NCBI RefSeq assembly: GCF_000384255.1
Contig: NZ_KB913035.1
Location: 2,433,093 to 2,497,092 of the forward strand
Source: Methylotenera mobilis 13
Lineage (GTDB): Bacteria > Pseudomonadota > Gammaproteobacteria > Burkholderiales > Methylophilaceae
DNA length: 64,000 bases
Direction: 5' to 3'
Below, piece after piece: positions 1 to 64,000 of the stretch. Position numbers and translations under genes: made by a program. The first letter of the stretch is position 1; each line of letters begins with the position of its first letter. The notes below the pieces were generated by a model that worked only from the letters and a program-made list of their open reading frames with translations, had not been told where the DNA came from and ran no database searches.

Positions 1-901
1 TCAAATAGGCGATTGAGCGATTGAGATTTGCACGCAAATCATCACCCTGCTCAATCAACTTAACAGAAGCTGAAAGCGTGGCTGACAAAGCTGGCGGTGC
101 AGGTGTGGAATACACATAACTCTTGGCTTTTTGAATCAGATAATCAATCACGACTTGCTCACCCGCCACAAAAGCACCCGCAACACCGGCAGCTTTTCCT
201 AAAGTTGCCATCATGATAATACGTGGCGATTTAACTTTAAAGTGATTTAATGACCCTTTACCATGTTCACCTAACACGCCAAAACCATGGGCATCATCTA
301 AATACAGATAAGCGTCATATTTCTCGCAAAGTGCCAGAAACTCGGGAATAGGCGCAATATCGCCGTCCATGCTAAACACTGCATCAGCAGCAATCAACTT
401 ATGATTAGCGGTACTCGCCTGTAACAACTTTTCTAGCGCAGCCACATCATTGTGCGGATAGCGTTGAAACTCTGCATGTGAGAAATAAGCACCGTCATTT
501 AAACACGCATGATTTAACTTATCTGCGAAGATTGCATCGCCTCGGCCTGTCAGTGCGCCAAGCACGCCGATATTTGCCATGTATCCGGTAGAAAATAGCA
601 GAGCGGCAGGCAACTCAACAAATGCTGCAAGCTGTTTTTCTAAAGCATCATGATAGCGATGATGCCCCGTGATCAAATTAGAGGCACCACTCCCAACGCC
701 AGATTCTCCAGCGGCCTTTTGCATCGCTGCGATTAATTCGGGCCGGTTCGCCAAGCCTAGGTAGTCGTTACTACAAAAAGAAAGATACGGTTGCTCATTT
801 GCAACAATATGTTCAGCCTGTGGCGAATCTAACAAACGACGTTGGCGCAACAAACCATCGGTTTTGCGCTGGTCGAGTTCACGTTGTAAAGAAGCTAACA
901 T
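1..901 (-). CDS. bioF: 8-amino-7-oxononanoate synthase BioF (3' end cut by window edge)
   Basis: PLP enzyme that condenses pimeloyl-ACP (or -CoA) with L-alanine to make 8-amino-7-oxononanoate, the first step of biotin ring assembly. The 300 codons present start at ATG 901 and run off the left edge; the family is about 385-390 residues, so roughly 85-90 C-terminal residues are missing. The motif TLGKA places the PLP-binding lysine at residue 236, as I recall it for E. coli BioF. The DDAHGFG motif is also present. The gene begins 8 nt after the bioB stop codon, so the two are probably one transcript, bioB-bioF. Confidence 0.95.
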   Translation of the reverse strand, partial: MLASLQRELDQRKTDGLLRQRRLLDSPQAEHIVANEQPYLSFCSNDYLGLANRPELIAAMQKAAGESGVGSGASNLITGHHRYHDALEKQLAAFVELPAALLFSTGYMANIGVLGALTGRGDAIFADKLNHACLNDGAYFSHAEFQRYPHNDVAALEKLLQASTANHKLIAADAVFSMDGDIAPIPEFLALCEKYDAYLYLDDAHGFGVLGEHGKGSLNHFKVKSPRIIMMATLGKAAGVAGAFVAGEQVVIDYLIQKAKSYVYSTPAPPALSATLSASVKLIEQGDDLRANLNRSIAYL

Positions 902-909
902 TCTGTGTA

Positions 910-1965
910 TTAAATCTTGTTAATGCCAAGTTTGGCAAATAATTGCTTATCAGTCTCAGCTTCAGGGTTACCTGTCGTTAGCAATTTCTCACCGTAGAAA
1001 ATACTGTTAGCACCAGCTAAGAAGCATAATGCCTGAATGCCTTCGTGCATACTCTGACGCCCAGCAGATAAGCGCACAAAACTGTTTGGCATGGTAATGC
1101 GAGCAGCCGCGATTGTACGCACAAACTCTAATGGGTCTAGCTCTTCAGTTCCGTGTAAGGGTGTACCTTCCACTTGGGTCAATAAGTTAATTGGCACGCT
1201 TTCTGGTGGGCGCTCCATATTAGCCAACTGGGCCAGCAAACCAGCACGTTGATTACGTGATTCGCCCATCCCGATAATGCCCCCACTGCAAACGTTGATA
1301 TCAACGCTACGTACACGGTCTAATGTTTCCAATCGGTCTTGGTAAGTACGCGTAGTAATCACTTCACCGTAAAACTCAGGTGCGGTGTCTAAGTTATGAT
1401 TGTAATAATCTAAACCGGCGTCCTTTAACTGCTCCGCTTGTCCTTCTTTTAACATACCCAAGGTTGCACAAGTTTCCAAGCCCATTGCTTTGACTTCTGA
1501 AATCATTTTAAGCACAGGCTCCAAATCACGCTGTTTTGGGCCTCGCCATGCAGCGCCCATACAGAAACGGCTTGCACCATTGTCTTTTGCCTCTTGTGCC
1601 GCAGCCAGTACATCATCCAAAGCCATTAAAGGCTCACTTTCAACATCGGTATGGTAGCGGGCAGCTTGCGGACAATAACCGCAGTCTTCAGAGCATCCAC
1701 CCGTTTTAATAGATAGCAGAGTACTCACTTGCACTGCATTCGGGTCGAAATTGGCACGATGTACCGTTTGCGCGCGATGCATCAAATCACTGAATGGCAT
1801 CTCAAATAACTCAACAATCTCTGCCACACTCCAGCGATTCACTGTATTTTCTTCATGCGCATGTGTGCTACATGATTTATTTAAACCTGCTTTGAGGTGA
1901 TCAGTATTGATAACCGCTTCATTAGTAGGTGTTGTTGCTTCTGAGTGAGTTGATGATTCAAGCAT
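910..1965 (-). CDS. bioB: Biotin synthase BioB
   Basis: Radical-SAM enzyme that inserts sulfur into dethiobiotin, the last step of biotin synthesis. The cluster motif CxxxCxxC is at residues 91-98 (CSEDCGYC). The other conserved blocks are present, including the YNHNLDT segment and a GGIIGMGE motif. Length is 351 residues. The first 40 or so residues (rich in Thr, Ser, Asn and His) precede the usual start of homology at NRWSVAEI and look like a lineage-specific extension. The ATG at 1965 has a good Shine-Dalgarno (AAGGAA) 5-6 nt upstream, which supports the long start. It is the first gene of a bioB-bioF unit divergent from comF. Confidence 0.96.
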
Positions 1966-1996
1966 TGTATTTCCTTGTATATTTACTAAGGTATCT

Positions 1997-2011
1997 TCAC
2001 CAAAGTGGTGA
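1997..2011. repeat. Small inverted repeat in the bioB leader
   Basis: TCACCA-AAG-TGGTGA is a perfect 6-bp inverted repeat with a 3-bp centre. It lies about 32 bp upstream of the bioB start, between the candidate promoter and the gene. It could be a small operator or an RNA hairpin. It does not resemble the BirA operator (TTGTAAACC and its complement). No function is claimed. Confidence 0.35.
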
Positions 2012-2042
2012 TTAAGTGAAATTGAGATAGAATTTAGGCATG

Positions 2043-2048
2043 ATTATA
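2043..2048 (-). promoter_or_regulatory. Candidate -10 element for bioB
   Basis: On the minus strand a perfect TATAAT lies about 80 nt upstream of bioB. The best -35 at 18 bp is TTGCAG, which is poor. A TTGACA lies only 3 nt upstream, too close to pair with it. This is a plausible but unproven bioB promoter in the bioB/comF divergent region. Confidence 0.35.
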
Positions 2049-2075
2049 CATTGTCAATAAAACTGACTGCAAACT

Positions 2076-2783
2076 TTGAACAACAGATTAAAATTTAATC
2101 AAATACTAGCAAACCTGCAACAAACATGCATACTCTGCGCAAGCCACAACGGTGAAAACCTAGGGCTATGTCAGCCATGCTTAAAGGACCTTCCTTGGCA
2201 TACAACTACACAATGTCCGCAATGCGCGTTAATCACTAACGGAAGCATATGCGGCAGTTGCATCAGCACACCACCCAGCTTTGATGCTACAACGGCACTA
2301 CTCACCTACGATTACCCGGTAGATGGCTTACTACAACATTACAAATACAACGCAAGCTTAAATTTAGCACAAACTTTTGCGTCGTTGTTTGCAGAGAAAA
2401 AACACACGCAACTGACCATGCAAAATGCAATCAACGTCATCATGCCAATGCCCATGCATCAAAATCGCTTAAAGGAAAGAGGCTTTAATCAAGCACTTGA
2501 AATAGCAAAGCTATTGAGTAAGGCTTTCACCATACCGCTAGACTACACCACCTGCCAGCGCACCAAACATACACCACCACAAGCCAGCCTAAACCTAAAA
2601 GACCGCATCAAAAACATTAAAGGTGCATTTAGTTGCCAACAGAGTCTGCAACATTTGAATATTGCGATTATTGATGATGTAATGACAACAGGTGCTAGTT
2701 TGAATGAACTCGCTAAAACATTAAAACAAGCAGGCGCTGCCCATGTAGAATGCTGGGTGATGGCAAGAACGTTGCCGAAATAA
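2076..2783 (+). CDS. comF: ComF family phosphoribosyltransferase-like protein
   Basis: ComF-family protein of 235 residues. It has an N-terminal double zinc ribbon (CxxC pairs near residues 18-21, 32-35, 47-50 and 59-62) followed by a type I phosphoribosyltransferase fold. The PRPP loop IIDDVMTTGAS is at about 198-208. In naturally competent bacteria ComF helps DNA uptake; elsewhere (GntX) its role is uncertain. The start shown is TTG at 2076. An in-frame stop at 2064 leaves only CTG 2067 or this TTG upstream of the zinc ribbon, and no strong ribosome site is visible, so the start is uncertain by a few codons. It is divergent from bioB and followed by trmL on the same strand. Confidence 0.85.
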   Translation: MNNRLKFNQILANLQQTCILCASHNGENLGLCQPCLKDLPWHTTTQCPQCALITNGSICGSCISTPPSFDATTALLTYDYPVDGLLQHYKYNASLNLAQTFASLFAEKKHTQLTMQNAINVIMPMPMHQNRLKERGFNQALEIAKLLSKAFTIPLDYTTCQRTKHTPPQASLNLKDRIKNIKGAFSCQQSLQHLNIAIIDDVMTTGASLNELAKTLKQAGAAHVECWVMARTLPK

Positions 2784-2855
2784 ACGCCCTCTCCCATGCT
2801 AAGCAGGAATAATTAGCATGACGCAAATCCAACTTAACGAAAACTGATTTTACTT

Positions 2856-3320
2856 ATGTTCCATATTGTTTTATTTGAGCCTGAAATTCCACCAAACACA
2901 GGCAACATCATACGGCTATGTGCCAACACTGGCGCGCAATTGCACTTAGTGAAACCGCTAGGGTTTAGCTTAGAAGATAAACAACTAAAACGCGCAGGCT
3001 TAGACTATCACGAATATGCCAACTTAAAAGTACATGAAAACTGGGAGGCGTGCAAAGCAGCACTTGCGGGCAAGCGACTATTTGCAATTACCACCAAAGG
3101 CAGCACTACACATAGTGATATTGCATTTAAAGCTGACGATGTATTTGTATTTGGGCCTGAAACACGTGGGCTATCAGAGGAAATACGCAATCAATTCACC
3201 GCTGAACATCGCGTACGTTTACCAATGTTACCGAATAGCCGTAGCTTGAATTTATCAAACTCTGCCGCGGTATTACTTTATGAGGCTTGGCGACAAATTG
3301 GGTTTGAAGGCGGCAGCTAA
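2856..3320 (+). CDS. trmL: tRNA (cytidine(34)-2'-O)-methyltransferase TrmL
   Basis: SPOUT-class methyltransferase of 154 residues, the normal length for TrmL (YibK). It methylates the 2'-OH of the wobble base of tRNA-Leu isoacceptors. The trefoil-knot motifs are visible: NTGNIIRLC near the N-terminus, VFGPETRGL in the middle, and the [13 protein letters not shown] loop near the C-terminus that binds SAM. In E. coli the gene sits near secB-gpsA-cysE. Here it is convergent with gpsA, so the neighbourhood is partly conserved. Confidence 0.94.
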
Positions 3321-3366
3321 GGCCGACCATTCAACCAGGCTATTGCTAAAAACATCATCTACGATG

Positions 3367-4359
3367 TTATACGCCTTCTGGCTTTTGCTCACGACCTAAC
3401 AAATCCATCACCGCATCCTGAGCACTTTTACCATGTGATAGTGCTTGATTAACCTCACAAGTAATCGGCATATCAACGCCTAATGTTTCAGCGCGACGCA
3501 TCACCTCACGCGCAGTGTTAACACCCTCTGCCACATGACCAAGCCCTTGCAAAATATCTGCTAAGCTTTTGCCGCTGGCAAGTTGCAAACCTACTTCTCT
3601 GTTCCTAGAGTACTGGCCCGTGCACGTCAGTATCAAATCACCAACGCCTGCCAAGCCCATAAACGTTTCTGACTTAGCGCCAAGGGATAAACCAAAACGT
3701 GTCATTTCAGTTAAACCACGAGTAATCATCGCGGCACGTGCATTATTACCAAAGCCCATACCATCAGAAATACCAGCAGCAATCGCCATCACATTTTTAA
3801 CCGCACCGCCCACTGACACACCAATCACATCAGTCGTATCGTACACACGTAAATTTGCACCATGAATCAGTAACGCAGCTTCTTTAGCAAATGCCTCATC
3901 ATTCGCAGCCAAGGTAACCGCGGTAGGTAAACCACGCACCAGCTCAGCAGCAAAACTAGGCCCAGACAAAGCGCCCCATTTTTGCTCACTGCCTAACTCT
4001 TCAAGCGCCACTTCATATGGTAATTTAGCTGTTTGCGGCTCTAGGCCCTTATGTGCCCAGATAATAGGCAGCGTACACCCTAGTTGTTTGATGTCTTTTA
4101 AAATACTTCTAAAGCCAGCAGTCGGCACCACAGACAAAATCAAATCAGCACCATCGAGCGCAATTTGCAAATTATCCTCGATCTGCAATTGGTCATTAAA
4201 TTTAAAGTCACCTAAATACAAAGGGTTTGCACGCGCTTTACGCATACCAGAAACATGGCCAGCATTACGTGCCCACAATGAAACTTGGTGACGTTGACTG
4301 ATATTCATCGCCAGCGCAGTTCCCCATGCGCCAGCACCTAATACTGCAATTTTTGCCAT
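3367..4359 (-). CDS. gpsA: Glycerol-3-phosphate dehydrogenase [NAD(P)+] GpsA
   Basis: Reduces dihydroxyacetone phosphate to sn-glycerol 3-phosphate for phospholipid synthesis in the cytoplasm. Length is 330 residues, normal for the family. The nucleotide-binding GAGAWGTALA is at residues 8-17, SGPSFA is in the middle, and the catalytic-lysine block GGAVKNVMAIA follows. It is the last gene of the yibN-grxC-secB-SH3-gpsA run. Its ribosome-binding region lies in a 16-bp tandem repeat that also carries the end of the preceding gene (see 4361-4405). Confidence 0.96.
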   Translation of the reverse strand: MAKIAVLGAGAWGTALAMNISQRHQVSLWARNAGHVSGMRKARANPLYLGDFKFNDQLQIEDNLQIALDGADLILSVVPTAGFRSILKDIKQLGCTLPIIWAHKGLEPQTAKLPYEVALEELGSEQKWGALSGPSFAAELVRGLPTAVTLAANDEAFAKEAALLIHGANLRVYDTTDVIGVSVGGAVKNVMAIAAGISDGMGFGNNARAAMITRGLTEMTRFGLSLGAKSETFMGLAGVGDLILTCTGQYSRNREVGLQLASGKSLADILQGLGHVAEGVNTAREVMRRAETLGVDMPITCEVNQALSHGKSAQDAVMDLLGREQKPEGV

Positions 4360-4360
4360 T

Positions 4361-4405
4361 TAATCAAAACCCTAGTTAATCAAAACCCTAGTTAATCAAA
4401 ACCCC
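4361..4405. repeat. 16-bp tandem repeat between SH3 gene and gpsA
   Basis: The unit TAATCAAAACCCTAGT occurs at 4361-4376 and 4377-4392, with a partial third copy at 4393-4405. On the minus strand the third copy encodes the last codons and the TAA stop of the SH3-domain gene. The first copy forms the gpsA translation start region (AGGGTTTTGATTAA directly before the ATG). The repeat looks like a slippage duplication of the 3' end of the SH3 gene. Confidence 0.85.
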
Positions 4406-4844
4406 AAGTAGATGAAACTAAAATGTATCCAGTAACACCATCTCGATGTTTTACCTTCAGCCACCCGTTATTAGATTTAGCCTCTACCAGCTCCAGCACT
4501 ACATCTTTTTCTAATATTGCAACGACATCAGCAGCAACCTCTGGACGAACTCTCATTTCGGCTGAGCCTTTAGCAACCAGTACCGAGCGCTTAGCCGATA
4601 AATGTTTAGCTTCTATCCAACTCATGCTTCCCTGCGCATCGCGAACTTTTAGCCAATCACCGAGGTTAACCACCACCTCTACAGGATATAGATGGCTCAG
4701 CAATAGTACTTTTTTTGCTGAAAGTGAGGGCGCATCGTACAAAATGGCTTTGGGAACTGATACAGCTCTAAAGTCTAATGCAGATGCCGTGATTGGCATC
4801 CACATCAGCGCGAAAATTAAAGCAACTTTCGAAAATCGAGACAT
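4392..4844 (-). CDS. Exported protein with two bacterial SH3-like domains
   Basis: Protein of 150 residues with a signal peptide (hydrophobic FSKVALIFALMWM, cleavage probably after TASA near residue 22). Two SH3b-like repeats follow, at about 25-80 and 86-145; each has the YPVEVVVNLGDWLKV / LELVEAKSNNGWLKV pattern of strands ending in a tryptophan. Such domains often bind peptidoglycan peptides or other cell-wall ligands in the periplasm. No enzyme domain is present. It starts 5 nt after the secB stop, so it is in the secB operon; E. coli has no gene at this place. The exact role is unknown. Confidence 0.75.
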   Translation of the reverse strand: MSRFSKVALIFALMWMPITASALDFRAVSVPKAILYDAPSLSAKKVLLLSHLYPVEVVVNLGDWLKVRDAQGSMSWIEAKHLSAKRSVLVAKGSAEMRVRPEVAADVVAILEKDVVLELVEAKSNNGWLKVKHRDGVTGYILVSSTWGFD

Positions 4845-4849
4845 TACAC

Positions 4850-5323
4850 TTATTGCACAGAACCTGCTTGTTCAGCTTCTTGTTGCTTTTGTTGTGCAAA
4901 CAAAGCTTCAAAGTTGATTGGGTTCAATAATACAGGTTGGAAACCAGCACGTACCACTAAATCTGAAACACTTTCACGTAGGTACGGGAACAAAATGTTA
5001 GGACAAGTAATACCAACAATCATTTCCATATTTTCTGCAGGCACGTTACGAATTTGGAAAATACCAGCTTGTGTTACTTCTACCAAAAATACTGTTTTAT
5101 CAGCAATTTTAGAGGTAACCGTCACTTTGATTGCTACTTCGAATACGTTTTCTTCAACTTGCTGAGCTAAGTTACTTAGCTCAATACTTACCTGAGGTTG
5201 CGTACGGTCTGTAAAAATTTGTGGTGCATGAGGGATTTCTAATGAAACATCTTTTACATAGATTTTTTCAATACTGAAACCTGGTTGTTGCTCTTGTGCT
5301 ACGTTGTTTTCTTCTTGTGCCAT
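4850..5323 (-). CDS. secB: Protein-export chaperone SecB
   Basis: Homotetrameric cytoplasmic chaperone that keeps preproteins unfolded and hands them to SecA. The length of 157 residues is usual, and the body matches the family (for example FQIRNVP, CPNILFPYLRE and NFEALFAQQ near the C-terminus, the SecA-binding end). It sits in the conserved order rhodanese-grxC-secB-(SH3)-gpsA on the minus strand. The 152-nt gap upstream separates it from grxC and could carry its own promoter. Confidence 0.96.
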   Translation of the reverse strand: MAQEENNVAQEQQPGFSIEKIYVKDVSLEIPHAPQIFTDRTQPQVSIELSNLAQQVEENVFEVAIKVTVTSKIADKTVFLVEVTQAGIFQIRNVPAENMEMIVGITCPNILFPYLRESVSDLVVRAGFQPVLLNPINFEALFAQQKQQEAEQAGSVQ

Positions 5324-5475
5324 AATTTTCTACTTAAAAATGTTAATTAAAATTGGTAATCAGTGACAGAGTCATTTGAAGTTTAGTAAAGCTTAAGCGC
5401 CTATTTTAGCAGAGTTTAATTTTGCTCTCTGCTATAAATAGAGTGAATATATTCTTAACGTTTAGAAACGATCCA

Positions 5476-5730
5476 TTATGCCAACAATGGGTCAAGTCCA
5501 CCCGCCAGATCTAAAGCTCGCAGGTCATCAAAACCGCCAATATGGCGGTCATCAATGTAAATTTGCGGTACAGTACGACGACCCGTTTTTTGCATCATTT
5601 CATCGCGTCGCTCAGGCTGCAAATCAATACGGATTTTATTAATCTCTTTCACACCCTTGCTGATCAACAAGCGCTCTGCATTGATGCAGTAAGGACAAAC
5701 TGCTGAGGTGTACATTAAAATATTAGCCAT
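5476..5730 (-). CDS. grxC: Glutaredoxin 3 GrxC
   Basis: Small glutathione-dependent oxidoreductase of 84 residues, standard for GrxC. The active site CPYC is at residues 12-15, with the cis-proline TVPQIYI and the GGFDDL glutathione-binding motif in the second half. It reduces protein disulfides and ribonucleotide reductase in the cytoplasm. It starts 4 nt after the rhodanese stop, so the two genes are translated from one message. Confidence 0.95.
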   Translation of the reverse strand: MANILMYTSAVCPYCINAERLLISKGVKEINKIRIDLQPERRDEMMQKTGRRTVPQIYIDDRHIGGFDDLRALDLAGGLDPLLA

Positions 5731-5734
5731 ACCA

Positions 5735-6148
5735 TTACGCCTTCACGACAGGAAGTTTTGCTTCAATCCAAGCATTTAGGCCGCCTTGTAGATTGTGCAC
5801 TTGCTTAAACTCGGCTTTACGTAAAATGTCGCATGCTTTGGCTGAACGTGCACCACGTTGGCAATTCACTAACAAAGGCTTATCTTTGTATTTAGCTAAT
5901 TCATTTAAGCGATCTGCCAATTGAGCTAACGAAATATGTTTCGCATCAACAATGTGTCCATTTGCAAACTCCGCATCATCACGCACATCAATCACCAATG
6001 CATGGTTGCGATTAATAAGCGTCACTGCTTCGGTCGTACCTAAGTTTGGCACACCACCTGCTCCCTTTCCAAAGCTAGGCAATAACAACATGATGCCAGA
6101 GCCAAAAGCCAAGCCAATTAATAAGGCATTATCTTTTATAAATTCCAC
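5735..6148 (-). CDS. Membrane-anchored rhodanese-like protein (YibN type)
   Basis: Protein of 137 residues with one N-terminal membrane segment (ALLIGLAFGSGIMLLL). A single rhodanese domain with the active-site loop CQRGAR follows (Cys near residue 100). Family members carry sulfane sulfur; the cellular substrate of YibN-type proteins is not settled. The position directly before grxC and secB matches yibN in E. coli, which supports orthology. It is divergent from gpmI. Confidence 0.88.
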   Translation of the reverse strand: MEFIKDNALLIGLAFGSGIMLLLPSFGKGAGGVPNLGTTEAVTLINRNHALVIDVRDDAEFANGHIVDAKHISLAQLADRLNELAKYKDKPLLVNCQRGARSAKACDILRKAEFKQVHNLQGGLNAWIEAKLPVVKA

Positions 6149-6302
6149 TGATTACCTTTCAAAGTTTTACGCACCAAATTATCAAGTAGTCGCATCAACA
6201 TCTAGCGACTAACACTTACATATTTATAATCAGATTTTACGTGTAAATGCGCTAAAATGCTCGTATTGATATCATAATTTATGCAAAAGATTGAGGCGAA
6301 AT

Positions 6303-7859
6303 ATGTCCCCTAATAAAAATATCACACCAGTTTGTCTACTGATTCTAGATGGCTTTGGCTATCGTGAAGAAATCACCGATAACGCGATCGCACAAGCGAA
6401 CAAACCAAACTGGGATACACTGTGGAAAAACTTCCCACACACATTAATTAACGCCTCTGAACACTACGTCGGATTACCTGATGGACAAATGGGCAATTCA
6501 GAAGTTGGTCATCTCAACATTGGCGCAGGACGCATAGTATTTCAAGATATTGAACGCATTAACAATAGCATTTCAACTGGTGAGTTTTTTGAACACCCAG
6601 TGCTATCACCGGCCTTGGTAAACATCAAAAATAATGACAAAGCACTACATATTTTTGGTTTGTTGTCAGATGGAGGTGTTCACAGCCACCAAGACCACAT
6701 TCATGCCATGATTAAAATGGCTGGGATTCACGGTGTAAATAAAGTGTACGTACACGCATTTTTAGATGGTCGCGACACGCCGCCAATTAGCGCTGCGCCT
6801 TATATTGATGCATTGGAGCAACAATGCAAAGCAGTGGGTGTTGGTAAAATTGCTTCCATTAGTGGGCGCTTCTATGGCATGGACAGAGATAAACGCTGGC
6901 CCCGTGTAGAAGCCGCTTACAAGCTATTTACAGAAGGCGTTGGTGAGTTCAGTGCCGAAACTGCCGCTGCAGGTTTGCAAGACGCCTATGCTCGTGGAGA
7001 AAATGATGAGTTTGTGAAAACCACAGCGATTCATCAGGCTAATGAAGCACCAATCAAGATGGAAGATGGTGACTTGGCTGTGTTTATGAACTTCCGCTCA
7101 GATCGTGCACGTCAATTAACGCACGCCTTACTTGCAGAAGAGTTTGATGGTTTTCATCGTCGCCACGTACCTAATCTAGCTGGTTTTTTTACATTGACGA
7201 TGTACGACAAAAAAGAAACTAAGGCGACCGTCATGTTTCCACCTCAGGAAGTGAAGAATACACTGGGGGAGTATTTATCAGCGCAAGGTCTCACCCAGCT
7301 TAGAATTGCAGAAACAGAGAAATACCCGCATGTCACCTTTTTCTTTAATGGCGGTGAAGAAACCGTGTTTGCTGGTGAAGATAGAATTCTCGTGCCGTCT
7401 CCGAAAGTGGAGACTTATGACCTACAACCAGAAATGAGCGCCAATGAGGTTACTGAGAAACTAGAAGAAGCAATTTTAAGCAAAAAATACAATGCGATTA
7501 TTTGCAACTATGCCAATTGCGACATGGTTGGTCACTCAGGTAATCTCAAGGCTGCGATTGCTGCGGTAGAGGCGCTAGATATCTGTATCGGCCGCGTTGT
7601 GAATGCGATGCAGAGTATCGGTGGTGAAGTGCTGATTACTGCAGACCATGGCAATGTTGAGCAAATGTATGACGGGCAGAACCAACAGCCTCATACCCAG
7701 CACACCACCAACCTAGTACCGCTCATTTATATTGGCAGAAATGCCCAATTAAATAATAACGGCGCACTATCCGACTTGGCACCAACCATTCTAAATTTGA
7801 TGGGTGTTGACCAACCCCTTGAAATGACCGGTAAAAACCTAGTTCAATTTAACACTTAA
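6303..7859 (+). CDS. gpmI: 2,3-bisphosphoglycerate-independent phosphoglycerate mutase GpmI
   Basis: Cofactor-independent, Mn-dependent enzyme that interconverts 3- and 2-phosphoglycerate in glycolysis and gluconeogenesis. Taken from ATG 6303 (518 residues) rather than the in-frame TTG at 6291, because GAGG at 6293-6296 is correctly spaced for the ATG. The metal/phosphoserine motif GNSEVGH puts the nucleophile at Ser66. DGFG, LLSDGGVHSH, DGRDTPP and TADHGN are all present. It is followed 19 nt later by envC, the same pair as gpmM-envC in E. coli. Confidence 0.96.
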   Translation: MSPNKNITPVCLLILDGFGYREEITDNAIAQANKPNWDTLWKNFPHTLINASEHYVGLPDGQMGNSEVGHLNIGAGRIVFQDIERINNSISTGEFFEHPVLSPALVNIKNNDKALHIFGLLSDGGVHSHQDHIHAMIKMAGIHGVNKVYVHAFLDGRDTPPISAAPYIDALEQQCKAVGVGKIASISGRFYGMDRDKRWPRVEAAYKLFTEGVGEFSAETAAAGLQDAYARGENDEFVKTTAIHQANEAPIKMEDGDLAVFMNFRSDRARQLTHALLAEEFDGFHRRHVPNLAGFFTLTMYDKKETKATVMFPPQEVKNTLGEYLSAQGLTQLRIAETEKYPHVTFFFNGGEETVFAGEDRILVPSPKVETYDLQPEMSANEVTEKLEEAILSKKYNAIICNYANCDMVGHSGNLKAAIAAVEALDICIGRVVNAMQSIGGEVLITADHGNVEQMYDGQNQQPHTQHTTNLVPLIYIGRNAQLNNNGALSDLAPTILNLMGVDQPLEMTGKNLVQFNT

Positions 7860-7878
7860 CGCTAAACACCTTAAGACC

Positions 7879-9126
7879 ATGATGCGCCATCGTATTTTGC
7901 AAATAACATCAGTGCTAGCATTGATAATTTCGCTACTGCTTAACGCATCATGGAGCTTTGCCGAAAAAAAAGCAGAGCAATCGAAACAAGAACTCAGCCA
8001 GTTAAAGAAACAATTAGAAGCATTAAAAAAAGAACTAGACCATGCACAGGAAGAGCACAAAGATGCTGCGGACGCACTGAAAGAAAGTGAAGTGGCGATT
8101 AGCGGCGCAAATAAAAAACTGCATGAAATCAGCAAGCAACAAATTGATAATAAGAAAGCATTAGCCAAGCTGGAAGCTGAATCAAAATCAACCAACATCG
8201 CACTTAACCAGCAACAAAAATTACTAAGCGGTCAACTCTATCAGCAATATATACACGGCCAGCAAAGCTATGTGCAAATGATTCTGCAAAGTCAGCGCCC
8301 GAGTGAAGTCGCACGTGACTTGCATTATTATTCATATGTTGCAAAAGCGCGCGCTGACCTAATCAGCAATATGCAAGATAACTTAAATAAGATTACTAAA
8401 CTTAATGAGTTAACAGCATCCAAACTGCAAGAAATAACAGACCTTAAGCAAAAGCAAATTGATGAAAAGCGCATTCTAGAGCTTCAAAAGAAAGAAAAAT
8501 CTAAAGTTGTAAAATCACTTTCACAACAAATAGCTGAACAACGAGGGCAAATAAAAAAACTGAGTCGCGATGAAAAAAGGCTATCGCAACTGGTAAGCCG
8601 CTTAGCTAAGATTATTCCAAAAAAGAAAAAAGTAGTTAAACAGCCATCACAAAGTACTAAAACAACACCACAGCCTGACACTTCAATTAGTAATGAAAAG
8701 TTACCGAGTGACAACTTTACTGGTGCAAACTTCTCAGCATTAAAAGGCAAGCTTCGCTTACCTGTACGTGGTGAAATTAGTAATAGATTCGGTTCAGTTA
8801 GGCAAGATAGCGGCATCTCATGGAAAGGTTTGTTTATTAAAGCCAGCGAAGGTGCAGAAGTGAAAGCAGTTGCATCAGGGCGTGTTGTTTTTGCAGATTG
8901 GTTGAGAGGCTTTGGCAACCTAATTATTCTGGATCATGGCGATGGATACATGAGCTTATATGGAAATAATCAGTCTGTTTTAAGGCAAGAAGGCGAAATG
9001 GTAAAAGGTGGAGACACAATCGCGTCAGTTGGCAACACTGGCGGCAACGAGTCTAACGGCCTTTATTATGAGCTCAGAAAACAAAGTCGCCCATTTGACC
9101 CGATGGCATGGAGTAGCTTAAATTAA
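7879..9126 (+). CDS. envC: Murein hydrolase activator EnvC (degenerate LytM domain)
   Basis: Protein of 415 residues: signal peptide (residues 1-28), long coiled coil (about 30-245), a linker, and a C-terminal M23/LytM domain (about 285-415). The metal ligands expected of an active M23 peptidase are absent: SWKGLFI, YGNNQ and LYYELRK replace the usual HxxxD and HxH elements. That is typical of EnvC, which activates the amidases AmiA/AmiB at the septum instead of cutting peptidoglycan itself. The start could be either of two adjacent ATGs (7879 or 7882). It forms a pair with gpmI. Confidence 0.92.
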   Translation: MMRHRILQITSVLALIISLLLNASWSFAEKKAEQSKQELSQLKKQLEALKKELDHAQEEHKDAADALKESEVAISGANKKLHEISKQQIDNKKALAKLEAESKSTNIALNQQQKLLSGQLYQQYIHGQQSYVQMILQSQRPSEVARDLHYYSYVAKARADLISNMQDNLNKITKLNELTASKLQEITDLKQKQIDEKRILELQKKEKSKVVKSLSQQIAEQRGQIKKLSRDEKRLSQLVSRLAKIIPKKKKVVKQPSQSTKTTPQPDTSISNEKLPSDNFTGANFSALKGKLRLPVRGEISNRFGSVRQDSGISWKGLFIKASEGAEVKAVASGRVVFADWLRGFGNLIILDHGDGYMSLYGNNQSVLRQEGEMVKGGDTIASVGNTGGNESNGLYYELRKQSRPFDPMAWSSLN

Positions 9127-9155
9127 GAAACGAATGAAGTGACCAGGCATTTGAT

Positions 9156-9186
9156 TTATCGGTTATTTTTCACCACTTATCGGTTA
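9156..9186. repeat. Direct repeat TTATCGGTTA, 21 bp apart
   Basis: TTATCGGTTA occurs at 9156-9165 and again at 9177-9186. The start-to-start distance of 21 bp puts both copies on one face of the helix. It lies between two convergent genes (envC and the 9287-9571 lipoprotein), so it is unlikely to be a promoter element. It may be chance or a short duplication. Confidence 0.4.
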
Positions 9187-9217
9187 CCCAAATACGATAT
9201 TGACTCACAGACCTAAT

Positions 9218-9247
9218 AAAAAAGCACGCAAATTTGCGTGCTTTTTT
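9218..9247. terminator. Bidirectional rho-independent terminator (envC / lipoprotein)
   Basis: AAAAAAGCACGCAAA is followed by its complement TTTGCGTGCTTTTTT. This is a perfect palindromic stem with an A-run on one side and a T-run on the other, so it can act in both directions. It lies 91 bp after envC and 39 bp after the end of the convergent lipoprotein gene. Confidence 0.9.
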
Positions 9248-9252
9248 ATAAA

Positions 9253-9282
9253 TACCGTTTAGCAAAATATTGCTAAACGGTA
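9253..9282. repeat. Second perfect hairpin, 12-bp arms
   Basis: TACCGTTTAGCA, a 6-nt loop (AAATAT), then TGCTAAACGGTA. The perfect 12-bp stem begins 4 nt beyond the stop codon of the lipoprotein gene on the minus strand. It lacks its own T-run; it may stabilise the mRNA 3' end or act together with the terminator at 9218-9247. Confidence 0.8.
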
Positions 9283-9286
9283 AGGA

Positions 9287-9571
9287 TTATTGCGGTTCTG
9301 AATCTGCAAATTTGGCGACTTCGCCAGCAGCAGCAGCGGCGGCGGCTTCTGTTTCAGCAGCAATTTGTGCTGGATCTAAAGTAATGCCAGGAACACGCTC
9401 ATCTGCAGATGGCTCATACCCACCAGATACAGGTGCAGCTGGTGCTGGTGCTTCCACTGGTGCAGCAACTGGCGCCTCTTCTACTGGTGCTACTTCTTCT
9501 TTTTCACCACAACCTACCACCAATAAACTTGTCATTCCCAATACTAATAGTGAGCGCAATAACATAGACAT
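9287..9571 (-). CDS. Small Ala/Pro/Glu-rich lipoprotein
   Basis: Taken from ATG 9571 (94 residues), because AAGGAGA at 9574-9581 is a near-perfect ribosome site for it; a longer in-frame start has none. A type II signal peptide ends with the lipobox LVVGC (Cys21). The rest is low-complexity: alternating Glu/Val/Ala/Pro (EEAPVAAPVEAPAPAAP), then YEPSADERVPGITLD, then an Ala run. No known fold is recognised. It is probably a periplasm-facing lipoprotein with a flexible tail. The strong ribosome site and double 3' hairpin suggest high expression. Confidence 0.75.
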   Translation of the reverse strand: MSMLLRSLLVLGMTSLLVVGCGEKEEVAPVEEAPVAAPVEAPAPAAPVSGGYEPSADERVPGITLDPAQIAAETEAAAAAAAGEVAKFADSEPQ

Positions 9572-9790
9572 AAAATCTCCTTTTATAATTAGATAATTTA
9601 AACAGATGCTCATCGTTTTATATTCAATGAGTTAAGCTGTTTTTTGAAACCAGAGCTTATTCTAACGCATTCAAGATTCTCTGCAACCTTAATGCAATAT
9701 ATGGCAATCATCAATCAATTCAAAAGTACTTACTGATGTTTATTCACCCACTTAAAATATGCTGTATTCATCACGATCTTTAATGCAAAA

Positions 9791-10210
9791 TTAATCACCA
9801 ATCAAGTGAAAAATAACCCGACGATGACTAGCAATGTGTCGATGCTCGTATAAAAAAACACCTTGCCATTGTCCTAATGCAAGCTTACTTTCTAATAATG
9901 GAATAGATAAATGAGTTTGCGTAAGTGCGGACCGCACATGTGCAGGCATATCATCTGGCCCTTCAACTGTGTGAATAAATAGTGGGTCTCCATCAGGTAC
10001 CAGTCGATTAAAGAACGACTCCATATCAACCAACACATCATGGTCGTAATTCTCATTAATCAAAAGACTCGCAGAGGTGTGTTGTATATAAAGCGTGACC
10101 ATCCCTGTACGTAATCCACTTGACTCAGCCCAGTCAATGACCTGCGGCGTAATATCGTAAAGTTTGCGGCCTTTTGTATGAACGCTAATCTGCCCTGTTC
10201 TTTGTTGCAT
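9791..10210 (-). CDS. YjbQ family protein (UPF0047)
   Basis: Protein of 139 residues, full length for the UPF0047/YjbQ family. The signature QHTSASL and the ENYDHDVLVDM, HTVEGPDDMPAHV and LGQWQGVFLYEHR blocks are visible; the conserved histidines form a metal site in known structures. Members have weak thiamine-phosphate synthase activity; the physiological role is unclear. It stands alone, 68 bp downstream of the lipoprotein gene on the same strand. Confidence 0.88.
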   Translation of the reverse strand: MQQRTGQISVHTKGRKLYDITPQVIDWAESSGLRTGMVTLYIQHTSASLLINENYDHDVLVDMESFFNRLVPDGDPLFIHTVEGPDDMPAHVRSALTQTHLSIPLLESKLALGQWQGVFLYEHRHIASHRRVIFHLIGD

Positions 10211-10278
10211 AGACTACTCCAAACTCATCTTGAATGGATAGAGTATATCTAAAGTACTAGGCACAACTCAATCCAAAC

Positions 10279-10839
10279 TTACCAGCAACCCCATGGCGAA
10301 AAATATCCTGCGCCCATCCCAAAACGCGGACCGAATCTAGAACCATAAGCACCAAACCCATATGGGCTAAATCCAAAACGTTGGTATCGACAAAATGGAT
10401 CTTCGAAGCGCTGACGATTAATCATTTGCTGTTTAAGCTTTGCTAACTCAGCACGTTTATCTTGCTCTCGCTTGTTGATTTCCTCTGCAAGCTTATTCCT
10501 TAAGGCAAGCTCACGACCAGTATGAATGTAATCAAGCACCTTTTTATCTACACCTCGATGACTTAAATCGACACTTTGGCTAGGTGTAAGGGCATAACTG
10601 GAGTCTGACTCTTTTATTTTTTGAATAATCTGCTCGTAACCTAATCCTTGTTTAGAAAGAGATACGATTTCATCCAAACTCAACACAGCTTGAGGCTGCG
10701 GCATGATCCTTTCTAAGTCATCGGCAGAAATTCTGTCGATCTGAGGTGAACCTCCAGCTTGCTTACCATCAGTTGCACACCCTGCAAGAAAACTCATCAG
10801 GATAATCATTACAAAACAAGTGCGACTATTGATGCTCAT
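10279..10839 (-). CDS. Lipoprotein with helical middle and Gly/Tyr/Phe-rich C-terminus
   Basis: Protein of 186 residues that I do not recognise. A type II signal peptide ends at the lipobox LAGC (Cys21). Residues 50-100 hold a short helical region (LSLDEIVSLSKQGLGYEQ and VDLSHRGVDKKVLDYI) repeated in style. A charged coiled coil follows (about 110-140). The tail is rich in Gly, Phe, Tyr and Pro (FGFSPYGFGAYGSRFG) and ends PWGCW. It starts 5 nt after the lytic transglycosylase stop, so the two are probably co-translated and may act together in the cell envelope. Confidence 0.65.
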   Translation of the reverse strand: MSINSRTCFVMIILMSFLAGCATDGKQAGGSPQIDRISADDLERIMPQPQAVLSLDEIVSLSKQGLGYEQIIQKIKESDSSYALTPSQSVDLSHRGVDKKVLDYIHTGRELALRNKLAEEINKREQDKRAELAKLKQQMINRQRFEDPFCRYQRFGFSPYGFGAYGSRFGPRFGMGAGYFSPWGCW

Positions 10840-10844
10840 GATGA

Positions 10845-11762
10845 TTAACCCCTCCGTTTAAAAATGGGGGATGGCTCCGTGATGGTGCCATCAAAACTAT
10901 GATTCTTGACTGGGTAGCGTGCTTGTACCTTTTTGACGTACTGACGTGTCTCTGGAAAAGGTGGAATACCGTTGTATTTGTTCACGGAACCTTCACCAGC
11001 GTTGTATGCAGCTACAGCCAACGCAACATCTCCTTTAAAGTAAGCGAGCAGCCAACGCAAGTACGCTACGCCACCTTTGATATTCTGGCTTGCATTAAAT
11101 GCATTTTTTACGTTAAACCGATCGGCAGTATCAGGAATCAATTGCATCAAACCTTGGGCTTGCTGATTTGATTGCGCAGTGGTGACAAAGTTGGATTCCA
11201 CCGAAATGATAGAAAGTACTAACTTAGCATCTACTTTATACCAAGCTGAAATCGTATCAACCAAATGCAAAATCCAGCTCTTATCTTTAGGTAGCCCTGC
11301 GACGTACTGATCAATGGTTGCCACATGAGCATACTCTAATGGTGCTTTTTCTGGCTCAACTTCAGCCAGCACACAAGGAGGCAAATCAACCATGCTAAGC
11401 TCTACAGTCTCCAGCATCTTTTGTGACTCATAGTGCCCTTGTAAAGATGCCGTTGCAAACATGGCGGCGGCTAAATCCCGATTAGCGGGAACACCTTTGC
11501 CAGAGGCATACAACATACCAAGCCTAAACTGTGCCTCAGCACTACCTAAGCGCGAGGCTTGACAATAAAATCTCGCAGCCTGCCAATCACTATCTACATT
11601 TTTCACATCGTGCTCTGCGTCTACTGCACGCAACAGCAAAGACCGAATGACTTCGGGCTCATGATTAAATGTTTCCAGCTCATGCTGGCTGAGTTCTGCA
11701 TATGACACATTTGCCACCGTAACAAGCATGGCAAACATGACGCGTCTCAACTTATTCATCAA
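10845..11762 (-). CDS. Lytic transglycosylase with N-terminal Sel1-like repeats
   Basis: Protein of 305 residues: signal peptide (1-22), Sel1/TPR-like repeats at about 60-120 (AEAQFRLGMLYASGKGVPANRD is the clearest), then a C-terminal SLT domain at about 165-290. The catalytic glutamate is Glu189 in ISVES; GLMQL and AYNAGEG complete the family signature. It cleaves the MurNAc-GlcNAc bond of peptidoglycan in the periplasm. The repeats probably mediate protein contacts. It lies 54 nt downstream of clpB on the same strand, with a lipoprotein 5 nt behind it. Confidence 0.87.
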   Translation of the reverse strand: MMNKLRRVMFAMLVTVANVSYAELSQHELETFNHEPEVIRSLLLRAVDAEHDVKNVDSDWQAARFYCQASRLGSAEAQFRLGMLYASGKGVPANRDLAAAMFATASLQGHYESQKMLETVELSMVDLPPCVLAEVEPEKAPLEYAHVATIDQYVAGLPKDKSWILHLVDTISAWYKVDAKLVLSIISVESNFVTTAQSNQQAQGLMQLIPDTADRFNVKNAFNASQNIKGGVAYLRWLLAYFKGDVALAVAAYNAGEGSVNKYNGIPPFPETRQYVKKVQARYPVKNHSFDGTITEPSPIFKRRG

Positions 11763-11816
11763 TAGATTGCTGATTAATCCACTCCTTTAGCCTAGGACAT
11801 TTCATCCTGAGGTACG

Positions 11817-14408
11817 TTAAGTATTCGCTTTTGTAAACACAAGCTTACCTGCTTTAACGTCAATTTTGACAATATCTTTTGCAATAAAATTCCCAGCCAA
11901 AATTTCACGGGCTAGCGGATTCTCAATTTCGCTTTGTATAGCGCGCTTAAGTGGCCGCGCACCATAAACGGGGTCAAATCCTGCATTGGCAATTTCGGTC
12001 ACTGCTGCATCCGTCAACTCTAACTGCATATCCATTGCCGCTAGGCGTTTAGCAAGATATTGCAACTGAATTGCCGCGATCGATTTAATATTAGCCTCAC
12101 CCAGTGCATGGAACACCACGACTTCATCAATCCGATTGACAAATTCAGGTCTGAAATGTGTTTTCACTTCACCCATCACCGCCAACTTAACCAACTGATA
12201 ATCTTGATCACTCATGCTCTGTATCATTTGGCTACCAAGGTTAGAAGTCATAATAATCACGGTATTCTTAAAATCTACAGTACGGCCTTGCCCATCGGTC
12301 AAACGGCCATCATCTAACACTTGCAGCAATACGTTAAATACATCGGGATGCGCTTTTTCTACCTCATCTAACAAAATAACGCTATAAGGTTTGCGGCGTA
12401 CGGCTTCAGTGAGCGTACCGCCCTCTTCATAGCCAACATAGCCAGGTGGCGCACCTATCATCCGTGCAACAGAGTGCTTCTCCATAAACTCACTCATGTC
12501 GATGCGAATCAAATGGTCCTCTGAATCAAACAAAAAGTTAGCAAGCGATTTGCATAACTCGGTTTTACCCACACCTGTAGGCCCTAAGAATAAGAAGCTA
12601 CCATAAGGTCGGTTTGGGTCACCCAAGCCTGAGCGTGAACGGCGAATTGCATCCGAAACCAGTCGCACAGCTTCGTCTTGCCCAACTACGCGCTCATGTA
12701 GTTTAGCCTCCATGGTCAACAGTTTTTCACGCTCACCTGTCATCATTTTGCTCACAGGGATACCCGTTGCGCGGCTCACTACTTCGGCAATTTCATCGGC
12801 CCCCACTTCGGTGCGCAACATTCGGTGCTTGGTTAAATCTACACTCACTTCAGCAGTTGATGCCTGCTTTAGTTGCGTTTCCAATTGCGGCAACTTGCCA
12901 TACTGCAACTCAGAGACTTTCTGCCAATCGCCTTTACGCGTGGCTTCTTCCATCTCAAACTTTACTTTCTCAATCGCTTCTTTAATGTGTGCAGAGCCTT
13001 GCACCTGCGCTTTTTCTGACTTCCATATTTCTTCTAAATCAGCATATTCTTTCTCAAGTTTGCTAATTTCCTCTTCAATCAGTTCAAAACGTTTTATACT
13101 ACCCTCGTCTTTTTCACGACGGACAGCTTCACGCTCAATTTTGAGCTGAATCAGGCGACGTTCTAATTTATCCATCACTTCAGGTTTGGAATCAATTTCC
13201 ATTTTGATGCGGCTTGCGGCCTCATCAATCAAATCAATCGCCTTATCTGGCAAAAAACGGTCTGTAATATATCGATGTGAAAGTTCTGCGGCAGCCACAA
13301 TCGCTGGGTCAGTAATTTCTACACCGTGATGCAGTTCATACTTTTCTTGCAAGCCACGCAATATAGCAATCGTTGCCTCTACACTAGGTTCATCTACCAA
13401 CACCTTTTGGAAGCGGCGCTCTAACGCTGCATCTTTTTCAATATATTTGCGATATTCATCTAGAGTGGTAGCGCCTACGCAATGCAACTCACCGCGCGCA
13501 AGTGCTGGTTTAAGCATATTGCCAGCATCCATGGCTCCCTCGGCCTTACCCGCACCCACCATAGTATGAATTTCATCAATAAAGACAATGGTTTGGCCTT
13601 CATCCTGCGCTAGCTCTTTCAACACAGACTTCAAACGTTCTTCAAACTCACCACGATATTTAGCACCCGCCAGTAATGCCGCCATATCGAGTGACAGTAC
13701 TTTTTTACCTTTTAGCGACTCAGGTACTTCACCATTCACAATACGCTGTGCCAAGCCTTCTACAATCGCAGTTTTACCCACACCAGGCTCACCAATCAGC
13801 ACTGGGTTATTTTTAGTACGGCGCTGTAACACTTGAATCGCACGACGGATTTCATCATCACGGCCAATCACTGGGTCTAATTTACCTAGTCGGGCGCGCT
13901 CAGTTAAATCGATAGTGTATTTCTTAAGAGACTCACGCTGACCTTCTGCCTCTTGGCTATCTACATTTTCGTTACCACGCACAGCTTGTACAGCAGCCTC
14001 TAATGCGGCCGTTGTTAACCCATTTTTCTTAAGCAACTTTCCTGCTTCGCCTTTATCATCAGCTAACGCTAACAAAAACATTTCACTCGCGATATAAGCA
14101 TCACCGCGCTTTTGTGAAAGCTTATCTGTCACATTAAGTAGATTATTTAAGTCACGTGAAATCGCCACCTCTCCACCGGCATCTGCTGACTTAGGTAGAT
14201 TTGCTATTGCAGCAGTTAACCCAGTTTTAAGTTGATTAAGCTGCACGCCTGCTCGTGCTAATAAAGAGGCAGTGCCTCCATCATCTTGTTGTAACAATGC
14301 TTGCAGTAAATGTGGCGGTTCAATAGCGGTGTTATCCGCGCCCAAAGCAAGGCTTTGCGCATCGCTAATCGCCTGTTGAAACTTAGTCGTTAATTTATCA
14401 AAGCGCAC
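11817..14408 (-). CDS. clpB: ATP-dependent disaggregase ClpB
   Basis: Hexameric AAA+ disaggregase that resolves protein aggregates with DnaK. The length of 863 residues is usual. Domains in order: N-terminal Clp repeats (1-145), NBD1 with GEPGVGKT at about 205, the coiled-coil M-domain (about 410-525) that marks ClpB rather than ClpA, and NBD2 with GPTGVGKT at about 605. The start is GTG 14408, with AGGAG upstream and the expected N-terminus ([10 protein letters not shown]). A sigma-32 type promoter lies upstream (14461-14486). Confidence 0.97.
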
Positions 14409-14460
14409 GGGTCTCTCCTATCATGATCACTCTAATGTTTAAATGCTTATCCACAATCAA

Positions 14461-14486
14461 CATGGGGCTTAATCTTTACTTTTCAA
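14461..14486 (-). promoter_or_regulatory. Sigma-32 (RpoH) type heat-shock promoter of clpB
   Basis: On the minus strand TTGAAA (14486-14481) is followed after 13 bp by CCCCATG (14467-14461) and then T, matching the RpoH consensus TTGAAA / CCCCATnT almost exactly. The distance to the clpB GTG start is about 52 nt. This fits ClpB as a classic heat-shock gene. Confidence 0.88.
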
Positions 14487-14568
14487 TATATAATACAAAG
14501 TATTAATTCGTTATTTAAGTGGCAATGGAATTAACCGTATTTTTGATGATGCCATTGCATGGAGTGGA

Positions 14569-16932
14569 TTGTTGCTAACCGATACTTTGAGCGCTGAAGA
14601 TGCACTACCCAATCCAGCTTGGGCGATTTTAGATACCAAAGACCAATGGGACGCATTTAGCCAAACTGTAGAAAATCAAGGTATACAATCTACGTCAGAG
14701 CCATTGGTGCAATCCAATTTAATGCTCGACGGGTTACGCTGTGCTGCCTGCTCAGGCATCATTGAACAAGGCCTCCAAGCGACACCCGGCATTATCAGCG
14801 CTCGTGTCAGCATGTCCAAAAAACGCGCTGTGGTTGTATGGTCGCCTAGTGTAACTCTACCCTCCAAAATATTAACGACAATTCATGATTTAGGTTATAC
14901 CGGCTTTCCTGCAACCCAACATGAAGACGACTTAGTCTCCCAGCAAAAGCAAAGAGCAGCATTCTGGCGTTGGATGGTATCTGGCTTCTGCATGATGCAA
15001 GTGATGATGTACGCTAGTCCGACTTACTTCACAGCACCAGGCGAAATTTCTAGCGATATTTTGCATCTACTGAATTGGGCGTCATGGCTACTAAGCCTAC
15101 CAGTACTTTTATTCTCAAGCCGATCTTTCTTTAGCAATGCATTGCGCGACCTAAAGCAAAAACAAATTAGCATGGATCTCCCCGTTGCGCTGGGCATTAT
15201 CATCACATTTATTGTGAGTTCGGCCGCTACATTTGAACCCAACAGCTGGTGGGGCAATACTGTCTATTTTGACTCACTCACCATGTTTGTGTTTTTCTTA
15301 CTTTCTGCGCGCCTGATCGAAGTTAAGTTACATCGTAAAACGCTAGGCGCACTCGAAAGCCTAGTAAGCCGCATTCCAGAAAATACTGAACGACAAAATC
15401 CAGATGGCTCATTTACACGAGTGCTAAACACAAAGCTTAAAATTGGCGATATCGTGCGCGTGCAGATTGGCGAAGCTTTCCCTGCTGATGGAAAAATCAT
15501 TTCAGGCAACACCAGTGTCGATGAGTCTCTACTTACCGGTGAATCTACCCCCATCCAAAAAAATCATAATGACGATGTGATTGCAGGCAGTTATAACTTG
15601 CGTCAGCCAGTTTGCATCACCCTCAATACCATTGGTGAATCTACAAAGTATGGCCAAATTGTAAACCTTATCAACAATGCGGCAGTAGAAAAACCTCGCC
15701 TATCAAAACTCGCAGATCGTGTTGCGCGGCCATTCTTAATTTTCGTCATCCTCAGCGCTGCTATTGCAGCAGCTCTACTTTGGGACGTTGACCGTGGTAG
15801 AGCATTGATGACTGCTGCTGCGGTACTCATTGTGACCTGCCCGTGCGCACTATCTTTAGCAACCCCTGCTGCAATGCTTGCCAGCGCAAGCGCGTTCGTT
15901 AAGCGAGGAATTTTAATCAAGCGCTTACAGGCGATTGAAAATATCGCCGATATCGACACCATTATCTTCGATAAAACGGGCACACTGACAGAAGATCATA
16001 TTCAACTTAAGGCAATTGAACCAAAAACTGGGCTTACTGAATCTGAGGCATTATCAGTCGCCGCAGCCATCGCCCAGCATTCAATGCACCCCATTTCTCG
16101 CGCACTCTTTAAGGCAAACAAGACTAGTAGCAATTTAGATACGCTGAATCTTGTGCTAGCAGACATTGAATTAGAAAATATTCAAGAAACTGCTGGCGCT
16201 GGCATTAGCGGAGCCATCAAGATGAGTACAATGGAGAGACTTCCCGCTCATCTCAATCTTATTGGTACCGAGCTTAAACTAGGTTCAGCAGTTTTTTGCG
16301 GCATTGCAGAATCTAGCACAAATGCACAGCAAGTCTATTTAGCGAACAATCAAGGCTGGTTAGCAACCTTTACTTTACAAGAGGCCATCAAACACAATGC
16401 CGCCATTGCTATTCAGTCATTAAAAAATTCAGGGCTAAACATTGAACTGCTCTCCGGCGATCGCTCAAACGCAGTAGAAAATACGGCCAAACAAATAGGT
16501 ATTAAACAATTCCAATCGGCTTGCAGCCCAGAAGACAAACTTTTACGCCTACAAGCACTCAAACGAGAAGGTAGGAAAGTACTGATGGTAGGCGACGGCT
16601 TAAATGATGGTCCTATTTTAGCCAGTGCTCATGTATCAATTGCCATGGGCAAAGGTGTGCCACTCACGCTGGCACATGCTGACTATGTATTTTTAAATGG
16701 TGATATTAGCCAAATTCCTTACCTAATTCGCCATGCAAAACAAACCATGAGCATAATTAAAGAAAATATCGCTTGGGCAATCATCTATAATCTAATCAGT
16801 ATTCCCCTCGCATTTTTTGGCATATTATCTGCATGGCTGGCAGGACTGGGTATGGCGGTTAGCTCGCTCATTGTGGTGGCTAATGCACTACGTTTAACTA
16901 AATTTGCATCATCAAAAACTGACACTAAATAG
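14569..16932 (+). CDS. ccoI: Cu+-transporting P1B-type ATPase CcoI/FixI
   Basis: Copper-exporting P-type ATPase required for cbb3 oxidase assembly. Length is 787 residues. One N-terminal heavy-metal domain with CAAC (Cys58, Cys61), about eight membrane segments, the transmembrane metal site CPC at 424-426, the phosphorylation motif DKTGT at 468 and GDGLND at about 675. It is assigned to the CcoI group because ccoS follows 21 nt later. There is no ATG start nearby; adjacent TTG codons at 14569 and 14572 follow GGAG (14561-14564), the second better spaced. The gene is divergent from clpB. Confidence 0.93.
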   Translation: MLLTDTLSAEDALPNPAWAILDTKDQWDAFSQTVENQGIQSTSEPLVQSNLMLDGLRCAACSGIIEQGLQATPGIISARVSMSKKRAVVVWSPSVTLPSKILTTIHDLGYTGFPATQHEDDLVSQQKQRAAFWRWMVSGFCMMQVMMYASPTYFTAPGEISSDILHLLNWASWLLSLPVLLFSSRSFFSNALRDLKQKQISMDLPVALGIIITFIVSSAATFEPNSWWGNTVYFDSLTMFVFFLLSARLIEVKLHRKTLGALESLVSRIPENTERQNPDGSFTRVLNTKLKIGDIVRVQIGEAFPADGKIISGNTSVDESLLTGESTPIQKNHNDDVIAGSYNLRQPVCITLNTIGESTKYGQIVNLINNAAVEKPRLSKLADRVARPFLIFVILSAAIAAALLWDVDRGRALMTAAAVLIVTCPCALSLATPAAMLASASAFVKRGILIKRLQAIENIADIDTIIFDKTGTLTEDHIQLKAIEPKTGLTESEALSVAAAIAQHSMHPISRALFKANKTSSNLDTLNLVLADIELENIQETAGAGISGAIKMSTMERLPAHLNLIGTELKLGSAVFCGIAESSTNAQQVYLANNQGWLATFTLQEAIKHNAAIAIQSLKNSGLNIELLSGDRSNAVENTAKQIGIKQFQSACSPEDKLLRLQALKREGRKVLMVGDGLNDGPILASAHVSIAMGKGVPLTLAHADYVFLNGDISQIPYLIRHAKQTMSIIKENIAWAIIYNLISIPLAFFGILSAWLAGLGMAVSSLIVVANALRLTKFASSKTDTK

Positions 16933-16953
16933 TGATCAACAAAGGAGCTAGTC

Positions 16954-17094
16954 ATGGACGTCTTATTCGTACTTATTCCACTCTCAGTCATCATGGCACT
17001 CGTTGTTCTTGGTGGATTATGGTGGGCAGTTTATCGCGGTCAATTTGAAGATATTGAAGACGAAGGTAAGCGAATTTTAGAAGATGACGACTAA
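16954..17094 (+). CDS. ccoS: cbb3-type oxidase assembly protein CcoS
   Basis: A 46-residue single-pass membrane protein: one hydrophobic helix (residues 4-27), then the WWAVYRGQFEDIE segment and an acidic tail ending EDDD, all typical of CcoS (FixS). AAAGGAG lies 6 nt upstream of the ATG. In other bacteria CcoS is needed for haem and copper incorporation into CcoN. It follows ccoI, completing the ccoIS pair, but ccoNOQP lies 9 kb further on. Confidence 0.93.
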   Translation: MDVLFVLIPLSVIMALVVLGGLWWAVYRGQFEDIEDEGKRILEDDD

Positions 17095-17132
17095 AATAAT
17101 TTGCTACCCAAAGTAGTCTCTGCCCATGTAGA

Positions 17133-17146
17133 TTGATTAATAACAA
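17133..17146. promoter_or_regulatory. Candidate FNR/Anr box upstream of the caa3 operon
   Basis: TTGAT-TAAT-AACAA matches the FNR consensus TTGAT-N4-ATCAA at 9 of 10 positions. It lies 216 bp upstream of the DUF2244 gene, in the only sizeable gap between ccoS and the cox genes. The distance is long for a classical activating site; it could instead repress or be chance. Confidence 0.45.
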
Positions 17147-17289
17147 CCCTCCGCAACCGCAAATCCAGCCTCAAATTGCACATTTTCAGAATGTCATATT
17201 TACGTACAAAGCCTTACAAAAATATTTCTATTTGTTTCAAATCTGTAACAAATTCTCTTGAGTAATTAATTTTTTTATGCTAGTTTCTG

Positions 17290-17312
17290 ACATGCGTCAA
17301 ATTGACGCATGT
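17290..17312. promoter_or_regulatory. 23-bp perfect palindrome, candidate RegA-type operator
   Basis: ACATGCGTCAA, one central A, then TTGACGCATGT: 11-bp arms with no mismatch. It ends 49 bp upstream of the DUF2244-cox operon start. The core GCGTCAA-n-TTGACGC resembles sites before the window's own regB gene (35652-35666 and 35688-35702) and loosely resembles the published RegR/RegA box (8 of 11 fixed positions). A dimeric regulator surely could bind here; naming RegA is inference. Confidence 0.65.
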
Positions 17313-17361
17313 GAAATTGTGTTAGCAAATCATCAATTTAAACGTAACGCTTGGATGATGC

Positions 17362-17826
17362 ATGACGGTTTCTGGCTCAAATGGCAACATACTGATTGCA
17401 AAGCCAAATAACTCGCTATCCCCCACAGGATTTGTCTGGTTGTTTGTTGGTGTTCTCACCATCACTTCAATCATTACAGTAGGGTTTGTTTCAGCGGGAG
17501 CTTGGATAGTGTTGCCGTTTGCAGGTCTTGAAATATTAGTGCTTGCCTATGTGTTAATGAATGCTTATTTACACTACGGTGACTTTGAAAGCATTACGCT
17601 AGTGAATGATGATGTAGTAATAGAGAAATACAGTTACAAAAGTTCTAAGAAATATACTTTTCAACGTTACTGGGTAAGGGTGACATTACGTAACACCCTA
17701 GACGGTACGGTCGCGATTTTCATTGGCTCACACGGCAAGGAAATCGAGTTTGGCAGTCGTTATATCAACAAAGAAGAGCGAGAGTCTATCGCCAAGCAGC
17801 TGAAGCAAGATTTAAAAATCGTTTAA
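17362..17826 (+). CDS. DUF2244 family membrane protein
   Basis: Protein of 154 residues with two adjacent N-terminal membrane helices (about 24-65) and a soluble C-terminal part (LRNTLDGTVAIFIGSHGKEIEFG). The pattern fits the DUF2244 family, which is commonly found directly in front of coxB in proteobacteria; its function is unknown, though the context suggests a part in oxidase biogenesis. It ends 24 nt before coxB and is the first gene of the operon. Confidence 0.8.
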   Translation: MTVSGSNGNILIAKPNNSLSPTGFVWLFVGVLTITSIITVGFVSAGAWIVLPFAGLEILVLAYVLMNAYLHYGDFESITLVNDDVVIEKYSYKSSKKYTFQRYWVRVTLRNTLDGTVAIFIGSHGKEIEFGSRYINKEERESIAKQLKQDLKIV

Positions 17827-17850
17827 TGGTTTTTTGTTTTGGGAGAAGGT

Positions 17851-19065
17851 ATGTTGAAGCAGGCTATGAAAAAGATTGGTTTCGGTTTACTTTTGCTACT
17901 CACAGCGCCCCTTGCGCTTGCTGAGTTTCGCTGGAACTTTCCTGAACCAGTTACTCCGATGGCGCTAGATACGCTACATGTACACAACAAATTCATGCTG
18001 ATTGTGGCTGTGATTTTTGTTGTGGTCCTCACCATCATGATTTACTCACTGATCAAACACCGCAAAAGTATTGGTCACCAAGCTGTGGCAGACAAAGCAC
18101 CGTCAACCGCTACAGAAATTTTCTGGACACTCATTCCATTCGTCATCTTGCTAGTCATTGACTTTGTTATCATGGGTATTCCCGCATATCACAGCGTGAT
18201 TATGATGGAAGATACCAGAAATGAGTCTGACATGGTCGTCAAAGTAACGGGGTCACAGTGGCGCTGGCAATATGAATACATGGGTAATACAGACAAAGGC
18301 AGCCAAGATGGGCTGATCGATGCGAAAGGCATTAAGTTTGTTAGCAACCTATCTACCCCTCAAGATCAAGTGAATGGCACTGTTCCACCTGCGGACACTC
18401 CTAACAGCCCCTACCTACTAGATGTAGACAACCGATTAGTACTTCCAGTGGGCGCCAAAGTACGTATTCTAATGACATCAACTGATGTATTACACAACTG
18501 GTGGGTGCCACAATTCGGCTCCTCGCGAGTAGCCGTACCTGGATTTATTCGTGAAACCTGGGTACAAGTGGACAAAGCTGGTACTTATCGCGGTCAATGT
18601 AAAGAACTATGTGGCAAAGGTCATGGTTACATGCCTGTCGTGGTAGATGCACTTCCCAAAGAAGAATATGCAGCATGGGTTGCACTCAAAAAGAATGAGA
18701 TTAACGAGCAAGCAGCTGGCGCAGATAAAGAGTGGACTAAAGACGAGCTAATGGAACAAGGCAAAGTCGTCTACGAGAAGAACTGTGCCGTGTGCCATCA
18801 GGTATCTGGCGCAGGCTTACCACCAGCCTTCCCTGCACTTACTGGTAGCAAAATTACAACCTCTCCGATATTTGACACGAATGGTAAATACTTACCAGAT
18901 AGCCACATGGATCGCGTGCTAAACGGTGTGCGTGTCATGCCAGCATGGAAAGCAATATTAAATGATACGGAAATTGCCGCTGTCATTACTTACGAACGTA
19001 ACGCGCTTGGTAACAGCGTGGGTGATGTTGTTCAACCTGCGCAAGTTAAAGCTGCGCGTCAATAA
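17851..19065 (+). CDS. coxB: Cytochrome c oxidase subunit II with fused cytochrome c domain
   Basis: Subunit II of a caa3-type oxidase. Taken from ATG 17851 (404 residues), which has GGAGAAGG immediately upstream, rather than the in-frame TTG at 17839. Signal peptide (1-24), two membrane helices (about 45-68 and 92-115), a CuA cupredoxin domain with ligands His216, Cys251, Cys255, His259 and Met262, then a C-terminal cytochrome c domain with CAVCH (313-317) and a distal methionine in VMPAW. The fused haem domain receives electrons from soluble or membrane cytochrome c. Confidence 0.96.
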   Translation: MLKQAMKKIGFGLLLLLTAPLALAEFRWNFPEPVTPMALDTLHVHNKFMLIVAVIFVVVLTIMIYSLIKHRKSIGHQAVADKAPSTATEIFWTLIPFVILLVIDFVIMGIPAYHSVIMMEDTRNESDMVVKVTGSQWRWQYEYMGNTDKGSQDGLIDAKGIKFVSNLSTPQDQVNGTVPPADTPNSPYLLDVDNRLVLPVGAKVRILMTSTDVLHNWWVPQFGSSRVAVPGFIRETWVQVDKAGTYRGQCKELCGKGHGYMPVVVDALPKEEYAAWVALKKNEINEQAAGADKEWTKDELMEQGKVVYEKNCAVCHQVSGAGLPPAFPALTGSKITTSPIFDTNGKYLPDSHMDRVLNGVRVMPAWKAILNDTEIAAVITYERNALGNSVGDVVQPAQVKAARQ

Positions 19066-19086
19066 ACATAGGTACAGGAGATAATT

Positions 19087-20679
19087 ATGAGCACTACAAC
19101 AGTCGCACATCATGATGAGCACACTGACCATCCCACTGGGATTATGCGTTGGCTAACCACCACCAACCATAAAGACATTGGCACCATGTACCTGACATTT
19201 TCACTCATTATGTTCTTGGTAGGTGGCTCAATGATTTTGGGTATTCGTGCAGAGCTGTTTCAACCAGGCCTGCAATTGATGAACCCAGATTTCTTTAACC
19301 AGCTCATCGGTGTGCATGCACTGATTATGATTTTTGCAGCATTAATGCCTGCCGCTACGGGCTTTGCTAACTGGATGATTCCACTACAAATTGGTGCACC
19401 AGATATGGCCTTACCACGTTTAAACAACTGGGGTTTCTGGTTACTGCCACCCTCAGCTATTTTACTCACGCTTCCATTTACCTTAGCGCTATTTGGCATT
19501 GGAGATGGTGCGCTAGCTACCGGCTGGACATTCTACCCTCCACTCTCTATCCAAGGTGGCATTGGCGTGGACTTTGCGATTTTTGCGGTTCACTTACTTG
19601 GCATTTCATCTGTGTTAGGTTCTATTAACATCATTGTCACTTTATTTAACATGCGCGCACCTGGCATGACGCTCATGAAAATGCCAATGTTTGCATGGGG
19701 CTGGTTAATTACCGCGTTCTTATTAATTGCAACTATTCCAGTACTCGCTGGTGCCGTGACGATGCTACTCACAGACCGTCACTTTGGCACACACTTTTTT
19801 GACGCAGCTGGTGGCGGTGACCCGATCATGTTCCAGCATCTATTTTGGTTCTTTGGTCACCCTGAGGTCTACATTTTGCTGTTACCGGTATGGGGCTTCA
19901 TTCCACAAATTTTACAAACATTCTCTCGTAAACCAATGTATGGCTACAAAGCACAAGTTTATTCATTAATTGCGATCGGTGCGATGTCTATTATTGTGTG
20001 GGCACACCACTTCTTCACAGCAGGGATGCCTGTACCAGCTTTACTCTACTTTATGTACAGCACGATGGCGATTTCATTACCGCTTGCAGTGCTATTCTTC
20101 TGTTGGATTAAAACGATGTGGCGTGGCTCTATGAGCTTTGAAACACCAATGCTATTTACCGTAGGCTGGATTATCTTATTCGGCATCGGTGGCTTAACTG
20201 GCTTAGTGTTAGCAGACGTTGCAGCAGATGCGCAATATCACAATAGTTACTTTGTAGTCGCGCACTTCCACTACACACTATTTGCTGGCGGCATCATGGG
20301 TATTATGGCGGGTGTTTATTACTGGCTACCTAAAATGACTGGGCATATGTATAACGAAAAACTTGGCCAATTGCATTTCTGGTTAACCGCAATTTCGTTC
20401 AACCTCACATTCATTCCACAGTTCTTCTTGGGCTTAGCTGGCATGCCTCGACGCATCCCAGACTATGCATTACAGTTTGCAGAATTCAATATGATTTCTT
20501 CTATCTCCGCATTTGTACTCGGACTATCGCAACTGATCTTTGTATATAACATTATCAGTACTGCAAGGGGCGGTAAAAAAGCAACGGACCAAGTCTGGGA
20601 AGGTGCGGAAGGACTTGAGTGGACATTATCATCACCACCTCCTTACCATAGCTTTTCAGAGCAACCGACAGTTAAATAA
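19087..20679 (+). CDS. coxA: Cytochrome c oxidase subunit I
   Basis: Catalytic subunit with haem a, haem a3 and CuB, 530 residues and 12 membrane helices. His77 in GVHALI is a likely low-spin haem ligand. HPEVY (258-262) holds the CuB histidine, the D-channel glutamate and the cross-linked tyrosine, marking an A1-type oxidase. The CuB pair WAHHFF and the haem ligands in VAHFHYT follow. A clear AGGAG precedes the ATG. It is the second structural gene of the operon. Confidence 0.97.
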   Translation: MSTTTVAHHDEHTDHPTGIMRWLTTTNHKDIGTMYLTFSLIMFLVGGSMILGIRAELFQPGLQLMNPDFFNQLIGVHALIMIFAALMPAATGFANWMIPLQIGAPDMALPRLNNWGFWLLPPSAILLTLPFTLALFGIGDGALATGWTFYPPLSIQGGIGVDFAIFAVHLLGISSVLGSINIIVTLFNMRAPGMTLMKMPMFAWGWLITAFLLIATIPVLAGAVTMLLTDRHFGTHFFDAAGGGDPIMFQHLFWFFGHPEVYILLLPVWGFIPQILQTFSRKPMYGYKAQVYSLIAIGAMSIIVWAHHFFTAGMPVPALLYFMYSTMAISLPLAVLFFCWIKTMWRGSMSFETPMLFTVGWIILFGIGGLTGLVLADVAADAQYHNSYFVVAHFHYTLFAGGIMGIMAGVYYWLPKMTGHMYNEKLGQLHFWLTAISFNLTFIPQFFLGLAGMPRRIPDYALQFAEFNMISSISAFVLGLSQLIFVYNIISTARGGKKATDQVWEGAEGLEWTLSSPPPYHSFSEQPTVK

Positions 20680-20716
20680 CATAGGTCAAATAAGATAAAA
20701 GTGGTCGTTAATTCAT

Positions 20717-20827
20717 ATGAAAAACCAAAAAACTTCTAGAAGCGATAAAAACAGAAAAGTGGCAGTTGTTTTGGCACTGATAGCCTTTATTTGGTATTTG
20801 GCTTCAATGTTTACCATATGGAAGTAG
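20717..20827 (+). CDS. Small (36-residue) membrane protein of the cox operon
   Basis: Short ORF with a basic N-terminus (KNQKTSRSDKNRK) followed by one hydrophobic helix (VAVVLALIAFIWYLASMF) and ending TIWK. Size, topology and position between coxA and ctaG match the small proteins annotated in betaproteobacteria as cytochrome oxidase small assembly protein. Its stop overlaps the ctaG start by 10 nt, which suggests translational coupling. No strong ribosome site precedes it, so expression is inferred from context. Confidence 0.65.
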   Translation: MKNQKTSRSDKNRKVAVVLALIAFIWYLASMFTIWK

Positions 20828-21378
20828 ATGCTGACAAAAACGATCTAAGCTCAACAGAGCAAAGGTCGGCAGCCAACAAAAAATTAGGCTACAAAATGGT
20901 ATGGATTGTAGCCGGTTCTCTTTTGTTTGCATTTGCGCTAGTGCCACTTTACGACGTGTTATGTACGATTACAGGACTCAATGGCAAAACAAAAAGTACA
21001 GCAAGTGAATTAAGCAACACCAAAGTAGATGAAACTCGATGGGTCACTGTGCAGTTCACCTCCAGCACAATGCCTGGGCTAGGCTGGAATTTTTATCCTA
21101 AGCAATCCAGCATAAAAGTACGCCCGGGTAAAGTTGAAACCGTACTATTTGAAGCAAAAAACATTACAAGTGAAGTGGTTGCAGGCAGGGCTGTACCAAG
21201 CGTAACGCCAGGCGCAGCAGCAGCCCATCTAAAAAAACTGGAATGCTTCTGTTTTGAAAGGCAGGCATTAAACCCGGGAGAGACGAAAGTAATGCCTTTA
21301 CGTTTTTTTGTGAGTCCAGAGATACCTGCTGATGTAAAGGAGATGACCTTATCCTATGCGTTCTTCAGTGTAGATTAA
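20818..21378 (+). CDS. ctaG: Cytochrome c oxidase assembly protein CtaG/Cox11
   Basis: Copper chaperone that delivers Cu to the CuB site of subunit I. Taken from ATG 20818 (186 residues), overlapping the small upstream ORF; a longer reading from TTG 20791 lies wholly inside that ORF. One N-terminal membrane helix (about 26-46), then the periplasmic Cox11 fold with GLGWNFYP and the copper-binding CFC motif (Cys143, Cys145). It follows coxA, as usual in proteobacterial cox operons. Confidence 0.94.
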   Translation: MEVDADKNDLSSTEQRSAANKKLGYKMVWIVAGSLLFAFALVPLYDVLCTITGLNGKTKSTASELSNTKVDETRWVTVQFTSSTMPGLGWNFYPKQSSIKVRPGKVETVLFEAKNITSEVVAGRAVPSVTPGAAAAHLKKLECFCFERQALNPGETKVMPLRFFVSPEIPADVKEMTLSYAFFSVD

Positions 21379-21506
21379 GTAAGCATCACTATAAGTAGTT
21401 ATAAATAGTAATTATAAATAAAGTTAAACCAAATATATTAAACATAGTTGAGCAGTGTCATTTAGCAGACTAACACTCTGATAAGTAAAAAATTAAACCT
21501 CGAGAT

Positions 21507-21528
21507 AAATCAATAGCCATCATTGATT
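21507..21528. repeat. Inverted repeat upstream of coxC
   Basis: AAATCAAT, 7 nt, then ATTGATT. It lies in the AT-rich 201-bp gap between ctaG and coxC, 52 bp before the coxC start. The half-sites resemble FNR halves (ATCAA / TTGAT), but the 9-bp gap between them is wider than an FNR box allows. It may be an operator or an mRNA hairpin. Confidence 0.35.
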
Positions 21529-21579
21529 GATTTTATTTTAGCTATAAGTAAGTTAAATAATGTAATGGGGAGCTTATGC

Positions 21580-22485
21580 ATGACAACACATTCAAATAAT
21601 CATTACTATGTCCCACATGGCGCTTTGTATCCGGTGACAATATCAGCAGGGCTACTAGCACTCGCGTCAGGCTTTATTTTCAGTGTCGCTACGGATACCA
21701 ATAAAGATCTTGCCTACTTACAAACGCCAGGAAAATGGATGATGTATATAGGCGCAGCAATCATCATCCTGATGACCTTTAAATGGCTTAGCGCTGTGGT
21801 GATTGAAAGTATTACTGGACAATATAAAAAATGGGAAGATAAATCCTTTCGGATTGGGATGATTGCCTTTATTTGCTCTGAACTTGCTTTTTTCGCTGCA
21901 TTTTTCGGTGCACTTTTTTATATGCGCATCATTTCAGTACCAGATCTGGCCTCGTTTGATCCCTTATTTACACCTTATAAAGACTTTCTAGGTACATGGC
22001 CATCAGTCGGTCCTGGTGGTGTGGTATTGGGAACAGAATATACCCCTGCAAAACTCACACCAATGGGTGCATGGGGCTTACCCGCAATCAACACAGCACT
22101 ACTCCTAACCTCTGGTGCAACAATTACTTGGGCACATTGGGGGTTACTTAAAGACAACCGAAAACAATTAGTGTTTGGTCTGTTTCTCACTGTTGCATTA
22201 GGGACCGCATTTTTAGTGTGCCAAGCATTCGAGTATCACGAAGCTTATACCCATATGGGCCTGACATTAGGTAGTGGTGCTTATGGCGCAACGTTCTTCA
22301 TGCTGACAGGGTTTCATGGCTTTCATGTCACATTAGGCACCATCATGCTAATTGTCATATTGTTACGCTCAATGAAAGGTCATTTTTCTGCCAAAAATCA
22401 CTTTGGGTTTGAGGGTGTAGCATGGTATTGGCACTTCGTAGACGTAGTCTGGCTAGGTCTATTCATTTTTGTCTATTGGTTATAA
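21580..22485 (+). CDS. coxC: Cytochrome c oxidase subunit III
   Basis: Seven-helix subunit III that stabilises subunit I and the proton uptake path. Taken from ATG 21580 (301 residues, starting TTHSNNHYYVPHG), because GGGGAG lies 7 nt upstream; in-frame starts further up are not supported. Family motifs include SELAFFAAFF, the QAFEYHEAY block, TGFHGFHVTLG and the terminal WYWHFVDVVWLGLF. It is followed by a good terminator. Confidence 0.96.
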   Translation: MTTHSNNHYYVPHGALYPVTISAGLLALASGFIFSVATDTNKDLAYLQTPGKWMMYIGAAIIILMTFKWLSAVVIESITGQYKKWEDKSFRIGMIAFICSELAFFAAFFGALFYMRIISVPDLASFDPLFTPYKDFLGTWPSVGPGGVVLGTEYTPAKLTPMGAWGLPAINTALLLTSGATITWAHWGLLKDNRKQLVFGLFLTVALGTAFLVCQAFEYHEAYTHMGLTLGSGAYGATFFMLTGFHGFHVTLGTIMLIVILLRSMKGHFSAKNHFGFEGVAWYWHFVDVVWLGLFIFVYWL

Positions 22486-22493
22486 CTTTATAA

Positions 22494-22523
22494 AAAAAGC
22501 GGTGCAAATGCACCGCTTGTTTA
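22494..22523 (+). terminator. Rho-independent terminator after coxC
   Basis: AAGCGGTGCA (22497-22506), loop AA, TGCACCGCTT (22509-22518), followed by GTTTAAA. The A-run upstream makes it usable in the other direction for the convergent DUF2909 gene as well. It implies that SURF1 and later genes are transcribed from a separate start or by read-through. Confidence 0.85.
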
Positions 22524-22576
22524 AATCACTACAACAACATTACACGTTTAAGTATGAAAGACTTCCTTGACGTTAG

Positions 22577-22780
22577 CTACACAGAGGCATGTGGAATCCA
22601 ATTGAAGTAATACCCTATCAATAAGAAAACAAACAATGCAACTGAAAGACCAATACGAACAGTCAATGCTTTTGCAGTGCGAACACCAGCATCTTTGTCT
22701 TTGGCTAGAAAATATAACGCTGAAAACAAGCTCGCAACAATCACAAACAGCACTAACACAATGACAATTTTGAATATCAT
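22577..22780 (-). CDS. Twin-transmembrane protein, DUF2909-like
   Basis: Protein of 67 residues with two hydrophobic helices (about 3-25 and 42-62) joined by a short charged loop (LAKDKDAGVRTAKALTVR). The layout fits the DUF2909 family seen in cox clusters of beta- and gammaproteobacteria. It is the only minus-strand gene between ccoI and the TonB/propeller pair, lying between coxC and SURF1. Function unknown; an oxidase assembly role is guilt by association. Confidence 0.75.
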   Translation of the reverse strand: MIFKIVIVLVLFVIVASLFSALYFLAKDKDAGVRTAKALTVRIGLSVALFVFLLIGYYFNWIPHASV

Positions 22781-22815
22781 AATCAGGCCCTATAGTTGAG
22801 TTAAGTCATTATGCG

Positions 22816-23571
22816 ATGCACGCCACACAAATGCAATTTAGATTAGGAAATTACTTATTCTGCCCGTCTTGGCTAGGACTCATCATCCTGATGATTTGTA
22901 TCCCTTTATTTATTAAACTAGGCTTATGGCAATACAACAAAGCGGAGTTAAGAAAAGAAATTCAATCCAGCTACAACACCTCACTAGATCAAGATGCATT
23001 GGTGCTACCTGACAATCTCACGGATGTAGATGCATGGAAATACAAAAAAATAAAAGTAAAAGGCCAGTATGAAACAAAATACCAAATCCTGCTGGACAAT
23101 CAAGTTGAAGAGAACGTTGCTGGCTTCCATGTCATCACACCACTGAGGTTGGACGGTAGTAATGATTACGTCCTGATTAATAGAGGTTGGGTTGCTGGCG
23201 GGGCTAATCATACAGACACACCAACGATCAACACCCCTGATCACTCACTTGAAATCATAGGATTCGTTTGGGTTCCGAGCAAAAAAATCTTCTCTCTGGA
23301 AAGTGATAACGAAAAAAGTAGCTGGAAAACAGTCTGGCAACATATGGATATGGAACGTTATCAAAAAAGTATTCCTATTCATATATTGCCGCTGGTCATT
23401 AAATTAGATTCCAAAAGTAATGCTGGTGGTTTTGTGCGCAAATGGCAACTACCCGCCGGCAAAATTGCCACAAACATGGGCTACGCTTATCAATGGTTTG
23501 GTTTTACGATAGCGAGCATTCTTATCTTCTTATTCACCAGCATTAAAAAAGCCAACAACACAAAAACATAG
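22816..23571 (+). CDS. SURF1 family cytochrome oxidase assembly protein
   Basis: Haem a chaperone for cytochrome oxidase, 251 residues. Two membrane helices at the ends (about 17-37 and 222-242) bracket a periplasmic domain, the standard SURF1 layout. Motifs include LGLWQYNKAELR after the first helix, VLINRGWV in the middle and NMGYAYQWFGF before the second helix. It is followed 10 nt later by the SCO-like gene, beginning the ctaA/ctaB segment. Confidence 0.92.
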   Translation: MHATQMQFRLGNYLFCPSWLGLIILMICIPLFIKLGLWQYNKAELRKEIQSSYNTSLDQDALVLPDNLTDVDAWKYKKIKVKGQYETKYQILLDNQVEENVAGFHVITPLRLDGSNDYVLINRGWVAGGANHTDTPTINTPDHSLEIIGFVWVPSKKIFSLESDNEKSSWKTVWQHMDMERYQKSIPIHILPLVIKLDSKSNAGGFVRKWQLPAGKIATNMGYAYQWFGFTIASILIFLFTSIKKANNTKT

Positions 23572-23581
23572 GCAAAGCGAC

Positions 23582-24199
23582 ATGATAAATACTGAAACAA
23601 ACAATACCGAGTATCTTGACCAGCAGCGCAGGGGACGCCTGATACTCTTGTGTATGTTAATTTTTTTCATCACACCCATCATTGCAGTCGTCGCAATGTA
23701 CAAACTGGATTGGCGCCCCAAAGGTGAAAGTATTGGTGAACTGGTAACACCTGCAAAAGCACTGACCATGCAACAGCCACTCGTTAGCAGTGATGGCAAT
23801 GTTGCCTCTATCAATTTCTTAAAAGATAAATGGAGCATGGTTTACATGACAGCTGACTGCGATGCGCAATGTAAAGACAAACTACATCAAATGCGCCAAC
23901 TGCATGTGTCTTTATATAAAGAAATTCCACGCATGCAACGTCTGCTCTTTACTACTGTATCAGACGTTACTGAGATAAAACAAAACTATCCAGACCTCTT
24001 GATTTTGAATCAGCCAAAAACCGACATCATTTCATTTAGCGAACAATTCAACATTCACAATGAAACATCCATGACTGCCGGCAGAATCTACCTGATTGAT
24101 CCGTTAGGCCACCTCATCATGAGCTACAGCGCATCAACATCACCAGCGCTGGTACGCAAAGACATCACTCGACTAATGAAATACTCATGGACCGGCTAA
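23582..24199 (+). CDS. SCO1/SenC-like membrane thioredoxin-fold protein
   Basis: Protein of 205 residues: one N-terminal helix (about 19-40), then a thioredoxin-like domain with a CxxxC motif at Cys93-Cys97 (CDAQC) and the strand IYLIDPLGHL. It resembles SCO copper chaperones in size, topology and context. However, the conserved histidine normally found just before the YLxDPxG strand is replaced (ETSMTAGRIYLIDP), so it may act as a thiol reductant rather than a copper carrier. It lies between SURF1 and ctaA with gaps of 10 and 1 nt. Confidence 0.75.
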   Translation: MINTETNNTEYLDQQRRGRLILLCMLIFFITPIIAVVAMYKLDWRPKGESIGELVTPAKALTMQQPLVSSDGNVASINFLKDKWSMVYMTADCDAQCKDKLHQMRQLHVSLYKEIPRMQRLLFTTVSDVTEIKQNYPDLLILNQPKTDIISFSEQFNIHNETSMTAGRIYLIDPLGHLIMSYSASTSPALVRKDITRLMKYSWTG

Positions 24200-24200
24200 A

Positions 24201-25208
24201 ATGAGTTACAAACTTTTTAAGAATCTGTCACTTTTTGGCGCAATACTTGCACTCTGTGTTGTCGTGCTAGGTGCGTACGTGCGCCTATCTGATGCAGGAC
24301 TTGGCTGCCCTGATTGGCCAGGTTGCTATGGAACACTCACTGTTCCACAGAGCGAAGCTGCAATTCAGCAGGCACAAGCATTGCATCCAGACAGCCCCAT
24401 TGAAACAGCTAAAGCATGGAAAGAAATGGCACATCGCTACTTAGCTGGTACATTAGGCATAGTAGTATTGGCAATATTTGTGCTGGGATGGCGTAATGAA
24501 AACCAATTAAAAGTAACACCCAGCCTCGCCACCGCACTACTCATCATCATCGTTTTTCAAGCATTGTTGGGCATGTGGACGGTGACCATGCTGTTAAAAC
24601 CAGTCATCGTGAGCGCACATCTGATTGGCGGACTCACCACACTAGGTCTACTTACATGGATAGCTCATCGGCATACCGTCAACCATCAGCAACATATACC
24701 ATTATCACCAGTATTAAAAATAATGGTGCGTGGTGCAATTCTCGTCCTACTAGCACAAGTGCTTCTCGGGGGATGGACTAGCACTAACTACGCAGCGCTG
24801 GCATGCACAGACTTTCCAACCTGTCATGGCCGCTGGATGCCAGAGATGGACTTCAACGACGCATTTCATCTAGTCCGTGAACTTGGACAAAGTGCTCATG
24901 GTGGAAACTTAACGTTAAACGCACTCACTGCGATTCAGTGGACACATAGGGTTGGGGCATTAGTAATTTTTATCTATATTGCAGCGCTTGTTTTCTTTCT
25001 GTTTAAAGTATCAACTTTAAGAAAAATTGCATTAATACTATTCATCCTTTTACTCACACAAGTCGCCATCGGCATCGCCAATCTGATTCTGCAACTACCA
25101 TTAGTGCTAGCGGTTTCTCATAACTTGGGAGCAGCACTACTCGTCATTACCATCGTCGTTCTTAATTCCAAAATCACGGAGCATCAAAATGAGCACTCAA
25201 AAACTTAA
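24201..25208 (+). CDS. ctaA: Haem A synthase CtaA/COX15
   Basis: Membrane enzyme that oxidises the C8 methyl of haem O to formyl, giving haem A. The length of 335 residues and about eight helices fit the COX15 family. Motifs visible: [21 protein letters not shown] near the N-terminus, EMAHRYLAG, and the second-half repeat WTHRVGALV; the histidines in these segments are the haem ligands. The start overlaps the end of the SCO-like gene closely (1 nt gap) and its own end overlaps ctaB by 20 nt. Confidence 0.95.
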
Positions 25209-26121
25209 AAGTGAGCTACACATGCACGTTAACATCATGAGCCAAATCAAAGCATTAGCCCCGAGATTGAAAAATTTCTTCCCGCTGTGCAAACCTAGAG
25301 TTACCTCCCTGATTGTTTTCACGGCACTGATTGGAATGTTTTTAGCTACGCCGAATATGGTCCCGCTGCCACTACTGCTAGCTACCACCCTCGGCATTGC
25401 ATTTGCATCAGGTGCGGCGGCGGCGTTTAACTGCCTAATTGAACATAAAATCGATGCCAACATGGCGCGAACACGAGCACGTCCTCTACCTACTGGCCAA
25501 GTATCGTCAAATGAAACCATGATATTCGCCACATTACTCGGTGGCACTGGCCTTGCAATTCTGTATTTCTTTGTAAATCCACTCACCATGTGGCTAACAC
25601 TTGCCACATTTGTTGGCTATGCCGTGATTTATACCATTTTTCTTAAACCTGCCACACCGATGAATATAGTGATTGGCGGCGCATCTGGCGCAATGCCACC
25701 TATCTTAGGTTGGGCAGCTGTCACTAACACCGTGTCACCTGAGTCTTTGATTATGTTTTTAATCATTTTCGCATGGACCCCTCCTCATTTCTGGGCTCTC
25801 GCGTTGTATCGCCGAGAAGAGTACGCAAAAGTTGGCATGCCGATGCTACCCGTAACACACGGAGAAGCGTTCACCTTACTCCACATCCTACTCTATACCG
25901 TGATTTTGGTAGCTGTATCACTGATGCCTTATGGTTTAGGAATGAGCGGGATGATTTATTTAGTATCCGTGATTTTATTAGATGCAATCTTCATGGCTTA
26001 TGTTATTAAACTTTATTTGCAATACTCAGATGATTTAGCAAAACGCACCTTCAGATATTCTATTATTTATCTAACATTGCTGTTCGCAGCTTTATTAATC
26101 GATCATTACTTACCACTTTGA
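25189..26121 (+). CDS. ctaB: Protohaem IX farnesyltransferase (haem O synthase) CtaB
   Basis: UbiA-type prenyltransferase that attaches farnesyl to haem B, giving haem O, the substrate of CtaA. Length is 310 residues. The Asp-rich motif [20 protein letters not shown] is present, and the second motif region ([11 protein letters not shown]) is typical of COX10. The ATG at 25189 has GGAG 8 nt upstream and overlaps the ctaA 3' end by 20 nt, so the two are co-translated. It is the last gene of the caa3 cluster. Confidence 0.95.
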
Positions 26122-26351
26122 TATTGAAAAACATTTTCTCCAAAAATAAGTGCTAAAAATAATATTTAGATTGATTCTGAACCATATAAAAAGTCAGGTT
26201 TCAAATGTAAAGTTAAAGATTACGTTGTATAATTCCGCGATTAAAGCACGTGCACTATTGTTTAGAATTGAAACAGATGCTGGTATGACTGAGGCGCAAG
26301 AATAAACCTCTACTCATCAATACGATTTAGTTTTATTTAAGGATGAAAGTA
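26122..26351. other. ctaB-ccoN intergenic region
   Basis: This 230-bp AT-rich gap must hold the promoter of the cbb3 operon. A TATAAT occurs at 26228-26233 without a good -35. The palindrome GCACGTGC (26246-26253) lies just downstream. A lone FNR half-site (TTGAT at 26171-26175) has no partner. I find no full FNR box and no copy of the RegA-like palindrome here. Confidence 0.5.
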
Positions 26352-27785
26352 ATGAGCACTAATAATGTAGAAACGTTTTACGACGACTACGTCATACGCA
26401 GATTCAGCGTGATGGCAGTGGTCTGGGGAGTTGTCGGCATGTTAATGGGGGTGATTGTCGCCTCCCAACTAGCATTTCCTGAACTAAATTTAGGTTTACC
26501 ATGGACAAGTTTTGGACGTCTTCGTCCTTTACATACTAACTTGGTTATTTTTGCATTTGGTGGCTGTGCATTATTCGCAACGTCTTACTACGTTGTACAG
26601 CGTACCAGCCAAGTTAAACTAGCATTTCCAATGCTTGCTCGTTATACATTCTGGGGCTATCAAGCAGTTATTCTTGCTGCCATCATCTCTTTACCATTAG
26701 GTTATACACAAGCTAAAGAGTATGCAGAACTAGAATGGCCTATCGACTTATTACTGCTAGTCGTTTGGGTCATGTACGCAATTGTTTTCTTTGGCACGAT
26801 TGCTCAAAGAAAAATCAAACACATTTACGTTGCTAACTGGTTTTATGGCGCATTCATCATTGTTGTAGCAATTCTGCACATCGTGAACAGTGCTGCTATT
26901 CCTGCAGAATGGATGAAATCATACTCAGCTTATGCTGGTGTACAAGATGCAATGGTGCAATGGTGGTATGGTCATAACGCGGTTGGTTTCTTCTTAACCG
27001 CTGGTTTCTTGGGCATGATGTACTACTTTGTGCCTAAACAAGCTGAGCGCCCAGTGTACTCATATCGCTTGTCTATCGTGCACTTCTGGGGTTTGATCTT
27101 CACTTACATGTGGGCAGGTTCACACCACTTACATTACACAGCATTACCAGACTGGACACAGTCAGTAGGTATGGTGCTATCTTTAATCTTATTAGCACCA
27201 AGCTGGGGCGGTATGATTAACGGTATGATGACCATGTCAGGCGCATGGCACAAACTACGTGACGACCCTATCTTACGCTTCTTAATCGTTTCATTATCTT
27301 TCTACGGCATGAGTACGTTTGAAGGTCCAATGATGGCGATTAAAACAGTCAATGCACTATCACATTACACAGACTGGACAGTTGGTCACGTTCACTCAGG
27401 TGCATTAGGCTGGGTTGGCTTTGTTTCAATGGGCTCACTATATTTCTTAGTACCTCGCCTATGGGGTGTTAAACAAATGTATAGCAAGAAAGCAATTGAG
27501 TTGCATTTCTGGTTAGCAACTATCGGTGTAGTACTTTACATCACAGCAATGTGGATTTCAGGTGTTACTGCTGGTTTGATGTGGCGTGCAATGAATGATG
27601 ACGGCACATTAACTTACACATTTGTTGAATCTGTTAAAGCAATGCACCCATTCTACGTAATCCGTATGATTGGTGGGTTGATGTATGTGAGCGGCATGAT
27701 CATCATGTTGTGGAACGTCATCAAAACAGTGCAAATGGGGCAAGAAACTCGCGCCAGAATCCCTTCAACAGTTGTTCATGCTTAA
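26352..27785 (+). CDS. ccoN: cbb3-type cytochrome c oxidase subunit I CcoN
   Basis: Catalytic subunit of the high-affinity cbb3 oxidase, with haem b, haem b3 and CuB; 477 residues from ATG 26352 (AAGGA lies 8 nt upstream; a second in-frame ATG at 26343 is less well placed). CcoN hallmarks include [15 protein letters not shown] with the low-spin haem histidine, [27 protein letters not shown] with CuB histidines, and [13 protein letters not shown]. It heads the ccoNOQP operon, with the next gene 10 nt downstream. Confidence 0.97.
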
Positions 27786-27795
27786 GAGATCTAAC

Positions 27796-28422
27796 ATGTC
27801 AGATAAAGAACAAAAAGGCTTTACCCACGAAAAAATTGAAACCAACAGTTTTCTGATGGTCATTTTGATTTTGGTTGTGGTTTCATTTGGTGGTTTAGTT
27901 GAAATCGTGCCGCTATTCTTCCAAAAATCAACGACACAACCAGTGGAAGGCTTAAAACCTTACACTGCGTTGCAACTAGCTGGACGAGATGTATACATAC
28001 GTGAGGGTTGCTATAACTGTCACTCACAAATGATTCGTCCATTCAAAGCTGAAACGTTGAGATACGGTCACTACTCAGTGGCTGGTGAGTTTGTTTACGA
28101 CCGCCCATTCCAATGGGGTAGTAAACGTACTGGTCCAGATTTACATCGTGTTGGTGGTCGCTACAGTGATGAATGGCATCGCATTCACTTAATTAACCCA
28201 CGTGACTTGGTACCAGAGTCTGTCATGCCAGCTTACCCATGGCTAGAAAAAAACCTTGTAGACGCGAACAATTTGCCAGCACATATGCGTGCTTTAAAAA
28301 TTGCTGGTGTTCCATATGCTGATGAAGAAATTAAAAGTGCAGCTAATGACGTTTACGGAAAAACAGAAATGGAAGCTGTAATTGCCTACTTACAAGTGCT
28401 GGGTACAGCGCTTAAACAATAA
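27796..28422 (+). CDS. ccoO: cbb3-type oxidase subunit II CcoO
   Basis: Membrane-anchored monohaem cytochrome c of the cbb3 complex. Taken from ATG 27796 (208 residues); the upstream in-frame codons overlap the end of ccoN. One N-terminal helix (about 19-41), then the haem motif CYNCH at 72-76 ([12 protein letters not shown] is a CcoO signature). The distal methionine is likely in VMPAYPWL. It passes electrons from CcoP to CcoN. Confidence 0.96.
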
Positions 28423-28432
28423 GCAGTTAATC

Positions 28433-28576
28433 ATGGATATTATTGATTTACGCAGCATAGCAACAGTCGCAGCCCTAGTTACCTTTGTAGGCATCTGGGT
28501 CTGGGCTTGGTCTGGGCGGCATAAAAAAGACTTTGACGAAGCGGCAAGATTGCCGCTTGAGGGAGATGAAGAATGA
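28433..28576 (+). CDS. ccoQ: cbb3-type oxidase subunit CcoQ
   Basis: Single-helix protein of 47 residues (helix at about 8-26), with GRHKKDFDEAARLPL on the cytoplasmic side, a pattern seen across CcoQ proteins. In other species it protects or stabilises the complex. Taken from ATG 28433. Its stop overlaps the ccoP start in ATGA (28573-28576), so ccoP translation is coupled. Confidence 0.92.
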   Translation: MDIIDLRSIATVAALVTFVGIWVWAWSGRHKKDFDEAARLPLEGDEE

Positions 28577-29475
28577 GTGATTTTACAAGCGATTTCTGGC
28601 CGTATTTTATTTCGGCAATCGTGATTGGCGGTATCGTATTCTGTTTAACGATATTATTGATGACAAGCAAGTCACATGATCCAGCTCACACTGGTGAATC
28701 AACAGGCCACGTGTATGACGAGGACATCCTCGAAATGAACAACCCAATGCCAAGATGGTGGTTTTGGATGTTCATCATTACTTGTGTATTTGGTGCTATT
28801 TACCTATTCCTTTTCCCAGGTTTAGGAACATACAGTGGCAAACTAGGCTGGACTGCCTTAAAACAGTATGAGCAGGAAGTCAAAGAAACCAACGACCGTA
28901 TCGCACCTATTTATGCGAAGTTCACTTCAATGTCTGGTGAAGAAGTTGCACAAGACCCGAAAGCGATGGCTATTGGCGAACGTTTGTTTATGAACAACTG
29001 TTCACAATGTCACGGTTCAGACGCACATGGCAGCAGAGGCTTCCCTAACCTAACAGATACTGATTGGCTATATGGTGGTGCTCATGCAACCATTAAGGAA
29101 ACAATCACTAACGGTAGAAACGGTATGATGCCTCCGATGGCTGCAGCAGTTGGCGGTCCTGAAGACGTTAAAAATGTAGCTCACTATGTACTTAGCCTAT
29201 CAAACAGCGAGCATGAAGCAAGTCGTGCAGCTTTAGGTAAAGAAAAATTTGTCGCATGTGCAGCTTGTCATGGTCCAGACGGCAAAGGTAACCAAGCGAT
29301 TGGTGCACCAAACTTAACTGACGATACATGGTTACATGGTGCTGGTGAAGCGGCAATTATTCACCGTATCAATAACGGCTTAAACAACAAAATGCCAGCA
29401 CAAGGTTCACGCTTAACACCTGAGCAAATTCATGTATTAGCCGCTTATGTATGGCGCTTCTCTAATGCTAAATAA
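28573..29475 (+). CDS. ccoP: cbb3-type oxidase subunit III CcoP (dihaem cytochrome c)
   Basis: Dihaem cytochrome of 300 residues with two N-terminal helices (about 11-31 and 62-82). Two periplasmic cytochrome c domains carry CSQCH (143-147) and CAACH (229-233). It is the electron entry point of the cbb3 complex. The NNPMPRWWFWMF segment before the second helix is typical of the family. It is the last gene before a strong terminator. Confidence 0.96.
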   Translation: MSDFTSDFWPYFISAIVIGGIVFCLTILLMTSKSHDPAHTGESTGHVYDEDILEMNNPMPRWWFWMFIITCVFGAIYLFLFPGLGTYSGKLGWTALKQYEQEVKETNDRIAPIYAKFTSMSGEEVAQDPKAMAIGERLFMNNCSQCHGSDAHGSRGFPNLTDTDWLYGGAHATIKETITNGRNGMMPPMAAAVGGPEDVKNVAHYVLSLSNSEHEASRAALGKEKFVACAACHGPDGKGNQAIGAPNLTDDTWLHGAGEAAIIHRINNGLNNKMPAQGSRLTPEQIHVLAAYVWRFSNAK

Positions 29476-29478
29476 GCC

Positions 29479-29507
29479 TTTAGCGCTAAACATCTAACTT
29501 AGCGCTA
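29479..29507. repeat. Palindrome TTTAGCGCTAAA plus partial copy
   Basis: A perfect 12-bp palindrome (29479-29490) is followed by a second TTAGCGCTA (29499-29507). Both lie between the ccoP stop and the terminator. They may add to the 3' RNA structure; no other role is apparent. Confidence 0.4.
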
Positions 29508-29525
29508 TTGAATAAAAAGCATCTT

Positions 29526-29573
29526 AACGCCCACTATTTAGCTTATGCTAAAATAGTGGGCGTTTTTTATTTT
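29526..29573 (+). terminator. Rho-independent terminator after ccoNOQP
   Basis: AACGCCCACTATTTAGC, loop TTAT, GCTAAAATAGTGGGCGTT (one bulged base), then a run of T residues (TTTTATTTT). The long stem indicates strong termination between ccoP and ccoG. Confidence 0.9.
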
Positions 29574-29604
29574 AGTCACAATTTTTTAATTAAGTCTGAA
29601 TAAA

Positions 29605-31041
29605 GTGTCCACCCAGAAAAGTAAATCCAAAAAAACGATTCCTATCGTGAATGATCCTGCGCAGCCAGTTACTAGATCACTTTACGAACCTCATCAAAAA
29701 ATCTATCCGCGCAACACTTCTGGCCTTTATAAAAACTGGCGCTGGATCATGATTTGGATTACACAAATTGTGTTCTACGGCGTGCCTTGGTTACAATGGG
29801 GTGAACGACAAGCCGTATTGTTAGATATTGGTACGCACCGTTTTTATATTTTCGGCTTAGTACTCTACCCGCAAGATCTCATTTATTTAGTGGTGATTTT
29901 AATCATCGCGGCGTTAGCACTTTTCTTATTTACTGCCGTAGCGGGCCGACTGTGGTGCGGGTTTGCCTGCCCCCAATCGGTCTACACAAAAATATTTTTA
30001 TGGATAGAAAGACAAGTTGAGGGAGACCGCGCAGCACGCCTGCGTTTGGATGCAAGCAAACTTAACCGTAACAAACTACTCAAGAAAACGCTGAAACATT
30101 CTCTTTGGATTAGCTTTTCGGTTTGGACAGGCTTTACTTTTTTAGGTTATTTTACGCCGATACGTGAGCTAATTCAGGGGATTTTGCAGTTTCATTTAAG
30201 CCCTTGGGAAACATTTTGGATTTCTTTCTATGGTTTTGCAACTTACGGTAACGCAGGCTTCCTGCGTGAGCAAATCTGCAAACACATGTGTCCTTATGCA
30301 CGTTTTCAAAGTGCGATGTTTGACAATGACACGCTCATTGTGACTTACGATGAAGAGCGTGGTGAACCACGCAGTGGGCGCTCTCGTAAAGTTGATGCCA
30401 AACAAAGTGGCTTAGGCGACTGTATTGATTGCAACTTCTGTGTACAAGTATGCCCAACTGGCATTGATATCCGCAATGGCTTGCAATATGAGTGTATTAG
30501 CTGTGGCTTATGTGTGGATGCATGCAATAGCATTATGGACAAAATGGAATATCCTCGTGGTTTAATCCGTTTTTCTACACAAAATGCGCTGACTAATCAC
30601 TGGACTCAAGAACAAGTCGTCAAGAAAATCTTACGTCCTCGTGTGCTTATTTACACAGGCTTACTCCTACTCATGAGTGCGGGCCTTGTATACTCACTAG
30701 TCACTCGCGTTCCATTTAAAGTAGATATCATTCGTGACCGCGGTGTTATGTCACGTTTAGTAGCGGGTGGGAAAGTTGAAAATGTCTATCAAATGCAGAT
30801 TACCAATGCTTCAGAACAATTGGAAACTTTCAAAATCTCCGTCTCTGGTATCGAAGGTTTATCGCTGGCCTCTAACAAGGAATTCACAGTCAATGCAGCC
30901 GAATCAAGAATGGTTGCGGTAAGCTTGCAAATTACAGATGGTTCTATCAAAAGTGGCTCACATCCAGTGATATTCGAGATTGTTGCAAACAAATCAAACG
31001 AACGTCTATTTGAGAAGTCTATTTTTTACATGTCTCGCTAA
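29605..31041 (+). CDS. ccoG: cbb3 oxidase accessory protein CcoG (RdxA/FixG), polyferredoxin
   Basis: Membrane polyferredoxin of 478 residues, reported in Rhodobacter to reduce copper for cbb3 assembly. Membrane helices occupy about 45-210. WCGFACPQSVYTK and two ferredoxin clusters (CIDCNFCVQVCP and CISCGLCVDACN) sit in the middle, and a C-terminal Ig-like domain follows the last helix. The start is GTG 29605. It has its own transcription start, since a terminator precedes it. Confidence 0.94.
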   Translation: MSTQKSKSKKTIPIVNDPAQPVTRSLYEPHQKIYPRNTSGLYKNWRWIMIWITQIVFYGVPWLQWGERQAVLLDIGTHRFYIFGLVLYPQDLIYLVVILIIAALALFLFTAVAGRLWCGFACPQSVYTKIFLWIERQVEGDRAARLRLDASKLNRNKLLKKTLKHSLWISFSVWTGFTFLGYFTPIRELIQGILQFHLSPWETFWISFYGFATYGNAGFLREQICKHMCPYARFQSAMFDNDTLIVTYDEERGEPRSGRSRKVDAKQSGLGDCIDCNFCVQVCPTGIDIRNGLQYECISCGLCVDACNSIMDKMEYPRGLIRFSTQNALTNHWTQEQVVKKILRPRVLIYTGLLLLMSAGLVYSLVTRVPFKVDIIRDRGVMSRLVAGGKVENVYQMQITNASEQLETFKISVSGIEGLSLASNKEFTVNAAESRMVAVSLQITDGSIKSGSHPVIFEIVANKSNERLFEKSIFYMSR

Positions 31042-31053
31042 AAGGATCAACAA

Positions 31054-31320
31054 ATGTCAACAAAGCAAAGCAATAATCAAAAACCAAAATGGTGGAAATC
31101 TGGTTATGCATGGCTAGTATTTGGTGGCCCTGCTATCGTAGTCGTTGCTAGCCTAACCACTGTTTATATTGCGGTGAATGGACAAGATCCATTATTAACG
31201 CGCGATGAAAATGCAGGTACAAGCACCAAGGCACTCACGGCTGCAAAGAGAAATGCCCTTGAACCAGCGATTCGAGCGCGCAATCATGCGGCGACTGGCG
31301 TGAACAACCCAGAACAATAA
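31054..31320 (+). CDS. Short FixH/CcoH-like protein
   Basis: Protein of 88 residues with one membrane helix (about 18-42) preceded by KPKWWKSGYAWLVFGGP. This matches the N-terminus of FixH family proteins; the position after ccoG and before the UreH2-like gene fits CcoH. FixH is usually about 150-170 residues; here the periplasmic part is reduced to about 45 mostly polar residues. CcoH is a late assembly factor of cbb3 in other bacteria. A good AAGGA precedes the ATG. Confidence 0.75.
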   Translation: MSTKQSNNQKPKWWKSGYAWLVFGGPAIVVVASLTTVYIAVNGQDPLLTRDENAGTSTKALTAAKRNALEPAIRARNHAATGVNNPEQ

Positions 31321-31322
31321 GC

Positions 31323-31985
31323 ATGCAAACAGCGCTTATTTACAGCTCATTACTTATGGGCATTGCAGGTGGACCACACTGTGTTGCGATGTGTGGCGCT
31401 GCATGTACTGCACTGACACAATCACCTCAAACACCCTATGCAATTTACCATTACCATATTGGTCGACTCTGTGGCTATGCCTTGCTGGGCGCGATTGCTA
31501 CCTTTGCCATCCAAAGTATCGCCTGGCTGTCTAGCTACAGTAGCGTGCTTCACCCACTATGGACTTTTTTCCATGTGCTAATCTTTTTTTGGGGTGTTCT
31601 ATTGATTATTTATGCGCGCCAGCCAATTTGGGTGGATCGTGCGGGGCGCAATATCTGGGGGCATGTGAGGAAGCTCAGCACGAAACAAGGCGGTCATTTT
31701 TACATCGGCATGCTGTGGGCGTTGATGCCTTGTGGCTTGCTTTATTCTGCCTTGGTGATTGCCTCATTTAACGGCAACCCTCTAGATGGTGCATTAAGTA
31801 TGTCTGCGTTTGCCTTAGGCTCTAGCGTGTCTTTATTCTTAGCACCTTGGCTTTGGTTGAAACTCAAAACAAAAACCATTGAACCTTATGGCATGCGCTT
31901 AGCAGGTGTGCTACTTAGCGCAGCAAGCGCTTGGGCGATATGGATGGAGCTTACCCACAACACCAAAGTCTGGTGTGCAACCTAA
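31323..31985 (+). CDS. UreH_2-type membrane protein (sulfite exporter TauE/SafE-like)
   Basis: Protein of 220 residues with about six membrane helices. GPHCVAMCG at residues 17-25 and MPCGLLYSAL in the second half are the paired motifs of the UreH_2 family, related to the DsbD/CcdA transmembrane domain. The gene is very often found after ccoGH or near ccoIS in proteobacteria; it may handle copper or reducing equivalents, but its function here is not shown. It starts 2 nt after the FixH stop codon. Confidence 0.82.
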   Translation: MQTALIYSSLLMGIAGGPHCVAMCGAACTALTQSPQTPYAIYHYHIGRLCGYALLGAIATFAIQSIAWLSSYSSVLHPLWTFFHVLIFFWGVLLIIYARQPIWVDRAGRNIWGHVRKLSTKQGGHFYIGMLWALMPCGLLYSALVIASFNGNPLDGALSMSAFALGSSVSLFLAPWLWLKLKTKTIEPYGMRLAGVLLSAASAWAIWMELTHNTKVWCAT

Positions 31986-31987
31986 CA

Positions 31988-32027
31988 CCATCTATTGCAT
32001 CGTATGCAACCAGCGATATTTAGATGG
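31988..32027. repeat. Nested inverted repeats between convergent genes
   Basis: Inner stem TTGCAT-CGT-ATGCAA (31995-32009) nested in outer arms CCATCTA (31988-31994) and TAGATGG (32021-32027). It lies between the convergent UreH_2 and beta-propeller genes and overlaps the propeller stop codon. There is no T-run, so it is at best a weak terminator or an RNA-stabilising hairpin. Confidence 0.5.
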
Positions 32028-33219
32028 CTGAAGCCTTCAAACCCTCGGTTGCAGTATTCCACATCAAAAATATCTGTTTATCCTTTTTTAGCAATATTGG
32101 ATAGTCAGCATTACCTGTGGTGTCTGCAATCATAGAGGGCGTTCCCCAACTTTTCCCTTCATCATCAGATTTCATTAACCATATCTGACTTTTACCTGCA
32201 TCTTTTTCGCGCCAAACTAACCAGACAGTGTCGCCAATTGTAGCTAGAGCTGGGTGTCCTGCCTGCTTTTTCATATTGCCAAACTTCTTAGATGGTGAAG
32301 ATACCCAATCGACACCATCCATCCGAGCATAAAACAAGTTAGCTTTTTGTCCAGATTCGTCATTACCCCCATCAAACCAAGCCATGTGGTATCCCCACCA
32401 GCGTTCCGCCTCTCCACCACTGGCAAGCGCCGCCCCATGATGTGGACAGCCTTCTACCTTCCAGCGACCAAATGTTGCACGCTTGGGCTGTGGTGATGTT
32501 TGATTGGCAGGAATCTCTGCCATCATATGGTCGCGCTCACTCCCTTTAAACACGTGCCGCCACATTGCGGCAACGGTGCCATCTGGTTTATTAGTAAGTG
32601 CAATTCGGCAACATTCGCAACTGCTATCTGCCAGTTTCAGTTCTACTGAAAAACTTACGCCTTTATTCTCAGAAACAGCATAATAAATTGCCGCGCCCTC
32701 ATAAGGCTGATTGGTAGCTTTAGCGGCTAATAAATCGCGCTTATCCACCCAAGTCACCGTGATTTTCCCATCAGCACTCACATTTAATGAGTCAAAACGA
32801 TGCGTAATTTCACTGCGGTCCTGATGCACGATATAAGGTTTCTCAAACGTTTTACCTGCATCTGTGGAGCGTGCAAACCATATGTAGCCAGAAAATGGTT
32901 TCTTAAGCGCCTCTGTCCATGTCAGGTAAATATAACCTTCTGATGAAATAGCAATTTTAGGGCGAGCTTCTCCATCTGCACCAATTTTTTGTGGTATTTG
33001 ATTAACGATGACAGGCGTCGAAAAGGTTTTTCCTGTGTCATTACTTTTACTGACTTTTAATAGTCCATCATGCACGGAGGCACGCCACAAGCTCCCCTGC
33101 GGGTCAAAAGCAACACTCACTGCGATTGCCACGTTTTGATGCTGAGTATGCTCCTCGTGGGCATTTGAAACAAATGCCCAACAAAGTAAACTTAAGGCCA
33201 ATAAATATTTAATCATCAA
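32020..33219 (-). CDS. Exported Asp-box (BNR/sialidase-like) beta-propeller, Cys/His-rich
   Basis: Protein of 399 residues. Signal peptide 1-20 (cleavage SNA, then HEEHTQH). Asp boxes SNDTGKTF (59-66), STDAGKTF (118-125), a weaker SENKGVSF (183-190) and SDDEGKSW near the C-terminus indicate a six-bladed propeller of the BNR/sialidase superfamily. The RIP motif of true sialidases is absent, so glycosidase activity is doubtful. Unusual are CECC at 201-204, GCPHHG at 257-262 and a mature N-terminus beginning with four histidines in seven residues. It overlaps the TonB receptor stop by ATGA. A metal- or ligand-binding partner of the receptor is inferred. Confidence 0.75.
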   Translation of the reverse strand: MMIKYLLALSLLCWAFVSNAHEEHTQHQNVAIAVSVAFDPQGSLWRASVHDGLLKVSKSNDTGKTFSTPVIVNQIPQKIGADGEARPKIAISSEGYIYLTWTEALKKPFSGYIWFARSTDAGKTFEKPYIVHQDRSEITHRFDSLNVSADGKITVTWVDKRDLLAAKATNQPYEGAAIYYAVSENKGVSFSVELKLADSSCECCRIALTNKPDGTVAAMWRHVFKGSERDHMMAEIPANQTSPQPKRATFGRWKVEGCPHHGAALASGGEAERWWGYHMAWFDGGNDESGQKANLFYARMDGVDWVSSPSKKFGNMKKQAGHPALATIGDTVWLVWREKDAGKSQIWLMKSDDEGKSWGTPSMIADTTGNADYPILLKKDKQIFLMWNTATEGLKASAI

Positions 33220-35534
33220 TAGTCAAATTTCATTTGCACATAAGCCGTGCGTTGTGGATAAGGGTGAAATACATAAGATTTATAATTATTCAGATTATCG
33301 ACACCTAGGCTAGCAGTATAACCTTTAGCAAACTTGTAATTAGTTTTAAAGTCTACGACAAAAAACTTACTCGCGGCACCAAACGTACTGTCATTCACAT
33401 CACTATTATCAAGTGCATTATATTGGCGACCACTATAACGTGCTGCTAGACTATACGTGAGATTGTTACCACTGTGGTAAGTAGCTACTGCCTTCAACAT
33501 ATTACGTGGAATGCGCGGTGGTTTATTACCAATCGTATTAGGTGCAGCTAGATTACTCAACACCTCAGCCTCTGTAAAGGTAGCACTGCCCTGAAAATCT
33601 AAACCATGGATTAATACATCCTGCCACTGTGTAGCTAACTCTAACCCACGTGTACGAATATGGTCTACATTCTGCACAAAACTACAGCCGCCTGATCTAG
33701 TACATACCCCTGTGTCGTAAGGGATAGCCCCGTTAATCGCAATATTTTGTGAGACGAGTGCATCGTGCTTATTCTCACTAAACAAGCTAGCTCTAATCAA
33801 GCCATTATCGTAGCGCCGTTCTACTGTAAATTCGCTTGCAATGACCTCCTCTGGCTTTAGATTAGGATTGGATTCAACAAAATAAGCAGTAGCACCATTT
33901 TGCAATGGCTGAAACATTTCACTTACGGTAGGGAAGCGAAATGCCTGTCCTAAAGCAGCACGGAACCCCCAAGCAGGTACTGGCTCGAAACTGATGGAGA
34001 TTTTGGGTGAAAATTTGGTTTCAGCCCTATCTTTATAATTTGCAGTTTGTAGCACATTAGCAATCGTCGTTATATTCTGACCATCAGACGCTTGCCAGCG
34101 CTCTGCACGGCCACCTAGAGTGAGCACCCACTTTGGATTAATCTGCCATTTATCTTGCGCATAAATTGCATGCGTCATAGACTCGCCCTTTGCTGAGGTG
34201 TTTAATACTCCTTCATTGCCATCTTTCCAATCCGCAGTATTGTGCGTATCACTCTTTAGCGTGTATCTGTCTACATGGTAACCTAAATCAACAATATGCT
34301 CATTTGGTCGTAAAGTAGCGCGCGCATCAAACACCGTCCAACCTGTTCCTGATAAATCAGTGATACGGCCAGTTCTTGTGATGTAAGGGTTACCTTGAAT
34401 TACTGTTCCTGAAGAAAGGGCGTTAGCAGCACTATTTTTGTCTTTCTGATAGTCATAATCAGATAGTGTTAATTGCCAATCAACAATGCCTTTGGTATTA
34501 GACTTAACATCCAGTGCTTGCATGATATGAAGTGACTCAGCTTCAGCAGGATTCATTCCCGATATATCATAACGTTGACCATTAAAACTGACCCTGCCGT
34601 TATATACAGGACTTCCCGCAGCATCTTTAATGTAGCTCTCAACATCCGTTGTGCCTTTCATATCCCAAATCGCCAACGTATAGGCTAGTTTCAACGCTGA
34701 ATTGAGGTCATAGGTTGTTTTAAACTTGATATTAGTCTGCTCGGTATGATCAATACTGTTTGCACCAAAAATTACTCGGTCCGTATTTGTCTCACTTTTA
34801 TCCTGATATGCGCCAGTCACTACAGGACTTGCTCCAGGCACTGTTGATGAAAGATTAGCCGTTGAAAAATTCATCGGTTGCCCTTCATTCTCCAAATAAT
34901 CGGCACCTAACCAAAATGAAAAGTCATTCACCTTGTTACCAAAAGAGGCTGTCAAATGATTACCTTGATAATGTTCATCCGTGCCATATAGTTTAAAACC
35001 TTGCACAAAAGACTGTGCACTTGCGTGCGCCTCAAACTTCTCTGGCATGCGAGTGGCAATGCTCATCACACCACCAAACGAATTGCCTGCATAAAGCGCA
35101 GAGAACGGACCGTACATCATACTAATACTTTCAATCTCCTCAGGACTCACCATGCCCCAACGTGGCGGGAATGCGAACGAGTTACCGAGTAAGTTAGAGA
35201 GTAATACACCATCTGCGTAAAGCAGGCTTTGTGCACTGGATAAAGTACCAATCGTACGCGTAGCAATAATGCCGTTTCTGTCACCGATAAAGCGCTCTCG
35301 TACTTGAATGCTAGGCAGGTATTTCAAGGTTTGTGCAGGGGTTGCTGCATTAACATTCTCTTCAATTTGTTTTTTATCGAAAGTTTCTACAGTAGCAGGA
35401 TGCTTACTGATTCGACTATCAATCATGGGCGCACGTATTTCAACAGCTTCTAATTCGATAGTTTCATTATGCGCTGCGAGCGATGTCATACTGAAACTTG
35501 CGGCAACAACTGAAAAAATAAGCTTTATGCGCAT
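33216..35534 (-). CDS. TonB-dependent outer-membrane receptor
   Basis: Taken from ATG 35534 (772 residues), which gives a clean signal peptide (RIKLIFSVVAASFSMTSLAA); the reading frame extends 73 codons further up but only into intergenic DNA. A TonB box (ETIELEAVEI) follows cleavage, then the plug (about 35-150, with GGVMSIATR) and a 22-strand-type barrel ending in a C-terminal aromatic (KFDY). The substrate cannot be read from sequence; vitamin B12, siderophore, copper and carbohydrate receptors share this architecture. It is translationally coupled to the propeller gene and divergent from regB, sharing an intergenic region with two candidate RegA sites. Confidence 0.88.
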   Translation of the reverse strand: MRIKLIFSVVAASFSMTSLAAHNETIELEAVEIRAPMIDSRISKHPATVETFDKKQIEENVNAATPAQTLKYLPSIQVRERFIGDRNGIIATRTIGTLSSAQSLLYADGVLLSNLLGNSFAFPPRWGMVSPEEIESISMMYGPFSALYAGNSFGGVMSIATRMPEKFEAHASAQSFVQGFKLYGTDEHYQGNHLTASFGNKVNDFSFWLGADYLENEGQPMNFSTANLSSTVPGASPVVTGAYQDKSETNTDRVIFGANSIDHTEQTNIKFKTTYDLNSALKLAYTLAIWDMKGTTDVESYIKDAAGSPVYNGRVSFNGQRYDISGMNPAEAESLHIMQALDVKSNTKGIVDWQLTLSDYDYQKDKNSAANALSSGTVIQGNPYITRTGRITDLSGTGWTVFDARATLRPNEHIVDLGYHVDRYTLKSDTHNTADWKDGNEGVLNTSAKGESMTHAIYAQDKWQINPKWVLTLGGRAERWQASDGQNITTIANVLQTANYKDRAETKFSPKISISFEPVPAWGFRAALGQAFRFPTVSEMFQPLQNGATAYFVESNPNLKPEEVIASEFTVERRYDNGLIRASLFSENKHDALVSQNIAINGAIPYDTGVCTRSGGCSFVQNVDHIRTRGLELATQWQDVLIHGLDFQGSATFTEAEVLSNLAAPNTIGNKPPRIPRNMLKAVATYHSGNNLTYSLAARYSGRQYNALDNSDVNDSTFGAASKFFVVDFKTNYKFAKGYTASLGVDNLNNYKSYVFHPYPQRTAYVQMKFDY

Positions 35535-35651
35535 ACCATATCCATAATTTTTATTAATATTAACTACGGTACGACAATCCAGTTTATCTATAGCATAGAT
35601 TGCCAACTCCCATAAATAGCAAGTATATTTTAGATTTTCAGGATGTGTAAT

Positions 35652-35702
35652 GTGACCAATTGTCGCAGGTAGCAGAGAGCTATAAGCGCGACAATTTGAC
35701 GC
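35652..35702. promoter_or_regulatory. Two RegA-like sites in the TonB receptor / regB divergent region
   Basis: GTGACCAATTGTCGC (35652-35666) and GCGACAATTTGACGC (35688-35702), 36 bp centre to centre. The second matches the published RegR box GNGRCRTTNNGNCGC at 10 of 11 fixed positions; the first matches 9 of 11 on its reverse strand. They lie 39 and 75 bp upstream of the regB ATG and also face the TonB receptor. Autoregulation by RegA is a reasonable inference. Confidence 0.6.
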
Positions 35703-35740
35703 AATGCAATTTAGCGATCGCCACGTATAATAATCAAGGT

Positions 35741-37021
35741 ATGAATACGCCATTTCCCAATTTAGAGAACCCTACTCGCCGTAACCTACAGCGTTTATTT
35801 TTACTGCGTAGTGTCATGGTTGCTTTCATGCTGGCAGCAACACTGACTTTGTTTTACTTAAACATCCCGCTCCCCAAATTGCCAATCGCTTTTGCAGTCG
35901 GCGGCATGTTGCTACTAAACGTCATGACATTGTTGCGTCTAAAGAAATTTAGCAATGTCACAGACCAAGAGTTACTATTACAGCTCTTGGGTGATTTAGT
36001 TGCGCTTACTGTGTTATTTTATTTCACTGGTGGTTACAGCAACCCTTTGGTATGGATGTACCTACTACCGTTAACTGTTGCTGCTGTTGCATTAAAACGT
36101 GAATACGCTTGGCTACTGGCAATCATAGCCGTCAGCTGTTATTCGACACTCGTGTTTTATTACGTACCACTCTCTCATCTCCACATGCACTACTTGGCAG
36201 GGAAGTCCCTAGATATTCATTTGGTAGGCATGTGGCTAGGCTTTGTGGTGAGCGCAGGTATTATTGCCTTTTTTGTCACACGCATTGGCCAGAGCTTGCG
36301 TGATTATGATCAGATGATGGCTTCCATTCGCGAAAAGTCACTAGAAAGTGAGCGTGCACTATCACTAGGCACCCTAGCAACTAGCGCAGCACACGAACTG
36401 GGGACGCCCTTGGCTACCATGGCAGTCATCAGTAAAGAGCTCGCACAAGACCTATCAAATCAACCAGAACAATTGCAACAGCTAGAAATCATCCGCACTC
36501 AAATTGGACGTTGTAAGGAAATATTGTCCTCAATTACCCATCATGCGGGGCAAAGCCGTGCTGATGCTGGACATGGATTGACGCTAAGCCAATTTTTACA
36601 AGAAGCAATCCAGCGCTGGCGTGATACTCGTCCAGCAACTGAATTAGTAATTGATTTAAACAATGGAAGCAGCGACCCATTAATCTTTACTGACAAAACG
36701 CTGACCCAAGCAATACAGAACTTGTTAGACAATGCAGCAGACGCTTCACCAGAGCGCGTGTTATTCAACGCGATCTGGAATAACGATACCTTAAAAATTC
36801 AGATTAGGGACTTTGGTAATGGTCTCAGTGACGAAGTTAAAAAGCAGCTTGGAACGCCATTTTTCAGCTCAAAAAATGGAAATGGCATGGGGCTAGGTGT
36901 TTACCTCACAGAAATTATTCTCGCAAAATTTGGCGGCACGCTCACACTAAGTAATCATAGCGAAGGTGGTGTACTTACTGTTGTGAAATTACCGCTACAC
37001 AAATTACGAATCGCTCACTGA
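35741..37021 (+). CDS. regB: Redox-sensing histidine kinase RegB/PrrB/RoxS
   Basis: Taken from ATG 35741 (426 residues), preceded by AAGG. Six membrane helices (about 20-180); the loop GGYSNP at 97-102 matches the GGxxNP quinone-sensing motif of RegB. The H-box AAHELGTPLAT (phosphoaccepting His218) is nearly invariant in this family, and Cys258 in GRCKEIL corresponds to the redox-active cysteine of the dimerisation domain. HATPase motifs (N-box LLDNAADAS, G-boxes DFGNGL and GMGLGVY) follow. It forms an operon with regA 9 nt downstream. Confidence 0.93.
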   Translation: MNTPFPNLENPTRRNLQRLFLLRSVMVAFMLAATLTLFYLNIPLPKLPIAFAVGGMLLLNVMTLLRLKKFSNVTDQELLLQLLGDLVALTVLFYFTGGYSNPLVWMYLLPLTVAAVALKREYAWLLAIIAVSCYSTLVFYYVPLSHLHMHYLAGKSLDIHLVGMWLGFVVSAGIIAFFVTRIGQSLRDYDQMMASIREKSLESERALSLGTLATSAAHELGTPLATMAVISKELAQDLSNQPEQLQQLEIIRTQIGRCKEILSSITHHAGQSRADAGHGLTLSQFLQEAIQRWRDTRPATELVIDLNNGSSDPLIFTDKTLTQAIQNLLDNAADASPERVLFNAIWNNDTLKIQIRDFGNGLSDEVKKQLGTPFFSSKNGNGMGLGVYLTEIILAKFGGTLTLSNHSEGGVLTVVKLPLHKLRIAH

Positions 37022-37030
37022 GGATAAACA

Positions 37031-37609
37031 ATGAGTGACCTCAATACAGACACAAGAAATAGTGATGAACACCCTACGCTACTGCTGGTTGATGATGATG
37101 ATGCTTTTTTAAATGCTCTTGCAATGGCCATGCGTAAACGCGGCTTTCTCGTTACGCTTGCCAATAGTGCTGAAACAGCATTTGAACTTGCACAGGCCGA
37201 CCCACCAGAGTTTGCAGTAGTTGATCTAAAAATGTCGGGAAACTCAGGTTTGGTATTAGTTAGACAGCTTGCAAGCTTACAGGCCGCTACCAAAATAGTA
37301 ATACTAACGGGCTATGCCAGCATCGCTACCGCAATTGAAGCCATCAAGCTAGGCGCAACTCATTATTTAGCAAAGCCTGTGGATGCAGATGAAATTGTCG
37401 CCGCATTTTCAAAACAATCTGGCAATGAAGAAATTGAGCTATCACACAACCCATTATCAGTGGATCGTTTAGAGTGGGAGCATATTCAACGTGTGTTAGT
37501 AGAGAATGACGGCAACATCTCGGCCACAGCGCGTAGCCTTAATATGCACAGACGCACGCTACAGAGGAAATTAGGTAAGAAACCTAGCATCAACCCAACG
37601 ATTATCTAA
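37031..37609 (+). CDS. regA: Redox response regulator RegA/PrrA/ActR/RoxR
   Basis: Protein of 192 residues. Receiver domain with acidic pocket DDDD at 21-24, phosphoacceptor Asp65 (VVDLKM) and Lys115 (LAKPVD); C-terminal Fis-type helix-turn-helix at about 162-183 (NISATARSLNMHRRTLQRKL), the highly conserved RegA signature. A short linker joins them. RegA-type regulators control terminal oxidases, carbon fixation and other redox genes. It sits 4 kb from the cbb3 genes with its cognate kinase directly upstream. Confidence 0.94.
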   Translation: MSDLNTDTRNSDEHPTLLLVDDDDAFLNALAMAMRKRGFLVTLANSAETAFELAQADPPEFAVVDLKMSGNSGLVLVRQLASLQAATKIVILTGYASIATAIEAIKLGATHYLAKPVDADEIVAAFSKQSGNEEIELSHNPLSVDRLEWEHIQRVLVENDGNISATARSLNMHRRTLQRKLGKKPSINPTII

Positions 37610-37648
37610 GCTAAGTCAGCCTTTGCTCAATGAGCTAATACAACTCAT

Positions 37649-38287
37649 TTAATCGTCACTAAATCGCTCTTCTTTCCACGGATCAGCTTCATTGTGGTAG
37701 CCGCGCACCTCCCAAAAACCAGGGCGATCATACTCATGTAATTCAATGGCTTTCAGCCATTTAGCACCTTTCCATGCATAACGCTTGGGCACAATAATGC
37801 GAACAGGGCCGCCATGTGCTGGTGTTAAAGGCGCACCTAATACACTGTGTGCAATGATAACGTCATCATCTAACAACGCATCTAAGGGTAAATTAGTGGT
37901 ATAGCCGTCATAGCCATGCAAGGTAACGTATTTTGCCGTTTGTAACGGCTCAGCCATTGCGATAAGCTCACGTGCTGGTACGCCCTGCCAATCCATATCT
38001 AACTGGCTCCAACGCGTCACACAATGAAAATCAGAAACCTCAGTGACTTGTGCCATCGCCTGAAATTGAGCCCAATTAATATTAAGCTCTTTCTCCACTA
38101 AGCCATAAATACGGAGAGTCCAGTTCTCTGTCGTCACGTCAGGACGAATGCCTAAGTCTAGGGTCGGAAAGTTTTTAACCTCAGTTTGACCAGCAGGAAT
38201 ACGCGCACTCTCATTAGCTTTACCTGGCTTTGCTCCACGTTTTGCTAATGCAATTTTGCCTTCAATCAGCTTTTTCCAGTCTGGCAT
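37649..38287 (-). CDS. Sulfite oxidase-like molybdopterin oxidoreductase
   Basis: Protein of 212 residues of the SUOX/MsrP catalytic fold. The Mo-ligating cysteine is Cys89 in FHCVTRWS; HGGPVRIIVPKRYAWKGAKW is the cofactor-binding block. It has no Tat or Sec signal and no haem domain, so it should be a cytoplasmic enzyme; the substrate is unknown. This resembles the short sulfite oxidase-like proteins annotated in many proteobacteria. It lies 29 nt downstream of lspA on the same strand and is convergent with regA. Confidence 0.85.
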   Translation of the reverse strand: MPDWKKLIEGKIALAKRGAKPGKANESARIPAGQTEVKNFPTLDLGIRPDVTTENWTLRIYGLVEKELNINWAQFQAMAQVTEVSDFHCVTRWSQLDMDWQGVPARELIAMAEPLQTAKYVTLHGYDGYTTNLPLDALLDDDVIIAHSVLGAPLTPAHGGPVRIIVPKRYAWKGAKWLKAIELHEYDRPGFWEVRGYHNEADPWKEERFSDD

Positions 38288-38316
38288 AAGTAATCCCGAG
38301 ATTAACTTTTAAAGAT

Positions 38317-38778
38317 TTAAGATACTTGCGACTTCTTAAAACTATCGATAAGCAACAATCCAACACCTACACAAATGGCACTATCTGCCACATTGAATGC
38401 TGGCCAATAGAGTTGGTCGATGTGAAAGAATAAAAAGTCCACCACATAACCCAAGGTCAGCCGATCATACAAATTACCAATCGCCCCACCTAACACTAAT
38501 GCCAAACCTAGGCTAAATAGCTTTTCTTGATGGTGCTTTTTAATCAGGTAGGTAATCACAATAACTGCAATCGCAGTGACTGCGGTAAAAAACCACTTTT
38601 GCCACCCGCCAGCATCTGCTAAAAAGCTAAATGCAGCACCTTCATTATGAAAACGCACTAAATCAAAAAAACCAGTGATGGTTAAATGCTCACCGTACAC
38701 AAAAGCATTTTGAATTAAATGCTTAGTGTACAAGTCTAGCGCGACCACAATGGCACTGATAACAAACCATTTACGCAT
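38317..38778 (-). CDS. lspA: Lipoprotein signal peptidase LspA
   Basis: Type II signal peptidase, an integral membrane aspartyl protease that cuts prolipoproteins after diacylglyceryl transfer. Taken from ATG 38778 (153 residues, starting RKWFVIS), which overlaps the ileS stop by 8 nt; a longer in-frame TTG lies deeper in ileS. Four helices. Catalytic aspartates lie in GNLYDRL and FNVADSAI, and the FHNEGAAFS loop is conserved. ileS-lspA is a conserved pair. Confidence 0.95.
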
Positions 38779-41593
38779 GTGAGCGTGCCTCGCCTTTACC
38801 AAACAAATTGCTTACACAACGTCCACATATATACGGATGTGCTGCATCGGCACCTACATCAGCACGATAATGCCAGCAACGGTCACATTTAGTATGGGCA
38901 CTTGGATGAACCAACAACATCCTCAATCCCTCGTTACCAGAGTCTGAAACCACAGCACTTGATGTAATCATTACAAACCGTAAATCATTCCCTAGACTTG
39001 TTAACACGCCCAAATCATTATCTGAAACTCTAAAGTCTAGTTCTGCTTGCAAAGATGACCCCAACTCCCCTCTTTCACGACAGTTTTCAATTTCTTTTGC
39101 GGCCCAGCGTCTTAAAATCACAATTCGCTGCCAATCCTCAATCCTTTCAATAGAAAGTTCATGTGCAGGCAACGCATACCACACCTCTTCAAATACAGTT
39201 TTATCTGCATCCAGCCCTAGCGTTTGCCAAATCTCGTTGGCGGTAAAGCTCAAGATTGGCGCCATCAAACGCATCATGGTGTGCGTAATATGATGCAATG
39301 CACTTTGCGCGGCACGACGTGCATGTGACGCCTCACCCGTGGTATACAAGCGGTCTTTAAGAATATCTAAATAGAACCCGCCCAAATCCTCCGAACAGAA
39401 ACTAACAAACTTCTGCACCGCTAAGTGGAACTCATAGCGATCATAGTCTGCCAAAATTTCCGTTTGCAACTTGTCAGTTAGATGCAATGCATAACGGTCT
39501 ATTTCCAACCACTCGCTTACTGGCAATAAATCTTTAGAGGCATCAAAGTCAGCCAAGTTCGCCAATAAGAAACGTAAGGTGTTACGAATACGTCGATAAC
39601 TTTCTGCAACGCGTTTTAAAATCTCATCTGAAATGGTGAGTTCACCAGAGTAATCAGTCGAAGCAACCCATAGACGTAAAATATCAGCACCATAAGTATC
39701 CATCACTTTTTGTGGCGCAACGACATTACCTTTCGACTTACTCATTTTATGGCCACTGCCATCCACCACAAAACCATGTGTTAGCAATGCCTTATAAGGC
39801 GCATGTCCATCAATCGCACATCCTGTCAGTAAGCTCGATTGGAACCAGCCTCGATGCTGATCCGAGCCTTCTAAATACAAATCTGCTGGGAAAGCTAACT
39901 CAGGACGACGCTTAAGCACTGCCGCATGCGTGCTACCAGAGTCAAACCATACGTCTAAAGTGTCAGTCACCTTCTTGTACTGCTCTGCGCTCTCAGGCGC
40001 ATGCTGTGCCAAGAAAGCTGCACCGTCCAAGCTAAACCAAGCCTCTACCCCTGTTTTTTCTGTCAGTAAGGCTGCCTGCTCTAACAGCTCCGATGTTCTT
40101 GGGTGCGGCTCGCCTGTTTCCTTATGCACAAACAATGGCATCGGCACACCCCAGTTACGCTGACGTGAAACACACCAGTCAGGACGATTTTTAATCATGG
40201 CTTCTAAACGAGCACGACCCCAACTTGGGAAAAACTCAGTCTCATCCACGGCTTTATTGGCATGCTCACGCAACGCTTTACCATTGATGTCCTGTGCATT
40301 CATCCCAATAAACCATTGGTGTGTTGCCAATTGCATTAATGGTGTTTTATGACGCCAGCAATGAGGAAAGCTATGGTTTAAACGCGCGCTCGCAAGTAAG
40401 TGGCCACTCTCCTGCATTTTTGCCAAAATTACTTTGTTAGCATCTTGTCTGGTCAATCCGCGGATTGCCTCAAACTCAACCAATTCACTCGCAAAGAACT
40501 TACCATCACCACCCATTAACACTCTTGGTTTTTGTTCTGGGAAGTTAGCGCGCATCACCAACCAGTCATCATTACCATGTGCTGCTGCAGTATGCACTAA
40601 CCCTGTACCAGCCTCTGTCGTCACGTGATCTCCGCATATCACCGGCACTTGGCGGTTGTCGAACGGATGTTGTAATTGTAAGTGCTTTAAAGCCTCCCCT
40701 TTACATATTGCAAGCACTTTAGAGTCCAGTTCGCCATAACGTGCTAACGTAGCTTCAGCCAAAGCGTTTGCAAGTATGAGTAAACCCTTGCTTGTTTGAA
40801 TCAAATCATAATCAAGTTCAGGATGCACACTGACAGCTTGGTTTGCTGGCAATGTCCAAGGCGTCGTTGTCCAAATCACCGCATAAGCATCAGCTGTCAC
40901 CTCTAAGCCAAATGCCTTGCTCAATGCCGCACGGTCCACCACTTTAAAACCTACGTCAATCGCTGGTGAGTTCACATCCTCATACTCAACCTCTGCCTCT
41001 GCTAATGCAGAACCGCAATCCACACACCAATGCACAGGCTTGCTACCCTGATACAAATAGCCATTATTATAAATATCACCCAAAGCACGCATGATGTCAG
41101 CTTCAGTTTGATAATCCATCGTTAAATACGGATTATCCCAATCCGCCTGCACACCTAAACGAATAAAGTCTTTCTTTTGTTTTTCTACCTGCTCGGCGGC
41201 ATATGCACGACACAACTCACGAAACTTGGCAGGGTCTATATTTTTGCCGTGATTCTTTTCTACAACCAACTCAATCGGCAAGCCATGGCAATCCCAACCT
41301 GGTACATAAGGTGCATCAAACCCTGAAAATGTTTTAGATTTTACAATGATGTCTTTTAAGATTTTATTAACAGCATGTCCAATGTGAATATCACCGTTGG
41401 CATAAGGAGGGCCGTCATGCAGAATGAATTTTTTCGCACCTTTACGCGCTTTGCGGATACGCTCATAGAGCTTTTTGTCCTGCCAAGCCTTCAACCATGC
41501 AGGCTCACGCTTAGCCAAGTCCCCACGCATCGGGAAAGCGGTCTCAGGTAGATTTAATTGATACTTACTTTGCTCTTTATTATCTTCAGTCAT
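38771..41593 (-). CDS. ileS: Isoleucyl-tRNA synthetase IleS
   Basis: Class I aminoacyl-tRNA synthetase of 940 residues, a normal bacterial length. The HIGH motif appears as HIGH within [13 protein letters not shown] near residue 65, the editing domain is in the middle, KMSKS follows at about 600, and a C-terminal zinc finger (CDRCWHYR with a CGRC pair) marks the bacterial type. It is in the usual murJ-ribF-ileS-lspA order, 101 nt downstream of ribF. Confidence 0.97.
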
Positions 41594-41694
41594 TTAAAAT
41601 CTCAACACATTTCATTTTGATTATTTCGGCCTATCCAGTGATTGACTAGATAGCTATTTGGCTAAATTCAGCCGATTAATTTAGCTGGTGATGT

Positions 41695-42609
41695 TTACCG
41701 CGAAGCTGGAACAGCTGCTCCAAAAAAATTTCTTGCCAATTTTACATCATTTGCAATTTGCGCTTTCAACGCATCCAAACTTTCAAACTTCATTTCATCA
41801 CGTAATTTATGTAAAAATTCTACATGCACATGCTTACCATACAAGTCCTGATTAAAATCAAGCACATGCACTTCCAGTGAAAGCTTAGGCACGCCAGCAA
41901 TGGTTGGACGCACCCCTAAATTTGCAACGGCATTCAAACCATCTAATTTTACTGCATACACCCCTCTTAACGCAGGCCGTTCGTGACGCATATGCACATT
42001 AGCCGTAGGAAAACCAAGTTGCCTACCACGCTTTGCGCCATGCACAACCTTACCACTAATGCTATAACCCCTACCTAAGAGCTGTGCAGCCTCATCTAAG
42101 CGCCCATCTGCCAATGCAGAGCGTACGCGTGTACTCGACACCCTAACATCTGCCAAATTCACTTGTGGCAAACTCACTAGGTTAAAACCTTCTGCAACAA
42201 AATCGCTCACAGAACCCGCGCGTTTTGCGCCAAAACGGAAATCCTCTCCCACCAAAATCACTTGTGCATTAATTGAGTTACGTAACATGTCGTGCATAAA
42301 AGCTTCAGCAGTCACCTTTGCAAAGCGTTGGTTAAATCGACACACATACACACGCTCGACACCAGCCTGTGCAAAGTACTCCAACTTTTCCCGCAAAGAA
42401 CACAGTCGAGCAGGCGCACTTTCTGGTGTAAAGAACTCACGTGGATGAGGCTCAAATGTCATCACCGCAGCTTCTAAGTTAAAAGTTTCAGCTGACTGCT
42501 TAAGTTGCGCCAATAGCGCCTGATGTCCCAAATGCATGCCATCAAAGTTACCAATCGCTAACGCACATGATTGTTGCAACCTAGCAGGTATATGCCTGAA
42601 AACCTGCAT
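41695..42609 (-). CDS. ribF: Bifunctional riboflavin kinase/FMN adenylyltransferase RibF
   Basis: Makes FMN and then FAD from riboflavin. 304 residues: an N-terminal nucleotidyltransferase (about 1-180) with GNFDGMHLGH at about 19-28 (here with M at the variable position), and a C-terminal riboflavin kinase (about 185-300) with the KVVHGAKRGRQLGFPTANV block. It starts directly where murJ ends, so the two are co-translated. Confidence 0.95.
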   Translation of the reverse strand: MQVFRHIPARLQQSCALAIGNFDGMHLGHQALLAQLKQSAETFNLEAAVMTFEPHPREFFTPESAPARLCSLREKLEYFAQAGVERVYVCRFNQRFAKVTAEAFMHDMLRNSINAQVILVGEDFRFGAKRAGSVSDFVAEGFNLVSLPQVNLADVRVSSTRVRSALADGRLDEAAQLLGRGYSISGKVVHGAKRGRQLGFPTANVHMRHERPALRGVYAVKLDGLNAVANLGVRPTIAGVPKLSLEVHVLDFNQDLYGKHVHVEFLHKLRDEMKFESLDALKAQIANDVKLARNFFGAAVPASR

Positions 42610-44154
42610 CTATCGATTCACCCTACGCATATAGTCGCGAGGTCTAAACCCCAGCAATAGCAACAACGCAAAATAACTCACTGCGCCCAACGCTACTAAA
42701 CCACTCAGATAACTTAAGCGTCGCATTAAACCAAAATCTAACCATAACGCGGTATCACCCATCGCAAAAAACAACACCAAACCCATGGCACTCAGTGCAA
42801 TCAACAATTTAAACATAAACAACAACCAACCTGATTGCGGATGGAATATATTTGCTTTACGTAAATGATGGTATAACAAGGCGGCATTAAGACATGCTCC
42901 TACGCCAATTGCCAACGCTAATCCAACATGCTGTAAATCCAACACAAAAACAAAAAGCAGATTCATCACCTGCGTCATTACTAAGGTAAATATTGCAATT
43001 TTCACTGGGGTTTTGATATTTTGTCGCGCATAAAAACCTGGCGCCAGAATTTTAACCAAAATCAAACCAAGCAACCCTACACTATAGGCAATCAAAGCTT
43101 GCTGGGTCATTAAAACATCTAATGGCGTAAATTTGCCATAATTAAACAACGTGGAGACCAAAGGGGTAGCCAACACGGCAAGCGCAACCGCAGCCGGGGC
43201 AGCTAAAATAAAGGTTAGCCTTAAGCCCCAGTCCAACAGTTGGGAATACTCACCATCATCTTTACCTGCATAAGCTTTAGATAAACTAGGCAACAATATC
43301 GTCCCTAGCGCAACACCCAACACGCCTGTAGGGAACTCCATCAGTCGGTCTGCATAATAAAGCCAACTGACGCTACCTGTATCTAAAAATGAAGCAAAGA
43401 TTGTATTAAGAATAAGCGAGATCTGAGCCACTGACACACCCAGCACAGCTGGCCCCATTAACTTTAGTATGCGCCATACCCCTTCATCATCTGGCTTGAA
43501 ATCAAACCTAGGCAACAACCCAATCTGCTTCAAAAATGGAATTTGGAATATTAGCTGTAAGAACCCGCCAAAAAATACAGCCCATGCCAACACCTTAACA
43601 GGCTCATCAAAATAGGGCGCGAAGAACAGTATGGCAACAATCATAGAAACATTCAGCCATACTGGCGTAAACGCTGGAACACCAAATTTATTATAGGTGT
43701 TAAGTACACCACCTGCCATGGAAACTAAAGATATAAAGAAAATATAAGGGAACGTAATACGCAGCAACTCAATAGTGAGTTGCATTTTCACCGCATCCCC
43801 TCTAAAACCAGGCGCCACCAAACTGACAATCCAAGGTGCCGCCAACATTCCAAGTATCGTGACCACAACTAAAATCAACCCTAACCAAGTGGCAACGCGA
43901 TTAATGAGTCGATGTGTCTCATCAAACCCTCGCTGACTTTTATATTCAGACAAAATAGGCACAAATGCTTGACTGAATGCACCTTCAGCTGAAATTCTAC
44001 GTAATAAATTAGGGATTTTAAAAGCAACAATAAAAGCGTCACTCAACATACCAGCACCAAATACGCGTGCAATTAGCGTATCGCGGACGAATCCTAAAAT
44101 ACGCGAAACAAAAGTCATGCTGCCGACTTTAGCCAGCGCGTTGAGTAAATTCAT
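42610..44154 (-). CDS. murJ: Lipid II flippase MurJ
   Basis: MOP-superfamily flippase that moves lipid II across the inner membrane; 514 residues with 14 predicted helices. The N-terminus ([25 protein letters not shown]) is a clear MurJ signature with the conserved arginine and aspartate of TM1. It is divergent from rpsT, the arrangement common in betaproteobacteria, and the first gene of murJ-ribF-ileS-lspA. Confidence 0.96.
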
Positions 44155-44268
44155 GCTTTATCGTTATAATGTAGTGGTGAAAAGTTTAGTATTAACAACA
44201 TATTGCGTAATTTTAACACGCCAATAGTCACTAGGTATTATTTACAAACATATTTGCATTATTTTAAC

Positions 44269-44297
44269 TTGCAATATATTTATAAAATAGCTATGAT
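44269..44297 (+). promoter_or_regulatory. Sigma-70 promoter of rpsT
   Basis: TTGCAA (44269-44274), 17-bp spacer, TATGAT (44292-44297). Transcription would begin near 44304, giving a 34-nt leader containing the AGGA before the rpsT ATG. Confidence 0.75.
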
Positions 44298-44337
44298 TAT
44301 GGGCTTCGAATTTTGAATAGCTTTTTAGGAAAAACAG

Positions 44338-44601
44338 ATGGCAAATACCGCACAAGCAAGAAAACGTGCTCGTCAAGCAGTTAAGCAACGTGCTCACAAT
44401 GCAAGCTTGCGTTCTACTTTGCGCACAGCAATTAAAAAAATCATTAAAGCTGTAGAAGCTGGCGACAAAGCCGCTGCTACTGCTGCATACAGCGAGAATG
44501 TAAGCGTCATTGACCGCATTGCGGACAAAAACATCATTCACAAAAACAAAGCTTCACGTCATAAAAGCCGCTTAAACGCAGCGATTAAAGCAATGGCATA
44601 A
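44338..44601 (+). CDS. rpsT: 30S ribosomal protein S20
   Basis: Small basic 16S rRNA-binding protein of 87 residues, rich in Lys, Arg and Ala, with the typical start [17 protein letters not shown] and end [20 protein letters not shown] lies a few nt before the ATG. It has its own promoter (44269-44297) and terminator (44655-44687) and is divergent from murJ. Confidence 0.97.
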
Positions 44602-44654
44602 TTAACCTTTTAAGTGTTTACTCACTTAAGTCGTTATTGGTAGTTATTAAATAA

Positions 44655-44687
44655 ATAAAAAAGCCGAACATTTGTTCGGCTTTTTTA
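44655..44687 (+). terminator. Rho-independent terminator after rpsT
   Basis: AAAAAAGCCGAACA, loop TTT, GTTCGGCTTTTTT. The stem GCCGAAC/GTTCGGC is flanked by an A-run and a T-run. Confidence 0.93.
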
Positions 44688-44866
44688 TTTGATATTGTTA
44701 TCAACACCACTTTCGCCAACAAAATCTTAGCAGAAGCTTGATGTCAAATCACGATTAAAATATCACTTAACATGACAACGCGTCTTAACGATGGCATCAA
44801 AGGTTACAAAAACATTAATAATGGTTTTTATAACTAATCATAAAAAGTAACACACAAAGTAAGCAT

Positions 44867-44906
44867 CAAAAAAATGGCATTGATTTCAAAAAACAATCAA
44901 TGCCAT
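44867..44906 (-). terminator. Rho-independent terminator after purEK
   Basis: On the minus strand ATGGCATTGATT, a 9-nt loop, and AATCAATGCCAT are followed by a run of seven T. The perfect 12-bp stem (44874-44885 with 44895-44906) lies 27 bp after the purK stop. Confidence 0.9.
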
Positions 44907-44932
44907 TAATCGCAACACATCTTAAATAAACT

Positions 44933-46093
44933 TTAGTTACCGATATTTAACTCAGATCGCACTTGTAGCGCCAACTTAATAGCGTCATCTCGGCTTGTGT
45001 TCAATACAGTAAAATGTCCCATTTTCCTACCCGCGCGCGCCTCGTTCTTACCATACAGATGCATCTTCAGTGTAGGTACGCCAAAAGCCAACTTCCAGTC
45101 AGGCTCAGTTTGCTGAGTCGCTTTAGCATCTGGCCAGATGTCACCTAATAAATTCACCATCACAGCAGGGCTATGCTGACGACCACTACCCAAAGGAAGA
45201 CCTGTCATTACACGTACTTGCTGTTCAAACTGATTAGTAACACAAGCATCAAGCGTATAGTGGCCAGAGTTGTGAGGCCGAGGTGCAATTTCATTGACAA
45301 GCAACTCACCATCACACACAAAGAATTCCACACCCAGAACCCCAGTGTACTCTAACTTCTCGGCAACACTAATGGCAAGCTTTTGTGCCTGATGATTAAC
45401 AGCATCACTACCTCGAGCTGGCACAATTGATACATCCAAAATACCATTCAGATGACTATTTTCTGCCGTAGGAAAAGTTGCAACATGCCCATTTACATCA
45501 CGCGCAAGCACTACGGAAACTTCATAATCCAATTTCAGCATTTTTTCCAGCACGCACTCCTCTTGTGAGAATGCTGAAAATGCAGCCTTGGCTTCATGCA
45601 AATTTGCCACACGTGCTTGACCTTTACCATCGTAACCAAATCTCGCCACTTTAAGAATTGCAGGATAGATTTCGTTATCATCCGCAGGCAAGTCGGATTC
45701 AGCTCGAATTACTGCATAAGGCGCAACTGGCAAACCAGCATTTTTAATAAAGTTCTTTTCACTCACCCGATGCTGTGCGATTGCCACTGACTCAGCAGAT
45801 GGTCGAACAGGCACAGACTGCGACAACTTACTTAATGTGGCAGCAGGAACATTCTCAAACTCAGTGGTAATCGCCTGACAAGTTTGCGCCATTTTATCCA
45901 ATGCAGCTTCATCATCATATTTAGCACAAATATGTACATCAGCAATCTGGCCGGCAGGGCTATTCTCATCCGGGTCTAACACAGTGACTTTATAACCCAT
46001 TTCATGAGCAGCAATCACAAAAAAACGGCCTAATTGACCGCCACCTAACATACCCAGCATCGCTGGTGGAAGAATCATAGAAGATTGACTCAT
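44933..46093 (-). CDS. purK: 5-(carboxyamino)imidazole ribonucleotide synthase PurK
   Basis: ATP-grasp enzyme of purine biosynthesis that carboxylates AIR using bicarbonate and ATP. Length is 386 residues. [11 protein letters not shown] near residues 13-23 begins the pre-ATP-grasp domain; VLEKML and [14 protein letters not shown] belong to the ATP and metal site. The start overlaps the purE stop by 4 nt (ATGA), so the pair is co-translated. Confidence 0.96.
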
Positions 46094-46596
46094 GGTTTGT
46101 CACTTAACTCCATGTTAAATACTTTTTCTGTTTGTTTAGTACGAAACTCTGCGAGCTTATTAGCAAGCACCGCATCCTGATTTGCCAATATAGAAACAGC
46201 AAACAAACCGGCATTAGCAGCACCCGCATCACCAATAGCAAAAGTCGCCACGGGAATACCTTTTGGCATCTGCACAATAGACAACAATGAATCTTGGCCT
46301 TGCAAATACTTAGATGGTACAGGCACACCTAAAACAGGTAACGTTGTTTTAGCGGCTACCATCCCAGGTAAATGGGCAGCACCACCAGCGCCAGCAATAA
46401 TCACTTGAATGCCTTTGGTTGCCGCAGTTTCGGCAAACTCAAACATCAAATCAGGTGTACGATGCGCAGAAACCACCTTCGCTTCATAAGCAACGCCAAA
46501 ATCTGCAAGCATTTGTGCAGCATTTTTCATTACTGGCCAGTCACTGTCTGAGCCCATAATAATGGCTACCAATGGTTGATTATTTGCCACATGCAT
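46090..46596 (-). CDS. purE: N5-carboxyaminoimidazole ribonucleotide mutase PurE
   Basis: Class I PurE of 168 residues, which moves the carboxylate of N5-CAIR to C4. GSDSDWPVM (15-23) and SAHRTPD (residues 44-50) form the substrate site; [11 protein letters not shown] follows. It is the first gene of the purE-purK pair, with proB 68 nt upstream on the same strand. Confidence 0.96.
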
Positions 46597-46664
46597 TCCT
46601 TTTATGTAATCTAAATTAAAACTAAAAGACTCTATTAAACCTGATGAATTATTTTACAACTGCC

Positions 46665-48900
<2,236 letters not shown>

Positions 48901-49065
48901 TTATCAGTTCATGTAATTATCGCGCAGGATTCTGTTTTGTAGGAGTTTTTTATAAAAAAGTAAGCTATACCAGCATGATTAATCTACAAAAAACTTTAAA
49001 TAAACATAAAACTAGCAAGAACGCACGAATTGATAAAACATTCTGCCAGCGCGAACCAAATAAAA

Positions 49066-49089
49066 AAGCCCTATCAAACGACAGGGCTT
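49066..49089 (-). terminator. Rho-independent terminator after rpmA
   Basis: On the minus strand AAGCCCT, a 10-nt loop, AGGGCTT, then TTTT. It separates the ribosomal-protein pair rplU-rpmA from obgE, whose start is 224 bp beyond rpmA; obgE probably receives read-through or has its own promoter. Confidence 0.85.
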
Positions 49090-49109
49090 CTTAAATTAGC
49101 GTAAAAAAA

Positions 49110-49367
49110 CTAAGCTGGAATAATATTCACAGTTTTACGTTTTAATGCGCCTTTAATTGTAAAGCTCACTTTACCGTCTGCTTTAGCATACAAAGTATGG
49201 TCTTTACCCATACCTACGTTTTCACCAGCGTGCATTCTAGTACCACGTTGACGCACGATAATGCTACCAGCTGAAACAAATTGCTCACCAAATGCCTTAA
49301 CGCCTAAACGTTGGGCTTGTGAGTCGCGACCGTTACGTGAACTGCCGCCTGCTTTTTTGTGTGCCAT
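49110..49367 (-). CDS. rpmA: 50S ribosomal protein L27
   Basis: Protein of 85 residues at the peptidyl transferase centre, starting [15 protein letters not shown] as usual and carrying the conserved [10 protein letters not shown] and RQRGT segments. It lies 29 nt downstream of rplU. Confidence 0.97.
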
Positions 49368-49396
49368 GATTTAATCCTTAACTTAACGATAACTGC

Positions 49397-49711
49397 TTAT
49401 TTAGCAGCAATTGCTTCAATTTTAATTTCTGTAAAACTTTGGCGATGGCCTTGTGTTTTACGGTAGTGCTTACGACGGCGGAATTTAAAAATCATTACTT
49501 TGTCGCCACGGCCGTGTGAAAGAACCGTTGCTTTAACAGTAGCGCCTTTAATAATTGGCGAACCAATTGTCGTGTTATCACCGTCAGAAACCATCAGAAT
49601 TTGATCTAGCGTCACTGTGCCGCCAACTTCAACTTCTAGTTTCTCAACTTTTAATCTTTCGCCTTGAACTACGCGATATTGTTTACCACCAGTTTTGATC
49701 ACTGCATACAT
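49397..49711 (-). CDS. rplU: 50S ribosomal protein L21
   Basis: Protein of 104 residues, 23S rRNA binding, with the typical [13 protein letters not shown] start and the [16 protein letters not shown] block. A sigma-70 promoter (49749-49776) lies upstream. First gene of rplU-rpmA. Confidence 0.97.
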
Positions 49712-50095
49712 GATTATGCCTTTAACTCATACTTCAAAAGAATCGCGCATTATACGCAATTTATCCTGTAAAGCAAACCTTAATCTAAGCAAATCCACAA
49801 AAATGTTAGATTAAATTTTATTAGGAAAATTGCCATCAGTTTACTCATACTAAATTAGCAATGCGCACCTACCTATTTGGCCGCGTTCCAACCGAAAGAA
49901 TTATCAAAATTGCGACAGTTGCTAGACTTGCGTCAGGACTAACCCCAACAGCTTTCACTGCATAAAGTCGTCAACGGTTTAAAACCAAAGATACTATTAT
50001 ATATGATGAATAACACTAAAAAACCATGTCATGGAAAATCTTGGATTTAAATAGGCTGTGATAAAATCGAATTTCATTTTATAGGCTATATTAAC
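49712..50095. other. rplU-ispB divergent intergenic region
   Basis: 384 bp. The left part holds the rplU promoter. The right part should hold the ispB promoter; TTGGAT (50041-50046) and TAAAAT (50062-50067) are 15 bp apart, only a weak candidate. A 34-codon ORF at 49861-49965 has no ribosome site and is probably chance or a remnant. Confidence 0.6.
49749..49776 (-). promoter_or_regulatory. Sigma-70 promoter of rplU
   Basis: On the minus strand TTGCTT (49776-49771), 16-bp spacer, perfect TATAAT (49754-49749). The leader to the rplU ATG would be about 30 nt. Confidence 0.78.
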
Positions 50096-51064
50096 GTGAC
50101 TCCGAGCATCATTCAATCCTGCATAGACAACGACATGCGCATGGTGGATCAAACTATCCGCCAATCACTACACTCCGAAGTTACGCTAGTTAATCAGGTA
50201 GCAGAGTACATCATCAACAGTGGTGGAAAACGATTGCGCCCGATGCTAGTTTTACTATCTGCAGGATTGTTTGGCGAAATTCAGTCACAGCACCACCAAC
50301 TAGCTGCTGTAGTTGAGTTTATTCATACCGCAACGCTACTTCACGACGATGTCGTTGATGAATCGTCAAAACGCAGAGGTCAAAGCACAGCTAATGCACT
50401 ATTTGGAAACGCAGCAAGCGTTTTGGTAGGCGACTTTGTTTACTCCCGCGCATTCCAAATGATGGTTTCAGTACAAAACATGCGGGTCATGGAAGTATTA
50501 AGTAATGCAACCAATGTAATTGCTGAAGGTGAGGTTCTGCAACTGCTAAACGTCAACAATGCCGATATTTCTGATGAAGCCTACTTACAAGTGATTCATT
50601 ATAAAACCGCAAAGCTTTTTGAGGCCGCAACAAGACTTGGTGCAATCATCAGCCATGCCAGCGAAAAGGATGAAGTCGCACTCACTGCTTACGGCATGCA
50701 TTTAGGTACAGCCTTTCAACTTATAGACGACATTTTGGACTTGAGCGGCAATAGTGAAGATATCGGCAAAAACCTTGGGGATGACCTTGCTGAGGGCAAA
50801 CCTACCCTTCCTTTATTATATGCAATGCGTAATAGCAACTCAGAGCAAAGCACAATAATCCGTAATGCAATTGAACAAGGCGGACTTGAACATTTATCCG
50901 AAGTCATTGAAATAGTGAAAAATTCTGGCGCACTGGACCATGTAAAGAAAATTGCAGAAGCGGAGTCAGCACAATGCCGCTCAGCAATTGCTCACTTTCC
51001 AGACTCCCAATTTAAGCAGGCACTAATCGAACTTGCAGACTTTGCGGTAAAAAGAAACTTTTAA
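50096..51064 (+). CDS. ispB: Polyprenyl (octaprenyl) diphosphate synthase IspB
   Basis: Trans-isoprenyl diphosphate synthase that makes the ubiquinone side chain; the chain length is taken from the family, not visible here. 322 residues, GTG start at 50096. First Asp-rich motif DDVVD at 84-88, second DDILD at 211-215; GGKRLRP at 43-49. It is divergent from rplU, the standard arrangement. Confidence 0.94.
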   Translation: MTPSIIQSCIDNDMRMVDQTIRQSLHSEVTLVNQVAEYIINSGGKRLRPMLVLLSAGLFGEIQSQHHQLAAVVEFIHTATLLHDDVVDESSKRRGQSTANALFGNAASVLVGDFVYSRAFQMMVSVQNMRVMEVLSNATNVIAEGEVLQLLNVNNADISDEAYLQVIHYKTAKLFEAATRLGAIISHASEKDEVALTAYGMHLGTAFQLIDDILDLSGNSEDIGKNLGDDLAEGKPTLPLLYAMRNSNSEQSTIIRNAIEQGGLEHLSEVIEIVKNSGALDHVKKIAEAESAQCRSAIAHFPDSQFKQALIELADFAVKRNF

Positions 51065-51114
51065 GCAGGACTTTTAACCACCCTTAATTGAAAACAGATT
51101 AATTAAATACTAAA

Positions 51115-51486
51115 TTAATTCAAGATAATTTTCTCACCGCTATCAGCATGATAATAAGTCAAATGGGCACAATCACTTGTGCCGGCAGTTAATGAACCAT
51201 CAAACAAAGATTGGCCCTCAACATCAACAACGGCATATCCGTTGTGGTATAAAGTTACTTCAGCTAACTTTGGTGTTTTAACTGCAATTTCACGCATCGC
51301 GAAACTAATGCAGTTCTCCTCCTCAGCCTCAGAATAGACCTCCCAATCTTTACCGCCTGCCAATTGGGACAACCAGCTCGGCAGGTCAACCTCAACACGG
51401 CAAATAATGGGCTCATCCCACTCTGGATGGTGTAACTCAGCCTGAGCAAGTTCCATTGCGTTCTGTTGATGATTAGTGTCTGTCAT
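51115..51486 (-). CDS. Conserved-looking hypothetical protein, 123 residues
   Basis: I do not recognise this protein. It is acidic and soluble, with no signal peptide or membrane segment. A good ribosome site (AAGGACACAAT) precedes the ATG, supporting expression. It contains ELHHPEWDEP, LPSWLSQLAGG and a terminal segment DCAHLTYYHADSGEKIIL, with three cysteines. Between ispB and pilD, it is convergent with ispB. No function is proposed. Confidence 0.6.
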   Translation of the reverse strand: MTDTNHQQNAMELAQAELHHPEWDEPIICRVEVDLPSWLSQLAGGKDWEVYSEAEEENCISFAMREIAVKTPKLAEVTLYHNGYAVVDVEGQSLFDGSLTAGTSDCAHLTYYHADSGEKIILN

Positions 51487-51708
51487 ATTGTGTCCTTAAT
51501 ACAAGTTACGGCTATATTATAATATCAATTACTCAGTCTATATTTGCGGCGGCATATCAAAATTTCAAGTCTAAAGACGCAAACTAAATTCATGATATCC
51601 ATGTGCATTTAACGTTAGAAGATGGCATTAAGTTTACAGTTACTTAACGGCGCGTTATAGTTTTATCTTGAGGCGACATTAACAATAAGCTCTGACAAAA
51701 GGATTACC

Positions 51709-52578
51709 ATGCTGTCTGCATTGAATGAACTATCAAATATCCTTCAACAAAACAACACGTTATTTATCGCACTATCCACCCTATTAGGCCTCATGGTAGG
51801 CAGCTTCTTAAATGTAGTGATCTATCGTCTCCCTAAAATGATGGAGCAAGAGTGGCACAACAACTGCCTAGAACTTCAAGGGAAAGAGATTTCCACCAAC
51901 ATTCAATACAGTCTATCCAGGCCACGCTCAGCTTGCCCGCACTGTGGCCACAAAATATCGGCATGGGAAAATATTCCTATCATTAGTTACCTAGCCCTCA
52001 AAGGTCGCTGCAAAGGATGCAAAGCGCCTATCAGCATGAGATACCCATTAATAGAAGCGCTCACTGGCATTCTCATTGGTTTAATCAGTTGGAAATTCGG
52101 TTATTCTGGCACCACACTCATGGCGTGGATATTCGCATTCGCACTGATTGCACTTACTTTTATCGACTTTGATACACAACTGCTGCCTGATGACATTACA
52201 TTGCCATTACTCTGGCTTGGGCTGTTGTTTAATTTAAACTTTGGCTTCACCGATTTAAAATCAGCAGTGATTGGCGCGATGGCTGGATATCTTATTTTAT
52301 GGTCTGTATATTGGCTATTTAAGATTATCAGAGGCAAAGAAGGTATGGGGTATGGTGACTTCAAACTATTAGCAGCGATTGGCGCATGGTTTGGGTGGAA
52401 GCTCTTACCCGCCGTTATTTTGTTATCTTCTACATTAGGCGCGATTATAGGCATCGCCTTAATCGTATTTACAAAACGTGGCAAGGAAGTTCCAATGCCG
52501 TTTGGTCCGTTTTTAGCAATAGGTGGAGTTGCGGCTTTGTTTTTTGGCCAGACACTTGCCTCATTCTATTTGCCATAA
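51709..52578 (+). CDS. pilD: Prepilin peptidase/N-methyltransferase PilD
   Basis: Bifunctional membrane aspartyl protease and methylase for type IV pilins and type II secretion pseudopilins. 289 residues, about eight helices. The zinc-binding CxxC pairs are Cys76/79 and Cys101/104; the catalytic aspartates are in FIDFD near 153-155 and in GMGYGDFK. A good AAAAGGA precedes the ATG. It precedes coaE-zapD-yacG, a common order in which pilB and pilC usually lie upstream; they are not in this window. Confidence 0.95.
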   Translation: MLSALNELSNILQQNNTLFIALSTLLGLMVGSFLNVVIYRLPKMMEQEWHNNCLELQGKEISTNIQYSLSRPRSACPHCGHKISAWENIPIISYLALKGRCKGCKAPISMRYPLIEALTGILIGLISWKFGYSGTTLMAWIFAFALIALTFIDFDTQLLPDDITLPLLWLGLLFNLNFGFTDLKSAVIGAMAGYLILWSVYWLFKIIRGKEGMGYGDFKLLAAIGAWFGWKLLPAVILLSSTLGAIIGIALIVFTKRGKEVPMPFGPFLAIGGVAALFFGQTLASFYLP

Positions 52579-52588
52579 CTTATTACCA

Positions 52589-53206
52589 ATGTACATAGTT
52601 GCTCTCACAGGTGGCATTGGTTCTGGTAAAAGTGAGGCTTCTAGGCTATTTGCCAACTTAGGAGTCCCAGTCGTTGATACAGATGTGATTGCACATCAAC
52701 TCACTGCAGCAGGTAGCACAGTACTCGAAGAGATTAATCAAACATTTGGCGCAGATTTTTTTAACCCTGATGGCACACTTAACCGTGCCAAGCTACGTAC
52801 ACACATTTTTAACGATGCTAATGAAAGAGTTAAGCTTGAGCGACTACTCCATCCTGCTATCTACAATAAAGCACTAGACACACTTCAAGACAATCAACAA
52901 CGACTGCAACCAATCTACCAATTGCTGGTTGTACCTCTGCTGTTTGAGAGTAATCGCTATCAGTCGATAGTCAATCAGACATTAGTCATTGACTGCGATG
53001 AGTCGTTACAAATTAGCCGAGCAATGAGGCGCAGCAATCTCACAGCTAATGAGGTAAAAAAACTGATGCTTGCACAAACATCCAGAAAAAACAGATGCAG
53101 TCTCGCCGACACGATTATTGACAACAACGGCACAGTAAGTGAGTTAGCAGAAAAAATTAATGAATTCCATAAAAAACTCATTAATACTTGCATAGTTAGC
53201 AAATAA
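52589..53206 (+). CDS. coaE: Dephospho-CoA kinase CoaE
   Basis: Last step of coenzyme A synthesis. Taken from ATG 52589 (205 residues, YIVALTGG); longer in-frame readings run into pilD. The P-loop GGIGSGKS is at 8-15, and the VDTDVIAHQL and LLVVPLLFE blocks are conserved. It lies 10 nt after pilD. Confidence 0.95.
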   Translation: MYIVALTGGIGSGKSEASRLFANLGVPVVDTDVIAHQLTAAGSTVLEEINQTFGADFFNPDGTLNRAKLRTHIFNDANERVKLERLLHPAIYNKALDTLQDNQQRLQPIYQLLVVPLLFESNRYQSIVNQTLVIDCDESLQISRAMRRSNLTANEVKKLMLAQTSRKNRCSLADTIIDNNGTVSELAEKINEFHKKLINTCIVSK

Positions 53207-53282
53207 ATTTGATAATCCAGTTCAACTTTAAATTCAATGCAATGGCCTAACCTTAAAAAGCATTTGGCTCACATGATAAAAC

Positions 53283-54041
53283 ATGCCTAGTTACGACTAT
53301 CCTTTTAATGAACGCATACGCACGCTGCTGCGCGTAGAGGATTTGTTTGCCAAACTTTTACATAATCTTGCAGCAGACCATGAGTTTCAACATCACTGCG
53401 CACTACTAACGCTATTACAGATTTTAGATGTTGTAGATAGAGCAGAACTAAAAGTTGACCTACTTCAGGAGCTTGATCGCCAAAAAACGGCCATGCGTAT
53501 GTTAATTGGCAATCCAGTCATCTCCGCTGAGGCACTAGAAGCCACACTTGATGATATTAACCTTGCTGCAGATGCATTACGTGCCGAAACGACGAAACTT
53601 GGCCAAACCTTACGTGCTAACGAATGGCTAATGAGCATCAAACAACGCGCAGGGATTCCGGGGGGTGTATGTGAGTTTGATGTCCCTTCATATCACTACT
53701 GGTTAGGTTTAGGCGCAGAGCGCCGCAAGCACGATTTAGAATCATGGATTAAGCCGCTAATCCCAATGCAGCAAGCTATTATCATTATTTTACGGATCTT
53801 ACGTGGCAGTGGCAGCACGAACAAACTAGTTGCTACCAACGGTGTTTATCAGCAAATGCTTGGTGGAGTCAGACCTGCACAAATGTTAAAAATCAATTTA
53901 GCAGATAACCTCAACTGCTTCCCTGAGGTCAGCGCTAATAAATATGCAATCAACATCAGATTCAACACATTAGACTGCACTCAAAAACCGCAGAAATATG
54001 AAGAAGATGTCGACTTCTCGTTAACACTTTGTAATTTATAA
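53283..54041 (+). CDS. zapD: Cell division protein ZapD
   Basis: Cytoplasmic protein that cross-links FtsZ filaments at the Z ring. 252 residues, the usual length, with a mainly helical N-terminal half (YPFNERIRTLLRVEDLF) and a beta-rich C-terminal half (ending VDFSLTLCNL). Followed by yacG, the standard neighbour. Confidence 0.93.
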   Translation: MPSYDYPFNERIRTLLRVEDLFAKLLHNLAADHEFQHHCALLTLLQILDVVDRAELKVDLLQELDRQKTAMRMLIGNPVISAEALEATLDDINLAADALRAETTKLGQTLRANEWLMSIKQRAGIPGGVCEFDVPSYHYWLGLGAERRKHDLESWIKPLIPMQQAIIIILRILRGSGSTNKLVATNGVYQQMLGGVRPAQMLKINLADNLNCFPEVSANKYAINIRFNTLDCTQKPQKYEEDVDFSLTLCNL

Positions 54042-54119
54042 GGTTTACACCCCTACTGCACAGGGATTACCTTCAGCTATATAATACCTACTCACAATGC
54101 AACAACAAAGTATTGACTC

Positions 54120-54311
54120 ATGAATCAAAGCAAACGTCTTGTCGCATGCCCTACATGCAAAAAACTAGTGGAATTTTCACCACTCAACGCTTTTAGACCT
54201 TTCTGCAGTAAACGCTGTGAAATGATTGACTTGGGCGCATGGGCAAATGAAGACTATGCGATACCATCCGTTGTAAAAGACGATGACTTACCTGATGAAT
54301 TAACACAGTAA
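54120..54311 (+). CDS. yacG: DNA gyrase inhibitor YacG
   Basis: Small zinc protein of 63 residues that binds GyrB and blocks DNA binding by gyrase. Zinc ligands Cys10, Cys13, Cys29 and Cys33. The [17 protein letters not shown] segment and the acidic tail are typical. It is the last gene of the coaE-zapD-yacG set. Confidence 0.94.
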
Positions 54312-54349
54312 CCCCTTAATGACTCAATTAACTGCTATTGGGACCAATT

Positions 54350-54856
54350 ATGATAGAACGACATAGACTTCATCTTTTACCTTTTAGTCTTGCGCTCTTA
54401 CTGATGATAGTGAGCAGCATTACTCAGGCCCAAGATATTGTGTCGATCCAAAACCCTTGGGTTCGCGCCACAAATCCTGGGCAAAATATTAGTGCTGGAT
54501 ATATGACCATGACAAGCACTCAGGATGTCACACTAATAAGAGTCAAAAGCGATGTCACTGAAAGTGTAGAGATGCACAGCATGAAAATGGAAAACAATGT
54601 CATGAAGATGCGTATGTTAGATTCTCTTGCATTAAGCTTAGGGAAGCCATATAAGCTAGAGCCCGGCGGCTACCACCTCATGCTGTTTGATCTGAAAAAA
54701 TCTCTTTCAGATTCACAAACAGTAGATTTTGAAATGACATTTAAAAATAACAAAGGTGCCGAATTTACGCAAAAAGTAAAAGCGATTGTTAAAGGTTCAG
54801 AAAACAATCATCAGCAATTGCAACAGAGTGATCATGAGCATCATCATAACCATTAG
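54350..54856 (+). CDS. PCuAC copper chaperone (DUF461) with His-rich tail
   Basis: Periplasmic Cu(I) chaperone, which in other bacteria loads CuA of cytochrome oxidase. Taken from ATG 54350 (168 residues), with a signal peptide (about 1-27). The binding motif is exact: His76-X10-Met87-X21-His109-X-Met111. The C-terminus adds a metal-binding tail (DHEHHHNH). It lies far from the cox genes but serves the same two oxidases in principle. A longer in-frame TTG start exists and is not favoured. Confidence 0.92.
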   Translation: MIERHRLHLLPFSLALLLMIVSSITQAQDIVSIQNPWVRATNPGQNISAGYMTMTSTQDVTLIRVKSDVTESVEMHSMKMENNVMKMRMLDSLALSLGKPYKLEPGGYHLMLFDLKKSLSDSQTVDFEMTFKNNKGAEFTQKVKAIVKGSENNHQQLQQSDHEHHHNH

Positions 54857-54862
54857 TCAACT

Positions 54863-55888
54863 TTATAGCGCACCCCATACATCACGTTGCATAGCGATTC
54901 CGTGAGCGCCGTATGACTTGGCCGTACCTAAATCCTCTCGCAGCATTCCACCAAGTGCGAAAACAGGTAACGAGAACCCATAAATTAGTTGATTAAATGC
55001 ATCCCAGCCGATTGGTCTTGCATCTGGATGGCTCAAAGTAGATTTGACTGGTGACAACATTACGTAATCCAAGGCTAGCATTTCAGCATGCGCTAACTCT
55101 GCCGCATTATGACAAGAGGCACCCACCAGTAAACCTTCAGGCTTTACCTGAAGCTGCATTAATCGTTCCGACGACAAATGCACACCTGATGCATTGAGTT
55201 GCTGCGCCATTGGAACATCAGCATTGATGAACACTTTAGCCTCGAAAGGCTTGGCAAGGGCAATCACATGCTCAGCAAACAACATTAAATCTCGCTTAGA
55301 AAGATGGGGCTCGCGCACTTGTATCATCATCAATCCATTTTCCAACGCTGCTCTTAAGCGTTCAAGAAACGGTGATTCACCCATCTCTTTTAAATTGGTA
55401 ATCGCGCAAGTGGTCGACAAACTAAGCGCTGTAAGAATTGGCGCATTGGCTGGTAGCATTGGTCCAACCGTTAGCTTTTCTGGATTTTGCCAACTCAGCA
55501 ATTGGTCCTCCAATCCAACGGGAGCACCTTGCCACTCAACCACGATAAAAAAATGTAACTTTACCGTTTTAGCCGGTGTAACGATTTTGCCAGAAGAATC
55601 ACACTTAGCTTCATAATCGTAAGTGCGTGTGATCCAAGGATAAAAGCGGGTAATCGTAATGCCGAGCTCTTCCTGCAACTCTCTTTTCAATGCCTGTGCT
55701 GGCGTCTCACTTGACTCAACTTTACCCCCCGGAAACTCCCAGTAGCCCTCCCAGGGTTTACCTGCAGGACGCTCACCTAACAACACCATACCATTATCCA
55801 ATTGCATAATACCAACAGCAGCCTCCGTCACCTTCAAATCAGACTCGCTGGCCGTTGCATTAATGTTGGATAAGTTAAGTTTACTCAT
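54863..55888 (-). CDS. Nudix hydrolase fused to a ThiE/TenI-like domain
   Basis: Protein of 341 residues. N-terminal MutT-type domain (about 18-150) with a perfect Nudix box from Gly55 to Ile77 (GKVESSE, REL, EELGI). C-terminal domain (about 175-340) of the thiamine-phosphate synthase/TenI fold ([29 protein letters not shown]). Such fusions are common in beta- and gammaproteobacteria; the MutT half probably removes 8-oxo-dGTP, the other half's role is unclear. It is convergent with PCuAC by 6 nt. Confidence 0.9.
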
Positions 55889-55934
55889 TAATATGGTTTC
55901 TTTTCAGCACTTGCTTTATTTGGATTCATCCGTA

Positions 55935-57161
55935 TCAAGAGCGGTAATCTGCGTTAATTTTCACGTAATCATAAGAGAAGTCACACGTCCAGATTGTCGC
56001 TGACGCATCACCTCGATTAAGTACTACACGCACTAGAATATCAGATTCACTCATGACAGCAGAGCCTTGCTCCTCAACATAAGAGGCAGCTCTTCCGCCT
56101 TTTTCCGCTACAAGCACATCACCTAGATACAAATCTAAAGTATTCACATCTAAATCATCAACCCCCGCATAGCCAATTGCCGCTAATATGCGCCCCAAAT
56201 TAGGGTCGGACGCAAAAAATGCAGTCTTCACTAGTGGTGAGTGTGCGATGGCATAGGCAACTTTACGGCACTCTTCTTCGCTTTGGCCTCGCTCTACAAC
56301 GATAGACATAAACTTGGTTGCACCCTCACCATCTCGAACAATGGCTTGGGCAAGCTCAATCGCCACCTCAGTGAACGCATCTCGTAGCGCGATGTAGTCT
56401 GCGCTATTTTCTTTAACTTCAGCATTGCCAGCTTGATTTGTCGCCATCAAAATCAAGCTATCATTGGTTGAAGTATCGCCATCCACCGTAATACAGTTAA
56501 ATGATTTATTGACTGCATATTGAATCATGCTTTCCAGAGCAACTTGACTAACGGCTGCATCCGTTGCGATGTACCCCAGCATCGTGGCCATGTTAGGGTG
56601 AATCATGCCGGAGCCTTTGCTCATTCCTGTAATCGTGACTTGCTTACCATTGATATCCAAACGACGAGAAGTCCCTTTAGCCACAATATCTGTGGTCATG
56701 ATAGACTCGGCTGCATTCAACCAATTATCTTCTTTTAAATTTGCAATGGCGGCAGGCAGGCCTGCTACGACCTTATCAACAGGCAACGGCTCCAGAATAA
56801 CACCAGTAGAAAATGGCAGTACTTGGTTTGCATTAATATTGAGTAAATTAGCTAATGCATCACAACTCTGTTGTGCACGTTTTAAACCATCTTCCCCTGT
56901 GCCAGCATTCGCACAGCCAGTATTGACAAGCAGAGCACGAATGCCAGCTTCTTGCGCTAAAAAGTCCTTACACAGCACAACAGGGGCTGCACAGAAGCGG
57001 TTTTTAGTAAAAACACCGGTCACACGTGAGCCCTCAACGAGTTTAATCACCAATACGTCTTTACGGTTAGGCTTCCTTACGTGCGCCTCAGCATATCCTA
57101 ATTCAACCCCTTTGACTGGCAATAAAGATGAAGCCAAGGGTGCAGCTAATTTAACTGGCAT
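55935..57161 (-). CDS. argJ: Ornithine acetyltransferase ArgJ (bifunctional)
   Basis: Glutamate N-acetyltransferase of the cyclic arginine pathway. 408 residues, self-cleaving before Thr193 in NMATMLGY to give two chains. The KGSGMIHPN and [10 protein letters not shown] blocks are conserved. Located 46 nt upstream of the Nudix-ThiE gene on the same strand. Confidence 0.95.
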
Positions 57162-57208
57162 AAAATTTCCTTACTCTATTTCAAATAATGTTTGATGCAG
57201 CAAGCTGA

Positions 57209-58627
57209 CTAAGCGCTGCGCCAAGTTGTACCTTGTGGTGTATCTTCTAAAATGATGCCAGCTTCTGCCAACTCTTTACGAATGCGGTCTGCCTCAGCAA
57301 AGTTTTTAGCTTTTTTTGCTTCAAGTCGCTTTGTAATTAAATCATCAACGTTCAACGTTGTAGCATTATCGGTTAATTTAGCACCATCAGCGTTCGCATT
57401 GATTGCGTTTGATTTACCTTGCAAAAAATCGTCTGAATCGCGAGATAACAACCCAAGTACACCAGCCAAGTTCTTAAGCAAACTCACAACATCAGCTGAC
57501 TTAGTTTTATTGACCTCATTTGCCAAATCAAACAATACTGCCATCGCCTCTGGTGTATTGAAGTCATCATCCATCGCTTGCTTAAAACGCACGGCATAAG
57601 GATGCTGCCAATCAACTTTGGCATCAATGACATCGAGACCACGTAAAGCAGTGTAAAGACGGGTGAGCGCTATTTTTGCATCATCTAAATGCTGATCACT
57701 ATAATTGAGCGGGCTACGATAATGCGCGCGCAAGATAAAAAAGCGAACAACTTCAGCGTCATATTTCTCAAGCACAGTGCGTATAGTGAAAAAATTGCCT
57801 AAAGACTTAGACATTTTCTCGTCATCAACACGGACAAAGCCGTTATGCATCCAGTAGTTCACCATCTGGCATGGTTTACCATCGTGACTATGCGCAGCCT
57901 CTGACTGTGCTATTTCATTTTCATGGTGAGGAAATTGCAAATCTTGCCCACCACCGTGAATATCAAATTGCTGCCCCAAATGGTGTGCGCTCATCGCCGA
58001 GCATTCAATATGCCACCCTGGACGCCCTTTGCCCCATGGAGAATCCCAGCTTGGCTCACCTGGTTTGGCTGCTTTCCACAACACAAAATCCATGGGATCC
58101 CTTTTAAAGCTATCCACCTCAACACGCTCACCTGCACGCAAGTCTTCTAATGACTTACCTGAGAGCTTGCCGTAGCCCTGAAAGCTACTAACAGAGTAAA
58201 ACACATCACCATTCGCTGCGGGGTAAGCAAATCCTTTTTCAATCAGTGCGGCAATCATCGTTAACATGCCACCGACAAACTCTGTTGCTTTAGGCTCTAT
58301 ATCTGGGCGTAACACACCTAACTTGGCGGAGTCTTCATCCATCGCGTCAATAAAACGCTGGGTAAGCTGCGCGATTGTTTCATTATTTTCATTGGCGCGC
58401 TTAATAATTTTGTCGTCAATATCCGTCACATTGCGCACATAAGTCACGTCATAGCCAGAAGCCCTTAACCAGCGACTCACCATATCAAAAACCACCATCA
58501 CGCGTGCATGCCCCAAATGACAATAATCATAAACGGTCATACCACATACATACATACTGACCTTACCTGCAACAATTGGTGTGAATTTTTGCTTTTCGCG
58601 GACTAATGTATTGTAAATTTTTAACAT
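57209..58627 (-). CDS. cysS: Cysteinyl-tRNA synthetase CysS
   Basis: Class I synthetase of 472 residues. Zinc ligand Cys28 in YVCGMTVYD, the HIGH equivalent [12 protein letters not shown] with the second zinc cysteine, and KMSKS in EKMSKSLGN. Head of the cysS-argJ-Nudix unit on the minus strand, divergent from the TPR gene. Confidence 0.97.
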
Positions 58628-58801
58628 ATTTTCAAGAGCTAGAGGATTGGTTATTTGTTTTTATCTCAAACTAAGGCCAGTTAGGCTGATTAATGAGAGG
58701 AATGAAGAAATATATTGGCTTAAATCAAAATGAGCTATTGGAGGTTGCTTAGGCTATTGATAGAATTACACTTTATTTATTCACACAAAAAGTATATCAC
58801 A

Positions 58802-59776
58802 ATGAATAATTTTATTGCGTCACTGACTCCTTCAATCGCTCGGTTTGTTCTAGTAGCCTCTGCAAGTTTTGCATTTAACGTTGCCTCTGCAGATGAGCTC
58901 AAAGATATTTCAAAACTAGCGGATCAAGGCCAAACGGCTGTTGCACTTGACCGCATTAACACCTTTATTGCAGCAAACCCAAAGAATGCACAAGCATTAT
59001 TCATGAAAGGCGTTTTGCTCGCTGAGCAAGGTCGCAGAGACGAGGCAATCAAATCATTTACAGAAGTCACTGAAAGATTTCCAAATTTGCCAGAGCCTTA
59101 TAATAACCTAGCAGTGCTATATGCAGACCAAGGCCAGTTTGATAAAGCACGCAAAGCACTTGAAACCGCGATCAAAACACACCCTAGCTATGCAACGGCT
59201 CACGAAAACTTAGGCGACATTTATGCTCGCATGGCAAGTGAGGCTTATGATAAAGCACTGCAACTTGATACTGCTAACACGCGTGCACAAGGTAAGCTAT
59301 CTTTAATTAAAGATCTGTTCGGTACTGGCAACAAAACAACCATCGCAGCAAGAGAACCAGCAAAGCCAGTCCCTGTAGCCAATGTAGCACCTGCAACTGA
59401 AGTTAAAAAGACGCCTAGCACATCAACTAATAATGCAGACAACATTACAGCTGCAGTTAATGATTGGGCAAAAGCTTGGGCTAACAAAGACCTGCCTAAA
59501 TACTTTGCTAGTTATGCAGATGATTTCAAGCCAGCTAAAGGCCAAAGCTACAAAGCATGGGAAAAACAAAGACGCGAACGTATTAACGCCCCTTCAAATA
59601 TCAGTGTAGAACTTAACAATGTAGTCGTCACTGCAAATGAAGGCAACTCTGCAAAAGTACAATTTAAACAAAGCTACCGTGCAGACAAACGCTCTCCTAT
59701 TCGCACTTCAAAAACGCTATTGTTGAAAAAATCTGGTGACAACTGGTTGATCGTAGAAGAAATTGCAAGCAACTAG
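58802..59776 (+). CDS. Exported TPR protein with L,D-transpeptidase-associated C-terminal domain
   Basis: Taken from ATG 58802 (324 residues), giving a signal peptide (1-29, VASADELK). TPR repeats at about 30-160 (AKNAQALFMKG, PEPYNNLAVLYADQG, PSYATAHENLGDIYARMA), an Ala/Pro/Thr linker, then an NTF2-like domain (about 215-324, NDWAKAWANKDLPKYFASYADDF). That last domain is repeated at the C-terminus of the L,D-transpeptidase 26 nt downstream (see findings). Probably a periplasmic partner of that enzyme. Confidence 0.85.
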   Translation: MNNFIASLTPSIARFVLVASASFAFNVASADELKDISKLADQGQTAVALDRINTFIAANPKNAQALFMKGVLLAEQGRRDEAIKSFTEVTERFPNLPEPYNNLAVLYADQGQFDKARKALETAIKTHPSYATAHENLGDIYARMASEAYDKALQLDTANTRAQGKLSLIKDLFGTGNKTTIAAREPAKPVPVANVAPATEVKKTPSTSTNNADNITAAVNDWAKAWANKDLPKYFASYADDFKPAKGQSYKAWEKQRRERINAPSNISVELNNVVVTANEGNSAKVQFKQSYRADKRSPIRTSKTLLLKKSGDNWLIVEEIASN

Positions 59777-59802
59777 TAATTAATGGTATTGAAATATAAG
59801 GC

Positions 59803-61062
59803 ATGATCATTAATAAAGCACTTACCTACTCGCTATTAGCTGCCATTACTTTGGTGCCATGGAATGCAACTGCCGTCAATCGCTTTAGTTTTGGCAACCT
59901 ACTACCCAAAACAAGCTTCAGTAGCGCTGCAACTATTGCATCAACCGCGGCAGCTGATCTCGTAGAGGGTTTGTTGGTTAAAAGTTTACTTGAAATATCA
60001 GAAGGCAAACACCAACAAGCACTTAATACGATAGATGAACTGATTCAAAGCGTACCTAACTTCAAACTCGCTCATCTTGTACGTGGCGACCTGCTCATGG
60101 CACAGGGAAAGTATCTACAAGCTTTTGGCGACCCTGTTAACAACCGCCCAGACGCTGTTCAAGACCTGCAGGAAGAAGCACGCGTACGTATTGAACGTTA
60201 CTTAGCAAAGCAATCACAAGCTGAAGAAAAACAACCAAATCTGATACTTGCACCGAACGCTCAGCAAAGCCATTTGATGCTAATTGATACAAGTAAATCT
60301 AGATTGTATTTGTATCAAAAAAATAATGACCACCTTAAATATGTAGCGGATTATTACATTACGGTCGGTAAAAATGGTGTAGAAAAACAAAGCGAAGGTG
60401 ACAAACGCACCCCAATTGGCGTTTATTTTGCCAGCACCAAACTGAAGCAGCAATTACCTGACTTTTATGGTGAAGGTGCATACCCACTGAGCTACCCAAA
60501 TGAATGGGATAAAGCTCATAACAGAAATGGATCCGGCATTTGGCTACACGGCACGCCTAGTAGCACATACAGTCGCCCACCTCGCGCGAGTGATGGTTGT
60601 GTAGTTGTTGCAAACCAAGACCTCAAGGCACTAGAACCTGCACTACAGTCAGGAAAAACACCTATTATCATTGCCAATAATTTGGAATGGTTAAATGACT
60701 CCAGCACACCTGAGCGAGAGAAAGAAATACTAAACACAGAAATAGACAATTGGCTGAATGATTGGAAGTCACAAGATACGGAAAAATATCTATCGTATTA
60801 CTCAAAAGACTTCTCTACGAATGGTATTAACTATCAGCAATGGGCTGAACATAAGTATCGGGTACAGGCTAATAAACCTAAGATAGATATTTCTATGTCT
60901 AATATCAGTATGTTTAGTTATCCCGATCCACAGAAAAAACTAGTGGTGGTTGACTTCACTCAGAACTTCAGCAGCTCGCATTTAAAAAACAAAATGCAAA
61001 AGCGCCAATACTGGATTCAAGAGGGCAACCGTTGGAAAATTATCTATGAAGGCGCAGCTTAG
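59803..61062 (+). CDS. L,D-transpeptidase (YkuD) with C-terminal NTF2-like domain
   Basis: Protein of 419 residues: signal peptide (1-24), helical region (50-145), YkuD domain (about 155-285), NTF2-like domain (about 305-419). The catalytic site is His249 and Cys266 in SDGCV; the family norm is SHGC, so Asp replaces His at the position before Gly. YkuD enzymes make 3-3 cross-links or attach proteins to peptidoglycan. It is cotranscribed with the preceding TPR gene. Confidence 0.9.
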   Translation: MIINKALTYSLLAAITLVPWNATAVNRFSFGNLLPKTSFSSAATIASTAAADLVEGLLVKSLLEISEGKHQQALNTIDELIQSVPNFKLAHLVRGDLLMAQGKYLQAFGDPVNNRPDAVQDLQEEARVRIERYLAKQSQAEEKQPNLILAPNAQQSHLMLIDTSKSRLYLYQKNNDHLKYVADYYITVGKNGVEKQSEGDKRTPIGVYFASTKLKQQLPDFYGEGAYPLSYPNEWDKAHNRNGSGIWLHGTPSSTYSRPPRASDGCVVVANQDLKALEPALQSGKTPIIIANNLEWLNDSSTPEREKEILNTEIDNWLNDWKSQDTEKYLSYYSKDFSTNGINYQQWAEHKYRVQANKPKIDISMSNISMFSYPDPQKKLVVVDFTQNFSSSHLKNKMQKRQYWIQEGNRWKIIYEGAA

Positions 61063-61100
61063 TTTCAGCTAAGTTGCTTTAATCATACTCAAGGAGCTAT

Positions 61101-61670
61101 ATGCAAAAATTATATGTTTTTCTTTCCCTGTTATTAATCAGCACCTCTGTCATGGCAGCCAACCCACAAGTCACGGTTGAAACAAATCGCGGCAACTTCG
61201 TCATTGAACTTTATCCTGAAAAAGCCCCTAAAACCGTGGCTAACTTTTTAGAGTATGTGAACTCAGGTTTTTATCAAGATACTATTTTCCATCGTGTGAT
61301 TAATCGGTTTATGGTTCAAGGCGGTGGCTTCGATACTAATATGGTAGAAAAACCAACACGTGCACCAATTATCAATGAGTCGAATAATGGACTTAACAAT
61401 GATATTGGCACAATTGCTATGGCCAGAACCTCTGACCCGAACTCTGCAACATCCCAGTTTTTTATTAACTTAGAGAATAATCAGTTCCTCAATTACAGAA
61501 GCCCAGAACCAGATCTGATTGGTTATTGTGTATTCGGCAGAGTATTAAAAGGGATGGATGTGGTTCGTGATATCGCAGTTACTTCAACCGCTAATATAGG
61601 CCCATACGGCGACGTACCTAGATCACCGATCATTGTGCATCAAGTGAGGGTCAACAAAACTGCTTTATAA
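61101..61670 (+). CDS. Periplasmic cyclophilin-type peptidyl-prolyl isomerase
   Basis: PpiA-like protein of 189 residues with a signal peptide (1-19, SVMA/ANPQ). Cyclophilin core motifs FHRVINRFMVQGGGF, MARTSDPNSATSQFFINL and YCVFGRVLKGMDVV are complete. AAGGAG precedes the ATG. It catalyses proline cis-trans isomerisation during envelope protein folding. Followed by the cytoplasmic homologue. Confidence 0.94.
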   Translation: MQKLYVFLSLLLISTSVMAANPQVTVETNRGNFVIELYPEKAPKTVANFLEYVNSGFYQDTIFHRVINRFMVQGGGFDTNMVEKPTRAPIINESNNGLNNDIGTIAMARTSDPNSATSQFFINLENNQFLNYRSPEPDLIGYCVFGRVLKGMDVVRDIAVTSTANIGPYGDVPRSPIIVHQVRVNKTAL

Positions 61671-61732
61671 ACCTAAGCCTACTTTTAGTATTCATTTCAA
61701 CAGCTTTAACAATTATTTTATAAGGACACTCC

Positions 61733-62224
61733 GTGGTTAAACTACATACAAATTTCGGTGACATTACCATCGAGCTCAATGCTGAAAAAGCACCGATTAC
61801 CGTCGCTAATTTTTTACAATATGTGGATAGCGGCTTTTATGACAGCACTATTTTTCACCGTGTAATTAACGGCTTCATGATTCAAGGCGGTGGCTTTGAC
61901 ACATCAATGACACAAAAAAGTACAGAAGCTGAAATTAAAAATGAAGCTGACAATGGCTTAGGTAACGAGAAATATACCATTGCAATGGCACGTACTTCAG
62001 CGCCTCACTCTGCCAGTAGCCAGTTCTTTATTAACGTTGCTAACAACGAATTTCTAAACCATACAGCACCTAGTGGTAATGGTTGGGGCTACTGTGTTTT
62101 TGGTAAAGTGATTGAAGGTATGGATGTTGTTGATAAAATCAAACAAGTTGCAACTACTAGCCTTAAAGGCCATCAAGATGTGCCAGCAAGCAATGTAGTC
62201 ATTGAGCGTGCAACACGTGCTTAA
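61733..62224 (+). CDS. ppiB: Cytoplasmic cyclophilin-type peptidyl-prolyl isomerase
   Basis: PpiB-like protein of 163 residues without a signal peptide, starting at GTG 61733 with AAGGACA upstream. [32 protein letters not shown] and [15 protein letters not shown] are the cyclophilin core. Closely similar to the periplasmic copy 62 nt upstream; the pair is a common tandem arrangement. Confidence 0.93.
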
Positions 62225-62318
62225 TCATTGCAGCATTGTTACCCATTAGTATTTTTCACAATGCTTGGGTATCAAGAAGACATGCTGAAGTACTTAAGTA
62301 AAATAGGGGTTGTTCATT

Positions 62319-63086
62319 TTGGTTAATCTCGATATCGACAACCCCAATTTGTCAGAAGTGACTATTTTCATTTCTGATCTTCACCTCTGCGCAAGTCGTC
62401 CACAAATCACAGAATCATTCTTAGGATTTTTAGAAACCCAGGCAAAGTCTGCACACGCACTTTATATACTAGGTGACTTGTTTGAATACTGGGCTGGTGA
62501 TGATGACATTGAAGACGCCTTTAACAAACAAATTATTCAAGGGTTTAAATCCTTAGCAGCTTCTGGTGTATTAATTTATCTAATGCACGGCAATCGAGAC
62601 TTTTTAATCACTGACAAGTTCTGTAAAGCATCAAGTATTCATTTGATTAGCGATCCAACCCTGATTAACCTATATGGAAATACTGCACTGTTAAGCCACG
62701 GCGATGAGTTATGTACGGATGATGTAGCATATCAGCAATTTCGCCTGCAAGTGAGAAGTAAGCAGTGGCAATCAGAGTTTTTGAGCCAACCATTACAAGC
62801 ACGTAAGAATCAGATAGAGACAATTAGGCTACGTAGCGAGCAAGAGAAATCTAGCAAATCAGCTCAGATAATGGATGTTAACCAAGATGCAGTGATTAGC
62901 TTGCTGAAAGAGTATCACTATCCTGATCTACTCATCCATGGACACACGCACAGACCTAACCGACACCCAGTGACAGTCGATGGGAAGTTGATGACGAGAT
63001 GGGTACTAGGTGATTGGTACGAGCAAGGCAGTTACCTTATTTGCGATGCATCCGGCTGTAAAAGCGTTAATCTAAACTCTCATTAG
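62319..63086 (+). CDS. lpxH: UDP-2,3-diacylglucosamine hydrolase LpxH
   Basis: Calcineurin-like metallophosphoesterase that makes lipid X in lipid A synthesis. There is no ATG; TTG 62319 is chosen because AGGGG (62305-62309) lies 9 nt upstream, giving 255 residues. A GTG at 62358 would start right at the family core (TIFISDLHL). Motifs: SDLHLC, GDLFEYWAGDDD, GNRDF, HGDELC and HGHTHRP. Follows ppiB after a short gap. Confidence 0.93.
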   Translation: MVNLDIDNPNLSEVTIFISDLHLCASRPQITESFLGFLETQAKSAHALYILGDLFEYWAGDDDIEDAFNKQIIQGFKSLAASGVLIYLMHGNRDFLITDKFCKASSIHLISDPTLINLYGNTALLSHGDELCTDDVAYQQFRLQVRSKQWQSEFLSQPLQARKNQIETIRLRSEQEKSSKSAQIMDVNQDAVISLLKEYHYPDLLIHGHTHRPNRHPVTVDGKLMTRWVLGDWYEQGSYLICDASGCKSVNLNSH

Positions 63087-63127
63087 CACGATACATTTTT
63101 CTGGTTGCACGGATACAGACACCTTGA

Positions 63128-64000
63128 TTAAGGCTGATATCCGGGTATTTTACTCAAATCTACCAGATCAATTTGCTCAGGCTCTAAAAACTCCTGTGCG
63201 TATTTCAAATAGATTTCTTCTCTGATAAAAACATCGAACAAATCTGCATCAATATGCTGATCGACTTTCATCTTACCCAAGATTGCCAATGACTCCGAAA
63301 GAGTTTTCGCTTTTTTATACGGCCTATCTTTAGAAGTAAGCGCCTCAAAGATATCAGCGATCCCCATTACGCGCGCTGGAATCGACATTTGTTCTCTTGT
63401 GAGACCTTTAGGATATCCACTACCATCCATATGCTCATGATGCCCGCAAGCATACTCAGGAACCCGCGCTAAGCTCTGGGGATAAGGCAACGACTCAAGC
63501 ATACTAATCGTGACAACGATGTGGTTATTAATCACCTGACGCTCTTCTGCAGTTAGCGTACCTCGCTTGATACTAAGATTGTAGGTTTCATCATCATTCA
63601 AAAATGGAACCTTATTCCCGATAGCGTCTAAGATTTGCAAGTTAGCGATATCCTGAATACGCTGCAGATCAGCCGCAGTCATCGACTCACTGCCAATATT
63701 GGCGTGTTGCAAAAAAATCCTAGCTTCATCACAGTGGGCATTGAAAGCATCTAATTTAGCCTGCTGATACTTTAATTTCCCCTGCTTTTCTTGATTTAAG
63801 CCACCATCTTTTAGCATCTCTACTTGCTCTTTGAGCATAGCAGATTCAGCCTGTTGCTTTAACAGCTCAAATCGTTGATCCACCAACTGAATTCTATCAA
63901 AGATTGAAGACAGCTTTGTAGGCTTATCCATAATGGCTTCAGGCGTCGTTACTTTTCCGCAATCATGTAACCAACTTGCCACCTTTAACTCATAAAACTC
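63128..64000 (-). CDS. HD-GYP domain c-di-GMP phosphodiesterase (N-terminus outside window)
   Basis: The frame is open to the right edge, so the N-terminus, probably a sensor region, is missing. HDCGK (near the edge) and the GYP block HHEHMDGSGYPKG with DIFEALTSKDRPYK identify an HD-GYP hydrolase of c-di-GMP. About 160 residues separate the HD motif from the HHE motif, longer than in compact HD-GYP proteins because of a predicted coiled insertion (ESAMLKEQVEMLKDGG). It is convergent with lpxH. Confidence 0.92.
   Translation of the reverse strand, partial: EFYELKVASWLHDCGKVTTPEAIMDKPTKLSSIFDRIQLVDQRFELLKQQAESAMLKEQVEMLKDGGLNQEKQGKLKYQQAKLDAFNAHCDEARIFLQHANIGSESMTAADLQRIQDIANLQILDAIGNKVPFLNDDETYNLSIKRGTLTAEERQVINNHIVVTISMLESLPYPQSLARVPEYACGHHEHMDGSGYPKGLTREQMSIPARVMGIADIFEALTSKDRPYKKAKTLSESLAILGKMKVDQHIDADLFDVFIREEIYLKYAQEFLEPEQIDLVDLSKIPGYQP

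Follow-up and report, generated by a model that had tools for sequence, protein, structure and literature searches.

A TonB receptor gene coupled to a seven-bladed Asp-box propeller gene in Methylotenera mobilis 13: probable part of a copper-acquisition system

The window analysed here, a stretch of 64,000 nucleotides of Methylotenera mobilis 13, contains a TonB-dependent receptor gene (product P0002) followed by a propeller gene (product P0001). The features are as follows, with positions in the window and motif residues counted from the ATG start of the propeller:

26343..31041, plus strand: cbb3 oxidase genes; we take them to be ccoN, ccoO, ccoP and ccoG
31323..31985, plus strand: DsbD_2 transmembrane protein, convergent with the propeller
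32020..33216, minus strand: seven-bladed Asp-box (BNR) propeller with a Sec-type signal peptide, 398 aa from the ATG
32434..32451, minus strand: GCPHHG codons (residues 256-261) of the propeller, in the loop preceding the inner strand of blade 5
32608..32619, minus strand: CECC codons (residues 200-203) of the propeller, in the loop preceding the inner strand of blade 4
33139..33159, minus strand: HEEHTQH codons (residues 20-26), the His-rich mature N-terminus of the propeller, of low model confidence
33216..35534, minus strand: TonB-dependent receptor, 771 aa, with one base in common with the propeller start
35741..37609, plus strand: sensor kinase and response regulator pair, divergent from the receptor (domain scan of the kinase only), presumably of RegBA type (regBA)
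54338..54856, plus strand: PCuAC copper chaperone with a His-rich C-terminus, the sole PCuAC match in this genome

A first-pass annotation had placed the pair between the cbb3 genes and regBA. The pair is real (coding sequences 32020-33216 and 33216-35534, both on the minus strand) and its position was borne out: the cbb3/ccoG cluster and the DsbD_2 gene lie on one side, the kinase/regulator pair on the other. The junction had been read as an ATGA overlap allowing joint translation. It reads TAT TGA TG, with the stop TGA at 33218-33216 and the start ATG at 33216-33214, and thus is a TGATG in which one base is shared; such sharing makes translational coupling of receptor and propeller plausible. 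The motifs CECC, GCPHHG and HEEHTQH were found as described, one residue lower than in the earlier numbering, which had counted from an in-frame TTG at 33219, an alternative start that would give 399 aa. No thioredoxin-like gene was seen beside the propeller of the window, and DUF2946 had no match in the window genome.

The repeated Asp-box pattern Sx[DN]xGx[TS][FW] occurs in P0001 at residues 58, 117, 182 and 350. Four boxes had been claimed and four are present, three of them canonical and one, at 182, with Asn replacing Asp. The BNR_2 score of P0001 (31.3 bits) falls 0.1 short of the Pfam cut-off of 31.4, which is exceeded in L067 and P0003. The AlphaFold2 model is confident (pLDDT 90) and has seven blades by strand order. 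Cysteines are at 12, 200, 202, 203 and 257, the first in the signal peptide and the other four in the two motifs, and the whole protein has no further one. In the model, CxCC and GCPHHG occupy equivalent loop positions of the adjacent blades 4 and 5, and H139 takes the equivalent position in blade 3. The signal peptide is plain and without a lipobox, and the propeller is therefore expected in the periplasm. PLL lectins (Z about 30) and sialidases were the best fold matches, and YncE of E. coli aligned at Z 23.6; a fold family missing from the VIA list was not counted as excluded. A PDB sequence search with P0001 gave no match at E up to 1, and the matches to alignment A2 were weak (best E 8e-6), chiefly to sialidases, and each covered no more than part of the sequence.

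Relatives were collected in several sets. The 50-locus set, selected on profile score and nothing else, took in every match with an E of about 1e-38 or lower and left out that of the window itself; some of its stretches stop near the propeller at a contig end (e.g. L242, L258, L285), that of L285 before the CPHH position. The named set (80 loci) was chosen by a pattern containing GCP[HV][HN]G, and without its 24 Methylophilaceae-type loci it leaves 56, two of which are also in the 50-locus set. The close-relative set (L039-L075) has 19 loci in common with the named set. Ten weaker profile matches served as controls, and in five of these no propeller was recognised by the reference set. Neighbours were counted by tblastn with about 55 reference proteins from these loci, because greedy ORF calling chose wrong frames in GC-rich loci; a missing gene label is weak evidence, since the reference set recognises only the families within it. 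Fisher tests on the locus counts ignore kinship among loci.

CxCC was present in 50/50 profile-selected relatives, a count somewhat favoured by the fact that all profile rows carried it, CPxx[GAS] in 48 and CPHH in 32. In the named set, where the GCP motif is present by selection and CxCC was not part of the selecting pattern, all 80 loci had CxCC, and 76 of the 80 proteins had exactly four cysteines after residue 60. Histidine and methionine made up 16% of the N-terminal tail versus 5% of the remainder (81 proteins). Arginines R160, R220, R228 and R246 are invariant in alignment A3 and may form a cluster in the propeller, such as the arginine triad that, with Asp and Tyr/Glu, makes up the active site of GH33 sialidases. 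CxCC has been lost in 4 of 36 long close relatives. The relatives with CPVNG have mixed contexts, several of them without recognisable copper genes, and L254, L257, L259, L260 and L264 sit among mostly unrelated-looking genes (translations judged by eye); CxCC alone was for that reason dropped as a copper marker. Relatives that have lost the Cys/His residues and lack a nearby receptor exist (the four close ones and the CPVNG class), which limits the rule, proposed in the first-pass annotation, that the two go together.

In 37/50 profile-selected relatives the propeller gene is immediately preceded by a TonB receptor gene of the same strand, and in 37/50 it is immediately followed by a thioredoxin-like gene. 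The corresponding numbers for the named loci outside Methylophilaceae were 39/56 and 47/56, and both were 0/10 for the control BNR loci. Among the close relatives, no more than 19/37 loci have the receptor gene immediately upstream, and some propellers have no adjoining receptor. The gap between receptor and propeller did not exceed 30 nt in 25 of the 32 cases measured. Within the fetched stretches of the 50-locus set a receptor accompanied all 32 CPHH relatives (in L256 and L278 on the opposite strand) versus 10 of the 18 others. This is the tabulation that the first-pass annotation had called for; adjacency to cbb3 genes was seen only in Methylophilaceae loci. In 32/37 related loci a DsbD_2 homologue lies no more than 4 kb from the propeller. 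The receptors (89 of 104 are distinct proteins) form seven groups at a 150-bit link, all of which go with the propeller, so the propeller appears as the constant part and the receptor as the part exchanged. The first-pass annotation had noted neither that most relatives have a thioredoxin-like partner nor that the receptor is exchangeable.

Copper genes accompany the pair in several lineages, where PCuAC, YcnI-like, CopC-CopD, Csp1 and DUF2946/CruR genes lie within or beside the operons; copper, the first guess made earlier from the oxidase genes, gained support from these loci. In L280 the order is DUF2946, receptor, propeller, thioredoxin, PCuAC, DUF1775 (YcnI-like), CopC-CopD. The DUF2946 cut-off was passed by 8 of 10 scanned leaders upstream of receptors, and this CruR-type leader family senses copper in Bordetella (PMC9426467). 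The close relatives L045 and L046 have a Csp1 copper-storage gene upstream of the receptor. PCuAC was near the propeller in 9/50 loci (four genera) and CopC in 4/50. Among five plasmid relatives, hand-picked from 64 records and not a random sample, none lacks a gene annotated as CopC, multicopper oxidase or copper-binding in the surrounding 8 kb or so. Counting against copper, any copper or oxidase gene was found within 4 kb in 13/50 loci and in 6/56 of the named set, most loci having no copper-specific gene in that distance by the small reference set, and the PCuAC gene of the window genome is 21 kb from the pair.

Taking these observations together, we consider it likely, on the basis of sequence and structural model, that receptor and propeller belong to a system by which copper is acquired for the copper enzymes of respiration, and the cbb3 oxidase of the window is probably its copper client. 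Energised by TonB, the receptor would take up a copper complex through the outer membrane. The exported propeller would act as its periplasmic partner, and the arriving copper or copper-chelate would be bound by the His tail of the propeller (His/Met elsewhere) together with its CxCC/CPHH residues at the central channel mouth. A thiol-reducing partner, the thioredoxin-like protein in most relatives and perhaps the DsbD_2 neighbour in the window, would keep the propeller cysteines reduced or help to convert Cu(II) to Cu(I). The DsbD_2 protein is thus a possible source of reducing power, and the kinase/regulator pair a possible regulator of the two genes. From the propeller, copper could pass to PCuAC, a CcoI-type ATPase and the oxidases. 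Tentatively, we go further and suggest that the propeller might represent a new class of periplasmic copper protein, with a Cys4/His site (CxCC, CPHH, H139) at the channel mouth on equivalent loops of neighbouring blades. Aided by its own thioredoxin, it would act as a copper-chelate reductase/acceptor: chelates brought in by interchangeable TonB receptors would be stripped of their copper and the copper reduced, in the place that PepSY_TM holds in CrtA operons.

Conceivably, though it is unlikely, the propeller and the receptor have no more than the operon in common, and the propeller acts as a redox enzyme or an assembly factor, for instance a copper-site or disulfide chaperone in oxidase maturation. 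Genes of the thioredoxin-like, TlpA-like or DsbD_2 type are close by, the propeller is kept where the receptor is missing, and in an ammonia-oxidising archaeon 'sialidase' and DsbD are named together in a figure of copper-limitation gene clusters (PMC7785015). The unbroken association of the CPHH class with a receptor in the fetched stretches argues against this and suggests that the role of the propeller is linked to uptake.

Less probable is an arrangement in which the propeller would cap the receptor from outside the cell, as XusB does with XusA and BtuG with BtuB, and would capture a metal chelate, the cargo being bound by the Cys/His residues. The tight gene coupling would suit it, and for siderophores in Bacteroides the cooperation of a TonB receptor with a seven-bladed propeller has been proven (XusA/XusB; PMC13142918). 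However, XusB and BtuG are surface lipoproteins, whereas P0001 carries no lipobox, and a lipobox-like string near the N-terminus was found in 4/80 named relatives (0/80 when the first 40 residues were tested, a count weakened by over-long start codons). The thioredoxin-like partner and the conserved cysteines suit the periplasm better, and some propellers have no receptor next door. Of the capture-and-uptake function proposed in the first-pass annotation, uptake is thus supported by the upstream receptors, and extracellular capture is not.

We regard as still less probable that another ligand (haem, PQQ or a lanthanide chelate) is imported and that the copper genes are incidental neighbours. 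P0002 has Plug and barrel domains above the Pfam cut-offs and resembles haem receptors, PhuR and PqqU/YncD, but its family scores are all far below the curated cut-offs (122.2 bits versus 316.85 for the TonB haem receptor model TIGR01785; 73.9 versus 1200 for the PqqU model NF041535). The copper receptor model TIGR01778 (OprC/NosA) was absent from its 19 model matches at E up to 1, and a search with P0002 at E up to 10 did not retrieve the CrtA structure 9rvq. A mixed receptor profile scored 165 bits with 9rvq and 357 with PqqU/YncD; the receptors of the family are thus mixed and closer to PqqU/YncD than to CrtA, which counts against copper. The organism group is methylotrophic, and E. coli pqqU adjoins the propeller gene yncE, which would also fit another ligand. 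On the other side, PCuAC, YcnI-like, CopC-CopD and DUF2946 genes recur in operons outside Methylophilaceae, and CxCC and the thioredoxin have no obvious role for PQQ or lanthanides.

That the propeller is a true exo-sialidase or a glycan lectin supplying a sugar receptor, as its Asp boxes, its best fold matches and the label 'sialidase family protein' on most of the listed plasmid relatives might suggest, was rejected as highly improbable, since P0001 has no (F/Y)RIP motif with the first triad arginine (as the first-pass annotation had stated), has seven blades in the model in place of the six of the GH33 catalytic propeller, and matches no sialidase family in Pfam or NCBIfam.

If the pair does serve copper acquisition, this type of propeller, for which 'sialidase' is the usual label, has probably been overlooked as a component of bacterial copper supply for respiration. 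Copper acquisition pathways remain poorly characterised (PMC12914433), and the supply of Gram-negative oxidases is poorly known; here a component may have been hidden under the sialidase label. Copper receptors have no clear sequence signature (PMC6769254), and a propeller that goes with several receptor groups, in part of them with copper chaperones and copper-sensing leaders, is a possible means of recognising them. If the new class is real, many 'sialidases' of Proteobacteria, and perhaps those of ammonia-oxidising archaea, would be copper-acquisition proteins. A concrete protein, a four-cysteine site and a three-gene unit are now available for experiment.

P0001 has the propeller fold in common with GH33 sialidases and PLL/PHL lectins, from which it differs in its low identity to them (about 11-14%), the missing RIP and the Cys/His motifs that replace the sugar sites. 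BtuB/BtuG of Bacteroides combine a TonB receptor with a seven-bladed propeller for B12, and we know of no CxCC or CPHH in propellers of the XusB/BtuG type. Both these and XusA/XusB resemble the present pair in a receptor that works with a seven-bladed propeller; unlike P0001, XusB and BtuG are surface lipoproteins for ferric siderophores or B12, and XusB belongs to a different propeller family, DUF4374. PqqU (YncD) of E. coli is the nearest solved receptor to the mixed profile, and yncE next to its gene also encodes a seven-bladed propeller, though presumably not an Asp-box protein; unlike the window pair, the two genes are divergent, and PqqU transports PQQ. The pcuABCDE operon of Bradyrhizobium reportedly contains TonB receptor, PCuAC, YcnI-like and CopC-CopD-like genes, as does L280, and to our knowledge has no propeller or thioredoxin gene. 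In the open-licence literature searched, no paper was recognised in which a copper TonB receptor and a propeller of the Asp-box type are connected; copper import of the CruR-CrtA type is known, and the propeller component of the present family was found undescribed in that literature. Neither 'sialidase' nor 'propeller' occurs in PMC12914433 and PMC9426467, and 'sialidase' does not occur in PMC13038864. According to these three sources, the CruR-CrtA-CrpH system of Bordetella pertussis resembles the present family in a TonB receptor serving haem-copper oxidases, in a DUF2946 leader, which lies upstream in part of the family, and in TonB/ExbBD and PCuAC genes that are sometimes present in both. 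The window receptor is not closely similar to B. pertussis CrtA, and the gene next to it encodes the propeller. Conserved ligand residues, H358 among them, further characterise the CrtA family. In over 75% of CrtA loci a PepSY_TM gene comes next (same sources), whereas the receptor of the present family is mostly followed by the propeller and a thioredoxin-like gene.

The propeller gene and the TonB receptor gene of the window are both intact and meet in a TGATG junction, in which one base is common to the receptor end and the propeller start. The pair is flanked on one side by a cbb3/ccoG cluster, whose genes we take to be ccoNOPG, and a DsbD_2 gene, and on the other side by a sensor kinase/regulator pair, presumably regBA. 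There are 12 receptor plug matches on the 2.8 Mb contig containing the window. The PCuAC gene of the window lies at a distance from both the oxidase genes and the receptor gene.

32020-33216, minus strand: propeller gene, intact
33216-35534, minus strand: TonB receptor gene, intact
35741-37609: RegBA-like kinase/regulator pair
54338-54856: PCuAC with a His-rich C-terminus (DHEHHHNH), the single PCuAC match in this genome

From the gene context, the motifs and the predicted fold we infer that the receptor-propeller unit serves copper uptake for oxidases. The mature window propeller starts with a His-rich segment, and its four Cys outside the signal peptide all lie within CECC (200-203) and GCPHHG (256-261). 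Exactly four Cys after residue 60 were found in 76/80 named relatives, which were collected with a pattern including GCP[HV][HN]G. In 81 proteins, His and Met made up 16% of the N-terminal tail (16 residues after a crude signal-peptide cut) vs 5% of the rest of the protein; the enrichment exceeded twofold in 64/81 and did not in 17. An AlphaFold2 model of the window propeller, made with 59 sequences, had a pLDDT of 90.2 and a pTM of 0.88, the sole stretch with confidence below 50 being residues 21-27 within the His tail, and its strand order predicts seven blades. In our alignment of the loops before the inner strands, which flank the central channel in this type of propeller, SCECCRIAL (blade 4) is in register with GCPHHGAAL (blade 5) and with EITHRFDSL in blade 3, thus C200 would correspond to C257, C202 to H259 and H139, and C203 to H260. 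Foldseek and VIA-align placed the model nearest to PLL lectins (Z ~30), Bacteroides glycoside hydrolases and sialidases.

The propeller alignment profile A2 had matches (E <= 0.001) in 56/370 genomes of the class and 24/397 of the phylum. All matches with E <= ~1e-38, the window left out, formed a set of 50 loci, around each of which 3.5-17 kb were read. CxCC was present in 50/50, CPxx[GAS] in 48/50 and CPHH in 32/50. A receptor was found within 4 kb in 40/50 loci and directly upstream of the propeller in 37/50, and a thioredoxin-like gene was directly downstream in 37/50, whereas the ten control loci, chosen at weak BNR matches, contained 0 receptors and 0 thioredoxin genes. The receptor-propeller gap (n=32; sizes rest on script-chosen start codons) was <= 30 nt in 25 cases, with overlap in 14, six of these by four bases; one gap was 501. 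In 32/32 CPHH loci vs 10/18 others (Fisher 8e-5, which ignores relatedness) the sequence fetched around the propeller contained a receptor, which was on the opposite strand in two CPHH loci (L256, L278). Other neighbours were the regulator pair (11/50), PCuAC (9/50), TonB/ExbB/ExbD (6/50) and CopC (4/50). The 56 named loci of non-Methylophilaceae type, which share 2 loci with the 50-locus set, had a receptor within 4 kb in 46 and directly upstream in 39, thioredoxin directly downstream in 47, the regulator pair in 22, a TonB system in 22 and PCuAC in 4. Since a RegBA-like pair recurs near the propeller in these 22/56 loci, among them Rhodanobacter, Luteibacter, Frateuria, Dyella and a Chromatiales MAG, the pair is a possible regulator of the copper unit. 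Loci with such a pair include L180, L182, L185-L187, L191, L193-L195, L197, L205, L207, L219 and others.

Propeller matches occurred in 57/101 related genomes and in 46/52 within the genus, some being short or paralogous proteins only. CxCC was kept in 32 and GCPHHG in 31 of the 36 long relatives (> 360 aa and > 30% identity); the stretches of the four without CxCC (L069, L072, L074, L075) all lacked a receptor label (4/4). Of the 37 close-relative loci (L039-L075, mostly of the genus), 21 had a receptor within 4 kb and 19 had it immediately upstream of the propeller. Also within 4 kb lay a copper or oxidase gene of the reference set (~55 proteins from these loci) in 30 loci, a DsbD_2 gene in 32 and the regulator pair in 18. 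An outer-membrane barrel with a Cys-rich leader was found beside the propeller in 9/16 receptor-less loci vs 1/21 with receptor; in close relatives it often stands in for the absent receptor.

L049:6851-7816, minus strand: Cys-rich-leader barrel (ACSSCGC..)
L068:6873-7923, plus strand: Cys-rich-leader barrel, preceded by a DUF2946-like leader (tblastn)
L073:4324-5322, plus strand: Cys-rich-leader barrel, found in further loci too

Because the L068 barrel follows a DUF2946-like leader, the barrel may be a second copper channel. Proteins of ~220 aa with a signal peptide matched the propeller over its C-terminal half alone (residues ~190-390) and lacked CxCC; several occupy the place of the relatives' full propeller, often adjoining ExbD-ExbB-TonB. 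A second propeller of ~450 aa, of CTCC/CPVNG type, adjoins TonB-ExbB-ExbD, with a receptor also adjacent in L076 and L079.

L076:5974-6654, minus strand: ~220-aa half-propeller
L079:6890-7549, minus strand: ~220-aa half-propeller, also in L082, L078 and others
L076:8574-9926, minus strand: second ~450-aa propeller
L063:18-1364, plus strand: second ~450-aa propeller
L079:9467-10807, minus strand: second ~450-aa propeller

Copper genes adjoin the unit in several loci. The L280 operon has the order DUF2946, receptor, propeller, thioredoxin, PCuAC, DUF1775 (YcnI-like), CopC-CopD. The nine PCuAC loci of the 50-locus set represent four genera, with five loci from one genus. Candidate leaders were seen by eye just upstream of 11/34 receptors measured in that set, several from one genus; in a DUF2946 scan of ten leaders from all sets, eight scored above the cut-off, one below, and one had no match. 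In B. pertussis, a member of the DUF2946 family that carries CxxC and ends in RAPP was shown to sense copper and control a receptor (PMC9426467). A Csp1 copper-storage protein is encoded upstream of the receptor in L045 (TIGR04401 162 bits vs cut-off 100; PDB 5fjd E 1e-21) and L046 (by tblastn); no Csp1-family gene was found at the window locus.

L045:5051-5488, plus strand: Csp1-family protein, Tat-type, verified
L076:12275-12808, minus strand: Csp1-like protein, Tat-type, similar in the N-terminus only, no Pfam match

Five hand-picked plasmid relatives (22.6-26.6% identity) kept CxCC and GCP, and within ~8 kb each has at least one gene that carries a CopC, multicopper oxidase or copper-binding annotation. 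Against a copper role count the absence of a copper or oxidase label of the reference set, which recognises only its own families, within 4 kb in 37/50 and 50/56 loci, and the mixed gene contexts of the CPVNG relatives. In Nitrososphaera viennensis, the legend of a copper-limitation gene-cluster figure names a 'sialidase' and DsbD (PMC7785015), and an account of soil ammonia-oxidising archaea has 'sialidases' that are encoded beside a ccd biogenesis gene and increase in biofilms (PMC12448741). These archaeal 'sialidases' may belong to the propeller family.

The window receptor (771 aa) resembles haem, PqqU and siderophore receptors, with scores far under their cut-offs. Propeller-paired receptors (104 relatives, 89 distinct, plus the window receptor) fell into seven groups at 150-bit single link, their identity to the window receptor was 15-39% (sample of 20), and the mixed receptor profile scored highest against YncD/PqqU (357 bits), followed by FecA (225) and further receptors; CrtA reached 165 bits and OprC 139. 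Judged from these sequence comparisons, the propeller is therefore the constant part and the receptor the exchanged part.

In the proposed mechanism, the outer-membrane receptor would be the entry step of copper uptake for oxidases, and the propeller would take copper or a copper chelate in the periplasm at its Cys/His site, held reduced by the thiol partner. Copper would then be passed on to PCuAC (54338-54856) and the oxidase assembly ATPase.

Systems that import copper through TonB receptors to supply haem-copper oxidases are already known. A description of the propeller and thioredoxin partner was not found in the literature searched, limited in coverage; the unit is thus counted as a variant of known TonB copper import. 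The copper receptor gene of B. pertussis is followed by one for a PepSY_TM protein, and the authors of PMC13038864 speculate that this protein might be a copper reductase, whereas in most loci of the propeller family the propeller and thioredoxin come next. By analogy, propeller and thioredoxin may fill the role speculated for PepSY_TM in B. pertussis.
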